DNA of 64,000 bases from Bolinopsis microptera (Eukaryota; Ctenophora; Tentaculata; Lobata; Bolinopsidae). The stretch is from positions 12,190,169-12,254,168 of the forward strand of contig NC_087072.1 in assembly GCF_026151205.1 (NCBI RefSeq), written 5' to 3'. The position numbers and the translations under genes are program-made. Below the pieces are notes generated by a model that was not told where the DNA came from, ran no database searches, and saw nothing but the letters and a program-made list of their open reading frames with translations. Position 1 is the first letter of the stretch, and every line of letters starts with the position of its first letter. Shown in pieces: positions 1 to 64,000 of this stretch.

Positions 1-12
1 CCCTAACCTCAG

Positions 13-174
13 TCCTCAATCTCAACCTCAACCTCAACCTCAACCTCAACCTCAACCTCAACCTCCACCTCAACCTCAACCTCAACCTCAACCTCAACCT
101 CAACCTCAACCTCAACCTCAACCTCAACCTCAACCTCAACCTCAACCTCAACCTCAACCTCAACCTCAACCTCT
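13..174. repeat. (CCTCAA)n microsatellite
   Basis: About 26 copies of the hexamer CCTCAA with one CCTCCA variant. Open frames across it (alternating Glu-Val on the minus strand) are an artefact of the 6-bp period. It is not the TTAGGG telomere unit. Confidence 0.95.
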
Positions 175-175
175 G

Positions 176-399
176 ATAACCATGAAATCGGTCGCTCGAT
201 TTTTCCAATCAATAAGCTTTATTACAATTTGTAATAATATAAGCCGTGATCGAATGGAAAAAGCGAGCGACCGATTTCATTTTTGGTATCAATTTGCATT
301 TGCGGACGGTTATTCAAATTAATATCATTTCCTTTTGTTTGGAAAAGAGAGACACTGGCAGCGGTACACTCTACCCATGATTATGGGTTTTGGTCAAAT
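176..399 (+). mobile_element. Palindromic MITE (family P), partial copy
   Basis: Right arm and loop of the palindromic element seen complete at 8336-8662. It contains the shared blocks GCGAGCGACCGATTTCAT and CATGATTATGGGTTTTGGTC, and a short inverted stretch of the other arm. Its right terminus (TTTGGTCAAAT) abuts the splice-donor end of the ARMC7-like exon fragment at 400. Confidence 0.75.
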
Positions 400-591
400 T
401 TACCTATGTAAAATAAGGTCTTCATCATCCGTCAGGTCCAAAAAAAGGTCTACAACATTTAGTTTCTGCGGGTGTTCATGGTTTACTGGGTTGTAGGCGA
501 AGTTAGCTAGACTCGCAACGATTTCCTGCTTAGCATGTGCAACCTCGCTTTCACAATACTCTGTCAAAAGGGCCTGAGATAATAGGGTCAC
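400..591 (-). pseudogene. ARMC7: ARMC7-like first exon, copy 1 (gene fragment)
   Basis: The minus-strand open frame reads a Met start, then LLTEYCESEVAHAKQEIVAS, LANFAY and VVDLFLD. This order matches the N-terminal armadillo region of ARMC7 as I know the family (a small armadillo-repeat protein). The frame runs into AG|GTAAAT, a good splice donor, so this looks like exon 1 only. No second exon is found: lower coordinates hold a palindromic MITE and then a microsatellite. A near-identical copy lies at 6003-6194. I infer a duplicated, truncated gene fragment; the family assignment rests on about 50 residues. Confidence 0.6.
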
Positions 592-1042
592 ATTCTTTAT
601 TTTTATTTCTGAATTCGCTCATTTTATTTGCTACTGCTAACTACCCATGGCGCCCCAGTTACTCACTGCGTTACTCACTGCGTACTGCACTTTATAGATT
701 TGGATTCTAGAGTACGTTATATTTTATCCCGGTAGTTGTACCACAATCCGCAATCCGCATTGGATATAGCACAATGTACAACAAATGTAAGAATGGACTT
801 GACGGTGAAGGGCACAGGGGTGGTGGTAGTGGTACTGCTACTTTCCTTACTGGGTGAATCTCATCCTGTCATTCCGCCGCATCTTCAATCAGTTTATGAA
901 CAGAAAAAGCCGGAGGTCCTCAGTTAATAGTAATACTTTCCGAAAACTAAAAGCGTGGACAGTGAATACTAGGGCGGATTTCAATTTCATGATACTCACG
1001 AATATGGACACGAGGGATGATGATTAATCTACACTCGACTAT
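592..1042. repeat. Duplicated segment D, left part
   Basis: Includes a ~125-bp block beginning AATTCGCTCATTT and ending ACCACAATCCGCA that recurs at 5093-5171, 6215-6340 and 10849-10970. The rest (from GGACTTGACGGTGAAGGGCA to the ACTCGACTAT junction) is nearly identical to 10253-10531. The retrotransposon at 1043 interrupts this segment. Confidence 0.85.
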
Positions 1043-4000
1043 TTATATCATAATCATATGTTTCTCTTCTATTCTCTCATCATGACTTACTTTCTCCCAA
1101 TTCTTCTCTCCACGACTAGGTCCATGAACACTGTACTCCCCCTAGATTATAATATTCATTCCTCTCTACTCCTTGACAGCCCACGTTATCTTATACCATT
1201 TCTTGCTTGCTCCCACATCAAACTTTTCTTTTTAATTATCTCCTCTTGGTTTATAAGAAATGTTCTTCTCCCTGGTAAGCTGAATAGAGCCAAGTATTCC
1301 AGCCGCCTCAGGCGTCTAGTCTCTTTATTCATTCTTTGGGTTTTCTCTCTTAACTTTCTTTTGATAACTCTTGTTAATCCTTCTATGCTTAATCCAGGTC
1401 CCAACTCCCTATCTGTACTCTACCAAAATGTCCAAGGTCTTATTCCTTTCAGTAACCTAAGCTCCTCCCATCCCCTTCTTGATGGTAATAAGATTTCCGA
1501 ACTTCAATCCTTTGCTAACATAGAGCAGCCTGACATAATTGCCCTAAATGAGACTTGGCTCAAAAATTCTATTTCTAGCAACGAAATCTTTCCTTCTTCT
1601 CAATATGAAATCTTCCGCAATGACCGCACGAGAAAGACTCATCCTCAAGATCCTAATAACCCTAAAAAGTTTAGGGAAAATGGAGGTGGTGTTCTTTTGG
1701 CTGTTCGGTCTGATCTCGATGCCACTACAACCCGACTACCAGTTAGCCTAGGTGCAGAAATGCTTGCCGTTAAAATTGCTTTTCCTAACAAAGAGAGTAT
1801 TGTAATCTGTACTTGTTATAGAGTTGGAACTCTTGGGTTACCTAATCATGATGTCATAGTTAGTTATATTCGCAAGCTAGTTTCCAAAAAGAATCCCCCT
1901 AAAATCTATGTTATTGGTGATTTTAATCTCCCCCACACAGACTGGCTATCTTCATCCAGTACCGTACCTATTGAGCAATCCTTCATAGATTCTTTCAGTG
2001 ATCTTTCTCTCTCCCAGTTGATCACATCACCCACCCATAAAAGTGGTAATACATTAGACATTCTTCTCAGCAATTATGATAACACAATCGATAACTTGAA
2101 TGTCTGTGATCCTCATTCTGTGTGCAAATCTGATCATTTTCCTGTCACTTTTTCAATTAAAAGCTCCTTTTCCCGCAAGAAAACTCCTAAACGTAAAATC
2201 TATAATTATAAGAAAGCAAACTGGGACATTATTAATCGTGAATTATGCTCGATTAATTGGCAAGTCCTAGAATGCCTAGATCCTGATTCGTCTTGGAAGT
2301 TAGTTAAAGACTGCATTATGAATTTAGTTGATATACATATTCCTAAAGTAACTATTAAATCAGAGTTTCAACCCCCGTGGTTCGATAGTGAACTTTTTTC
2401 TTCATGCCGTAAAAAAGATAGACTCAGAGCTAAATTTAAAATTTCTGGTTCTATTTCTGATGAGTTAAAGTTTGTTACTAGCCGTAAAGATTTTAAGAGG
2501 CTTTCATCAGCCAAAATAAGAGATAATCTTTTCAATAGTGATGATCCAGCGCTTATAACTAAGAAGTTTTGGTCACATGTTAAGTATAAATCTAACTCCT
2601 GCCGTATTCCTAATTGTGTTAGTTATTCTGGACAGCTTCGGTTCAAACCCAAAGCTCAAGCTGAACTTTTCAATTCTTTCTTTTATAACCAGTTTTCGGA
2701 TCCTTCACTTTATGACACTGACATCTCCTATGTCAATGATGTTGATTTTGATATTGACTTCGATCATCGGGATGTTCGTAAGCTTCTTTCAAATATTAAT
2801 TCAAATAAAGCCCAGGGACCAGATGGCATACACGGTAAAATTCTCAAAAATTGTTCCGTAGGTTTAGCTTACCCTCTAACATGCATTTTTCGTGGATCTT
2901 ACAACAGCGGCTACATTCCACAAGAATGGAAACTTGCAAATGTTGTCCCAATATTTAAGAAAGGTAAGAAAAGCGAGGTTGAAAACTATAGACCAATATC
3001 CCTTACTTGTTTAGTAATGAAAGTTTTTGAGCGCATTGTTAAACGTAAACTGCTTTCTTTGACAAGTACCCTTCTTGATCCCAGGCAGCATGGTTTTCTA
3101 GAGCACAAGTCATGCACAACCAATATGGTTGACTTTTGTGATAGCCTGGCATTGTCTCTTAACGAAAACATTATCAATCATGTTGTGTATTTTGATTTTG
3201 CTAAGGCATTTGATTCTGTAAATCATGATATCCTTCTTCATAAGCTAAAGACCTTATATAACATTGATGGCACACTTCTCAAATTTCTTACCAATTACCT
3301 TCAAGGCCGTTACCAAAGAGTGGTTATTGGTAATGAGATGTCATCTACCCTCTCAGTTAATTCTGGTGTCCCCCAGGGCTCTATTCTTGGTCCCTTACTT
3401 TTTGTATTGTTTATCAATGATATTCCTCTTGGCCTTTCGGATAATACTGATATTGTTTTGTATGCCGATGATACAAAAATCTGGCGTAAAATACATTCAT
3501 CTTCTGATAATACTAATTTACAAATGGATATAGACTATCTCTCTGACTGGGCACTAAGAAACAAAATGCGATTCCATCCAGCAAAATGTAAAGTGCTTAT
3601 TGTTTCAGGAAAACCATCTTTATCTCCTCCATTCGCATATAATCTTGATGGCTCTCCTCTTGTGTATGTAGAGTTAGAAAAAGATCTTGGAGTCGATGTT
3701 ACTCCTAAGCTAAGTTGGAATAGTCAGTGCGACAGAATTTATACTAAGGCCTGCCAACAACTTGGTATGGTCAGAAGAGATGGCCATATTGTCATTGGTC
3801 AGAAACGTCGCCGGGCGCTTTACCTCTCCTTGGTTCGTAGCCAATTCGAAAATTGTTCCATAATCTGGCGCCCTTGTAATAAATCACTTAGTGATAAATT
3901 AGAAAGTCTCCAAAAGAGAGCTATTAAATGGATTCTGTCTGAAGAGGGCCGCAGTTATCCACCTGAGCAATATGTCAAAAAGTGCAAGCTTGTCGATATT

Positions 4001-4780
4001 CTTCCTTTGTCTCAAAAGTTTGACTTGAATGATCTTATTTTTTTCCACAAAGTTCTTAACAATTTAATTCCTGTATCGCTGCCTCACTATCTCTCTTTAT
4101 ATCAGGGCACTTCTCGACTAAGACGTTGCCACCTCGACAGTATGTCTATTGTGTCATCAATTTTACCTAAGTTAAGTCAGAATTCACACACCACATGTAC
4201 CTCAAATAGCCCACTGGCAAAATCATTTTTCTACAGAACCCATATACTGTGGAATGGACTCCCTTTACAGGTAAGACAGATTGTTTCTACTAGTCTTTTC
4301 AAAGCTGAGGTCACTAAGCATCTATGGAAATGTTTATTGGATAGTGAAACAACAGTCTAGCCTAGTCTCTTTGCTCCCCATATTATTATTATTTTTGTTT
4401 TATTAATTTTTTTATCTACCTTCCTATACTTTCAACATCATATCACACTTCACCCGCACACCTTCTCACACATTAATGACCATTTCAGACCTGTATCTAA
4501 TGTATCTGGAATTTGACGTATTGAAATTCCAATTTTGACTCTATATCCACAGTTATTCACCATGGATTTGTTTGTTATTAAATAGTTTTTCATAAATTTT
4601 TGGATTTAGATTAATTCGATGTAATGGGTCCAAGTTACTGCGGACATAGTTCACTATGTGTTTACCGTGTTTGGGTGCCCATCATATTTTACAGATGGGG
4701 GCGATATTTTGAACGATTCTATTTTATATTCATCTATTGCTGTACTCTGTAAAATTTGAAAAGTATTTAATAAAAAAAAA
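1043..4780 (+). mobile_element. Full-length non-LTR retrotransposon (CR1/L2-like), poly(A)-tailed
   Basis: The element carries one long ORF, a ~420-nt 3' UTR and a terminal run of nine A. Its ends are defined by comparison with the uninterrupted duplicate at 10521-10540: the left flank ends ACTCGACTAT and the right flank starts TCACGTGACTT, which are continuous there. At most 1-2 bp could be a target-site duplication. The very short 5' leader (about 15 nt) suggests slight 5' truncation or an insertion that kept little leader. The intact frame suggests recent insertion. Confidence 0.85.
1058..4360 (+). CDS. Non-LTR retrotransposon polyprotein: endonuclease + reverse transcriptase
   Basis: 1100 residues, uninterrupted. 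Residues 1-110 are hydrophobic with several membrane-like stretches and end in an NPGP motif (about 112-115). An apurinic-type endonuclease follows, about 118-370: LYQNVQGL, DIIALNETWL, GGGVLLAVRS, IYVIGDFNLPHTDW and SDHFPVTF. The reverse transcriptase spans about 560-880: ANVVPIFKKG, NYRPISL, HGFLEHKSCTTN, YFDFAKAFDSVNHD, GVPQGSILGPLLF and the catalytic LYADDTK. A C-terminal tail follows. Layout and RT blocks fit the CR1/L2/Jockey group; I cannot separate these by eye. No separate ORF1 is present. The first Met is assumed; the M nine codons later would also serve. Confidence 0.93.
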   Translation: MFLFYSLIMTYFLPILLSTTRSMNTVLPLDYNIHSSLLLDSPRYLIPFLACSHIKLFFLIISSWFIRNVLLPGKLNRAKYSSRLRRLVSLFILWVFSLNFLLITLVNPSMLNPGPNSLSVLYQNVQGLIPFSNLSSSHPLLDGNKISELQSFANIEQPDIIALNETWLKNSISSNEIFPSSQYEIFRNDRTRKTHPQDPNNPKKFRENGGGVLLAVRSDLDATTTRLPVSLGAEMLAVKIAFPNKESIVICTCYRVGTLGLPNHDVIVSYIRKLVSKKNPPKIYVIGDFNLPHTDWLSSSSTVPIEQSFIDSFSDLSLSQLITSPTHKSGNTLDILLSNYDNTIDNLNVCDPHSVCKSDHFPVTFSIKSSFSRKKTPKRKIYNYKKANWDIINRELCSINWQVLECLDPDSSWKLVKDCIMNLVDIHIPKVTIKSEFQPPWFDSELFSSCRKKDRLRAKFKISGSISDELKFVTSRKDFKRLSSAKIRDNLFNSDDPALITKKFWSHVKYKSNSCRIPNCVSYSGQLRFKPKAQAELFNSFFYNQFSDPSLYDTDISYVNDVDFDIDFDHRDVRKLLSNINSNKAQGPDGIHGKILKNCSVGLAYPLTCIFRGSYNSGYIPQEWKLANVVPIFKKGKKSEVENYRPISLTCLVMKVFERIVKRKLLSLTSTLLDPRQHGFLEHKSCTTNMVDFCDSLALSLNENIINHVVYFDFAKAFDSVNHDILLHKLKTLYNIDGTLLKFLTNYLQGRYQRVVIGNEMSSTLSVNSGVPQGSILGPLLFVLFINDIPLGLSDNTDIVLYADDTKIWRKIHSSSDNTNLQMDIDYLSDWALRNKMRFHPAKCKVLIVSGKPSLSPPFAYNLDGSPLVYVELEKDLGVDVTPKLSWNSQCDRIYTKACQQLGMVRRDGHIVIGQKRRRALYLSLVRSQFENCSIIWRPCNKSLSDKLESLQKRAIKWILSEEGRSYPPEQYVKKCKLVDILPLSQKFDLNDLIFFHKVLNNLIPVSLPHYLSLYQGTSRLRRCHLDSMSIVSSILPKLSQNSHTTCTSNSPLAKSFFYRTHILWNGLPLQVRQIVSTSLFKAEVTKHLWKCLLDSETTV

Positions 4781-5172
4781 TCACGTGACTTAGTTAAACA
4801 AGTTCTCTAGATCAAGATGGCCTTGAGTGACTGTAAGTGTACAGATTACACTTACAGATCCCTAAACGTTTACTCTGACCTGCCCCTAACGTAATTTCTA
4901 ATCCCTGATCTAATATGCTATAGCTAAAGCCCTAACAATAGCGAGAAATTAGACTAACTTCCAACTCAGATTGTTTTTAGCGAAATGTGTTGACTTTTGT
5001 CATGAATGGGTTTAATTTGTCTACAGTACATTATTCAGCGTTTTTAAATACACCACAAGTTTAAAAAATAAGACAAAACAGTACGTGTTTAATTCGCTCA
5101 TTTGCTACTCCTAACTACCCATGGCGCCCCAGTTACTCACTGCGTACTGCACTTTATAGATTTGGATTCTAA
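4781..5172. repeat. Duplicated segment D, right part
   Basis: Nearly identical to 10531-10930, beginning CACGTGACTTAGTTAAACAA. It is the continuation of 592-1042 after the retrotransposon. Identity stops at 5171, within the D block. Confidence 0.85.
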
Positions 5173-5177
5173 TTAAT

Positions 5178-5239
5178 TACTGGTGTTTACCTGCCCTGTA
5201 ATTCCATTCAATGGAGTTACAGGGCATATGAACACCAGT
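5178..5239. other. Hairpin-forming inverted repeat
   Basis: TGCCCTGTAA followed by TCCATT pairs with AATGGA and TTACAGGGCA around a tiny loop. An outer CTGGTGTT/AACACCAG pair is separated by short unpaired spacers. It lies immediately left of the MITE at 5244. Confidence 0.7.
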
Positions 5240-5243
5240 GGCG

Positions 5244-5683
5244 TCAAGGTTGTTAAATACGTCAAATTTTCGTGAAAGAATACGACGTATTCGGTTCTAA
5301 TAAAGAATACGTCGTAATACGCCGTAATACGGTAATTTCTATGGATTGTTAAATACGTCCACGAATACGCCATAATACGCCGTATAATACGCTGATTTGT
5401 CAAAATTTAACATTACAGCTGCGCGCCACCCTTATCATTGATAAGGGATAACTTAAATTTGTAATCAAATTTCATGGATAATCCGATAAGCTAACATTTT
5501 TTGCGAAATTATCAATTACATATTAATACATATTTAATGATTTTGATGTTCAGAATTTAAAGACCGTCCGCGATCAATTTCAACTTCAAGCCACACCTTT
5601 TCGTAATACGTCAATTTTCGAGGATTAATACGTATTCGTATTCCAATACGTATTCCCTCCTAATAGGTATTTAACAACCTTGA
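5244..5683. mobile_element. MITE with 17-bp perfect terminal inverted repeats
   Basis: Begins TCAAGGTTGTTAAATAC and ends GTATTTAACAACCTTGA, flanked by GCG on both sides (a possible 3-bp target duplication). The interior is rich in AATACGTCGTAATACG-type units on both strands. No transposase is present. A 3-bp duplication would suit PIF/Harbinger-like elements, but the terminal bases are not decisive. Confidence 0.75.
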
Positions 5684-6002
5684 GCGGGGGAGTCATCAGC
5701 ACTACGCAAGATATGACCTAGGAGCTTCCACCTTGCTTTAGGGACACGATCTGATAGCCTAGCTTTACTGAGTTACATTTTAGGTATAAGTTTGCATTGG
5801 ATATTGTTCCATGAGGCCAATAAGCCAATAAAGTTTACACTTTACAGTTTAAAATCCCCTTCAATAAAAAATTCTATCCTTTTTATTTTTGTCGTTTCTT
5901 TTATTTATGTTCTAACGTTAAGCTAATAAAAATTAACATTAATCACACGTAATTAAGACAGTGTAATTATTAAACGTGCCACACAAAACCAGATAACAAA
6001 AT
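5684..6002. other. AT-rich spacer, no gene seen
   Basis: No exon continuing the ARMC7-like fragment (minus strand) could be found here. No repeats or RNA features were recognised. Confidence 0.5.
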
Positions 6003-6194
6003 TTACCTACGTAAAATAAAGTATTCATCATCTGTCAGGTCCAAGAACAGGTCTACAACATTTAGTTTCTGCAGGTGTTCATGGTTTACTGGGTTGTAGG
6101 CGAAGTTAGCTAGACTCGCAACGATTTCCTGCTTAGCATGTGCAACCTCACTTTCACAATACTCTGTCAAAAGGGCCTGAGATAATAGGGTCAC
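6003..6194 (-). pseudogene. ARMC7: ARMC7-like first exon, copy 2 (gene fragment)
   Basis: Same 63-codon frame as 400-591 with only a few changes: HEHP is replaced by HEHL, and the last codons before the AG|GTAAAT donor differ. It retains LANFAY and VVDLFLD, and the upstream 5' flank (6195-6340) is duplicated too. No downstream exon is recognisable at lower coordinates. Either copy could be the older one. Conservation of the frame in both copies suggests a recent duplication rather than proven function. Confidence 0.6.
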
Positions 6195-6340
6195 ATTCTT
6201 TATTTTTATTTCTGAATTCGCTCATTTGCTATACTGCTTACTACCCATGACGCCCCAGTTACTCACTGCGTACTGCACTTTATAGATTTGGATTCTAGAG
6301 TACGTTATATTTTATCCCGGTAGTTGTACCACAATCCGCA
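6195..6340. repeat. D block copy 3
   Basis: Same ~125-bp block as at 606-757 and 10849-10970, upstream (minus strand) of the ARMC7-like exon copy. Confidence 0.8.
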
Positions 6341-6880
6341 TCACAGTGCTGGCAAGCACGAGCGGTGTCTTTATTGGGGGTATACTATGTACCCCCTTTA
6401 CTATTGTACCCCCTTTACTACTATACCCCCTTTACTATTGTAACCCCTTTGGTACACGTCAGAAGCCTCTTTCGTGCACGCGAAGCGTGCACTCCGGCCG
6501 GAGGCGGCGGCCGAAGGCCGCCGCCTCCGGCAGGAGTTTTTCAGACATTAAGACTCATCGGAAGTCGTTCAGCAGATTTATTTTTAGTTCAAAACATTCT
6601 AATTTGATGTCAAAGATGACAGGAATAAAAAATAGTTATGTTGAGATTTTTAAAAAATTTGCATAAAATACTCGCCAGCACTGTTATACGAAATTCGGTA
6701 AAAAACCCAAAATCGCCATATTCAGGTGCCTTAAAAACCATGTTAAAATTGAGTTATAGATCTGAAACTTTGCAGGGCGTCTAGACGTTGACCTAATCGA
6801 CTGTAAAAAAAGTTTCAAGTTTCAGGAGCATCGGGAAATGGGTTTTCTAGAACCCCTGTTTTACGACAGATTGTCGTGAT
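6340..6880 (+). repeat. Dispersed repeat H, copy 1, with GC-rich hairpins
   Basis: Starts ATCACAGTGCTGGCAAGCAC and ends near GATTGTCGTGAT, so the ends carry a short inverted TATCAC. It contains (TATACCCCCTTTACTAT)n-like runs and two tight GC hairpins: GTGCACGC-GAA-GCGTGCAC, and a 15-bp arm pair around GAA at about 6503-6535. Other copies are at 6890, 11280 and (minus) 15636. Unclassified; no coding capacity. Confidence 0.75.
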
Positions 6881-6889
6881 ATATACATA

Positions 6890-7312
6890 CATCACAATGC
6901 TGGCAAGCATTACCGTCGCCCTTATATTCACAACACTATTTACCCCCTATACGATTATATCCCCTTTATTGTTTTCCAGGCATTAAGACTCATCGAAAGT
7001 AGTTCAGCAGGTACATTTAAGTTCAAAACATTCTAATTCAATGTTGAAGATGACAGGAATAAGAAATAGTTGTATGGAGGTTTTTAAGAAATTTGCGCAA
7101 AATACGCGCCAGCATGTTATACGAAATTAGGTAAAAAACCCAAAATCGCCATATTCAGGTGCCTTAAAAACCATGTTAAAATTGAGTTAGAGATCTGAAA
7201 CTTTGCAGGGCGTCTAGACCTTGTCCAAATCGACTGTAAAAAAAATGTCATGTTTCAGGAGTATCGGGAAGTGGGTTTTCTGGAACCCCTGTTTTACAAC
7301 AGATTGTCGTGA
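6890..7312 (+). repeat. Dispersed repeat H, copy 2
   Basis: Begins ATCACAATGCTGGCAAGCAT. It shares CAGGCATTAAGACTCATCG, AACCATGTTAAAATTGAGTT and CTGGAACCCCTGTTTTAC with copy 1 but lacks the GC-rich hairpins. Confidence 0.75.
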
Positions 7313-7327
7313 AGATATATATGTATG

Positions 7328-8662
7328 TATAGACGCTTTTTGCAGTCAATTGTAGCCTACATTTAAGTGTCCGTAGATTCAAAAGTATAAACGATACAGT
7401 CATTTCGAACCACAGGTTTTAAAGATAATTGTTTAAGCTTTAGTTTACATTGTATTGAAAAATAATTTAACGTCATCATCATCACTTGATGACGTCATCA
7501 AGTTAAGTGTTTTTAAAACTTGACTTTTGACAAAGTAACAACTTTTTAAATCGATTTTACACTATTAAGAAGTAATTTTATTCAAAATCTGAGGACATTT
7601 TCATCTTAGATAATTGTTCAAGCATTCCGAAAATCTACCGGAATAGTTTCCTACCTTGCTCCTTCATAAAGATATTTGCTATTGAAGTTAGTGCTTTTTT
7701 GAAGAATAATTTTATAAAAACACAAAAGTTGTGAATTAGTATTCTCTGGTGTTGGGCCATCCCTTGGGTTGTGGAGCTCAATTTTGCTTCTTAAAGGTGT
7801 AAATTGTGTTATAGGCTAGTTTTAAAGTTAAAAATCGAAAAGTTGCACACGTGGGGACACGCCCAAATTCATTTAAAATCGCTAAAATCGCTAAAAATTT
7901 TGATTTTCACGATTTTTATCAACTTTGGAGTCCCGCTGTGATCCAAGTTCTTTTTGAAATCTTCTGAAACTTTGCATGCTTATCAAACTATATATTAAAT
8001 ACCACTATGCAAAAATTTACGGTGATTCAATATTGTATGCGCACGCGACGTCCGCTCAAAGTTTGCACGTGCGAAAGGTGAGAAATTTGCTCATTCGTGA
8101 TTTCGAATATATTCTGCTTTCCACGATATTTAAATGGCATTATATATGAATTTAATGCCAACTTGAATGAGTAAAAAGTGCCATATTCAGTCGGTTATCG
8201 ACAGAAATACCTAACTAAACACAAGGAAACGTTTTCAAAGGCAGAATTTCGAAATCGTCGAAATTACCTCCTTGTTAATGAAGTTTCGACTAGCTGTGTA
8301 AATTATCCTGACATTATAATCAAAAAGAGATGATATTTGACCAAAACCCATAATCATGGGTAGAGTGTACCGCTGCCAGTGTCTCTCTTTTCCAAACAAA
8401 AGGAAATGATATTAATTTGAGGAACAGTCCGCTAATGCAAATTGATACCGAGAATGAAATCGGTCGCTCGCTTTTTCCATTCGATCACGGCTTACGAATT
8501 GTAATAAAGCTTATTGATTTGAAAAAGCGAGCGACCGATTTCATTCTCGGTATCAATTTGCATTAGCGGACTGTTCCTCAAATTAATATCATTTCCTTTT
8601 GTTTGGAAAAGAGAGACACTGGCAGCGGTACACTCTACCCATGATTATGGGTTTTGGTCAAA
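7328..8662 (+). repeat. Composite repeat RP, copy 1
   Basis: Starts TAGACGCTTT, contains the palindrome CTTGATGACGTCATCAAG, and ends in the long palindrome at 8336-8662. Copies 2 and 3 are at 8692-10063 and 15802-18810. No coding capacity. Confidence 0.8.
8336..8662. mobile_element. Palindromic MITE (family P), complete copy
   Basis: Two ~145-bp arms form an almost perfect inverted repeat, from TTTGACCAAAACCCATAATC to GATTATGGGTTTTGGTCAAA, with a ~35-bp loop holding AATTGTAATAAAGC. There is no ORF. It always forms the right end of repeat RP here, so it may be an integral part of RP rather than a separate insertion. Confidence 0.85.
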
Positions 8663-8691
8663 TATATATATACATATATATATTCAGGGAT
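8663..8691. repeat. (TA)n microsatellite between RP copies
   Basis: AT-only ATATATATACATATATAT joins the end of RP copy 1 to ATTCAGGGATAGACGC, which starts RP copy 2. Confidence 0.8.
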
Positions 8692-10063
8692 AGACGCTTT
8701 GCCAGTCAATTATAGGCTATATTTAGGTGTCCGTAGATTCAGAAGCTTTAAAGATACAGCCATTTCGGACCACAGGTCTTGAAGATAATTGTTTATACTT
8801 TAGTTTACATTATGTTAAAAAGTAATTCAACGTCATCATCACCACTTGATGACGTCATCAAGTTAACCATTTTTAAAACTTGATTTTTCACAAAGTAATC
8901 ATTTTTCAAATCGATTTTACACCATTAAGGAGTAATTTTATTCAAAATTTGAGGACATATTGAAGTTAGATAATTGTTTAAGCATTCTGAAAATCTACCG
9001 GACAGTTTTTCTAGCTTGCTCCTTCATAAAGATATTCGCTATTGAAGTTAGTGCTTTTTTAAAGAATAATTTTATAAAAACGTTAATTTTACGTTCTAGT
9101 ATTCTCTGGTGTTCCACCATCCCTTGAGTTGTGGAGCTCAATTTTGCTTCCTAAAGGTCTAAATTGTGTCATAGGCTAGTTTTAAAGTTGAAAATCGAAA
9201 AATTGCACACGTGGGGCCACGCCCAAATTGATAGAAAATTGCTAAAATCACTGAAAATTGCTGTTTTCACCAATTTTCGTCAACTTTGGAGTGCCGTTGT
9301 GATTACAGTTCTTCTTGAAATACTTTGAAACTTTTCATGCTTATCAAACTATATATAAAACACCAACATGCAAAAATTTACGGTGATTCAATATTGGATG
9401 CGCACGCAACTTCCGCTCAAGGTTTGCACGTGCGAAAGGTGAAAATTTTGCTCATTCGTGATTTTGAACAAATTCTGCTTTGCCACGACAGTTCAATGTC
9501 ATTATATATGAATTTAATGCCAACTTGAATGAGTATAAAGTGGTATCAGTGATCGACCGATATGCTTACCTAAACACAAGGAAATGTTTTTAAAGGAAAA
9601 ATTTCGAAATCGTTGAAATCACCTCCTTATTAATATGTATGAAGTTATGAGTTTACATTTCGGCTTTGTAAAGTACCCTGACATTATAATCAAAAAGAGA
9701 TGATATTTGACCAAAACCCATAATCATGGGTAGAGTGGACCGCTGCCAGTGTCTCTCTTTCCCAAACAAAAGGCAATGATATCAGTTTGAATGACCGTTA
9801 TCAAATGCAAAATGATACCGAGAATGAAATCGGTCGCTCGCTTTTCCCATTCATTTACAATTGAAATAGATTACATTTTATAAATCGAAACTTATTACAA
9901 TTCGTAAGCCATGAATGAGTGGGAAAAGCGAGCGACCGATTTCATTCTCGGTATCATTTTGCATTTGATAACGGTCATTCAAATTGATATCATTGCCTTT
10001 TGTTTGGGAAAGAGAGACACTGGCAGCGGTCCACTCTACCCATGATTATGGGTTTTGGTCAAA
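8692..10063 (+). repeat. Composite repeat RP, copy 2
   Basis: Uninterrupted copy, used here as the reference for the empty sites of insertions in copy 3. Its terminal palindrome is 9706-10063, with arms beginning TTTGACCAAAACCCATAATC and a loop around ATTACATTTTATAAATCG. Confidence 0.85.
9706..10063. mobile_element. Palindromic MITE (family P), complete copy
   Basis: Inverted-repeat arms of about 155 bp, diverged from the 8336 copy (GGACCGCTGCCAG against GTACCGCTGCCAG). Arms within a copy resemble each other more than they resemble arms of other copies, as expected for foldback elements. Confidence 0.85.
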
Positions 10064-10970
10064 TTGGATATACTATATCATATAGCACAATGTACAAGAA
10101 ATGTAAGAATGTTACTTAACATTCTTAGAATGTACTCCATCAAACTCGGTTATTAGAATTAAAGCCCGAGATTATTTGTATAGCAAAAAAAACGGGGAGA
10201 TTTCCCTCATTTGATAAATACAATATTCCTCCTCTATAACGCGGTTATAAAAATGGACTTGACGGTGAAGGGCACAAGGGTGGTGGTAGTGGTACTGCTA
10301 TTTTCCTTACTGGGTGAAGCTCATCCTGTCATTCCGCCGCATCTTTATTGAAGATGCGGCGGAATGACATTCTTCAATCGGTTTATGAACAGAAAAAGCC
10401 GGAGGTCCTCAGTTAATAGTAATACTTTCCGAAAACTAAAAGCGTGGACAGTGAATACTAGGGCGGATTTCAATTTCATGATACTCACGAATATGGACAC
10501 GAGGGATGATGATTAATCTACACTCGACTATCACGTGACTTAGTTAAACAAGTTCTCTAGATCAAGATGGCCTTGAGTGACTGTAAGTGTACAGATTACA
10601 CTTACAGATCCCTAAACGTTTACTCTGACCTGCCCCTAACGTAATTTCTAATCCCTGGTCTAATATGCTATAGCTAAAGCCCTAACAATAGCGAGAAATT
10701 AGACTAACTTCCAACTCAGATTGTTTTTAGCGAAATGTGTTGACTTTTGTCATGAATGGGTTTAATTTGTCTACAGTACATTATTCAGCGTTTTTAAATT
10801 TAAATACACCACAAGTTTAAAAAATAAGATAAAACAGTACGTGTTTAATTCGCTCATTTGCTACTCCTAACTACCCATGGCGCCCCAGTTACTCACTGCG
10901 TACTGCACTTTATAGATTTGGATTCTAGAGTACGTTATATCTTATCCCGGTAGTTGTACCACAATCCGCA
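10064..10970. repeat. Segment D, uninterrupted duplicate (empty site)
   Basis: Contains the sequence flanking the non-LTR element at 1043-4780 without the element: CACTCGACTATCACGTGACT at 10521-10540. It also carries an inverted pair AAGATGCGGCGGAATGACA at 10332-10373 and ends in the D block. Confidence 0.85.
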
Positions 10971-11279
10971 ATGCACAAGAAATGTAAGAATGTTACTGTA
11001 ACATTTTTAGAATGTACTCCATCAAACTTGGCCATTAAAATTATATTACAGCCTTATAGCCCGAGATCGTTAATTTTGTCCAAATTGTCCTATATTCAAA
11101 CGACGATTTGGTGCCCCCCTAAGATGGCGCCTCGGTACTTTTATAAAGGCAAAGGCGCAGGTTATATCTCCACAGAAAGCACACTCCCCAACTTGCGTTT
11201 ATTGCAGTGACTTCTTTCAAACTTCATGAATCGAGATCAAATCTTTTGCAATGTGTTCAGAATCATGATATATGCACTT
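10971..11279. other. Non-coding, repeat-derived
   Basis: Begins with a second copy of AAGAAATGTAAGAATGTTAC (also at 10094). TTTTATAAAGG at 11139 is TATA-like and followed by a C/A-rich stretch, but no convincing ORF or splice structure follows. Confidence 0.4.
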
Positions 11280-11630
11280 ATCACAGTGCTTGCAAGCACG
11301 AACGCCGCCATTGTATTTGTACTCGCTATATATATATAATACTATTTACCCCCTATGGCCTATACTATTATACCTCACATAGCCATGTGTATACGCGTAC
11401 TGCGGCGGTCGCGCAAGTGATAGGGCTCTGGTTAGAGCAACTATAATAGTTATACCCCCTAACCCCTTTACTGTTTTTCCAGGCATTAAGACTCATCGGA
11501 GGTCGTTTAGCAAGCATATTTTAAGTTTTAATTTAATGTCAAAGATGACAGGAATAAGAAATAGTTTATACTTATGTATCAGGAAGTGGGTTTTCTGGAA
11601 CCATTTTTTTACAAGAGATTGTCGTGAAGT
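11280..11630 (+). repeat. Dispersed repeat H, copy 3
   Basis: Begins ATCACAGTGCTTGCAAGCAC and shares CAGGCATTAAGACTCATCGG and the AGATTGTCGTGAAGTATA end with copies 1 and 2. The internal CCCC-rich part is rearranged. Confidence 0.7.
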
Positions 11631-11631
11631 A

Positions 11632-11832
11632 TATTTGACCAAAACCTTAAACCATAACCATGGGTAGAGTGGAGTTTGGACCGCTGTCAGTGACATGGTG
11701 TCTCTCTTTCCCAAACAAAAGGAAATGATATTAATTTGAATAAACGTCCGCAAATGCAACATGATACCGAAAATTGATCAATGAAATTGGTCGCTCGCTT
11801 TTCCCATTCATTCACGGCTTACGATTAATTTC
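11632..11832 (+). mobile_element. Palindromic MITE (family P), single arm
   Basis: One arm only: TTTGACCAAAACC, TGTCTCTCTTTCCCAAACAA and GGTCGCTCGCTTTTCCCATT, with small insertions relative to other copies. Confidence 0.7.
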
Positions 11833-11935
11833 ACGTGCAAACTTGGAGCGGACGTTGTATTGAGTGCACATACAATCACAATATTGAATCACCGTAAATT
11901 TTTGCTTATTGGTATTTTATATATTTATATTATGA
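11833..11935 (-). repeat. Inverted fragment of repeat RP
   Basis: Reverse complement of the RP internal stretch around GCAAAAATTTACGGTGATTC (compare 9370-9440). Confidence 0.65.
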
Positions 11936-12014
11936 CTTTATCGATCTACTATAAACTTATCAATATTTAATATACCTAGTAAGTAGTACTAGGTATATAA
12001 ATGGATGCAATTTA

Positions 12015-13050
12015 ATGGAACATATTACGTAATCAGCCGAGGGGGAGGGGGGTTTCCAAATGCTTACGGTTGATTACGGGGGGGGGGGGGGGGGCTTTCA
12101 GTCGTTGATTACGTAGTCAAAATTTTCTTTTTTACCCTCTAGAATAATAACAATTCGACAATATTTAAATATCCGGCTATCTTACTATATATAAAGCGAG
12201 ACGATATATAATTATATGGATGAAGGGTTCCGTGCCATTTTACTGACACCACGGCATCAACTTTAACGTGACTTTCCGCAAAAACCGTAAAAGAAATACA
12301 GCTGAAAATTTTTTTACTGGGTCAAATGCTTTAATGGCCTCCAAATCAGTATGAAAAAATAAAAAATTGGCCAAGAAATAGGAGTTTTAGAGCCCAAAAT
12401 TTGGATCCCCAAGTGGTGTCAAAAACGCAATTTAAATAGGTAATAATGATTTCAGTTTCTAACTCTTGACACCATTCGTTATTAAGACAATAATAATAGA
12501 CAATTTAAATTATTTACTATTTATATCGTATTGCTGTGTAAATTTGGTTCTAATGCTAATTCTAATATTTGAAAATGCTGTCTTTAAATTCGACACAGTA
12601 AATTTAAAGAGCGAAAACGTGGTGTCAATAAAAGTAAAGAATTATTGCCGTCCGGAGGACGGGTACCCTACTAGTAATACTAATTAACGGGTGATACTCG
12701 TAAAATATCTGTTCCGTATATTACTGTCGCGCGTTCTGGTAGGTTGTAAACCTACAAGTATAATAATATATAGTAGTAAGTAGTTTAGAAGGTGCTTGGC
12801 CGGATATCATAACAATGATTTCGGCTCATCATGATTAGGGTAGATAGCATGATCAGGGTAGCATGAAACGTAGAGAAAAGTGTTTTCTAGGAAAAAAAGT
12901 CAAAGGGGGGGGGGGGGGGGGGGGGTCAGGCCATGATTATGTAATATTGTTGTCAGGAGGGGGGGGGTTGGGTCTTGATTACGGTTGATTACGGAAGGGG
13001 GGAGGGGGTAAAAATTGCTAAAATATTGATTACGTAATATGTGAACAACC
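12015..13050. mobile_element. Non-autonomous TIR element with long G tracts
   Basis: Ends are ACATATTACGTAATCA and its inverse TGATTACGTAATATGT. Long homopolymer G runs lie near both ends (about 12079-12094 and 12905-12925). No transposase is recognisable. A compact relative lies at 20305-20400. An S-family repeat sits inside at 12685. Confidence 0.6.
12685..12758 (+). repeat. Structured repeat S, copy A (degenerate)
   Basis: TAACGGGTGATACTCGTAAA then CTGGTAGGTTGTAAACCTAC. The middle hairpin seen in other copies is mostly lost. Confidence 0.7.
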
Positions 13051-13189
13051 CCTTAGGTCACCAGAATTATGTTGAACATAAATATGTCTCGTTCGATAGC
13101 TGGTTACTCCTTCATGAATTAATCCGTTCCGATGTATCGTAAACACCCTGTACATTCTGAAGCTATGTACGTATAACTAACTCTCTCTC

Positions 13190-14300
13190 TCTGTTCTGGT
13201 CAACGGTTTCTGGCCTCTTACTTAAAAGGGGAGGCCTTCTCGCCGTGCCCACAGAATGCAACTTCTGCTAGCTGCATTCCAGGACTCCCAAAGTATATAC
13301 GAAATCATAGAATAATAAATATCAATGCAACAGACCTCTGGAGTCTTGAAGCTGTCACTACCTGTCTCGGAGCAAACCCACTTCTGTTGTAGTACTTCTG
13401 CGGGCAGACAAGGGACTTCCGAGCAAGGTCAAAGCCTGGGAGATATGTCTCTATGCGGAGATGGGCCTAGATTGAGTTCCTAGTATGGGATTTAGCGAAA
13501 GTTCCTGGTGAAGAATCCTAGGAGGTTACCCAAAAGGGTTATCCCTATCCAGTCTTGTCGACTGTTCCTCAAATTTGAAGATATGGTTGTAGTTTACTGT
13601 TGTAAAGGTATCCTTATTATGATCGGGATGCACTTGCAGACTGCAGAGGGGGTGCTGGGATGTTTTGCTTCTCCTGAAAAGTGTTCATAATCTTGCGTCT
13701 CGACTTTGACATTGTTTGCCACGTTCTGAAAATAAACTAGTGGGTTGTTACCTATCCTGAAAGCGACCATGTTAGCCATCTGATGTGAGTTCCAGAAAAA
13801 TTAAAGTTCCTGTATTTATATATGTGGAGGAACATCACAAGTGGAATGTTCCTTTGTCACTGAGAGTGGCCTAATAGGGAGGAAGGTTTCTGGTCCTATG
13901 GGGATTTTGTTGGATTGATTGTTCCTAGCAAATTCGTCCGCTAGTTCTTTACCGTATACTCAGTCATGTCCTGGAACGGAGTTCTACTCGATGAGAAAAC
14001 CTAGTGAGTTGAGTTGGTCTGAGATGTTCAGAACGAACCTGGAGTTAAAACTGGTGCTGTTAATCGCTTTAAAAGCAGCCTGGGAATGTCCTGAATTGAA
14101 ACCGTGTAACGTCGAGCTAAAAAATGAATCAAAAGTTCGAGTAAATCGTTAAATGTTGTAAGTCCTAGTTGCATCCCCTAAGCATTGCAATGATGTTTAT
14201 TCCTGGTCCGGTTAGCTTTACGTCACAGACTAAAGAGGTCCACTATGCTTAAGTGAGCTATGCTGTCCACCATGGTACTGCAGTAGATGTAAGGGTTCCC
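13190..14300 (-). mobile_element. Decayed retrotransposon with RNase H domain
   Basis: Minus-strand translation around 13925-14125, in one frame with stops, reads GHSQAAFKAINS, then DQLNSLGF, SVPGH and YGKELADEFARN. This is the order of conserved RNase H blocks (D/G-SQAA, VPGH and the final E-ADE-AR) found in retrotransposon polyproteins. The regions on either side look like the same decayed element but carry no readable RT motifs. Ends are approximate. R1/I-like non-LTR elements carry such RNase H domains; I cannot assign a clade. Confidence 0.6.
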
Positions 14301-15100
14301 GTGAATGGGGCAGGCTGTGATAAAGCATCTCTACAGGATATTCGAGATGAACTGTGTTCTAACATTATAAGCTATTTTATCCAGGTAGATGCGAATCGAT
14401 AAAACGGGGTACGACGGAGACTTGAAGTCTTCTATTCTCGATCAGCTTGCCATAGAGAATCTGTAATACAAAGCCGAACCGCATGGAGAACGGCACTATA
14501 CACAAGAGAACAGCACCTTGTCTTTATGTTTAGCTTGTACTAGCTAGACTAGTAGTCATTTAATGAGGCCGGGAGAGGGAATCAATTCGAGCATCACTGA
14601 AACAAGTCAGTTTAGAGACAACACTCGGAGTATTACCTCTGGGACATCATTCATATGATGTTACATTCTCCATCAAGCCTTCTCGGCTTCTTATCTCGGT
14701 GGTTCTCGTGTAACTGTAAAATCCGGATTGGAATATTATTTATGAGTCGCATAGTTGAAATGTTTTCTTTATGCTCCCTCTGAATGAAGCAAATATTTCT
14801 TTCGCGTCGACCGAACGTTATTAAGTTGATTGACGATGTCAACCCTTCGTGCTTCGATATCGTTGCTCTACTTTTGACTTCGTTGCTCTGCTTCTTACAT
14901 TAACTAATTCGATCTTGCATTCTTCGATCTTGCATTCTATGATTTTGCTTTCTAAAGCACAATCCTGCGTGCTGAATCAATTTACCTTCCATCTTCGAGA
15001 TTTTTATCAAATATAGCCCCCGACAGTTGCGAAACCAGAAACGAACTTAAATCGATGTATTTTCGGACGCTGATTCCGAATCACCCCCTGAGGCCCTATA
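14301..15100. other. Non-coding, probable old repeat
   Basis: Short imperfect direct repeats (CTTCGTTGCTCT, TTCGATCTTGCATTC). No gene is supported. Confidence 0.4.
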
Positions 15101-15109
15101 AACATAAAA

Positions 15110-15340
15110 TGCTCCCCTGGCGGGATATCACGCGTGATATCAGATATGACCGTATAAAGAAGGTGGTATAATTTCTCGCATCTCGTTAGGGTTACTGTTA
15201 GGGTTTCTGCAGCATATATGCTTTTGTTTTACATTATGGATTGGGTTGGGATCAGATTAGAGGGCTACGGTTTCGATTAGGCCAGGATCGTTCAGACTTC
15301 AGGGCCAACTAGAGAACCTTGGATGATGATTTAACTCAGT
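15110..15340 (+). repeat. Dispersed repeat shared with 18812-19060
   Basis: Both copies read ATATGACCGTATAAAGAAGG/TGACCATATAAGGAAGTTGG, then GGTATAATTTCTCG, then TTAGGGTT-rich sequence, then AGGGCCA-CTAGAGAAC. A palindromic ATATCACGCGTGATAT lies at 15125. Confidence 0.6.
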
Positions 15341-15635
15341 GTAGAGTTATCTAAAAAAATAAATTTAAAACGACGTACAACGTAGATTTTGAGTTATCTT
15401 AAAATCTCCAGAAAAGTGTCATTTTGGGCCGATCAAAAGTTTGCAACTTTAACTTTGCAGATTTCTGTCGTCTGATTTAGATTGGCTGAATTGTGCATCA
15501 CGAGCTAGCTGTTTGGAAAGTGGAATGCGCCACGCCACACGCGTGCAAATCTTAAACTTTATGTCGCGCTCGAGATCAAGCCGTCTGTTTAAATTAAACC
15601 ACCTCTAGTAACACCGCCAGCCAGTAACTTTTGAC

Positions 15636-15794
15636 ACATACACGAAAGAGGCTTGTAACGTGTACCAAAGGGGGTATAATAGTAGAGGGGGTGTAATAGT
15701 AAAGGGGGTATAATAGTAAAGGGGGTATAATAGTAAATGGGGTACATAGTATACCCACAATAAATGCAACGGTCGTGCTTGCCAGCACTGTGAT
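15636..15794 (-). repeat. Dispersed repeat H, truncated copy 4
   Basis: Reverse complement of the 5' part of copy 1. It ends CGTGCTTGCCAGCACTGTGAT and contains GGGGGTATAATAGTAAA units. It is cut at the point where the GC hairpins begin in copy 1. Confidence 0.75.
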
Positions 15795-15832
15795 ATTCAG
15801 GGATAGACGCTTTGCCAGTCAATTATAGGCTA

Positions 15833-16747
15833 CCTTATCGGACCTTATTTGGACGGACATTACATGAACGGACATAATTATGAACGGACATTAATATGAA
15901 TACTCGAAGGCATTCAAAACCATCAAAAATCCGAATTTTTTCAATTTTTTTTTGACGTTTTTTAAATTTCAGCAAATGATTTTTAAATCCATTTTTTATA
16001 CAGTAAGTAAGAAAAGCAGTCATTAAGCAGTAAAAATGTTAAAGTATGTGTACTTGATCAGTGTCTAATATCACATATCATCTTCATCAAATGGGTTTTC
16101 GTGCATGAAATAGTCCATGCTTAAAGCATCAGTGATTTATAGCTTTAAGTTTATGGAAACCTTTTTTATCAAACTACCCCGGTCCTGCATTTCAGTGTTA
16201 ACTTTTACTAGCCATTCGGCGTGAAGTGGTTTTATCTTAGACAACTTAAGGTTAACCTTAACATCACGTGGAGCTTTCCTAGCACTGTTTCATTACCGCC
16301 CCCGAGTAATATGAACTATAACAACGTCGGGCAATGTCCTTGGAAACACGATTTAATGTAATACTAATATCTAGAGGCTGGAACAAGTTTGTCATGTTGG
16401 CGGGGACTAGTTGGAGGACTAGTTCATGAACTATGTTGTTGAGTGCCATAATTTCGTTGACCTTTTTCCGCCAAGTGACCCTTGAAAATATCATATACTA
16501 GTAAAGTTTTCTGTGCCTCCGGCAGACCAAGGAGAACCTTTCCATCGTTAACTTACGGCACAATAAAGTTCTCAAAGTTGTCATATTCTGGACAAAAAGT
16601 TCGAAATGAAAAAATTTTTGAAACAATTTCAACGGACTTTAACTTGGACGGACATTAATTGAACGGACTTTATTTGAACGGACATTAAGATGAACGCTAG
16701 GGCCTACAGCGTTCAAGTAATGTCCGTCCAAATAAGGTCCGATAAGG
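15833..16747 (-). mobile_element. Pogo-like DNA transposon, decayed, TA target duplication
   Basis: 915 bp inserted at TA; the empty site GGCTATATTTAGG is at 8724 in RP copy 2. Terminal inverted repeats begin CCTTATCGGACCTTATTTGG, and the subterminal GAACGGACATTA unit is repeated. Minus-strand remnants of a DDE transposase are present (see 16100-16494). TA duplication plus a DDE_1-type C-terminus fits the pogo/Tigger branch of Tc1-mariner. Confidence 0.88.
16100..16494 (-). pseudogene. Pogo/Tigger-type transposase C-terminal remnant
   Basis: The open part (16279-16494) reads LVPANMTNLFQPLDISITLN, matching the conserved P-N-T-x-x-x-QPLD block that precedes the last catalytic region of pogo-like DDE transposases, followed by DIARRCYSSYY. 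Past a stop, in shifted frames with stops, LKLS-K, LHA-W and KKGFHK match the usual closing block. No catalytic core or DNA-binding domain survives in this 915-bp element, so it cannot be autonomous. Confidence 0.8.
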
Positions 16748-17027
16748 TATATTTAGGTGTCCGTAGATTCAGAAGCTTTAAAGATACAGCCATTTCGGAC
16801 CACAGGTCTTGAAGATAATTGTTTATACTTTAGTTTACATTATGTTAAAAAGTAATTCAACGTCATCATCACCACTTGATGACGTCATCAAGTTAACCAT
16901 TTTTAAAACTTGATTTTTCACAAAGTAATCCTTTTTCAAATCGATTTTACGCCATTAAGGAGTAATTTTATTCAAAATTTGAGGACGTATTGAAGTTAGA
17001 TAATTGTTTAAGCATTCTGAAAATCTA

Positions 17028-17200
17028 AAATAATGAGGTCTGATCGTCATCTTCGTACAGCGTTCGATGTCTGTGTGAAGGTAAAATGGTGATATCCTCT
17101 GGATCAGGCAGAGGTCGAGTGTTATCGGGATTATTTCTGTAGTAGTGTAACAGCAATACGCAGTAGTCCCATTACCTTAGTATTGCTGTTACACTACTAC
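17028..17200. mobile_element. 173-bp insertion with 14-bp target duplication and terminal hairpin
   Basis: Flanked by ATTCTGAAAATCTA on both sides (17014-17027 and 17201-17214); RP copy 2 has this once. One end is a perfect 21-bp inverted repeat (17139-17159 with 17180-17200) around a 20-nt loop. The remaining ~110 bp has no tRNA, 5S or 7SL promoter boxes that I can see. On the minus strand it is open in one frame (NNPDNTRPLPDPEDITIL...). The long target duplication points to reverse-transcription-type integration. Confidence 0.8.
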
Positions 17201-17570
17201 ATTCTGAAAATCTACCGGAAAGTTTTTCTAGCTTGCTCCTTCATAAAGATATTTGCTATTGAAGTTAGTGCTTTTTAAAAGAATAATTTTATAAAAACGC
17301 TAATTTTACGTTCTAGTATTCTCTGGTGTTGCACCATCCCTTGGATTGTGGAGCTCAATTTTGCTTCCTAAAGGTCTAAATTGTGTCATAGGCTAGTTTT
17401 AAAGTTAAAAATCGAAAATTTGTACACGTGGGGCCACGCCCAAATTGATAGAAAATTGCTAAAATCACTGAAAATTGCTGTTTTCACCAATTTCTGCCAA
17501 CTTTGGAGTGCCGTTGTGATTACAGTTCTTCTTGAAATACTGTGAAACTTTTCATGCTTATCAAACTATA

Positions 17571-18153
17571 CCTTACAAGACATTTTTATAACGTACGAAA
17601 TGCGACGGTTTTCCCGAAATTTCGCCATATTTTCGGACCGCCAAAATTTCGGTCGTCGTAATAGAATCCTTCGCATTATTTTTAGCTTATTCCAATAATT
17701 GTGGCTTCATCGATTCATTTTGTTCCTGAAAAGTTAGTGATATGATGGTGGGACAAATAAACACAATATTCCATGATGAATTTAATGTCAAGTAATACGT
17801 TTTAAATTTACAATAAATTACATTTATGTGCTAACATAAACGTCTTATAAGAGACTAAGTCAAGATAAACAATTTAATACCAAACTAAATAAGTGAAACT
17901 GAAAGAGTCGAGCCGGACCCCTTAGAGGAAGTTCGAAGAAATCGATTTATAAGTTTCATTTTGTTTCAACATGATTTTACCGATTTTTAGAAAATTTTGA
18001 ATTTCCTTTGTGTCAGAAAACAAAATGATGAAAAATACCCTTATTTTCTGTGACGTCCGAAATGTGACGGTTTTTGTTCAATTTCGCCATATTTTCGGAC
18101 CGCCAAAATTTCGGTCGTCGCAAATTGGTCCGCCACAAAAATGTCTTGTAAGG
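17571..18153. mobile_element. 583-bp TA-flanked MITE, CCTTACAAGACATTTTT ends
   Basis: Inserted at TA (empty site ACTATATATAAAACACC at 9348). Terminal repeats are CCTTACAAGACATTTTT/AAAAATGTCTTGTAAGG. Two subterminal direct repeats carry TTTCGCCATATTTTCGGACC. No transposase is present. Termini start CCTTA like the pogo-like element at 15833. Confidence 0.85.
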
Positions 18154-18531
18154 TATATAAAACACCATCATGCAAAAATTTACGGTGATTCGATATTGTC
18201 ATTGAATGCGCACGCAACTTCCGCTCAAGGATTGCACGTGCGAAAGGTTCAAATTTTGCTCATTCGTGATTTTGAACAAATTCTGCTTTGCCACGACAGT
18301 TCAATGTCATTATATATGAATTTAATGCCAACTTGAATGGGTATAAAGTGGAATATTCAGTCAGTGATCGACCGATATGCTTACCTAAACACAAGGAAAT
18401 GTTTTTAAAGGAAAAATTTCGAAATCGTTGAAATCACCTCCTTATTAATAATAATATTAATGAAGTTAATGTTATGAGTTTACATTTCGGCTTTGTAAAG
18501 TACCCTGACATTATAATCAAAAAGAGATGAT

Positions 18532-18810
18532 ATTTGATGGCTTACGAATTGTAATAAGTTTCGATTTATTTTTATTTATTTTTATTTTTTATTTTGTTCG
18601 AAGGATCAAATTTAAGAGTTTCGATTTATAACATGTAATCTATTTCAATTGTAAATGAATGGGAAAAGCGAGCGCGACCGATTTCATTCTCGGTATCATT
18701 TTGCATTTGATAACGGTCATTCAAATTGATATCATTGCTTTTTGTTTGGGAAAGAGAGACACTGGCAGCAGTCCACCCTACCTAACCCATGATTATGGGT
18801 TTTGGTCAAA
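18532..18810 (+). mobile_element. Palindromic MITE (family P), one-armed, carrying a small insertion
   Basis: Loop and right arm only, ending GATTATGGGTTTTGGTCAAA. Its loop holds a 47-bp insertion (18570-18616). Confidence 0.8.
18570..18616 (-). mobile_element. 47-bp poly(A)-type insertion with 13-bp target duplication
   Basis: AGTTTCGATTTAT occurs at 18557-18569 and 18617-18629 but once in the reference copy at 9886-9900 (inverted). The insert is mostly T with TTTA spacing, so on the minus strand it is an A-rich tail after a ~20-nt body. This is a severely 5'-truncated retroposon. Confidence 0.75.
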
Positions 18811-19647
18811 TGACCATATAAGGAAGTTGGTATAATTTCTCGTTAGGGTTCAGGATGTTCTTCAGTTAGGAATTTGGTTAAGGTTAGGGTTGGAATCAAA
18901 TTATAGGGTTAGGGTGACCCGCCGCGCACGAGTGCGCGGCTCCCCCTGTATCGTAGAAACTCTTTAAGTTTAGTGAACTAACGATGGGGGTCACGACGCG
19001 CGTGATACAAGGTTTCGAATAGTGATTCAGGGCCATCTAGAGAACGTGTCAAAAGAAGTCACGTGACAGTCCAGTATAGATTGATTAATCATCATTGATC
19101 ATCCATAATTGTGTTCGAATGAAAAATAAGATTAAGAATGCTGGTGTTATTACTGTTCCCCTTTTGCCCTCATATCAGCCACAGTGCTAGTGCTCCAACA
19201 TTTTTAATGGAAATCGATTCTTCACATCAACGTTATTCATATTGATCATTACTCCTCTTTTCGTTAGATTGAAGTTTTAACAATTGTTAGAGTTACAGAC
19301 TGCTCTGAATTGATAATACTAATAGTAATAGCATGCTGTCGAGTGTAGCCGTACCGTAGGAGGACGTCGTCGCTTCGACGCGCATTATCATGCTTGCTTC
19401 GCTTAATTGTTAATTGTTAATATTCGCTGACGATATCGTTGCAAAGCTACGTTATGGAAGGGTTGGCATCGTCAATCAAATAGCATTGTTGTACTTATTT
19501 TTATTTAATAGCTCAACATAATATTAATGATCAGGCACCCATAAGATGATTTTTCGGGACAATTAGGATTTAAAAGATAAAAGATATTAGGATTTAAGAT
19601 ATTGCCATTTGCAGTTTTACAAGACATTCGTTAATATAATTTACTAA
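18811..19647. other. Repeat-derived spacer
   Basis: 18812-19060 is the sister of 15110-15340. It contains CCGCGCACGAGTGCGCGG (GC hairpin) and CGATGGGGGTCACGACG, the latter recurring at 55063. No gene is supported. Confidence 0.5.
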
Positions 19648-20269
19648 TTAGTCTATGTAATAAGCGCTATGAGTTGGCACAGAACTTTTTGTCTCTGATT
19701 TTGATAAATTTGGTACCAAAAGTTCCCTCTAAGTGTGAATGATGCAAATTCACCGTGTAGCAAAATAACTTCGAGCTGTATGTGGGCCTCCTGTGCATTG
19801 CAAGAATGTACAAAGGACGAAAAATGGGTAATTTCTTGCTTAAAATGCCTATAACTCTTAAAATATTAAATATTATGAAATAATTCTTACAGGATCGTAA
19901 TGATATTATATTACTATGTCAGACGCATTTTCTGGTACCAAAATTATAATATTTGAAGCACCAAATAATTTTCCTTTAAATCTTAAAATATTAGTACTAA
20001 AAGTTTCGTCTCGATGAGCTGATTACGATGTCATAATAATTATGTGATAATAACTGAAAATGTGAAAGTTCAAGGCCAAAAACTAAAAATTTGCGCGAAA
20101 AAAGCACGCGCGGCGAACAAGCGCCGTGTACTTGTAGCATTTTTAGCAAAAATTGCTACACGGTGGATTTATTTTATTCACATTTTTAGACAACTTTTGG
20201 TACCAAATTTATCGAAATCGGAGAAAAAAACGTTCTGTGCTCGCACTTGGCGCTTATTACACTGACTAA
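19648..20269. mobile_element. 622-bp foldback MITE
   Basis: Ends TTAGTCTATGTAATAAGCGC and its imperfect inverse GCGCTTATTACACTGACTAA. Inverted similarity continues inward for over 120 bp, including GATAAATTTGGTACCAAAAG and CACCGTGTAGCAAAA. No transposase is present and no clear target duplication was identified. Confidence 0.8.
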
Positions 20270-20304
20270 ATACTTGTGCTTTATCATTAAGCCTAAAGGT
20301 CGTT

Positions 20305-20400
20305 CACATATTCAATATTACGTAATCACTATTTTAGCAATTTTTACCCCCTCCCCCTCTGTAATCAACATGTTACGTATTACGTAATCATTAAGGAGGT
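20305..20400. mobile_element. Compact relative of the G-tract TIR element
   Basis: Matches the right end of 12015-13050 in inverse: GTTCACATATT, ATTACGTAATCA, ATTTTAGCAATTTTTACCCC. It ends in a second inverted ATTACGTAATCA. Confidence 0.6.
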
Positions 20401-20630
20401 CGAGTCATACTGCTAACTAGGAGTCGAAATTTATAACTCAGGATCATTCACCCAAGCCCGCACTGAACTGAAAAAGAAGGCGATGCGTGCCATGTATGCC
20501 ATGAAAAGCACGATTAACAAATCCAAAATAACTTCAAACTTACAAACTAGGAAAGGAAAACAAGTCTTAGGAAGACGTACAAAACTATGTGACTTAAAAC
20601 GGTACAAAACTAAAACATACTATATATATA

Positions 20631-21385
20631 CAGAGTGGGCCAAAAGTCAGTGTGCAAACGTTGGGTCTTATACCTCCGCCGTGTTTTCTATTTGAGGGTT
20701 GTTGCTTTGCAGATGGTTTACTGTACCTACTGGTTCGAGGATTCCGTCACCAAATTTTGAAAATTCGAATATTTTAGACCACGCCCATTCAATATTAAAA
20801 CACTTATATTGTTCTCCCCGAACATGCTAGATGTCTAATTTTTTTAGAGACGGTAGATTATTAAATGTTGCATATGATCTGAAAACATGAGGCAAAACGG
20901 ATTAGAAATGACAAAGTTATCAAGCATTTTCTGTCTCTCGTTAACAAAATTGACTGGGTGATTATGTGACACCGTGACACGACACCTTAATTGGGCACCT
21001 TTAACAATCCCCATAATATTTAACGGGGTCACCTTATCACGTGATTAGGTAAACCAATCACCTGATCACACGTAATGAATTAACTCGTTATGCTTCATAT
21101 CTCGGTCATCTGAGAAGCTACAGTTCTAATTCTTTCAGGACAAACGTAATTCGAATGGCCAAACACAATTCAATAACGTTTAGCTTGATCCTACTATCCA
21201 AACTATCAAATAAATGCAAAAATGAACCTTCATTTGAAAAAAATGAACTCGAATATTTTTCGAGTTGACAAATTCCTCGAACCAGTGGTGATACTAAGTC
21301 ATACCAGAAAGAAATATTTAAATTGGGCACTCAGTGACTGAGCTATAAAGGCCAACGTATGGGTACTGACTTTTGGCCCACCCTG
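20631..21385. mobile_element. Mariner/Tc1-type non-autonomous element, TA target
   Basis: Terminal repeats CAGAGTGGGCCAAAAGTCAG and CTGACTTTTGGCCCACCCTG, each flanked by TA. 755 bp. The minus-strand ORF at 21118-21330 has no transposase motif that I recognise. Confidence 0.82.
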
Positions 21386-21416
21386 TATGTATATGGGGCA
21401 CCTATTTAGTATTTAC

Positions 21417-21517
21417 TTAACGGGTGATACTCGTAAAATATTTGTTCCAATTATTAGGACCGTCGACGAGTCCAACTCGGCGCGCGTCCTGGTAGTGGTA
21501 GGTTGTAAACCTACAAC
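21417..21517 (+). repeat. Structured repeat S, copy B
   Basis: Three hairpins in order: ACGGGT-GAT-ACTCGT; a long imperfect stem from GGACCG to CGCGTCC closed by CGAGT-CCA-ACTCG; and GTAGGTT-GT-AAACCTAC. Other copies are at 12685, 54635 (minus), 55139, 55290 and 59773. Confidence 0.8.
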
Positions 21518-21589
21518 TATTTACACACCGACTATGTCCATTATAAAACATATCGCAAAACGAGCAAACCACAGCGATGAAATTGAAAC

Positions 21590-22475
21590 AAACACTGACA
21601 TCGAAACGAACATACGCATACTCAAGAAAATTAGCCTGCTCAACTCTGAAAAAGTGCACCTTCACTTTCTGAAATGGTCCCTAGGAGTCAATCGGAAAGC
21701 CACTAATGCGGGCGACTGGGGTGACTCAGGGCGCTATACATTGATTTACGAATGCATCAATCTCACCCTTATTATATTAAGTATACTCAACGTCTGCATA
21801 ATCTTAGTGACGGCTCATTAGTTATATTAAAATCGATCAAAACGTATTTCAAAGAGCAAAGAGTTTTGGAACTTGTACATTAACTCTTCTCAGAAACTAG
21901 ATTTCTACCGCAATCTAAAATCAAGCTTTGGGAAAGATTGTTACCTAGATCACGTGATTAGGTATAACGACAGGGTAAATACCACCAGACTCCGCATAAA
22001 TGCACACCGACTGGAGGTTGAATTAGGTAGATATTCTAATTCTATTCATATAACAAGACTCCTCTGGCTCTATTCATATAACAAGACTCCTCGTGAATTT
22101 CGAATATGCACATGGTGCAACGCCAACATTATCTTTAGCGCTCATATTGTCGAAAATGAAGAACATCTCTTTAAGTTTAACCATTGTGATATTAAGTTTA
22201 ACGCTGTCGCTAGACGGAACATCCTAAATAAGATTAAAATGGTGGCATCGAAGTCGAGCGACAGCACCCCAAACTCAACCAATAACACCATATTTCCTTA
22301 TAGTGATATAAACCTAGTCAAGCTCATCTTCGATCATAATGATTTCTTTACATCACTGACTTACGAGTGCCAGATACATCTTTCGAGGATTGTCGCCAGG
22401 TATATCACCAAATGTTTCAACAACCGTAAAAAGTTCTTGGAGTCAATAAACGTCGATTCTTGCCGTAACACGTAA
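21590..22475 (+). pseudogene. 3' fragment of a non-LTR retrotransposon ORF
   Basis: The first frame (to about 21775) reads KVHLHFLKWSLGVNRKATNA and GDSGRYTLIYECI. After a frameshift and a stop, the 200-codon frame from 21873 reads KLDFYRNLKSSFGKD, TTRLRINAHRLEVELGRY and PREFRICTWC. This order (HxxFxKWxLGV, GxxGRYPL, LRxxxHxLxIExGRY, then a CxxC knuckle) is typical of the region after the RT in many invertebrate non-LTR elements. An internal tandem duplication (TATTCATATAACAAGACTCC twice, 22041-22095) disrupts the knuckle. No RT domain is present here, so it is a dead fragment. Confidence 0.72.
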
Positions 22476-23670
22476 CCAACGTTCCGCGCCATAAATAAAC
22501 GTACATCTACAATATTTTTCAACACTAGTACTACTATAACTACTCTTTGAGCACCGTTGCCTACAAAGCTACACTCATCGAGCAAGGTTACCCTATTCCA
22601 GTGGCGATTTAACAAAGTTTATCAAATAAAAGATTTAATATAGTCAAATTCCATTTATATTTGTGAACATTATAAGTATTAATATTATCATTATATTTAT
22701 GGAGAGGGGCGAGACAGTTACTGTTGTAACTGAAGATTTGAAATTAATGTATTTATTGTATTCCTTGTCACTTGTATTCCGCGGCCTGACCCAGGCCATG
22801 TTGACGGCAAGGACAAAAGAAAATCGCGATTATTTAGGCCAAAAAATCGCGGCGCTGTGACATAACAAGCAGTGACATAACAAGCAGAACTAGGCAAAAT
22901 CGCCGCGCGGCGAAAATCTCAAAAATCGCGGCGAATTCGCAGAAATTTCCACGGTTCTTCAAGTGAACAAATTGTGGTTCTGGAACAAATAGTCCTACGG
23001 CATATCATCATTTTCGGACAGAATGGGGTTTAAATTACCTGAGGACCCCAGGCTATTATGTTCATTAACATAAAGATTTGGCGGAATGACAGGCGGAATG
23101 ACAGGCTGAGCGCGGCCCAGTAAGGTTTAAATCGTTTTACATTTTGAAGCTCAGTGGCTTTTTGTGGGCGATTTAGAGGTGGCGGCATGTTGCCAGCATT
23201 GTGGCATCCTTTGTATAATTTTTTCGCTATCACTATGTTCATAGAAATATTTCCTTTACGGTTACCCTCATGAGATTTTGTCCATATTGTGTTCGCAAAA
23301 GTATTAAGACTACTTTTGTTCATGTTTCATGCTACTCTGATCATTATGAACTGAAAATATTTTTCGGTCTTCTGAAGTCCGGAAGGCTGTGGATGTGATT
23401 GGTTCCATATACTTATAACTTTCTAAAGAACGTGATATTTGGCCTTCGGATTTAAAGGAAAATGCGCAAATTTGGTCCTCAGATTTAAAGAAAAATGCAC
23501 AATTTGTAGTGGAGAATTAACAAAATCGCGATTTGTCGCAGCAAACGTCAAAAATCGGGATTTGTTGCGGAGAATGGGGAAAATCGCGATTCCGCACGTG
23601 CCGCGATTCCATTTTGACCTTGGTTGACGGTGATTGATCAATAATATCAATAACAAAAATATTTATCAGG
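22476..23670. other. Intergenic; imperfect AAATCGCGG repeats and one E repeat
   Basis: AAAATCGCGGCG/AAAATCGCGATT motifs recur between 22830 and 23600 on both strands. Repeat E copy 1 is at 23037-23125. The short ORF at 22663 has no recognisable motif. Confidence 0.5.
23037..23125 (+). repeat. Structured repeat E, copy 1
   Basis: CCTGAGGACCCCAGG hairpin, then TATGTTCATTAACATA, then GGCGGAATGACAGG (here tandemly doubled), then GGCTGAGCGCGGCC, ending CCAGTAA. Copies 2 and 3 are at 54557 and 56412. Confidence 0.75.
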
Positions 23671-24078
23671 ATGATGAAAACATCGTTTATCTCAGTCTTG
23701 ATTGTGGTCTGCCTTGCAGCGCAAGTAGATACGGCACCTGTGGATCGGAGACAAGTATATACTAGTAGTACTACTAGTAGTTCTTCTTCTCCCGGAAAAA
23801 GACTAGCTATTGAAGAACGAGCTACTTCTTCTTCTACTTCTAGTTCTTCTTCTTCTCCCGGAAAAAGACTAGCTATTGAAGAACGAGCTACTTCTACTTC
23901 TACTTCTAGTACTTCTTCTCCCGGAAAAAGACTAGCTATTGAAGAACGAGCTACTTCTACTTCTACTTCTAGTACTTCTTCTCCCGGAAAAAGACTAGCT
24001 ATTGAAGAACGAGCTACTTCTTCTTCTACTTCTAGTTCTTCTTCTTCTCCCGGAAAAAGACTAGCTATTAAAGAATGA
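23671..24078 (+). CDS. Secreted repeat protein; candidate amidated-peptide precursor
   Basis: 135 residues. Residues 1-22 form a clear signal peptide (KTSFISVLIVVCLAAQVDTA). The rest is a Ser/Thr-rich repeat of 21-22 residues, each unit reading LAIEERATS...SSPGKR. Every unit ends in Gly-Lys-Arg, the usual processing and C-terminal amidation signal of neuropeptide precursors. After the first DRR a Gln begins the first unit (QVYTSST...SSPGKR), which would give a pyroglutamyl, Pro-amide peptide. The frame stops at TGA 24076, but the array continues (see 24079-25011). A mucin-like secreted protein is the main alternative. ATTTATCAG just before the ATG could be a 3' splice site. Confidence 0.6.
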   Translation: MMKTSFISVLIVVCLAAQVDTAPVDRRQVYTSSTTSSSSSPGKRLAIEERATSSSTSSSSSSPGKRLAIEERATSTSTSSTSSPGKRLAIEERATSTSTSSTSSPGKRLAIEERATSSSTSSSSSSPGKRLAIKE

Positions 24079-25011
24079 GCTACTTCTTCTTTTACTTCTA
24101 GTACTTCTTCTCCCGGAAAAAGACTAGCTATTGAAGAACGAGCTACTTCTTCTTTTACTTCTAGTACTTCTTCTCCCGGAAAAAGACTAGCTATTGAAGA
24201 ACGAGCTACTTCTTCTTCTACTTCTAGTACTTCTTCTTCTCCCGGAAAAAGACTAGCTATTAAAGAATGAGCTACTTCTTCTTTTACTTCTAGTACTTCT
24301 TCTCCCGGAAAAAGACTAGCTATTGAAGAACGAGCTACTTCTTCTTCTACTTCTAGTACTTCTTCTCCCGGAAAAAGACTAGCTATTGAAGAACGAGCTA
24401 CTTCTTCTTCTACTTATAGTTCTTCTTCTCCCGGAAAAAGACTAGCTATTGAAGAACGAGCTACTTCTTCTTTTACTTCTAGTTCTTCTTCTCCCGGAAA
24501 AAGACTAGCTATTGAAGAACGAGCTACTTCTTCTTTTACTTCTAGTTCTTCTTCTCCCGGAAAAAGACTAGCTATTGAAGAACGAGCTACTTCTTCTTTT
24601 ACTTATAGTTCTTCTTCTCCCGGAAAAAGACTAGCTATTGAAGAACGAGCTACTTCTTCTTTTACTTCTAGTTCTTCTTCTCCCGGAAAAAGACTAGCTA
24701 TTGAAGAACGAGCTACTTCTTCTTCTACTTATAGTTCTTCTTCTCCCGGAAAAAGACTAGCTATTGAAGAACGAGCTACTTCTTCTTTTACTTCTAGTTC
24801 TTCTTCTCCCGGAAAAAGACTAGTTATTAAAGAATGAGCTACTTCTTCTTTTACTTCTAGTACTTCTTCTCCTTGAAAAAGACTAGCTATTGAAGAACGA
24901 GATATAACTTTTTCTACTTATAGTTCTTCTTCTCCTTGAAAAAGACTAGCTATTGAAGAACGAGATATAACTTTTTCTACTACTTCTTCTTCTACTACTT
25001 CTTCTTCTTAT
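24079..25011 (+). repeat. Continuation of the 63-bp coding-type array with in-frame stops
   Basis: About 14 more units in the same frame as 23671-24078, with no frameshift. Stops arise at three ATTAAAGAATGA units (the first ends the ORF at 24078; others near 24270 and 24837) and at two CCTTGA variants of CCCGGA (24874, about 24937). The last units diverge to GATATAACTTTTTCTAC and TTCTTCTACTAC runs. Confidence 0.85.
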
Positions 25012-25041
25012 AGAATCTAATCCCTGGCCCGTCGGGGGCAC

Positions 25042-25131
25042 AGGCTACTGAAACACCCAGCACTACTAGTAGTTCTTTTAGTAACTGGTGGAAGTCTGGT
25101 CTTGGCGATCAAAAGAACTTAGAAGAATGTT
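25042..25131 (+). CDS. Possible terminal exon of the peptide-precursor gene
   Basis: After GGGGGCACAG (acceptor-like) a 29-codon frame begins ATETPSTTSSSFSNWWKS and ends NLEEC then TAG. Its ATxxxSTTSS start mimics the ATSSSTSS of the repeat units, suggesting a true C-terminal tail of the same protein. No splice donor within the array is convincing, so the joint is inferred. It may also be plain read-through sequence past stops. Confidence 0.35.
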
Positions 25132-27414
25132 AGATAAAAAATAAGTTTACTTTGGTTTAATAACTTCTCATACATGAACCAAGTCCATTATATCAAATCT
25201 ATCACGTTTTTCTGATCATATTTTAGTCGATGCACGATGAAATGTTTCATTGTATTGGATTTTATCCCCATTACAGACTTATATCAAAAGTACGAAATTA
25301 TATTAAATGCCTTACAATAGCATGTTTATATAGCATGTTTATATAGTACATATCAACAAATATTTCAATTTGAAGGATTTTTTACTTGTCTCTATTTGAA
25401 ACCCAATGGCATTGAATACAAATAAATAAATTCAAATCTGATTGCACAAAGGGAGTGTGGAGTTAGCTAAGTTTACATTAATGTCCTAAATCGTCTCAAG
25501 TTACATTTGAGCAATACATATACTGAGTCGTCATGGAAACAGCAAATACCATTTTTCTACCGTAATTGGATAAGGTTCACGTTTACTAACTCCATATTAA
25601 AATGTTGCCACGAGTGTCAGTGGATTGATAACAGAAGAATCATTTTGTTGGTTGAGTGTTTGTTGAGTGTTGGTTGAGTGTTGGTTGAGTGTTGGTTGAG
25701 TGTTGGTTGAGTGTTTGTTGAGTGTTATAATATATGCAGTTATATGTGACATGATTTGCTTCTGTGTGTTAACCCCATACCTTGTCCTTGTTTTTACATT
25801 CGATTGCTCTCTGTGTTGAACAACTGAAAGCATTGGTCGCCTTTCTATGTTGGTAGCTCAATGTTTCTTGTTTTCTGTTGAGGTGGGATTTTGGAAATAG
25901 TAATTTTCCTTCAGTTTCCTTTAGTTTCCACTTTCCTTCAGTATCTTTCCGTTTCCTTGAAATGGTTCACCTGTTTACTATTGCTATTGTCTAAACTCTA
26001 AACCATGTAATATTACATATAAGAAGGTTGTGTAATTCGTTTTTAACAGCTCTAAAATAATCATAAAATTATTTATCAAGTAGTTTAGTTTGTTCTGAGA
26101 ACATGGTTAAAATTAGCCATTGTGATCAGTATATTTTGTGCTTAGTTACTGCCCCTAGTTACTACTTGCTGCATGTTCTACAACCGGAAAAACAATCGGT
26201 ATCACTGTTTTAAAGCTTAACTTTAACACGTGAAATAATTAATTTGTGGACATGATATCACGAAATAAACTAATGATGGGACAATTGGTAATCAATAAGC
26301 ATATTTAAGATTTCCGCTACAATTTATAAATATTTTAGTCCTCACAACTATATCACGTGATCGACTACTAAACCTACTAAATGGTTGTGCAACACTGGTG
26401 GTTTCAGAGTAGCCGGTTCTAATACTGGACATTTCATCACCAGTTTAGTTGTTTAAAGTCAAACAGGAAGCGAGGTAAGGTCACATGTGAGTCTTTTCTG
26501 TTCAACCAGGATCATCTTTACGAGTCACGCGACTTATCTCGTGCTCCCAATAGTTAGTTCAGAAAAACATAAACGACCACCAATTACACCAGCAACGAAT
26601 AATATTATCTTCCCGTGTATTTACAGATCCATGTTGCTAAATAGAGGCAGCGGATTTACACAAGCTCGAACACAATATGCAGTATGACATGCAACACCAG
26701 CATCATCACGCGTCAAATACATCCTCGTCTTGAGAAACACATATTTATTTTAGTTTTACATCTGTTTTAAACCGCAGTGTTCATCGTATCTAGTCAGGGC
26801 CCCCAATAGCACGTTCTTACTTGTACTGTTGCTATAAATGATAAGTTATTGTCGCTGTAATTGTCGCTGTTGTTGTTGCTGTTATTGTCGCTATTGTTAT
26901 CTAGATATTATCAGCGCACTTTCTAATGTCGGCGCGCTTGTTATCCAGCTGTGATAGCACATCATCAGCTTTTTACGGCCCAGATTGCAGTACAGATTAT
27001 TAACAGACAACAGAGGTGCGTATGTGAGAAAATTCAGCTAATACTTATAAATAGCGGCTGTTCCGTTCTCTGCTGCGGATTATTGCTCCTCCCACACAAC
27101 ACTTGATAACTTGAGACTCAATACTCGTTTGATTTTTGACAATTTTAATTTTATATGAGCAACTTTGACGAACGTACAACCAAGATTGGGTCCATGTGGC
27201 ATCAGATTGGTTCAGTCTCCAAACAAAACATTGCAATTTTGTGGTTGTTAGTTTATAAATCTGGTTAGGAGCAAACGGGCAGTGTTGTCGGTTAGCTGTT
27301 AAACAGTTTCTGGTTCGTCACATTGAGTACACAATCTGGCATATCTTTAATATCTCCAACTTGCCTTAACGTCAAATTATTAGTCTTTATCCCAAAAATG
27401 TGTAGTAGAAAACT
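25132..27414. other. Intergenic
   Basis: Holds a ~12-bp tandem repeat (TTGAGTGTTGG, 25647-25727) and imperfect GTTGTCGCT triplet runs (26840-26905). No exon was supported. Confidence 0.5.
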
Positions 27415-30218
27415 ATGATAGTATCATCCTGCCCCTCCAGCCGACTTAGCATGATACCATTCTCCAGAGAGCGCACCATGCCCCCATTCTCCAGACAGCG
27501 CACCATGCCCCCAGTCTCTATCAAGGTACAAATGTTGCTCACAATGTATTTCAGTCTCTATCAAGGTACCCTTCAAATGTTACTCACAATTTTGAATCCT
27601 GTGATTAAGTGATCATTTTGTGCTAACTAACTACAGTATTGAGTATCATTCCATTCGTTTTAAGTTGTTAACAAAGCTCTGATTTGACAGCTTTGATTTG
27701 ATATGCTCCATTTTAGGAGTACAGGAAGTTAAAAGAGCAGGAGGATAAAGGTAGAAACTCAGCACTCTCCGGTTTTGATGTTAGGAAGATAAAAACAGCC
27801 CCTCCCGCCAGAAAATCCTCCTCACGTAAATCCTCATTCATATTTCAGAGGTAAGGATTATGAAATACGGGCTTTGTTGTGTATACTGTTAGCGATGATC
27901 CGTTTTAAATTTACAAATTTAGAATTTAATATGCATTTTAACATTTTGAACTGAAGTATTTGCGTAATGATTATAGTTGGCGCAATCGGTTTTTAAAATC
28001 TGATTTTATTAAGAAAATTCAGTTTCGAATGCAAATGGAATCGCATACTTTTAGTCACGGGAAATACTCTCACGGATGCAACCGAAGTAACCCTACTGCT
28101 TTCATTCATACAATAGTCTAACTACTGTGGTCCACCTAACCACTGTGGTCCACCTAACCACTGTGGTCCACTTAACCACTGTGGTCCACTTAACGGGTTA
28201 ACCACTGTGGTCCTCCTAACCACTGTGATCCACTTAACCACTGTAATCTAACTAAAAAAATCTCTGTTTCAATCCCCAGACAACCCTCCAAACCGGAAGT
28301 TAGACCGTTCTCAGAGTCGAGGAAGAGTCAGAGTGTACCGACTAGTCCGGGACCTAAGACTAGCCCAGAGCCACGAACAACCAAGCGGACCAGGGACAAA
28401 CCTCAGACTGACTACTTCAAGGACAGATCGTACATGTCTGACGTGTACTCTTGGGCTAGGAATGGGGAGGTAATATTGTGCTCAACTACCCCGTTCCCGT
28501 CCCCCAATATTGTGCTCAACTGTCCCGTTCCCGTCCCCTAATATTGTGCTCTGCTACCCCGTTCCCGTCCCCCAATATTGTGCTCAACTACCCCGTTCCC
28601 GTCCCCTAATATTGAGCTCAGCTACCCCGTTCCCGTCCCCCAATATTGTGCTCAACTACCCCGTTCCCGTCCCCTAATATTGTGCTCAACTACCCCGTTC
28701 CCGTCCCATAATATTGTGCTCAACTACCCCGTTCCCGTCCCCTAATATTGTGCTCAACTACCCCATTCCCATCCCCTAATATTGTGCTCAACTACCCCGT
28801 TCCCGTCCCCTAATATTGTGCTCAACTACCCCGTTCCCGTCCCCTAATATTGTGCTCAACTACCCCGTTCCCGTCCCCTAATATTGTGCTCAACTACCCC
28901 GTTCCCGTCCCCTAATATTGTACTCAACTACCCCGTTCCCGTCCCCTAATATTGTGCTCAGCTACCCCGTTCCCGTCCCCTAAATTTGGGCTCAACTACC
29001 CCGTTCCCGTCCCCTAATATTGTGCTCAGCTACCCCGTTTCCGTCCCCTAAATTTGGGCTCAACTACCCCGTTCCCGTCCCCTAATATTGTGCTCAGCTA
29101 CCCCGTTCCCGTCCCCTAAATTTGGGCTCAACTACCCCGTTCCCGTCCCCCAATATTGTGCTCAGCTACCCCGTTCCCGTCCCCTAATATTGTGCTCAAC
29201 TACCCCGTTCCCGTCCCCTAATATTGTGCTCAACTACCCCCTTCCCGTCCCCTAATATTGTACTTAACTACCCCGTTCCCGTCCCCTAATATTGTGCACC
29301 ACCCACTCTCCTCCCACTTTGTTGTCATCCACGATTTTATTTGCAATTATGACCAGTCAAGCTTGATATGATGACAATTTTTATTCTTTGGCGAAGTTAA
29401 ACTGAAATATACTACTACTACCAGGAGAAAAGTAGCGAGCAGATAAAGGGAATGGAACTGACGGAAACGATAATGAACTACAAACCAGAGCGCCCCAAAA
29501 AGGGCGTGTACCAGAAATCAGAGAACGACGACCCCCTGAGGGCAGGTCTGGGGTATGAGGGCTACATGGACTGTTTGTTGAGGGGGCGGAGACACCGCCT
29601 CACTAGAAAGCAGTGGGTTAGTTGCTGTTTATTACTCTTTGGTTCTCTCTTGTAAATAACTGAGTCAGTATAAGTGTTTCAAGTATTTCAATTCTTTTTT
29701 ATTTGTTTCGCCTTTGCTTTACTTTTAACTTATCATTATTCAACGTCATAGTTAAAGTTGATCTTTATAATTTTAACCAGCATCGTCAATTTTGAAGCAC
29801 ATTAACCACATTAGCTTGAGTTGAGTGAATAATAATTCATGATCACATAGTAAATAATGCTGATCCTACGTGCTTTGGTCACAGTGTGGTTTTTACAGTA
29901 AATGGACATATGTATTCGTCACTTTCAACAGTTTTGTTGCGAATATATAATATGTCCACTTACTTTACATTAGCTTAAGAGTTGAGTTAAAACTTATTCA
30001 GTGAACCTTTTTAAGAATGGCGCCATGATCACACAGTAAATACTGCTGATAGTGATACTGCGCGCTTTGGTCAAAGTGTGGTTTTTAAATTAACATCTCA
30101 ATGATATGCTAGATTACACTATCTTATCATGGAGCAGCTATTCCCGCAGGGTATTACATCAGATCTAAAGAACGAGCAGCCAACACTGGTTCCGGTTAAC
30201 AGCATGGTACGAGAATAA
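27415..30218 (+). CDS. Unrecognised five-exon gene, ~231 residues
   Basis: Exons 27415-27525, 27717-27850, 28280-28469, 29425-29616 and 30150-30218; phases agree at every joint and all introns are GT-AG. The product is basic and polar without signal peptide or membrane segment: a Met/Pro/Arg repeat (PFSRERTMPP, PFSRQRTMPP), a charged KLKEQEDKG segment, a Ser/Pro/Lys-rich linker, then DYFKDRSYMSDVYSWARNGE, NYKPERPKKGVYQKSEND, RAGLGYEGYMDCLLRGRRHR and ITSDLKNEQPTLVPVNSM before TAA. The last two-thirds look conserved-type, but I do not recognise the family. Exon 1 and its start are least certain; exon 5 rests on frame, acceptor and stop only. Confidence 0.6.
28115..28255. repeat. ~17-bp intronic tandem repeat
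   Basis: CTAACCACTGTGGTCCAC-type units, about eight, just upstream of the exon at 28280. Confidence 0.9.
28471..29297. repeat. 34-bp minisatellite starting at a splice donor
   Basis: About 24 copies of a unit containing AATATTGTGCTCAACTACCC and CGTTCCCGTCCCC. The first unit overlaps the 5' splice site GAG|GTAATATTG of the exon ending 28469. Units vary at a few positions (CTCAGC, AAATTTGGGC), with AAATTTGGGC alternating with the main type near 28980-29130. Confidence 0.95.
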
Positions 30219-30701
30219 CCACGTGCGCGCGCGACGAGAATAACCACGTCACTGTAACGCTGGCATTCCTAGAGACTATAGTTGGTAACTATGCTAGAGA
30301 CTACTAACATCTTAGTTCTTCGTTCCGAGAATATGTACAATGCAAGCAGATCATTAGATTTTGAGACAGAATCTTATTTGGTGAACATGAAATGCAACAA
30401 CGAACTTGGAGGATTTTTCTTTTTACATCATTTAAGAAAGGACGTTTTGAGTGTTGACTGATCTATATTCTATAACTCCAGAGAAAACGCCTGAACACGA
30501 TTCAGAAGCATTGTTGTATAATCCTGTTCAGAAGCACCAAGTGTCCTTCAAAAAGAATGGTGTTAATTAATTTTAAATCAGATTTTACGAATTAATCTAA
30601 TGTTTAAATGAAAATTTGATTATATTGTTCAGAATTTTGAAAGGAGTCTGAACAAAACGCACTCAGTTTGAAGATTTCCGACTTTCTATTTAGTATTTAT
30701 A
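29617..30701. other. Intron plus intergenic spacer
   Basis: 29830-30075 holds two diverged copies of a ~150-bp segment (ATGATCACA-AGTAAATA-TGCTGAT...CTTTGGTCA-AGTGTGGTTTTTA). Nothing else was recognised outside exon 30150-30218. Confidence 0.5.
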
Positions 30702-33700
30702 TTGAAACTGTGCTATTTGTTTGGTTTTGCAATGATTAAATCAGCAGTTTTACTTTTACTGGTGGGTGGTATCTGTTCTCTGAGCCATGAAACTGTTAAA
30801 GTGAGGATCAGCCAACATGCTGTGGACTACAGTACGTTAGTAGTAGTATTGTGTGTTAGTACACAGTGTGTTAGTACAGTACGTGTATACTTACACGTGG
30901 CATTGATACTGTGCTCTGATTGGCTAATCACTGTCCCATGTCAGAGCCTACGTGCTCCAATCTCCAACGTCCCTTCAAAATACACTTAATACACCATGAA
31001 ATGAATAATTTCTACAATAAATTACCGAACAAGAATTGTGAGAATTGTTTTTAAAAGTTGAAATTATCAGTTAACGAGGAGATAAGAAACGTTATCCCCA
31101 CCATCGAGGCAGAACTACAGAACTTCCCTTTACCTCAGCTGTCAGGACAGGATTACAGACTGTACAAGTTCGTCTAACTTTATTAAGGGTTGCAGTGTGG
31201 GTTATAGATATAGCTGACATATCAGTTTTTCATTATATTTTTAAATTTTATGCCATGATCACTAATAGGTGTCTTCACGCTTTAAGACATGAGGTAAACA
31301 AAACATGCCAGAAGTCTCAAAATCACACATTACAATTGTTTTGAGCCGTCTGACTGAATAAGCAGATAAAGAGCTTTAAATTAAATAATAAAATGTAAGA
31401 GGTACTAAGTGACGTACTTAGAGCCAGGTAAGTCTAAGGTTGAAACTGACAAATTCGGGTTTGAATGTTATACGTTTTAGTTTTCAGTTTTCAAACTATC
31501 CTTACCGTTACACCTTCTTATAAGAATCCAACATTTTCAGTTTGAAGCTCCAATCCTCAAAGATCGGAAGTTCCACCATTAAGTTCCAGGACAACGGGCT
31601 GAGGATTAAAATACAGAACAATCACTTCGTTCTCGGAGGAAACTTCTGGATCCAGAAAATGTTACAAGATTTCAGAATTTTACGTTTCATTACACCTGCT
31701 GTGTCGTTAGTCGCAGTAAAACCTAGCTAGAGAATACTGCGGGTCATTGGTCAATGAGATTACTAATATTTATATAGCACACCCCCAGTCCCCACTACTA
31801 GCGCCCCTAATACATCTAACAGCACACTCCCTGATACGAATACATCTTTTTAGTTTTAAAAACTAAGTAAACCTACGTATTTCAGAATTGGAATCCAGGG
31901 CAATGTAAAGATCAGTGCAGCCAATTTCAATGTCGACACAACCATCGATTACAGTTAGTACTTTCTGAGGAACTTAAAAAGTAAGGTTTCACGTGGTTGT
32001 GGGTTTAACATTATCCTAAAACATGCGTATATTGGTGGTCCTACTGTAATACATATTATCCATTACAGACTATAACAACAGAAACAACCGCTTGTCCCTC
32101 AAAGATTGTAGGATTAACATTGGAAGACTGGATATCGACCTCTACAAGTCAGTACATTAAAGAAGCAGTTTAACAATTAAATTAACTGCTACATCTGACA
32201 TTTTATCTGACTGATCTTGCCAAAAAGTACAGGAAACCACAAATTCCCATCGACTAATATTGTTACGAATTTCAGTCCTTTCCTGAATTTCATTCTGAAT
32301 GTGCTCGGAGGAGCGATTCGTGACCAAGCAAGCAATATGATCTGCAATGCTGTGAAGAACAGTGCAATACCCGCAGTCAACAAAGCTTTTTCTAATCTCC
32401 CAGGTTTCCGCGCAATTGTCCAGTTCAACTTCGTATTATCAATTCTAATACTATAATTTACATTTGCACACCACTGCTTCGTGCTCATTGATTGAATTGA
32501 AAAAGATCCCAATTCCGAAGAGCTTATTTCTCAGATGATTACGATATCGGAAGCGTGGCTAAAATCAAGTTTACACCTGGCGAAGGAAGCGTTACCGCGA
32601 CCCAACTCGTCTCATCCTACTTTGTAAGTAGTTTAAGTGTTTAAGCAAGTTATTGTTAAACAGATTACAAATTCTGACTGAAGTATTGAACAAGCAGAGC
32701 TAGGTAACCTCCCAGTTTAATTTAATTTGAACAGACCCTCTGATTAGGCAGCAGTGCAGCCAGTGACTGGTACAGTAGACTGGAAGTTCAAAGAGCAGGC
32801 CCTCCCCTCTGGTGGGTACACGGGACAGTGTTGCTTCTGGGCTTCCGAGTTCCTCCTCAACACCGCTCTCGGCACTCTCATGCCTCCTGGCAAAATCCAG
32901 ACTACACTCGACGCTGCTCAAATGGTAACCACCTCTTTTATTTCAGTTAAATTTGGTTAGCATTTAACAACTTGAATAGACTCTGTCTGAGTTGCGCGCA
33001 GAAACAGACACTGTCTGTTTACTTAGCGACAGTTGCTAAGCCACCTGCATTCTAAAACAGTTGGTCTCCAAGACGTCTGGAGTCTGACATGTTATCTCCA
33101 CCGCAGGGAGGGTTACCCGCAGCTCTGGAGGTTAAGATAGCGAACAGTGCTGCTCCGGTAGTGTCTCTGAACCCGGAGAAAGTGTACATCTCCACGGCAG
33201 TGAACGTCACCGTGTACGGAGAGGAGGAGGGGAGTAGGATCAACTTGGGGAGGTACTCCACAGATTTCCACCTCCACAGTGACACCAACATCTCTTACGA
33301 GAGTCTCAGGGATCTTGTTAAACAGCAGATCAACTACCAGCTACCCGTGTTTGAGAAACGAGGTGACAGTTCGAGATGGCTAGATAATAAATAATTAAAA
33401 AGCATGAAATGTCTATTACATAAGAAAAATGCACGATAGTTCAAAATTCGAGCCAACATTCAACAGTTTTTACTAACTGACTAAATAAAAATACCAGTTA
33501 GCGATTAAAATAAAGGTATCTTACTCCTTCTATCACAACATTAAACCACAGAAGCGTGTATTGATAACGACAGCAACTGTGCCTGGTGGGCAGGTCAGGG
33601 GGAATGTAAAGCTAACCCTAACTACATGTTGGCAAACTGCAAGAAATCCTGTAAAGTCTGCACTGACGACAATTCAAGTTTGTCATTTCTCTTGATATAC

Positions 33701-34715
33701 GTATCGTGTGGGGTATGGATCATGAAACAGCGTTATGTGATTTCTAAACTTAGTTTTAAGGACCTCGTGGTTAGGTTGGAGGTTAAAACTGGACTATAAA
33801 CTAATTGTAGTTTCTTCCCTGTCTCTCTTTCTCCACACCTACCATCCGTTGTCACGCGAACAAATATTATGATGTCGACTGCAGATAAAAATCAAACATG
33901 ATCCTTAAAGAAAAACCGACAATATGGCGCTGCCCCGTTATTCAGAATATAGACGTGACTTACACTGAGCAAGTCATGTTTTTTATCATGATACAGATTA
34001 ACCAATCAGCTTATAGTCTAAGAATCTGTGTTATGTGTAAAACAAACTTGTGCTACCTCCCACTGTCACCACATAATCTCATAACCTTGTTTCAGTGAAA
34101 AAAGAGAAGTCCCCAGTCGAGTATCTTCTGAACGACGTGCTGCCCTCCAGCGAATATGTACAGTTCTATGATGCACATTCGGACATGCTTCAAGTGAGAA
34201 TATAGTTTCAAATAGTTACCAAATAGTTAGGTACCAAATAGATACCAACCAGTTGCCAAACAATTCCCAAACAGTTACAATCAGTTACCAAACAGTTACC
34301 AACCAGTTACCAAACAGTTACCAAACAGTCATTAACCAGTTGCCAAACTGTCATTAAACAGTTACCAAACAGCTTCCAAAAAGTCCGAAATTTCGTCTTA
34401 TTATCTTCTGCTAAAATATCTAGATGGTGCACCTATAAACTGCTCACCTATACGACTTTTTGTAGCTTTTGTTTCACTTTCCAGTTTGACGATCTAATCA
34501 GTCAATTAGGCGATATAAATAGTGGCAGCTGTTTTACCTGTTAAGTTCAACATTGTTCTAAAAGTGCAAGGTCAGTGAAATGTTTTGAATAAATTGTGAT
34601 GCGTAATCCTTAACAGGGAGCCTCTAGAACGTGTGGAAAGTTCCGACCTACGCAGAAGACACGCCAAATGATACACGACAAGATAAGAAATCTCCTCCGA
34701 TCTCAGAGAGCATGA
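30702..34715 (+). CDS. BPI/LBP-fold secreted protein with C-terminal ShKT domain
   Basis: Twelve exons with consistent phase: 30702-30831, 31071-31167, 31541-31660, 31886-31953, 32069-32147, 32276-32403, 32535-32623, 32748-32924, 33107-33362, 33552-33677, 34096-34193, 34617-34715; 488 residues. The signal peptide is MIKSAVLLLLVGGICSLS from Met11, the likely true start. The N-terminal BPI half reads AVDYINEEIRNVIPTIEAEL, FPLPQLSGQDYRLY, then LSLKDCRI and NMICNAVKN, whose Cys pair matches the family's conserved disulfide. The second half (TGTVDWKFKEQALPSG...YISTAVNVTVYG) is shorter than a usual C-terminal barrel. Exon 10 is a six-Cys ShKT module (CIDNDSNCAWW...CKKSCKVC). A basic 70-residue tail ends in LLRSQRA. 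BPI-fold proteins bind lipid or lipopolysaccharide, so a secreted defence or lipid-transfer role is inferred. Reading through the donor at 33362 would give a short form ending at TAA about 33394 without ShKT. Confidence 0.82.
34209..34385. repeat. ~11-bp intronic tandem repeat
   Basis: CCAAACAGTTA/CCAACCAGTTA units begin about 15 nt after the donor of BPI-ShKT exon 11. Confidence 0.85.
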
Positions 34716-37540
34716 TTGTTCAACTAGATCGTTTGAAAATTAGATATTTTTCCGAGAAAACCTGAGAGCAATAAGAGCCGTGTTTTAATGTTTATTAATC
34801 AACCGTTTGAAGAAAAGTGGATGAATTTGCCCTGATGGGGGCACGTGGGTTATCAGGACTCGTTTAGGGCAGAGTTAATAAGCCAGGACACGCAGGTCTT
34901 GCTTGCTCGTCCAGTAACTGGGTCACGTGATATATGAACACCTGCGTGCAAATCACGCTGCGCGTCAGTTCACGTTAGTGTTGCCATGGTGCTGCTGCTC
35001 TGTTTAAACTGCCACGTTACGCAGACTCATGAGTCACTAAAACAAGTCTAGTTCGAAAGTTTCTGATTGGTATTGCTCATTTGCACGGGAGGTGAGTCGC
35101 TTGTTGGCGCTAATTGGGTGGGTCAGACGTTGTGGCATGAGGCTAACTGGGCCTGATAACCGCCCCAGGCTTCAGAGCAACCAGCGATCAGACGACAGGC
35201 GTCTAGCGCCTTTATAATGAGCCTGCTCCCCACCTTACTTATAGACAAGGCATCTTGACAGTCAGCCCTTACATAATTCCTTTTCTCTCAGTCTGATCTT
35301 TTTGTGAGTTGTTAACTTCGTCTTTTAAACAAAATATTTTTTACAAAACTATTTTGCTGTTTGACAGTTTTTTTTCTGCCCATCATTCGACGACAGATCT
35401 TTATCTAGTTTAGAAGATAGCCTTCTCCGACTGATATTGGTATGGAGCTGATTCACATAAATGTTATTGATTATCATTCGAAGCTCTCTGTGGTTTTCCC
35501 ACAGGATTTCTTGTCTGCATGGTTTTTCTCCTCGCATTGGCAGACGGTAGTACACATACTGTTGTAAGTACAGCCAAGAATAAGGGCCGATTTTAGATCA
35601 CGTGATGCTGGTTAAGATGTAGTTACCTAGCACTACGGACCGGATGTGCTGTATCAGAGGGCTGCGGTAAGGTAATCGGGTCTCCAGGTCCCCACTTAAA
35701 GAACCGAGCCCGATTTCGTTTCCAGATGGCCAATTAAAAGGCACTGCTTCTAGATTGGACCAATAGGAAGGCAGATGAATCCACGTGAAACTACTGAGTG
35801 TTTCTTCCCTGTCCGTGACAGATGCATGTAACGGATTAAGAGAGGAGTAACTGTGGCATTTTTCTGTGTGACAAATCTGTTTTACTGCTACAGTTCTACC
35901 ATGTGTAATGTGCAGCTCGTGCTACTTTTCGAAGCAATTTGCGATCGCTTCTTCGAAACATTTCGTAGGAAACTAAATCTAATTGCGGATTTTCAAAAAT
36001 TCGTGGTTATTTGGATGAAACAGCTGATTTTCTAAATTTTAATCCCAGGGAAATCTTTGTGAGACTTACAAAACTGGCAGGAATTCAGCAAACCAGAAAC
36101 GTGAGCAAATTAAAGTTCATGATTCTTTGATCGCAATCTCACAATCGGCTTAATTATAAGTGAAGTGAACCCACGAAATACCACCACTTTGAGGGTTAGA
36201 GCTTAGTTCTACTGAACATTATCAAGCACAAAAAGGGCGCTAAAAATTACAAGTTTGTTTCTGATTAAAATCTGAGATGAAAGTTTTTGGTAAAAGCCTC
36301 CCATTTGGAACATGTCACACAACCATGCTAATCTGTCAAGGGCCGGAAACGTGCTAATTCAGGATTAGATCAAACGACATGCAAGTTAGGAAAATGTAGT
36401 TTCTAAATTTAAAATGCAAGTCTCAATTACACTTTGTGAAAATGATTACCTCAACGTGATGGGTCATTTTTATAAGCTCTGATGTAAGCTTTATTGCTGT
36501 GCACAGGTCAGTAGTCTTTACCAAATCCGACCATCAAAACATGGTTTTATCTTGATTTGGTACTGCATTTTTATCTCGCTTGCATGTGATTTGTTTTACC
36601 AATTTGACTGGGTCGTATCGCAGTTTGAGCTAGACAGAATCGCATCAAGCTAATAAGCATCAGGCTAGCAAAATAAGAGGATAGAACGTGACTGCAATGC
36701 TGAACACATGATGTCTATTCCTAGACGCATTGGAGAGATCAGCCTCCAATTGGAGAGATCAGCCTCCAATTGGAGAGATCAGCCTCCAATTGGAGAAGTC
36801 AGCTCTCCAATTGGAGAAGTCAGCTCTCCAACTCGAGACAAGATTATTTTTCAGCCCCACAACCCAACCACTTCGAACTAAAACAAGCTAACTACACGTG
36901 CATTAGACTCAACACACTAGACGCACGCACGCGAGAGCGGGTCCGCGTCGAGCTGCAGCGGTCTGAGGTTGAGATGGCTGGCGGGGAAGCAGTCAAACTT
37001 TAACCAATCCCCGTCCTAGTTCCGGGGAAGTAAAACCAATGTTGTCTAATTCAGCAGACCACGCTCAATACCTGCTCACATGACATGCACACTTTTTAAC
37101 GAGATCGAATTAAAGTTTGTTCTGGAAAGTGGTGGTCAACTGTTGACCCACACAATCTCAGAATCTCCATAGCTCCTGCCACATTACAGCTGCTGTTAGC
37201 GGGCTATCACACATTATCCTTGCTTTTACATGTTTGTGGGCGTGGGTATCAGCATTTAAGCTCTCGGAAATTGAATATTACCAGGGATAAACTATTTCAC
37301 TGCCCCTCACTAGGTATATAATATTAGTGGCGACTTCAGTGATCGTGTCTGTGTTTGAAAATCGTGTTAGCTTGCATCTATTTTAGAAGCGCAACACACC
37401 CTGCATCTTACGTCACTACTGGCCCCCTTTTAAAAGGTGTGATAAGGTTAGTTCCTTACAGCGACACCCTCACTTCAGTCCTGATCTACAGACCCCAGCC
37501 CAGGAAGCGATTTCAGTAGGATAATGAGGATTTGAATGTT
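34716..37540. other. Intergenic, no gene seen
   Basis: Several isolated CACGTG hexamers (34841, 34925, 35603, 35783, 36896). The short ORF at 35853 lacks motifs. A 20-21-bp tandem repeat lies at 36728-36832. Confidence 0.5.
36728..36832. repeat. 20-21-bp tandem repeat with CCAATTGG palindromes
   Basis: Three CCAATTGGAGAGATCAGCCT units then two CCAATTGGAGAAGTCAGCTC-type units. Each contains the palindrome CCAATTGG. Confidence 0.9.
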
Positions 37541-37572
37541 TGTGTTTACACAGGAGGGTCGCAGCAGCAGGC

Positions 37573-37872
37573 GTCACGTGTCGACTAGCTCCAGAGAGCC
37601 GTATCCAGCAATGCCTGGTGTCACGTGACACCGCCACGTGCCTGCCACCCGACACAGCTACTTGTGAAACTAATACTACATACATCCAATTTACTGCATA
37701 CATAACACTCAGGTCTCAACGGAACACAGTTGAAACTTTGGATAAACTTGTTCGTTGATCTGGGTTGGAGAAAGAGGGCTTGATTCGTGGTACCCGGTGG
37801 TTTCCAGACGCCCCAACGTGGTAGGACGTGGTGGGTCACGTGACAGGCTCTCTCAGCTGACGGTCACGTGAC
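37573..37872. promoter_or_regulatory. Cluster of GTCACGTGAC E-boxes
   Basis: Five CACGTG cores in 300 bp: 37573 (GTCACGTGTC), 37620, 37835 and 37863 (each exactly GTCACGTGAC) and 37635 (CCACGTGC). The 10-bp palindrome equals the preferred site of MITF/TFE and USF bHLH-zip factors in other animals (the CLEAR element). The next gene downstream is CBFB, whose first coding exon is spliced to something upstream, so this may be its promoter region; that link is inference. Confidence 0.55.
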
Positions 37873-37879
37873 CTGCCAT

Positions 37880-38901
37880 GAGACAGCTCATAACACCGAG
37901 TCTGCGATCCTGAATTCGATTTTTGTTACGAATTTCCTGAGTTTATTGGCCTCGAATTAGGAATATTTGCTTGTGTCAAGTGCAGAGAGGATTGCTTGGA
38001 CACGTGCAGCTATCTGTTGCTCTTGTTGTTGTTGTTTGTTGTGAGCTGATACAGCAGTGTACTCGTACTCTCGGGCAGGTTGTTAACTCGTCTCATTGTG
38101 TCAGCAAACTATCATCAATCCTTTATACTCGTAACATTTGTGTACCACTTTGCGGTTTACAAGCGATCTGTGAATTGACATCTTTCTTCAGTCTCCCAGG
38201 GATTGTCATTCGTCAACTTGAACGATATAACTAGGATAAATAACTACTGTCCTCACTGCTGTGATGAGCAGCGCTACTTTGTCAGGAAGTCTCAGTGGTC
38301 ATGACTTGATCACGGTGTTTGGGTATCAATGAAATAATACAACTGGTAATTCACAGGGCGTGATTAGTACAAACATACCATCATACATACGAAAGTGATA
38401 CCGTGCAACGTGCTACAGCATTACTCAAGCATAATGAAAGTAATAATTTCCGTAACACTGACTAATGTTTGACTAATGTCGTCATTACGATATCCTGTGT
38501 TAAACTGTCATTTCTTTTCACGCTAAGTAAATTTTCTTTTGTTTCGAAAATTAGAGGTATTACACTTGTCCGTGAACTTAGTGTTTAATTATTCGTGCTT
38601 TATAAGTTAATTTCTGATGAGACTCCCGTACCTCGTACTCATATAAATGATTGCGGTTTTCAGCGGCCCTACTTGAATGTTCAAGTACGTTAGGTGCGCA
38701 CCGCAAACTACCAATTACATCTATAGGATAGGTTGACTTGGTACATGTACCTTTCCTTTGATCGAGTATCGAGTAGCATACTGCTCGTAGCGTGTATTAT
38801 GTAGTGATATTAGTGTTTAAAACTGAGCTATAATGCTAACAATAGTGTGAGAAATGAATGTTCCTGTAGTTATTTCGACATGTCATTCAGCTTCCATTGC
38901 T
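37880..38901. other. Non-coding
   Basis: No exon or repeat was supported. The ORF at 37971-38234 has no recognisable motif. Confidence 0.4.
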
Positions 38902-40632
38902 GTACAGTTCGCACGGTACTTTTGCAAATTCCCACATATTGACCCTAAGGTACAGTTCGCACGGTACTTTTGCAAGTTCCGTCATATTGACCCTAAGGTA
39001 CAGTTCGCACGGTACTTTTGCAAGTTCCCACATATTGACCCTAAGGTACAGTTCGCACGGTACTTTTGCAAGTTCTCTCATATTGACCCTAAGGTACAGT
39101 TCGCACGGTACTTTTGCAAATTCCCTCATATTGACCCTAAGATACAGTTCGCACGGTACTTTTGCAAATTCCCACATATTGACCCTAAGGTACAGTTCGC
39201 ACGGTACTTTTGCAAATTCCCTCATATTGACCCTAAGGTACAGTTCGCACGGTACTTTTGCAAGTTCCCTCATATTGACCCTAAGGTACAATTCGCACGG
39301 TACTTTTGCAAGTTCCCTCATATTGACCCTAAGGTACAGTTTGCACGGTACTTTTGCAGGTTCCCTCATAGTGACCCTAAGGTACAGTTCGCACGGTACT
39401 TTTGCAGGTTCCGTCATATTGACCCTAAGGTACAGTTTGCACGGTACTTTTGCAGGTTCCCTCATATTGACCCTAAGGTACAGTTCGCACGGTACTTTTG
39501 CAGGTTCCGTCATATTGATCCTAAGATACAGTTCGCACGGTACTTTTGCAAGTTCCCTCATATTGACGCTAAGGTACAGTTCGCACGGTACTTTTGCAGG
39601 TTCCCTCATATTGACCTAAGGTACAGTTCGCACGGTACTTTTGCAAGTTCCCTCATATTGACCCTAAGATACAGTTCGCACGGTACTTTTGCAAGTTCCC
39701 TCATATTGACCCTAAGGTACAGTTCGCACGGTACTTTTACAAGTTCCCTCATATTGACCCTAAGGTACAGATCGCACGGTACTTTTGCAAGTTCCCTCAT
39801 ATTGACCCTAAGGTACAGTTCGCACGGTCCTTTTGCAGGTTCCCTCATATTGACCATAAGGTACAGTTCGCACGGTATTTTTGCAAATTCCCTCATATTG
39901 ACGCTAAGGTACAGTTCGCACGGTACTTTTGCAAGTTCTCTCATATTGACCCTAAGGTACAGTTCGCACGGTACTTTTGCAGGTTCCCTCATATTGACCC
40001 TAAGGTACAGTTCGCACGGTCCTTTTGCAGGTTCCCTCATATTGACCCTAAGGTACAGTTCGCACGGTACTTTTACAAGTTCCCTCATATTGACCCTAAG
40101 GTACAGATCGCACGGTACTTTTGCAAGTTCCCTCATATTGACCCTAAGGTACAGTTCGCACGGTCCTTTTGCAGGTTCCCTCATATTGACCATAAGGTAC
40201 AGTTCGCACGGTATTTTTGCAAATTCCCTCATATTGACGCTAAGGTACAGTTCGCACGGTACTTTTGCAAGTTCTCTCATATTGACCCTAAGGTACAGTT
40301 CGCACGGTACTTTTGCAGGTTCCCTCATATTGACCCTAAGGTACAGTTCGCACGGTCCTTTTGCAGGTTCCCTCATATTGACCATAAGGTACAGTTCGCA
40401 CAGTATTTTTGCAAATTCCCTCATATTGACCCTAATTAGGTACAGTTCGCACGGTACTTTTGCAAGTTCTCTCATATTGACCCTAAGGTACAGTTCGCAC
40501 GGTACTTTTGCAAGTTCCCTCATATTGACCCTAAGGTACAGTTCGCGCGGTACTTTTGCAAGTTCTCTCATATTGACCCTAAGGTACAGTTCGCACGGTA
40601 CTTTTGCAAGTTCCCTCATATTGACCCTAAGG
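38902..40632. repeat. 48-bp minisatellite, ~36 units, with higher-order structure
   Basis: The unit runs GTACAGTTCGCACGGTACTT, then TTGCAAGTTCCCTCATATTG, then ACCCTAAG. As 48 is a multiple of 3, several frames stay open on both strands (for example 38854-40683), which is not evidence of coding. One unit lost a base at about 39617 and one gained TTA at about 40437. Units at 39719-40390 form two copies of a seven-unit, 336-bp higher-order repeat. Confidence 0.97.
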
Positions 40633-43546
40633 CAACACCTTTTAAAGCTCCCTTCGTGTATCAATTTTACTGGTACGTTGTAGCTTTCCCGTTTATACTA
40701 TTGTTAATTTCGTAGGATTGAGCACATTTTCTTAGGATTGAGCACACTTTCTATTTTATTAGAAGTGAAATAATATCGTTATGTTTATTGTTTAGGAAAT
40801 CAAACTCAGACTGATCGACTGTTTTGGAAAATTACTTCTCGCCTACTTTTAAACTTCGTCTTTTGTTTGATTATGCAGATATCAACGTTAATCCAGGCTC
40901 TTTATTCAATAAGTAGGACATGTACACTATCATAACTAAAATACACTCAATTATTAAAGACTATGAAGCTATATGAGGCTGATGTAGTTACTTTTTGTTT
41001 AAACTTGATTTGTTTTGTGAAGGAGTGGATCTACTCCGACTCCAGAAATTAAATGGCTTTTTTAATGCTTAAAAAGCAATTTACAAGAGTCTATTATGCA
41101 TCATCGCGATTGTATTTGTGATTCAAAGGGCGATGTTTTAAAGTCTAAATAGATTTCAAAAAAGTCTAAAAATGATCCGGAAGAGCTCGGACAGTGTCTA
41201 AAATTTGAAACCTGCTCATTTCCTTTTCTGTGTAGAGTCTGGAGGTTTATAATTAACTAAAAATTGGAAAAAACATTAGTACAAGGTAAAGTTTTGAAAG
41301 TTGCGAGGTCTGCATTTTTAGTTTCACACAGTCGCGAGTGGGCCGGGGGGGCCGTGGGTGGGCCGGGGGCACATACGTGGGGGGGGGGGGGGGGCACATA
41401 CGAAGCTAAAACTTGGTAGTGGTATCTTATCGGCTCACATTTTTTGAACATGATACATTGCCTTCCATTTTCCGGCCATAGCTCTTTCAATATTTGAGAA
41501 TCCTGCAAAAATTTGCAAAATGCAGATTTTTAGCAACTAGCTAATCCAAGACAAATTAAGAACCGGAAAAAATTAAATTCCTGACTTCTCTTATGCTTGG
41601 TGACAATATCATGAACTTGGGCATCAAACGATTTTGACCAAATTAAAGTTCAGCTTCATTATGTCAAATTCGTTCTATACTAAGTTTTAGCTGAAATTTT
41701 GGATAGAAATAGCTGAAATTTTAGATAGGCAAAATTATTCCATCCCTTAACGGCAAACCTACTTAATATAGCATACAAGGTAGTTTGCAAACCTACTTAA
41801 TATAGCATACAAGGTAGTTTGCAAACCTACTTAATATACCATACAAGGTAGTTTGAATTTAGGTTCAAAATGTTCTGTCAAGCTGCTATGATAATAATTA
41901 ATTTATAAAGATAATTATGCTAATGTAGGTACTAGGTACATGCATATTGTTTCAGAAAAATACCTTCAGCAAGGAAGTATATTCAATATAACTGAAAGTT
42001 GAAGAGAATTATATGAAGGACAATTAGATATCATTATTTATCATCAACATAACATGAGCATATGCGGCTCCCTATTTTTACATAGTATTATATCTAATTG
42101 ATATTATCCTAACTTTAGCGCTGCATCATGGTCATATATGGACTAGCTGTCGTGTATTTTCCTTCTAAGGCTGGTAACTACCGGCTGCAAGGCTGCAATT
42201 AGGCTTTCCATCTCGTAAAACGGGGCCGGTTAATTACTGGTTTAGTCAAATGAAAAATTGAAAGAAATTTATCTCCAGGATCGATTCCCTTTTCTACATG
42301 AATGTGATTTCTTGGATTTGGTGTACAAAGTGTTCATTACTGTTATTACTGAAAGCATAATTTCCGTTATTCCCTGCTACTTTATTTTATCAGATGAACA
42401 AGTTATTTTAATCTACTGAATACTTGAGATTTCAATTACATCTCAGTTCGTGCAATTAGGAAACTAATTAGTATTCCGCACAGCTGGCATCTTTTTCAAT
42501 AAATTGTACTAAAATTAAGCTCACTCAGTTTTTATTGATTTTATTAAATCTTTTTTCCGGCGAACTTTTTAACCTGTTTTATAAATTTGTTTCATCCTCG
42601 TATTTATACCCCGCAATCTTAAATTTCCCAAACTACTTCAAACCTTCTGTACCAAAGAAAAAGTATTGCCTTGTTCAGAATAATAATTAATTCGCTGTCT
42701 TGGACAGAATAATAATTAACTTGCTGCTTGACTGCCTAATTATCTGATTAAAACTTGCATTTTCTTACCAATACAATGTTCATTGATACAAACAGCCCAA
42801 TATATCGGCACTCTTTTCGTTACGTTCACTTCTGCTAACTGTCATTACGAATTTGTAATTTTTTGCTATTTTTGCAACCACAAGCGTGGTTTTGTTCCCT
42901 TTATTGATTTAGACTGCACACAATAGCATTATAACTGATATCGAGTATTATATTATGTATAAGTATTATATTATATAACGAGAAAGCAGCAACTAAAACT
43001 AACCATTACCCTCTACTTAGCGATATTCTGGCTGGACCAAAGACCTCACCCCATTAACCATCCTCAAATCTCCTCCCTTCCTCTTTCCCACCTGTTTACT
43101 CCGCAAGACTCCGCAGCCCTGGTTGTAGCCCGTAGCAACACGTGCGCGCTGAGGCATTGTGCCGCCGCCGCCGTGCCAGACGTCCTCGAGCCTGACCACA
43201 ACCCCTCCATGTTCCATGTTAGTTTAACAAGGGTAGTGGGTAAACGGGGGCGGGAATTCGGTCTAAAACTGGACATATATATTTGAGCTGTAGACGTATA
43301 TCTCATGCACTTGTTGGAGACATCAATTAGGGACGTCTGCGTAAACAGGGGATCACGTTGATGGAATTATAAAGTAGGGATCTTTAGTGTCTTAGACAGA
43401 ACAGGACCTTCAAAAAGACAAAATTTGACAGCTGTCTAGTCGGCACGTCACATTTAGCCGGATTCTTAAAAAACAAGATTTCGGACCAGTTGCAGTCCTT
43501 AACAAAAGTGTGTTTTTTTTTCCTCTAAAAATGCATTATTTTTCAG
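40633..43546. other. Non-coding upstream of CBFB
   Basis: A G-rich stretch (41338-41394, including a run of about 17 G) and three 34-bp units (41753-41854, ACTTAATATAGCATACAAGG). The acceptor at 43546 shows that an upstream CBFB exon exists, but I could not identify it. Confidence 0.5.
41753..41854. repeat. 34-bp repeat, three units
   Basis: GCAAACCTACTTAATATAGC then ATACAAGGTAGTTT, three times in tandem. Confidence 0.93.
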
Positions 43547-43564
43547 CTGCTGCACTATGGATTG

Positions 43565-45822
43565 ATGCCACGAGTTGTTCAGGATCAGTCCCACAAGTTT
43601 GAAACAGACGAATTGTTTAGAAAACTGAGCGAGGACACGGAGGTATGTTCAGGATCCATCAAGTTTATACCAAAAAAAAATACTCTAGATATTATAGAAG
43701 GAGTTTTCTTGTCAAATTAGTAAGGATAAGATAACCATTAACCTTACTAAAGTACTAAGACTGCAATCTATAAGTATAGAAGACTTTATTGACTGTACCT
43801 TTCCTCAGATAAGAGTGACGTCGTATCGGGACAAGTCTCCGGAGGAACGGTCACAGCGGTTCATCAACGACGTAAAAGAAGGGCATACTTGTGTGGTAAG
43901 TTCTCTCCAAATTAACGGGGTGGGGGACGGGGAGGGGTGTGTATAGCTAGAAACTTATCCCATCATATTGACGGGGTGGGGGACGGGGAGGGGTGTGTAG
44001 CTAGAAACTTATCCCATCATATTGTTCACATTTCAATTCAAAGAACCTGTGATCAGTAAATATGGAAGTTTTCTTAGCGTTTGGTGTGAAATTTTCTCTA
44101 ACCATCAAGTCTGAAATATTATGACCTTGAAAATTCTGCACATGGGGAGGCTAAGACTTGGAAAAAATTGTATACATTTTTACATTTGCCAGCCTCCATA
44201 ATTTGAAATGGGAGAGTTAACTACGTTCATAACTATTAACTATAGTAGTATTATAGTATTGTGTCAGTGTGTATAGTGGTATCATGTGTAAAACATGTCG
44301 CCCAACTTGTCAAACTTGTTTAACATAGAAGTTAATTCAACACTTAATTCACAGGCGTTTCTTAACACCGGAGTAAACCTAATGCTGCAGTTTTACCCTC
44401 CATCGGGTCCCACAGACAAAGTCACCAAGGAATATGTAGACTTCGACAAGGATCCCTCAAAGGTGAGATTGTAAGCTTGATACAAAACAGGGTTTAGGCG
44501 GCTTTTAAAAAGTAGAGATCTTGCGACAGTGGAGACTATGACTGTGTGTCCCAAAAAAGACAGCGTCTATCTTATATCTATCTTTAGCAGTTAGCGCATG
44601 TAAATTACGTCACAGTTGAGTGAATCCCATGTTTAAACAATAAACCCCCTTTCAGGTGGTCCTCAAAAGTCGGTTTATAATGAACGGAGTTTGTGTACAA
44701 ATGAAGGGTTGGATCGACCTGAAGCGTCTGGATGGAGTAGCTCGGTTAGAATTCGACTACGATTTAGCGGATGTGAGTTTTCAGCACTTACATATAAACT
44801 TTTTCAACAGTTGAAATTAACAGTTGCAAGTTACATATAAACCTTTTCAACAGTTGAAATTAGCAGTTGCAACTTACATATAGACCGAAATTAGCAGTTG
44901 CAACTTACACTTAAACCCTTTCAACAGTTGAAATTAGCAGTTGCAAGTTACATATAAACCTTTTCAACAGTTGAAATTAGCAGTTGCAACTTACATATAG
45001 ACCGAAATTAGCAGTTGCAACTTACATATAAACCCTTTCAACAGTTGAAATTAGCAGTTGCAACTTACATATAAACCCTTTCAACAGTTGAAATTAGCAG
45101 TTGCAACTTACATATAAACCCTTTCAACAGTTGAAATTAGCAGTTGCAACTTACATATAAACCCTTTCAGCAGTTGAAATTAGCAGTTGCAACTTACATA
45201 TAAACCCTTTCAACAGTTGAAATTAGCAGTTGCAACTTACATATAAACCCTTTCAGCAGTTGAAATTAGCAGTTGCAACTTACATATAAACCCTTTCAAC
45301 AGTTGAAATTAGCAACCTGGAGGTGTGTATTATAGGAGAAGTGGGTACAAATGGAAGTGGAGAAACTGTGTCAACTTAAATTTAGTATATTTCAGCAAGA
45401 AGACAGAGTAGTGAGAACCAGACTTAGAGAATACGAAGAGAGACAGATGAAAAACGAGTTCTCAATCGCAGTGAGTCTCTTTTACTGGACTTGTATTCCT
45501 CGTTAACCTAATCATTGAGCAGCATTTCTTTAAAATCAATTTGATGGATCTTTTTATGGTTCGTTGTATCACCAGTTTCTAATATGGACGATGAAGACAA
45601 CAAGATAGTATCTGTATTCTGTTGACATCGGTTATCCCAGGTTACTATTAAAAAGTTAATAGCAACTATTGTTATCCCCATCTGAGTGATGTGATTCTAA
45701 CCTTATCTCAGTAATATCTCTAGGGATCCCAGCTGATGCCAATACAAAGCAACCAGCTCTCCTCAAGCACGGGCCCTGAGGGGTCCAGGATCCACCACGC
45801 CCACAGATACCACCCTTACTAG
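43565..45822 (+). CDS. CBFB: Core-binding factor beta subunit
   Basis: Six coding exons, all in phase 0: 43565-43642 (the exon itself begins at the acceptor 43546/43547), 43809-43895, 44355-44462, 44656-44772, 45396-45470, 45724-45822; 187 residues, the size of known CBFB. Diagnostic stretches are MPRVVQDQSHKFETDELFRK, YRDKSPEERSQRF, FLNTGVNLMLQFYPP, FIMNGVCVQMKGWIDLKRLD and a charged RTRLREYEERQ helix. CBFB lacks DNA contacts of its own; it binds Runt-domain factors, raises their DNA affinity and acts in the nucleus. The tail after the helix (MPIQSNQLSSSTGPEGSRIH) is Ser/His-rich and lineage-specific. The start is the ATG aligned with the family N-terminus. A tiny upstream ATGGATTGA in another frame lies in the same exon. 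Confidence 0.95.
43914..44035. repeat. ~60-bp tandem duplication in CBFB intron 2
   Basis: ACGGGGTGGGGGACGGGGAG followed by GCTAGAAACTTATCCCATCA, twice, starting about 18 nt after the donor at 43896. Confidence 0.9.
44783..45312. repeat. 43-bp minisatellite in CBFB intron 4
   Basis: About 12 units of CTTACATATAAACCCTTTCA, ACAGTTGAAATTAGCAGTTG, CAA. Two shorter units share the same internal deletion (CATATAGACCGAAATTAGC). It begins 10 nt after the donor at 44773. Every unit contains CCCTTTCAACAG, which resembles a 3' splice site. Confidence 0.95.
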
Positions 45823-48472
45823 TCTACCAGACCCACGTGGTTCTATATCTCCATATGTGGGCATCACGTGGCTCTACATCTACCAGACAACAGTACCCTA
45901 GTACTCATCATGACAAACAGACTCCAGCCCTGCTGAGGTTGTGTCCAGCACGACTAAAGATCAGCTAAGATTAAGGACTCGACCGCTGGGTGATATTGCT
46001 CAGAATGTAATCATTAGGGTTATTAGTCCATGACAATGATGGTTTACGGATCCAAAGACAGTTACAGAATATTTGACTCATTTGTTCCTTCCTACTTTCT
46101 CAGAAATCGAGAGAGTCCGTTTTATCTGCATTCTCCTGATATTCTATGTATTTGTGTAACTGTGTAAATTATAGTTGCGATTCAACTGATTAAATATTTG
46201 TGTTTTACTCGTCTTGCTTCAATCTTCATTAATTTGAGTCATTTCTCGAGCTGAACGCTCACATACAAGACAGAAAACTACCAAATTATTCTACAAAAGG
46301 TTATTTAAGCAAGGCATGCACCTTGGTCAAAGCGTGTTTTCTTACAATTACAATCAACCATTTTATGAAACTTGGAAATCTGTCAAAGCACACTTAGGAA
46401 ACATCTAACATCACAAAAATCAGTTGGGGCAAATTTCGGTCAACCTTATTTGATACACACCTGGAAAAAACTTGGGGCAAGTCTGAAAATTGTAGTTGAG
46501 AGGATTTGTCTGTGTTTCCTAACTGTTTCTATCATATTTGGTATATGGTGACCCAGATGTTACCACGTTAACTCAATATCATTGATTACAAAAAATTATA
46601 TTGTCGAGATATTGTTAAGGGAGCCTAACTCAGTATAATATCAAATCTTGATCAGAAAGCCATCCTGTGCACTTTAAACATATTTTTAGGCTCCAGCTGA
46701 AAGAAAACAAAAGCCAGCTTATATGTAATGGAACTAACTAATGGAGGTTTTCATGAACAATTAAAAATGTTTGTATTGAAACGTCTTCTACATATTATAA
46801 ATTTAGAATCAAATTTAACAGCCACTATACATCTATGGGTGGCCCAGAGTAAATGACTACCCTGTATAGTGTATAGTGTATACTGAACGATTAGGCAAGG
46901 TGCTACTGCTAGGATATGGGAAACACTCAACTTCTCCGAACATTTTGCGGTTCTTATAAATAAATCCTTAGAAATAAGGATATCAACTGCTATGCCTCTT
47001 TCAAACTATTTACAAGAAATAATTGGTATTCTAGGTATTATAATGGATGATATAATGGATAAATGCAATTCTTATAACTGATGAGACATGATTCTAGGTA
47101 ACTCGACTTATAGGCTGTATACTGTGCATTTTGTACTCTTCTAAAAATTAAACCAATGTTCTGTAAGTTGACCAGATCTTTGTTGACACTATAATACTAG
47201 AACTAAAAGTAGAATACCTGTAAACTACCGTTGGCAATTTATTACGGAAGAAGACAAAGAAGACTTCAAATAACACTTACCCCTCTGTTTAATCTTGTAA
47301 GTTGGTTGCACGGTCACCATGGTAACTATCAGCTGGAGAAACAATAGACCGGGCGTGTGAGAGAGGCAGCCGTTAACAAATAATAATTAGCAAGTAATAT
47401 TAATATTAACGATCTATAGACATATATAAGGGAAACTTAACGAATAGTTAGATACTGATGTCTACCGAAAACTTGGGCGAGAAATGAACTAGAAGAATAT
47501 TTTAGAATATTCGTCTTCAGCTGAGTGCTGACCAGTATTACTTCAAGGTATTGGGTTCTTCAGTTGGTCGTGATATTGCAGAATTTAGCCCCAAATCTAG
47601 CGCCCGAATAGCGCCCACCGCATGATAGTAGCGGGGTCCCGGGTCATTTGGACTGTTCTGCGTTTGTATTGCTTTATATTGGCCGACTTGCATACTATAT
47701 TATCTTTCAAAAAGACAAGACTGCGATACTAAAGAATTTAAGTGACGACAAAATGCTACTACGTATTATAAATAGCCAGGAGTTACCAGTGACTTCCAAA
47801 ATTGTGAAGAGATATCAATTCACACGTGCGCGCGGCGTCAGTGTGATTGCCGCTCGAATCGAATCAAACGCAACAAGCGCGCAAACGAGTAGCTGTATTT
47901 TATGCATCGCGCCATCCGGAAAGTCAAATAAATGCTGTGTGTGGTAACTATGGCAACGTTTCTGTAATTAACCACTTAGCTCCCCCGGGGTCTGATTACA
48001 CGCATATATTATTAGAGTCCAGTAAATCTCTGCATCTCTTTCATTTTAGATATACAACAGATTAGTAGATCAGTAACAACCAGTAACCAAGGAGACAACA
48101 GTCCAGTGAACGGACAATGGACATTCACGACAGAGGCCAGAGCATTTAAATCTTTGACTGCTAATCGCCGTATGATACGTTCTCGGATTTAATTTGGGAA
48201 AGTTAATCAGTTAATTGGTCAAGATAGCTTGAGCGATTAAGCCTAACTCCAGAAGATATGACTCAAACTGGGGTTTCCGGCGCCTTATTATATTATAATG
48301 GGAGATTGCATTAGTCGTTGACTTCTCAACCAAATAGATCTTGCTACTTGGTCTAATATAATTTCATGATGTTGAGAGAAATTGTGTAAACGAAGCTGGA
48401 AGAACAGTCTACAACTCCTTCAATATTTTATAGACTAGAAACACTGTAATTCTTCTGGAACATTCTCCAGAC
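45823..48472. other. CBFB 3' UTR and intergenic spacer
   Basis: Probable UTR to about 46.2 kb (GATTAAATATTTG is the nearest poly(A)-signal-like stretch). The 99-codon ORF at 47648 shows no motifs. No other feature was supported. Confidence 0.45.
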
Positions 48473-48624
48473 AGCCCCCCCCCCCCCCCCCCCCCCAGAC
48501 AGTCCCCTCACTGGATGAGCCCCGACCAGCAGAAAGTCACAACTCTATATTCGGCTGGTACAACCAGAGAGGTGGTCCGCAGATGGCGTGAAGACCGTGA
48601 AGATGCATGCTTCTTAACTATTCG
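48473..48624 (+). other. Candidate exon preceded by a poly(C) tract
   Basis: A run of over 20 C is followed by AG and then a frame from 48499 (internal ATG 48515) reading MSPDQQKVTTLYSAGTTREV and VRRWREDREDACFLTI, up to CG|GTAGGT at 48624. Composition is protein-like. No partner exon was found, and a downstream dispersed repeat (48715-48840) argues for caution. Confidence 0.3.
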
Positions 48625-48714
48625 GTAGGTATTTTGTTACAAAGGTGGACCCGAATGTAATGGGAGGGTTTCAGACGATCCATAAACTTTTAATTTATTG
48701 ATAAGATACTTATC

Positions 48715-48840
48715 ACAACACTACAAATATATTACATTTATTGAGGACGTTACAGCAGGAATTGATTTAATGTAACCCAAGGAGTCCTAACTCTCCTCGC
48801 GTCCTAAGATGGCGTTTCTCTTGTCTCATTTATGTCCATC
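48715..48840 (-). repeat. Dispersed repeat U, copy 1
   Basis: Reverse complement matches 56516-56620: GACAAGAGAAACGCCAT, AGGACTCCT, ATTAAATCAATTCC, TGTAACGT-CTCAATAAATG. Confidence 0.75.
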
Positions 48841-50273
48841 GTCAATAGATCAGACAAAAGTAGGCCGTAAATAGATCCGATATATTTCAGTTATCAGAAA
48901 TAGACGACCTGATAATACTTTACAGGGAGGACGCTAACAACGGAGCTAGTTCCTTGCTCCTTCATAATAACGAGTTGGATGTCAGCTACAGAGTACGAGT
49001 GAAAACATACAAAATACCTAGAACACTCCTCAACTAATATCATATCACTGGTATACATTAGAACTTTAAAATAGCTCATAAAATTCCACACTATACACAT
49101 TAGAACAATATCAAGAGGCAGCAGTTAACAATTCATAGGTATTATAATAGTCTGGCTCTATGATATGAACGACTTGTTTTCATTATAATAATGAAAAGCT
49201 CGAATACAGTTTGTCAATGAGAGGTCAGATCATAGCGCTTTGACAAAACCTTACAATAATAATATTCTTGTATGAGGGCGGAATGAAAGGGATTCCCGGA
49301 AATTGACAACCAGTGGTCAGGTTCCGTCACTTGAGAATGAAATTTTTCAGTATATAACGCTATATATGTGGAAAACTTAGGCTTACTGTATATTACATAG
49401 CTATATGTTTATAATGTGTTATCAGCTTACTCTGCTCTTACATTTCAACCAGAATTCCAAATATCCAGAATTCCTTATATAATAAGGTCTAACTAAGATA
49501 AACCATTCTCGCCATATAAAATACAGGTATTACCTTAGTAATACATGTATTAATGCTCACCTACCAGTGTTCACCTACCAATATGAGGTATTGTAGGACT
49601 TGAGAACCTAGAGTAAGGTGTTGATTTAACATTACTCTACAGTTGGTAGAGATGACAAGCAAGCTTGTAATGCCTAGCAAGCACGAAGCTTTTAATTCCC
49701 CAGCGAACATGAAATGTAATGCACTAGAAACTGTTCAATTCGCTCTAAATGCATAATCGCCGTTGAGGTGTGACACATTTTACTTCTTACCTAGAACATT
49801 ACTACTGTTACTACTATTTCTGCTACTATTTCTACTACTACTTCTACTACTACTATTTCTACTACTACTATTACTACTATATACTATATTACTAACAGGG
49901 ACACAGAAAAAGGTCGGGATTCTCATCACTGGACAACAAAAATTGTCCAATAAACCAATAAGTATATTCTGTGTGAATTCTGTGTGAATCTGAACAATAT
50001 TCTGGATCAAATAGCAGAAAAATAATGACAATTTATTTGTCAATAATGACAATTTATTTGTTTAAATAAATAACAGAAATAATCCGCCAGAAACTGAAAA
50101 ACATCTGAATTGTGGGTAACCAGCCCTTCACAAATTTAAAAATTTGTAAATTTAACAAAAAATATGCGTTTGTTTCAAGTCCAGTGTTGAAGAAATAATA
50201 AATATTAATATATTACAGATTAAAATAGCACATTTAACGCGATCACACTGAGATCTCAGCAGTTTCAGCTTTC
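48841..50273. other. Intergenic, with CTA/CTT triplet repeat
   Basis: 49797-49885 is an imperfect (CTACTA/CTTCTA)n tract. A duplicated AATAATGACAATTTATTTGT (50022-50060) supplies a minus-strand AATAAA downstream of the gene ending at 50274. Confidence 0.5.
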
Positions 50274-52742
50274 CTAGAATACATTAGAAATGTTCTTGCG
50301 ATCGTAGGCAGCTTTGCGAGGATCAGCCGAGGTGGGGGCGTCTTGTTCTCCGAATATGTTGCTGGCCATGTTCCTCTTCTTGTGTCCTTGTGCTACGTTC
50401 TGGTTCTCACAATACTTGGCGTCTTGTTCAGCGGCTCCGTCTGATTCCACATACACTGAAAATAAATAGGTTTTAATATTATGACCCAGTGAAACTATCG
50501 GACTACTATGAGCGCTATGTAAATTGTAAGGCAATAATAAATAACACCACTCCAAGATGACACACTCAATTTGATACGTAAACTCTTTAGGATAGTTGAA
50601 TCATATAACATAAACTATTGTAAATTGCGGTTTGAAGTGCTCGGGCCTCGGTGACTACTGGATATATGAGATTAAGGTTGCTTCTATAATTTAGTTGTGA
50701 AGCGTGAGCTCATAGTAAAGTATGTGAGCGAGTCACGTACATACCGTCAACACGCATGTTATGTGAGTTGACGGTATGTTCCTTAAAACTCTAGGAACTT
50801 TAGGAACCACCACTAGAATATCCAGGCTTTCATGTGTTTCAGACTATGGTCGTAACTTTTAAAAGTATGTATGTGAGTTGACGGTATGAGTTGAGATATG
50901 TAAGAAGTTCGCATGGTGCGTCAAACAAAGATGTAGTATATTGGAGTGCAAATATGTGTAGAGTTGAGATGCTGTGAAGAAATATATATCAACAAGTGTC
51001 TGTGTTGGAGAAACTGTGGGTAAAATCATGTGTAATAATGAGTGATATTTAAGTGAGGTTACATGTGAGTGAGAACAATCTTCACATAACACGAAACTTA
51101 CTAATCTCACCATTAGCATTTGTTGTTGGATGGTATGATTCACTCTCGTAGGGTTGCATTTCACCTGCCTGTAATATACAGCTGTCATCAGATGTTTGGT
51201 AACGCGCGCACGTGGGCGACACATCATCAGATGGTAAAGTTATTTTAAACAACTCTCCTAATTCAATACATTTCATCCAGTTCCTCCCATTATTTGATCA
51301 TGCAGGTAAACAGGGTACACAATGGTGGGGGGTGAGCGTAGTAAGTCACCCATTGTTACTTGCAAGGTGTTACAGGTTACTTCTACCAACACCACATTGT
51401 GCCACATAACATCGTGTTTACATTGATGATTGAATAGTGAATACAGTTAGTTAATTAATTAATTATTTATTTAATTAATTAATTAGTATTTCTCTGACCT
51501 TGAAGACTAAAGAGTCTGATTGGTTAACATATCCGCCCAATCTGCCGTGAGTATCCACTGCGTTATTGTCGGTGAGGAAGGGAGCGAGAGATGGAGCTGC
51601 TCTGTCGTAATTCTTGGCGCTAGGGTCTCCCTCTTCACTGAATATATCGCTCACTGCTTGCTGCTGCAGACGTCTTCCTGGCTTCTGAATATCTGGCTGT
51701 AAATGATACGTCTCCTAATACTATAATATATAGTATAGTACTATGTTTACAGTACACTACAATGTAGGGTATATCCAATGGATCCTCAGCTACTCCCTAG
51801 ACAAGGTGACACTGGGATTCGAACCCTGGACCTTCTGTGCAGAAGGCGCAAGCTCTAACCACTAGGCCACACGGATTCCAAGATAAAGTTTGATGACAGG
51901 TTTGGTAGGTCAGCTTAAGGTTGCCGTGGAATGTGATTATATTATCATAGAAGCCTTATATTCAATAATAATTACACATTTAATGATAATCACATGATTA
52001 TGAAATTAAATGAGAAGAATGTGCTTGTATAGCACCCATGCGATATATGGACAGCAACTGACACAATTAAAAGTGCTACCAACTATTTCAGAGCGATAAA
52101 ATACAAACAAGGTGGGATAAATAGTGAGGAAGGGAGAAAGATCCACCTAGAGATCAAAGCTCTATCATCAAGCCTAAGTGGTATAACTTACTAGATACTT
52201 TAGTGAAGCGAACCCAGGTTGATACTTGTCTCTTAATCAATATGACCGGAGGGGAAACGGATCCCCACACGTTTCGAAAAACTACCAACTTGCCCGAAGA
52301 TCTACACAAGGTCCTGTCACAATAATAACATTAATTTGAAATTGACGTTCAAATTTTCTTAACATCGATATTTCAAATTCCATAATATTATAATTTAAAT
52401 TACACTACTCCTAAAGTAGATTTAACTTTGTAGGAAAATGTTAATGTTTTAGTCAAAGTTTCCCTAAATCAAAACTAATCCCTTCTTTGAAAATAGGGCA
52501 AACATCTACATTCTATACATGTGTATTTTCTTTGTAATATAAAGTATTGAATTCCACCAAAGTCAGTGACACTTGGGATAAGCTGCTAGAAAAATAAACT
52601 GTATGCATTCGAATAAACGGTGGTGGCAGCAAATTAAATTAATAACTAGTAGTGTGTGAGTTACCTGTTGTGTTCCGTCTAGAATGTTGCTAGCTTGGGA
52701 TCTTGCAGCGTACTCTTTGCGTTGTGAAGCTTGGGTTGCCAT
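50274..52742 (-). CDS. Jupiter/HN1 (JPT)-like small protein
   Basis: Four coding exons on the minus strand: 52742-52665, 51696-51499, 51168-51102 and 50455-50274; phases 0, 0, 1; 174 residues. The product is hydrophilic and likely disordered. It carries a recurring short motif: ASNILDGTQ (18-26), VSDIFSEEG (about 41-49), MASNIFGEQDAPT (about 145-157) and a terminal ISNVF. MASNIFG is the hallmark of the HN1/JPT and microtubule-associated Jupiter proteins, which is why I place it there; overall similarity outside the motif is weak. An alternative donor four codons earlier in exon 3 (AATG|GTGAGA) also keeps phase. ATG 52742 follows an acceptor, so an untranslated exon lies upstream. The first intron holds a tRNA-like SINE. 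Confidence 0.6.
50735..50777. other. Inverted repeat
   Basis: CATACCGTCAAC pairs with GTTGACGGTATG across a ~18-nt loop. A further GAGTTGACGGTATGAG occurs at 50876. Confidence 0.6.
51450..51488. repeat. TTAA-rich palindromic tract
   Basis: (TTAA)n with inverted symmetry about TTATTTATTTAA. Confidence 0.8.
51740..51880 (-). mobile_element. tRNA-derived SINE (tRNA-like head)
   Basis: On the minus strand TGGCCTAGTGG is a good A box and GGTTCGAATCC a perfect B box at normal spacing, with a T-arm CAGGG-TTCGAAT-CCCAG. The anticodon arm CCTTC-TGCACA-GAAGG has a six-nt loop, and the acceptor arms do not pair, so this is not a working tRNA. It lies in intron 1 of the JPT-like gene, same strand. The body continues to about 51740. 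Confidence 0.65.
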
Positions 52743-52744
52743 TC

Positions 52745-54540
52745 CTGAGAACAATACATGAAGTAACCCCGATTGAGTTATTATATATCACTGTAAGTGT
52801 ACAGTTTTGTTCCGGTAAAACAGTCTTATTTGCAATATTATAAGTAAAAATATCATAAGTAATCTCCATTTAAATCTATAACTCCGACATTAAAAACAAA
52901 CTCTAGATAGATTAAGTCGTTCAGGCTATCAAAATAGAAACTAATTCAGACTAGCGATGTAACTAGAGAATTTCTCAGCAGAGAAAACATACAAAAGTAA
53001 TATTCCGTGAGCTTTAAACTAAAGGACACGAATAACGTCAGCTATGTTTTATATCATGCAGCGAGACTTAGTTGTCAGCTCTTGTAGCGAGGCAATGACA
53101 TGCATATTAAACTACACGCAATGAAAGTACATGACAACTCAAATTTTAACAATCTTTCGAGAGTTATATTATCCAGTAATATTACAAGCAAGCTTTTCGC
53201 TGAGTAATTGTACGTGAAATTCGGCAGTTTCGTAGTACCAAGCTAGAATTGGTAGAACTATAATACAACCTTAAAATATACATCTAAGCAATGAGGAACT
53301 AGAAGTTAAAGATAAGGCAAAACCGGTTCAATTAGTAAATTGTGGTTTATGTTTTATCGAATATCGCCTCTTAAACCCCATATTGATTCAAAACCCTTTT
53401 GAATCCTATGATTATCTTCAGACAAACAAAGTATAGGGTTAATATAGTGAGGCTCATAAAGCAATACGGCCATATCGCGCAGTTCACGAGCGAGAATGAA
53501 ACTAAACCAAACGGTGCAATCGGGACAAACCAAGCACCAGGAAATGCGCGCAAACCACAAAGTTTCCAGAGTTCTGCACGTGCGCTGAACCTAAGGTTTA
53601 GTACGTCATTTTATTCACTAGAAAGAACGCTCATCGTTAGCCGATGAGCTAAAGTAATATGACAAGATCGATGTCCTTCTGTATTAGAAAACAGTTTGCT
53701 TCCAGAGAACTTTGTATGTTTGTGATAATTAATTTCGGAAGCTGGACGAAGTTATACAATCCGAAATCAAGTGTTCAATGTGCAATATTGCTGCATAAAG
53801 TCGTAGAATTTACTAACTAAGTAAATAAGTAAGATCAGAACGGACATGGTATTAGTATAGTGACCATCCACTCATCTATGCTTAAAAGTTAAAACGACCG
53901 TCTATGACTGACACAGTCTCTCTTCCATTAGAAATTAAAAACACAAAGAGGCTTTAACTAGAACGCTAAGTAAAAGCTACATCAAATAGTACAAAAAAGT
54001 GGAGTTGTCTAACTTCCAATGTGCATGTGAGAAAGAAAATACGGTTAATCCTTGATTTTGGCGTCCATATGAAAATTGCGAGCGCTCGATTCCAAATGAC
54101 TTAAATTCAAATATCAAATCTGCCAGGCGCGCGGCGTCTCATCGCTCATGGATTGCTCTAGTGTATGTAATCAAATGTCAAAGCCTTCGTCATATCATCA
54201 GATCAGAGTTACTGTGCAGCGCTCAGCCTGTCTTCCGCCTAATATTTATTCGGAGATTCTTTATATTGATTATGAACATAAATATAATAACATGGGGTCC
54301 CCAGGCAAGATCAAAGGCATCGTCAATCAAACTGTCACTCCATTATGATATATTTTAAATCATATTATATTACAAATACAAGCAATAAGTTTGGCTTAGC
54401 TGTATACAGTATAGGTAACCATATTGCTGATTTTTTACATGAAGATACAATTTAACGTTAATTTCGCTTTTTTATTGTTATAATTTATATGACGCACATA
54501 ACACTTTATATAATTTCCATTTGCATTGCATTGTATGTTT
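52745..54540. other. Intergenic, no gene seen
   Basis: Probably includes the promoter and first untranslated exon of the JPT-like gene (minus). ORFs near 53354-53647 and 54148 show no motifs. Confidence 0.4.
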
Positions 54541-54556
54541 ATAACCTATCAGGACT

Positions 54557-54635
54557 TACCTGGGGACCTCAGGCTATTATGTTTATAAACAATAATTGAT
54601 TCGGCGGAATGACAGGCTGAGCGCCGCCCAGTAAA
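54557..54635 (+). repeat. Structured repeat E, copy 2
   Basis: CCTGGGGACCTCAGG, GGCTATTATGTTTATAAAC, CGGCGGAATGACAGGCTGAG, CGCCGCCCAGTAA. It abuts an inverted S repeat directly. Confidence 0.78.
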
Positions 54636-54687
54636 CCAGGACGCGCACCGAGTTTGAAACAAATATTTTACGAGTATCACCCGTTAA
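54635..54687 (-). repeat. Structured repeat S, copy E (inverted, truncated)
   Basis: CCAGGACGCGCACCGAGTTT then ACGAGTATCACCCGTTAA: the reverse complement of S with the middle shortened. Confidence 0.75.
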
Positions 54688-54859
54688 TATTTCCACAAAT
54701 AAATAAGATCAGCACATGATCCAATTTAATATTTGATACGTATGACATATCACGTATGATTTTATGTTGTCCATTGTTACTGGACTAGCACGTCGTAAAT
54801 ATAACAGTGAGGTAAAATTAACGTTAAAATAATGGCGTTATTTTAGAAAAGATTTGGAG

Positions 54860-55085
54860 GACTTCGCCGCTTCGACGCGCCGCGCGAACTAGTTCACCTA
54901 ACCATGTGCTTTCGCGCCACTTCGGGCGCGCTTGTTTCACCACCGTGAGGCGGGCGCGCGCTACTGCAAGCGCAAGGGCTCTGGATAGAGCAACGAACTA
55001 GCATTCTTGCTTTGCATCGTTGATGCGCACGAGGGCCACGATACAACTTAGTGAAACGACAATGGGGGTCACGACGTGATGCAAA
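54860..55085. repeat. GC-rich dispersed repeat shared with 18900-19015
   Basis: CGATGGGGGTCACGACG/CAATGGGGGTCACGACG and TTTAGTGAA-CGA stretches are shared. It also contains CGCGCCACTTCGGGCGCG, and GGGCTCTGG-TAGAGCAAC shared with 11419. Confidence 0.5.
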
Positions 55086-55138
55086 GAAGTCCGGCTTCAA
55101 ATTTATCACAGCTTTGTTCAATCCCACCTCAATTTTTT

Positions 55139-55227
55139 TAACGGGTGATACTCGTAAAATATTTGTTCCATATATACCGTCGACGAGTCCAACTCGGCGC
55201 GCGTCCTGGTAGGTTGTAAACCTACAA
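55139..55227 (+). repeat. Structured repeat S, copy C
   Basis: Complete: ACGGGTGATACTCGTAAAAT, CGACGAGTCCAACTCGGCGC, TAGGTTGTAAACCTACAA. Confidence 0.82.
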
Positions 55228-55289
55228 TAATTTTTGTTCCCTTGTTCATTGTTTTATGTTTGGGTTTCGCAGCCAAGTGATGTCTAACG

Positions 55290-55386
55290 TTAACGGGTGA
55301 TACTCGTAAAATATCTGTTCCATAATATACAGGACCATCGACGAGTCCAACTCGGTGCGCGTCCTGGTAAGTTGTAAACCTAAAAT
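55290..55386 (+). repeat. Structured repeat S, copy D
   Basis: Complete: the middle stem GGACCATCGACGAGT pairs with ACTCGGTGCGCGTCC. Changes relative to copy B keep the stem (a G-C becomes G-T). Confidence 0.82.
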
Positions 55387-55859
55387 GTCTAACGGTAATG
55401 GGTAAGTGCCGTTTAATTTTGTACGTGATACCCATGTATCTTAATTTATAACATTTGGTTGGGATTGATATTTTTGATGCGGTAAGACGGATGTTACTCC
55501 TCTAAATTTCTTCAAAGTAGCGCGCGCCGCTTTCTTCTCGATGGCAAGTGCTACGAAGTAGCGCGCCGGGCCAGACCATGAGCAATGGCAATAAATGATA
55601 AAAGGTATCCAATAGGGAATTCGAATATTTATAACTTATAACGTTGTCGTCATTGTCAAATAAAATCCATATTTTTTACAGTACAGAGCTAAAAGTAAAT
55701 GGTGAAGAGGCCTGGGGTGACATGTGATCCGGAGGAATGTTACCAAAACTTGGGGGGTAAAATCTAATAATAGCCAAATTAGCAGCCTGGGTACAGTTGG
55801 TAAAATTAGGTATCACTACCGCCCAGCCTGTCGTGGTGGAATGTGGTGGAATGTGGTGC

Positions 55860-56132
<273 letters not shown>

Positions 56133-56411
56133 GTGCACGCCGGCGATCAAAAGCCAAAGGGGTTACAGCGTGTGTCAACAAAATACCTGTCACATGTCAT
56201 ATCTCATGGTTTAACGGACAAGTACCTGTATTTCCAAAATATCTGGGTGTGGCAAGTGTGTCATTCACTGGGTGATTTCCTGCATTACTGACATAATCAT
56301 TATCATATTACAGGGTGTACCACAGAAAGTGTGACTTTTTTTTGAGAAATGGTACTGGGTACACAATTTTATGAAGGAGCAATTGCCAACACTTTATCAT
56401 TATGCGGTTTA

Positions 56412-56495
56412 CATGGGGACCTCAGGCTATTATGTTTATGTTCATAATCATATATAGAGATTCGGCGGAATGACAGGCTGAGCGCAGCCCAGTAA
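56412..56495 (+). repeat. Structured repeat E, copy 3
   Basis: TGGGGACCTCAGGCTATTAT, CGGCGGAATGACAGGCTGAG, CGCAGCCCAGTAA. GGCTG-AGCG-CAGCC pairs perfectly here. Confidence 0.78.
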
Positions 56496-56515
56496 TATGC
56501 GCTACATATTAGCGA

Positions 56516-56680
56516 CAAGAGAAACGCCATTGTTGGACGTGAGGAGAGTGAGGACTCCTCAAACTAGATTAAATCAATTCCTTCTGTAACGTTCTCAATA
56601 AATGTAATATCCACGAACTCTCAGTGCAAGTGTTGTAAATAACCTACATTATATTATGAAGAATGTTAGATAAAAATGAC
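56516..56680 (+). repeat. Dispersed repeat U, copy 2
   Basis: The first ~105 bp match 48715-48840 (inverted). The end (AATATCCACGAACTC...CTACATTATATTA) matches 57918-57985. Confidence 0.7.
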
Positions 56681-56992
56681 TGTGATCTATAATACTATTA
56701 CTAGTCGATTCTTAGACGTAGAGTCTAGTCTCAGTCTAGTCTCATTTTAGTTGCCATCTAATCTATTACTGTCCAGCTGGCTTGTGATCAGGGCACGTCC
56801 TGAATTTGAGACCGGGATCATCCAACCTTATTGAGTCATTAACATATTATAATTGATAATAATGAAGACAATAATTGGGGCACGTTTGACTGTTACCCAG
56901 TCATGACCCAATTATCAGACCTCATTAGGCCTAGGGTTCAGATCACTGTCAGTACCTTTACTAATTGCCTCACGAATTATCAATTCATGTCA

Positions 56993-57000
56993 TATAAATA
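56993..57000 (+). promoter_or_regulatory. TATA box upstream of the 57073 ORF
   Basis: TATAAATA lies 73 bp before the ATG, leaving room for a start site and a short leader. Confidence 0.45.
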
Positions 57001-57072
57001 GCTCAAGAACAGTGATAAATTATCCTCGTCTCAATTACGTCTAGTTTTACGTTATCTATTGTTTTTCCCAAC

Positions 57073-57510
57073 ATGAGTTCTGTAGAGTCCACTGAATACC
57101 ACCATTCTCTCCACGACCCTGCTCCTCGAAGTGTTGCGAAGAGGCGCGCAAGTAGGCTGAAGCGTACAAGTAAACTGAACTGTGTAAGGAGACTGTTGCA
57201 GTCACACAGTTTGAATTCCACTAAAACAACCCCAGCAGCAGCTGCAGCGTCTCCAAAAGTTAAGGAGTCTCCTGCTAACGACAAAAACTCTTCTGATGTC
57301 GTCATTCCTTCCACCTCCTCTTCTGCTGGTTCATCGGAATGGGAGTTTCTTGGCCGTGGGATAAAGCCCCTTTCTCATGACGATGCACGCGCCTTGAAAA
57401 AGAAGATACTTGAGTTAAGAAAGATAGGGGTTTTTGTTTATGTTAGTAACCCTAGAATTGTAACTGAAACTGGCGATTTTTTCCACTTGTTCGAAAACGT
57501 GAAAAAGTAA
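57073..57510 (+). CDS. Hypothetical 145-residue single-exon protein
   Basis: Unrecognised. Residues 15-50 are Arg/Lys-rich (SVAKRRASRLKRTSKLNCVR), followed by an Ala/Ser/Thr-rich linker. A protein-like C-terminal segment reads SEWEFLGRGIKPLSHDDARA, LKKKILELRKIGVFVYVSNP, FFHLFENVKK. There is no signal peptide or membrane segment. A TATA box lies 73 bp upstream. The stop codon falls at the first units of a 14-bp tandem repeat, which may have truncated or created the C-terminus. It could be a retrogene or repeat-derived ORF. Confidence 0.45.
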   Translation: MSSVESTEYHHSLHDPAPRSVAKRRASRLKRTSKLNCVRRLLQSHSLNSTKTTPAAAAASPKVKESPANDKNSSDVVIPSTSSSAGSSEWEFLGRGIKPLSHDDARALKKKILELRKIGVFVYVSNPRIVTETGDFFHLFENVKK

Positions 57511-57609
57511 ACGTGAAAACGTAAACGTGAAAACGTAAACGTGAAAACGTAAACGTGAAAACGTAAACGTGAAAACGTAAACGTGAAAACGTAAACGTGA
57601 AAACGTAAA
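57497..57609. repeat. 14-bp tandem repeat
   Basis: About eight units of ACGTGAAAACGTAA, starting within the last codons of the 57073 ORF (GTGAAAAAGTAA). Confidence 0.92.
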
Positions 57610-57917
57610 CACGATAATCAATGACACTCCTGTTCATGATCGAATAACTCATAACTATTAGCTCTAACTGATTGTCTTCCCATTCATGTTATTAGTCGGG
57701 TGTCTTCAAGTGAAATCCAATGACAACAAGAATTGATGCTATGAAGGGCGAAAATGAGAGATTATCTTATATCAACTTGACAGGGGTATTATTAGTTCAT
57801 ATCATAACCGAACACAGTTTTTATATTATTATACTGTATTCGCCTCTGTGATAGCTACATATTGTTTTTACCAAAGAGAATGCTCGTTTTAATATCTACT
57901 TTACTCAGATACTCAAT

Positions 57918-57985
57918 TCTAATATCCACGAACTCGCAGAAAAGTAAATAAACTACATTATATTACGAAGACTGTTAGAAATAGA
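57918..57985 (+). repeat. Fragment related to repeat U
   Basis: AATATCCACGAACTCGCAG ... CTACATTATATTACGAAGA, as at 56612-56665. Confidence 0.6.
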
Positions 57986-57991
57986 ATTAGA

Positions 57992-58078
57992 TAGAAAATA
58001 GAAATAGCTGCCGATAAAGTCTGGTCAAATATAAGATGTGTGTAACTAGATTTTAGCGACAGCTATTTCTATTTTCTA
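57992..58078. other. 19-bp perfect inverted repeat
   Basis: TAGAAAATAGAAATAGCTG at 57992-58010 and its exact reverse complement at 58060-58078, with a 49-nt loop. Confidence 0.8.
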
Positions 58079-58415
58079 TACTTTCATAACACGAAGAAAT
58101 ATGGACAGAACTGAACAAGAACAAAAACCACACTCAAAGACTGAGGAATCAGGAGGACTCTGTATTCCAGGAACCAACTATTTAGCTATCATCGCTCAAT
58201 AATCGGTTTGGTATCGACGCTACATACTTTTATTTTCCGACTATAAAGCTGACTTAAGAAACCAGGGAATCAATTTTACCTTCCTAACACATAACATTGA
58301 TACATGTTTCGTATCCCACTTCGGCGGCGCGCGCTTCGCGCGCGAAAAGTGGCATGCAACGTATGTCAATCCTAACATTAAATCGTTGATTTTATTTATA
58401 TATCACTTTATTTTA

Positions 58416-59131
58416 CCTTACTCGGGATTATTATAGCGGGTTAATGTATGACTGGGAAAATTAATGACCGGGGAAAATATGGCGGACTTTCCCAAAACCC
58501 GCCAAATTATCCCGGTCATGTATTTACCGGTGGCCGACTTTTCAAGTTTTTTTTCAGAGGTCAACAAATTTTCAACCGAAATTTCTGTTTTTGTTACTTG
58601 TTAAAGAAGTTATTTCAATTTACAGTTACTGGTATTACTCAGAAATAGAAAAAAAGACACGTCTATTTAAAGGAAAATAAATCTATATCAATAATAAGTC
58701 AAATCTTCATTAAAGCGTATTCTCATACTCATTATCGCTAATGTCCCCTCCATTATCATTATTGATATCCCCCTGCTGCTGACCGTCAAATTCGAAGTTG
58801 TATTGTTGTCTTAACAAGACTTTTTGTCCGCTAATGGGGCTACTGCTCTGAAGGTCAGCCGGAGCTTAATTTCCTGCCCACCGCTTGGTATTCTGGAACG
58901 AAATTATGGTAGCAACCGCCAATAAAGTTACAGCCCTCCATCCACTGCTTCAAAAGTCTTCTCTAGCACATATGAGACTTCAGGTAAAATATGATGATCA
59001 CCACCCCCTTGGAACCCCATAATCTGAGTCGGCGGGTTTTTTATGACTGGTAAAATTTTTGACCGGGAAAAATATGGCGGAATCTTCCAAAACCCACCAC
59101 TTTATCCCGGTTATAATAATCCCGAGTAAGG
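58416..59131. mobile_element. 716-bp TA-flanked MITE, CCTTACTCGGGATTATTATA ends
   Basis: Terminal repeats CCTTACTCGGGATTATTATA/TATAATAATCCCGAGTAAGG, flanked by TA. Subterminal copies of GACCGGG-AAAATATGGCGGA and AAACCC-CCA-TTTATCCCGG lie at both ends. No transposase is present. Confidence 0.85.
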
Positions 59132-59875
59132 TATTTTATTTATTTTTCAAAACATTCCAGTACATTGTGCAGAAAGTTGGAGATTAAAAAATTTGGAAGC
59201 ATGTAGGGATTTAGACCTGATATCGATCGCATATAGTAAAATTACTCTAGCACAATTGTAACTGCAGTTTTACAGAAGTCAGAACTTTAAATGCTTAATG
59301 AACACACTTGCAGGTACCACCCGTAATCGTATTCACACTCAGACTTGAGTTTTGTCATTTTCCGATACGAGATTGGGGATGGGTTCTATAAACAAACAAA
59401 CAACAAACAAACAAATGGTGAAGAGATTAGAGAAATTTAAACATAAATTATAAATGATTTTTAACATTTCCTCGAACAAAACTTTCGACTAGCGGGTTTC
59501 TAGTAATATATAATAAAAAGCCAAATATAAAAGCCAAAAATAAGAGCTAAAAATAAAAGCCAAAAAATAAGAACCACAATGAAGAGCCGTAAATGCAGAG
59601 TTGGGGTACAAATTGTCAAAAATTACTCACAAAACATATCACTCAAACTGTTATATGCACACCTCATCCCCTAAATAAGGAGTTGAAATATTAATTCTTA
59701 GATTAGATAACATCCAAATACGATTGAAAGGTACTTCTCATTATTTAGAACAGTTTCGTACGACGTAATAATTTAACGGGTGATACTGTTCCTGTCTTAC
59801 TCCTTACAACAAAACAGCTCCAGGAGGCTTCACTTAATAATACCATCTTTAACAAACCCCCACTTCTAACGTTTT
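59132..59875. other. Spacer and 3' region of the 492-residue gene
   Basis: AAATAAAAGCCAAAAATAAGAGC-type repeats (59515-59575) and a fragment of repeat S (ACGGGTGATACTGTTCC, 59773). No gene was seen. Confidence 0.5.
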
Positions 59876-61354
59876 TTAGTACATTTTCACAAAATAGATG
59901 CTATTACCATCAATCGTCATATTTCGGCCACGCCCCCCGCCAGCCCCTTGGTTTAACTTTGCTGCAACATCTCCTGAAATGGATACGTACCAGCCATGCT
60001 GGGCCGCGACCGCCATCATCTTGCCTAATACAGCTCTCATGTGATAACAAACAGCACCCTTGGAATGCCAAACCCCAAACCAGGGCAATCCACGAACATT
60101 TATTTCTAGGTTCGAGTCTGGTAAATTTACCTCGTTTTGAACACGGAACGAGTAGAACTGGTAGAGACAATCTCTCATTGGGGCACCAACATCAATGGAA
60201 AAATCAAGTAGCTGAAGCCCATTCAAGCTGGTCAATGACAAGCAAGCATATTTGCAGTTGACTGGGTATGGATTTCTCCGGAAGAGAATAGAGGCTTTAT
60301 CAGTCTGGCTATAGCCTATGTCAATTGCGTAAAGAGGAGTATATCCATTTTGCCCAAAAACTTCCATAATCCGCGAAATACATCTTCGTGCAGCAATAGC
60401 TTCACTATTCTTAGAAACCCAAGGGTTTCCATGTACCTTGATCTCATGGCTTCCGTAGTAATCCCGTTTTTCTTGGATAGAAAGACCAGCAGCAGTAATA
60501 GCCGTCTCCAAAGGCTCAAGGAGGTGGTCGCAGTTGATCAACCTAAACTTGTCCTTTTCAGACAGGGTCAGCATGCAGAAATCATTTGGATGAGCAGTAA
60601 AAGTTGGATCGTATATAAAGAAGAAGGAGTCAGCAACCCCTCTTAAATTAGTTGAAGTGATAAGTCTCCAGTTTAGTCCACTCATCCTACCCACTATATT
60701 GCAAATTGCTTTTCGAGTATTTATTCCGTCCTCGTGAGTCGAACCCCAGGAGCCCTTCAAAGTAATCTCATGCAGGGTTTCACCTAAAACCATAGTGTCC
60801 CTACTTTTAGACACACCCTTAAGCCAAGAATCGCCGAGAGCTAGCATAACTGCTTGTTTTATATGCTCATCATGCCGCAGAAGGACAAGCTGTTTAAGCT
60901 TAGTAGGGTCGGGACCTCCACCTGTAACAGGAGAAATACAGCAAACTCTAAATAGGCCTCTGTTTACATCAGGTATTGCGCCCTTTGCAAAGAACCATGT
61001 AGCCATGTTCAATTGTCTTGCTAAATCACTACTTGTAATCAGGATGTAGCCTAAATTGTACATTTCCTCTAGGAGGCGTGTGGTGAAGAACTTTCCGAGG
61101 GTGTAACCCCTTTTGCCACCATTCTGAAGTGCAAAAGTAAACTTATCCCCAACATGCATCTTTACAGTACCATAGTAATCTATGAGACGTCCTCGAGTGG
61201 ATCCATATTTAGCCTCTATTTCCTGATCAAGTATGACAAGCATTTCTCTCACTTCTGGTGTCACATTCATGACCCTTATCTTTGAGTCGTATACTATCGA
61301 GATTGCAATATAGGAATCAGGGATTGCTTTCACAGATAATGTGGATTCTGCCAT
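59876..61354 (-). CDS. Uncharacterised protein with four tandem divergent modules
   Basis: 492 residues in one exon. An acceptor-like CTTTTAG eight bases before the ATG suggests an untranslated upstream exon. Each ~115-residue module runs: paired strands (15-32, 135-160, 258-275, 368-386; e.g. DFCMLTLSEKDKFRLINC), a helix, an EI-x-hydrophobic-x-G-x-x-W strand (HEITLKGSWG 195, HEIKVHGNPW 303, LEINVRGLPW 416; VKMHVGDKF 64 in module 1), a helix, a Gly-aromatic strand (LGYILITSSDL 101, LNWRLITSTNL 227, NGYTPLYAIDI 336, HGWYVSISGDV 453) and a final aromatic strand (TWFFAKG 119, SFFFIYDP 243, SILFRRNP 355, SIYFVKMY 485). There is no signal peptide, membrane segment or evident catalytic motif. I do not recognise the family; a binding or scaffold role would be a guess. 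The unbroken frame and the balanced divergence of the modules argue for a real, selected gene. Confidence 0.85.
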   Translation of the reverse strand: MAESTLSVKAIPDSYIAISIVYDSKIRVMNVTPEVREMLVILDQEIEAKYGSTRGRLIDYYGTVKMHVGDKFTFALQNGGKRGYTLGKFFTTRLLEEMYNLGYILITSSDLARQLNMATWFFAKGAIPDVNRGLFRVCCISPVTGGGPDPTKLKQLVLLRHDEHIKQAVMLALGDSWLKGVSKSRDTMVLGETLHEITLKGSWGSTHEDGINTRKAICNIVGRMSGLNWRLITSTNLRGVADSFFFIYDPTFTAHPNDFCMLTLSEKDKFRLINCDHLLEPLETAITAAGLSIQEKRDYYGSHEIKVHGNPWVSKNSEAIAARRCISRIMEVFGQNGYTPLYAIDIGYSQTDKASILFRRNPYPVNCKYACLSLTSLNGLQLLDFSIDVGAPMRDCLYQFYSFRVQNEVNLPDSNLEINVRGLPWFGVWHSKGAVCYHMRAVLGKMMAVAAQHGWYVSISGDVAAKLNQGAGGGRGRNMTIDGNSIYFVKMY

Positions 61355-61800
61355 ATTGTAACCTAAAAGTAAGAATTTATTTTATTTTTGCACAGTTATG
61401 ACATATGTTTTTTCATAACTCAAGTCAAACATAAATATACTAGTTGCTTACTTTGAACTTTTCTAAAAGCCTGTAATATTATCTTAGTTGTACCAAAACT
61501 AGAAAAACGGAGTACTGTCTTTAACGGAAAGGAGTCGGTAAGATTTACAAATAAAAATGTTGAAGCCATCAACATACAGATTAGACCAAACATCCCCACT
61601 AAAATTTCCTATTTAATTGTTCTATTCTTACTCCTGACAACAAAATAGCTTAAAGAAGCTTCAGAAAACTATCAAATCTTTCTATGAAGTTGCTACACTA
61701 GACTGAGTTTAAGGAATAATAAGCCTTGGTATTGCGAGGAAAGTATTGTATTGTATTTACATGATAATAATATTACCATATTTTAATTTATATCTTCAGG
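61355..61800. other. Upstream region of the 492-residue gene
   Basis: Non-coding; likely holds its 5' untranslated exon and promoter (minus strand). No clear TATA box was seen. Confidence 0.4.
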
Positions 61801-61802
61801 TG

Positions 61803-61970
61803 CTTGAGCCCGTAGTAACCCGTTGTAACCCGTAGTAACCCTTAGTGACCCTTAGTAACCCTTGGTGACCCGTAGTAACCCGTAGGAACCCGTAGTAACT
61901 CGTAGTAACCCGTAGTAACTCGTAGTAACTCGTAGTAACCCGGCCTTGGTAACCCGTAGTAACCCATGTT
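61803..61970. repeat. GTAGTAACCC tandem repeat
   Basis: About 15 units of CCCGTAGTAA with variants CCCTTAGTGA, CTCGTAGTAA and CCCGTTGTAA. Confidence 0.93.
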
Positions 61971-64000
61971 TAACTGAATACAAAGCTGTTTAATTCAGAC
62001 GCGAATGAAACAAAGAGAGGTTGATAATACTAATACATAATAGTAAGACAATGCTCTCGCGCTCACTAAATCGCTCGCCCAAACTTTTTTCATTTAACTG
62101 TTAATGCGTATTTTCGCATTGGATAAATTGCAAAATTGGTTTTGCTGTCAGGAGTGCTGCGCTGGTTCTATATCCTCAGTAGTTTGCTTCAAGCTCAGTT
62201 AACGTCTAGCCTAATTAATAACACCTTATTCAGTTATTCTATACTTCATATTTGACTACACTATTTACTCGATTAAAAGTCTGTTATTCATGATCAAAGG
62301 TATAGCATGTTAATTTCGAGTGATTAAAACTTAAAGTTTATCGCCAATGGTCAATTTGTGCTTTCGTTAACAATTTCAGGTTTACTGCCGAGTTTTTGTT
62401 GGGTTGACCATTTTGTGGAAATCTACCGGATCAGGATGTCTCCATCCATTCGTGTCCCACTAAAGCTTCATCAAAAACAAGGTACATATACGACATACGT
62501 ACACTTAGAACACCTTCACCATTCAACTCTACTCCAGCTTCTATCAATCACGATTTTTCACTATCGCTGTTTCATACATCTTTCAGCAGTGCAACTTCAT
62601 TATAAGCAGCTGTTTCTGGTTTCGATTGTTAATCATATTTTTGAGGTTTGAAGTGTCGTTTTTTCCATGAATTTGCTGGTATGTAAAATTAGGTGGCTTA
62701 CGTAATAATATCGATTGACAGCAATGTAAATAATGTAAATGTTAGTGTACACTCAAATTATTTGTTGTCATTCCTTATTTATGGTTGTTCTTGTCTCAGT
62801 GATTTTATGTAGTTGCAATTTATTTAAGCTGACTATCAAAACCTTCCCCGCAGCTTGTTTTAACATAATATCATTTGAAATCATAATTGGACAGTGGTCT
62901 CCCAAAGAGAGTGCTCCTTAAAATACCCAAACTCAGACGCCTAACATCACTGCCCCAGCAATATGAGTTATCATGTAGAAAGGAAACCAATCTCACTGCT
63001 CAATTCCCATTATATTAAAAGATTTTATATTTAGATCTTCTAAAATCTGGAGCACGATCATAGCGCCAAAACTCAAGCTTCTTGACTACTCCTATAAAGA
63101 TAGCCTCGCTCAAAGATAAAACATCCGATAACTCGCTACAATTACAAATAATATACTACAAACAATGTATATTATGGACACGTTCATTCGAGTTTGAGGA
63201 TATTGGTAAACAAAAATGATAGCGTTTTCGACGATAGTGGCTTAATTTTGACATATATTAACCTAGCACGTTCAGAAGTTCTGAACATTATAGCCACGTA
63301 ACCCATACTCCCATATGCACTGCTCAGATAGAAAATCTATTGTTGTTAGGCACTATAATGGTTCAAATGTCACATTTTGTGTGACTAAGTTAACTGCAGT
63401 TGTCTAACTATCATTCCTTGGTCTGAAATATAGTAGATTAGGTCAATCTAATAATTATGATACAACATTGCATTGGTTAAAGGGCACGGATCAATGAAAC
63501 AAGAAATTCAATGAAACAAGAAATTTAATTTTAGCACATTTTTACAGAATAAAAAGATGTAAAACAATTTATAAAATATAATGCCCATTTGGTGTATGAC
63601 TTTTTGTCCTTGACTGCTAGTTTGGTTTCGGAAGGACAGGTAACTAACGGGGCTAGGAATGCGCGTGCCTGGAAGCTTTTGCACACACCGAAACGCTAGT
63701 TCAGTTAAGTTTATAGAGACAAGGCTCAGATTAGGACTAGAAGAAAAATTGTAAGCAGATATTAGGGGTTCTGTTTATAGTTGTTATTATAGGTTATACA
63801 GTCTTGTTGTGACAAAAAGTCTACACTAAAACATTCTTTAGTTTATATTGTGTAGTTCAAGGATATAAAATGCAGCTTCAAGCTTTCAAGGTGGATATTG
63901 GAGAGCTGGCGAAAGATTATGGCCTTTGTATCAATGGTTATAATAAGCTATAAATATCTTAAACTATACAGTGCTAATTAAGATTTCTGTAAACTTCATT
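61971..64000. other. Non-coding end of window; weak exon candidates
   Basis: A possible pair of exons on the plus strand: ATG 62434 in MSPSIRVPLKLHQKQ up to a donor at about 62481, then an acceptor at about 62587 into AVQLHYKQLFLVSIVNHIFE. Phase fits but the second donor is weak. Otherwise nothing was recognised to 64000. Confidence 0.25.

Follow-up and report, generated by a model that had tools for sequence, protein, structure and literature searches.

Diverged tandem-domain proteins that lack a Pfam model are common among the 'dark' genes of animals. The closest systems are, we presume, unnamed proteins of several modules that are predicted from fungi, choanoflagellates and invertebrates; their modules would be about equally long and would each show three features: the strand E-[IF]-K-[LV]-x-G-x-P-W, a Gly-Trp pair and the strand D-[ST]-L-F-F. 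Because such Pfam-less proteins are common, a four-module protein encoded in the window (the whole 64,000-nucleotide stretch of DNA that was analyzed) is in itself unsurprising. Its third module fits this pattern best. A consensus of the pattern was 40% identical to module 3, but it was drawn up after module 3 had been read, and this identity counts as no evidence. Used as a Pfam query, the consensus gave a single sub-threshold match to DUF4387 (E 0.19, 12.9 bits vs. a cut-off of 27), and it led to no locus in scans of viral or prokaryotic contigs.

The open frame has the position and length given in the earlier note, and a putative intron precedes it:

59876..61354, minus strand: 492-codon open frame from ATG to TAA, with a product of 55 kDa and pI 8.8
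61363..61451, minus strand: putative 89-base 5' leader intron (donor AAA/GTAAGC, acceptor TTCTTACTTTTAG) by consensus reading only

At the stop-triplet frequency of the minus strand of the window (0.064), 501 codons should contain about 32 stops by chance, and the chance of such an uninterrupted frame at any one place is about 3e-15. We conclude that 59876-61354 is a real gene. The frame had been described as a single coding exon, and for the coding part this is likely to be correct. However, the strong acceptor-like TTCTTACTTTTAG ends just 8 bases before the ATG and therefore probably marks an upstream exon. The donor-like GTAAGC begins at 61451; alternative splice-site candidates in the leader include a second donor at 61631 and further CAG/TAG triplets. 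In the 575 bases downstream of the stop codon, none of seven polyadenylation hexamers looked for was found.

The chain divides into four modules (M1 to M4):

60956..61312, minus strand: module 1, residues 15-133 (119 residues), without the EI..G..W motif
60584..60955, minus strand: module 2, residues 134-257 (124 residues), motif EITLKGSW
60254..60583, minus strand: module 3, residues 258-367 (110 residues), motif EIKVHGNPW, most like the other three
59876..60253, minus strand: module 4, residues 368-492 plus the stop codon (125 residues), motif EINVRGLPW

Identity to module 3 is 21% for module 4, 19% for module 2 and 21% for module 1. The six global pair scores sum to 157, a value reached by none of 1000 module shuffles (mean -31, sd 27; z 6.9), and the sum falls to -23.5 once one partner of each pair is reversed. 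Three of the six pairs are significant alone (M1-M3, z 4.95; M3-M4, 4.69; M2-M3, 3.60), and the remaining ones are unconvincing by themselves (M2-M4, 1.83; M1-M2, 1.53; M1-M4, 0.79). By local score, just two of the six, M2-M3 and M3-M4, stand out; that of M1-M3 was equalled or beaten in 39 of 500 shuffles. When each module was compared with a profile made from the other three, shuffles scored at least as high as the real module 1, 10, 9 and 4 times in 2000 for M1, M2, M3 and M4, respectively (scores were reported for 1427 to 1666 of the 2000 shuffles and not for the rest). Ungapped 21-residue diagonals did not exceed shuffled ones (best 30; mean 27 and maximum 37 over 60 shuffles), and the repetition is therefore visible only with gaps.

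The copies are also in register. Each module was set against stretches of 118 residues from the rest of the chain, spaced four residues apart (67, 43, 46 and 65 of them for M1, M2, M3 and M4, respectively), and the top windows begin no more than 9 residues from module starts. M1, M2 and M4 all match M3 best (start 258; windows 249-257), and M3 matches M1 best (start 15; windows 13-17), followed by M4 (start 368; windows 361-369). The margin for M3 is modest, with a best score of 44.5 vs. a median of 23.75 over its 46 windows and out-of-register windows that score fairly high too; the medians for the other modules are 3.5 to 4.0. The modules thus are more alike than shuffles and lie in register, as in a tandem-repeat domain protein. 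The tandem quadruplication that had been claimed is borne out by summed pair scores, leave-one-out profiles and in-register windows, all beyond chance. As judged from sequence comparison, the repetition is real and old, and it is clearest through module 3.

An EI-x-h-x-G-x-x-W motif had been ascribed to every module, but the exact form occurs in two of the four (M3 and M4); M2 has a version shortened by one residue, and the motif is missing from M1. Two exact copies are meaningful, since chance alone would give about 0.0005 in a chain with this composition. The Gly-aromatic strand motif fared better: written as [G/N]-[Y/W]-x6-[D/N]-[L/I/V], a pattern composed after the modules had been inspected, it has a single occurrence in every module (residues 102, 228, 337 and 454) and none in the rest of the chain. 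The pair itself is GY in M1 and M3, GW in M4 and NW in M2, so that the glycine is kept in three of four. Module 1 had been called decayed; this applies to its missing EI..G..W motif but not to the module as such, because M1-M3 is the top of the six global pairs. Module 4 carries a Gly-rich insert, GAGGGRGR, ahead of its last strand. An alignment of all four modules has only two invariant columns, one R and one A, a soft count given the uncertainty of a four-sequence alignment at about 20% identity.

The absence of a recognised family, also claimed earlier, was upheld in the libraries searched. Neither the full chain nor any of the four modules matched Pfam-A at the curated gathering cut-off. 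Below it, the full chain gave only TPR_25 (E 0.25), and of the single modules M3 alone matched (TPR_25, E 0.03; Acyl-CoA_dh_1, E 0.24); the best score, to TPR_25, was 14.8 bits vs. a cut-off of 27. Full-chain searches of NCBIfam and PHROGs returned no family in either at E up to 10. Matches to PDB sequences were at chance level, with one for the full chain (E 1.4) and three for the module profile (E 0.8, 1.3 and 1.5). The best sub-threshold matches, which include TPR_25, Acyl-CoA_dh_1, adenylate kinase and ribosomal proteins, are short, inconsistent between modules and at or near chance. No strong similarity to any known domain or transposon protein, which would have spoken against the note, was found in these libraries.

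Viral contigs yielded no relative in scans with the whole protein, the consensus described above or the module alignment (1, 19 and 32 pattern stretches, respectively, none confirmed), nor did prokaryotic genome contigs in two scans (14 and 32 pattern stretches, none confirmed). Searches of plasmids and phages with tblastn gave no relative either. In the viral contigs, a pair of DNA patterns for the motif picked out 4 and 13 loci; after six-frame translation, the best of these 17 had E 0.42 with the module profile and 0.36 with the protein, both at the chance level. Scans of both contig collections were seeded by short exact or degenerate peptide words, which reach close relatives only. They show that a near viral or prokaryotic relative is absent from the collections as far as such words can tell; since the collections cover viruses, prokaryotes, plasmids and phages and are not intended for eukaryotic genomes, orphan status does not follow. 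Within the window, tblastn found no second copy up to E 1, and the best match of the module profile to another open frame had E 0.52. Among the papers listed in literature searches, none concerned this protein, as judged by title and the opening of the abstract.

Chou-Fasman propensities averaged over the modules, a weak method, predict strand, strand and helix where the module begins and another strand following the Gly-aromatic pair; they hardly predict the EI strand and give a mixture of strand and helix for the second helix. No run of 19 residues averages more than 1.05 in Kyte-Doolittle hydropathy, which makes a membrane span unlikely, and with a mean of 0.43 over the first 30 residues a signal peptide is not evident.

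Our preferred reading, to which we give a probability of roughly 0.45, is that this genuine coding gene, probably of an animal, specifies a soluble protein that serves in binding or as a scaffold, is not an enzyme, and consists of four tandem, diverged alpha/beta domains from a family outside the Pfam models. One alpha/beta domain would have been copied by internal duplication to give four tandem copies that diverged strongly, each running through a strand hairpin, a helix, the EI-x-h-x-G strand, a second helix, the Gly-aromatic strand and a short strand. The product would be soluble and intracellular, and its four domains may pack pseudo-symmetrically, their differing surfaces holding a protein or nucleic-acid partner without enzymatic activity. 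No shared catalytic set is visible, because only the R and A columns are invariant, as expected for a fold kept for structure and binding. Such a count of invariant columns would miss catalytic residues that lie in a single module or at an interface, and binding is here the default reading.

Quite possibly, the modules belong to a fold or superfamily that is already known, such as the ferredoxin-like or longin-like alpha/beta folds, but as members so distant that they lie beyond the reach of sequence profiles, so that they would be new by sequence only. With modules about 20% identical among themselves, a profile scan could easily miss a superfamily, and the partial strand-helix pattern suits several common small alpha/beta folds; yet none of the sub-threshold matches in Pfam or the PDB is shared between modules, and the best ones are weak and in disagreement. 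That the modules represent an undescribed, possibly widespread eukaryotic domain with its own fold, arranged as a four-copy pseudo-symmetric assembly whose copies have different binding roles, we consider unlikely. Improbable, too, is a four-repeat enzyme in which one or two modules are active and the others structural. The modules do differ in what they retain, M1 being without EI..G..W and M4 having the GAGGGRGR insert, but no enzyme family was matched at a curated cut-off and no polar set is conserved across the modules.

The least probable alternative is that the gene is not one of the host but was picked up by, or travels with, a transposon or virus. The window is rich in repeats and has a non-LTR retrotransposon frame, and the gene is bracketed by a direct repeat:

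1028-4357, plus strand: non-LTR retrotransposon open frame, 1110 codons uninterrupted, with endonuclease and reverse transcriptase domains
59787..59850, minus strand: 64-base direct repeat, copy 1, 25 bases below the stop codon
61618..61681, minus strand: 64-base direct repeat, copy 2, 263 bases above the ATG

The copies of the direct repeat match with E 7.5e-7, the next best match of the stretch having E 0.29. However, they are only 73% identical, and usual target-site duplications are far shorter than 64 bases. Against such an origin also stand the lack of a match in PHROGs, phages and viral contigs (the viral scan reaching close relatives only), the lack of a transposon family in Pfam, and the apparent presence of the putative leader intron. 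The 64-base repeat may represent the tail end of an upstream tandem paralogue that was lost, or a dispersed element; tblastn and the module profile detected no coding remnant of a tandem array upstream of the gene within the window.

Overall, the observation in the earlier note holds in large part, and is thus partly confirmed, and the interpretation placed on it is partly supported. The gene is real, as is its diverged fourfold repeat, and the searched libraries contain no family for it; for now, the case is of moderate interest. If the domain is widespread or its fold new, a four-module profile would aid the annotation of other unnamed proteins, and the module boundaries defined here make the profile test simple.

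The window was screened against Pfam (E up to 0.01) with 150 of the 219 frames that passed filtering, out of 258 open frames of at least 55 codons. Six families were matched: CBF_beta (two frames), ShK and, more weakly, STATa_Ig (E 0.001), SDP_N (0.0027), GREB1_C (0.0055) and zf-DNL (0.0078). The stronger matches are:

33545-33796, plus strand: ShK domain (Pfam E 8.1e-8)
43529-43717, plus strand: CBF_beta piece, profile positions 1-27 (Pfam)
43698-43943, plus strand: CBF_beta piece, profile positions 25-55 (Pfam)

The two CBF_beta pieces, with Pfam E values of 3e-9 and 3e-6, adjoin at 43529-43943 like successive exons of a core binding factor beta gene, and the ShK domain is perhaps from a secreted protein. 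CBF-beta and ShK are features of animals, and together with the non-LTR retrotransposon they suggest that the window comes from an animal genome. Simple repeats occur at several places:

5-173: 28 tandem copies of the hexamer AACCTC, right where the window begins
23771-24993: 63-base minisatellite in about 19 copies (126- and 189-base periods were reported as well), with open frames on both strands
38902-40632: 48-base minisatellite in 36 copies (93% matches); both strands have long open frames
55863-56130: TC dinucleotide run, 134 copies, 100% matches

Related peptides, FTTYHYQDARRVGLVDG, FTTYQDARRVGLVDG and FTTYQDAHRVGLVDG, are encoded in the open frames 21420-21680, 54897-55253 and 55121-55501 (minus strand), which probably belong to a dispersed repeat.
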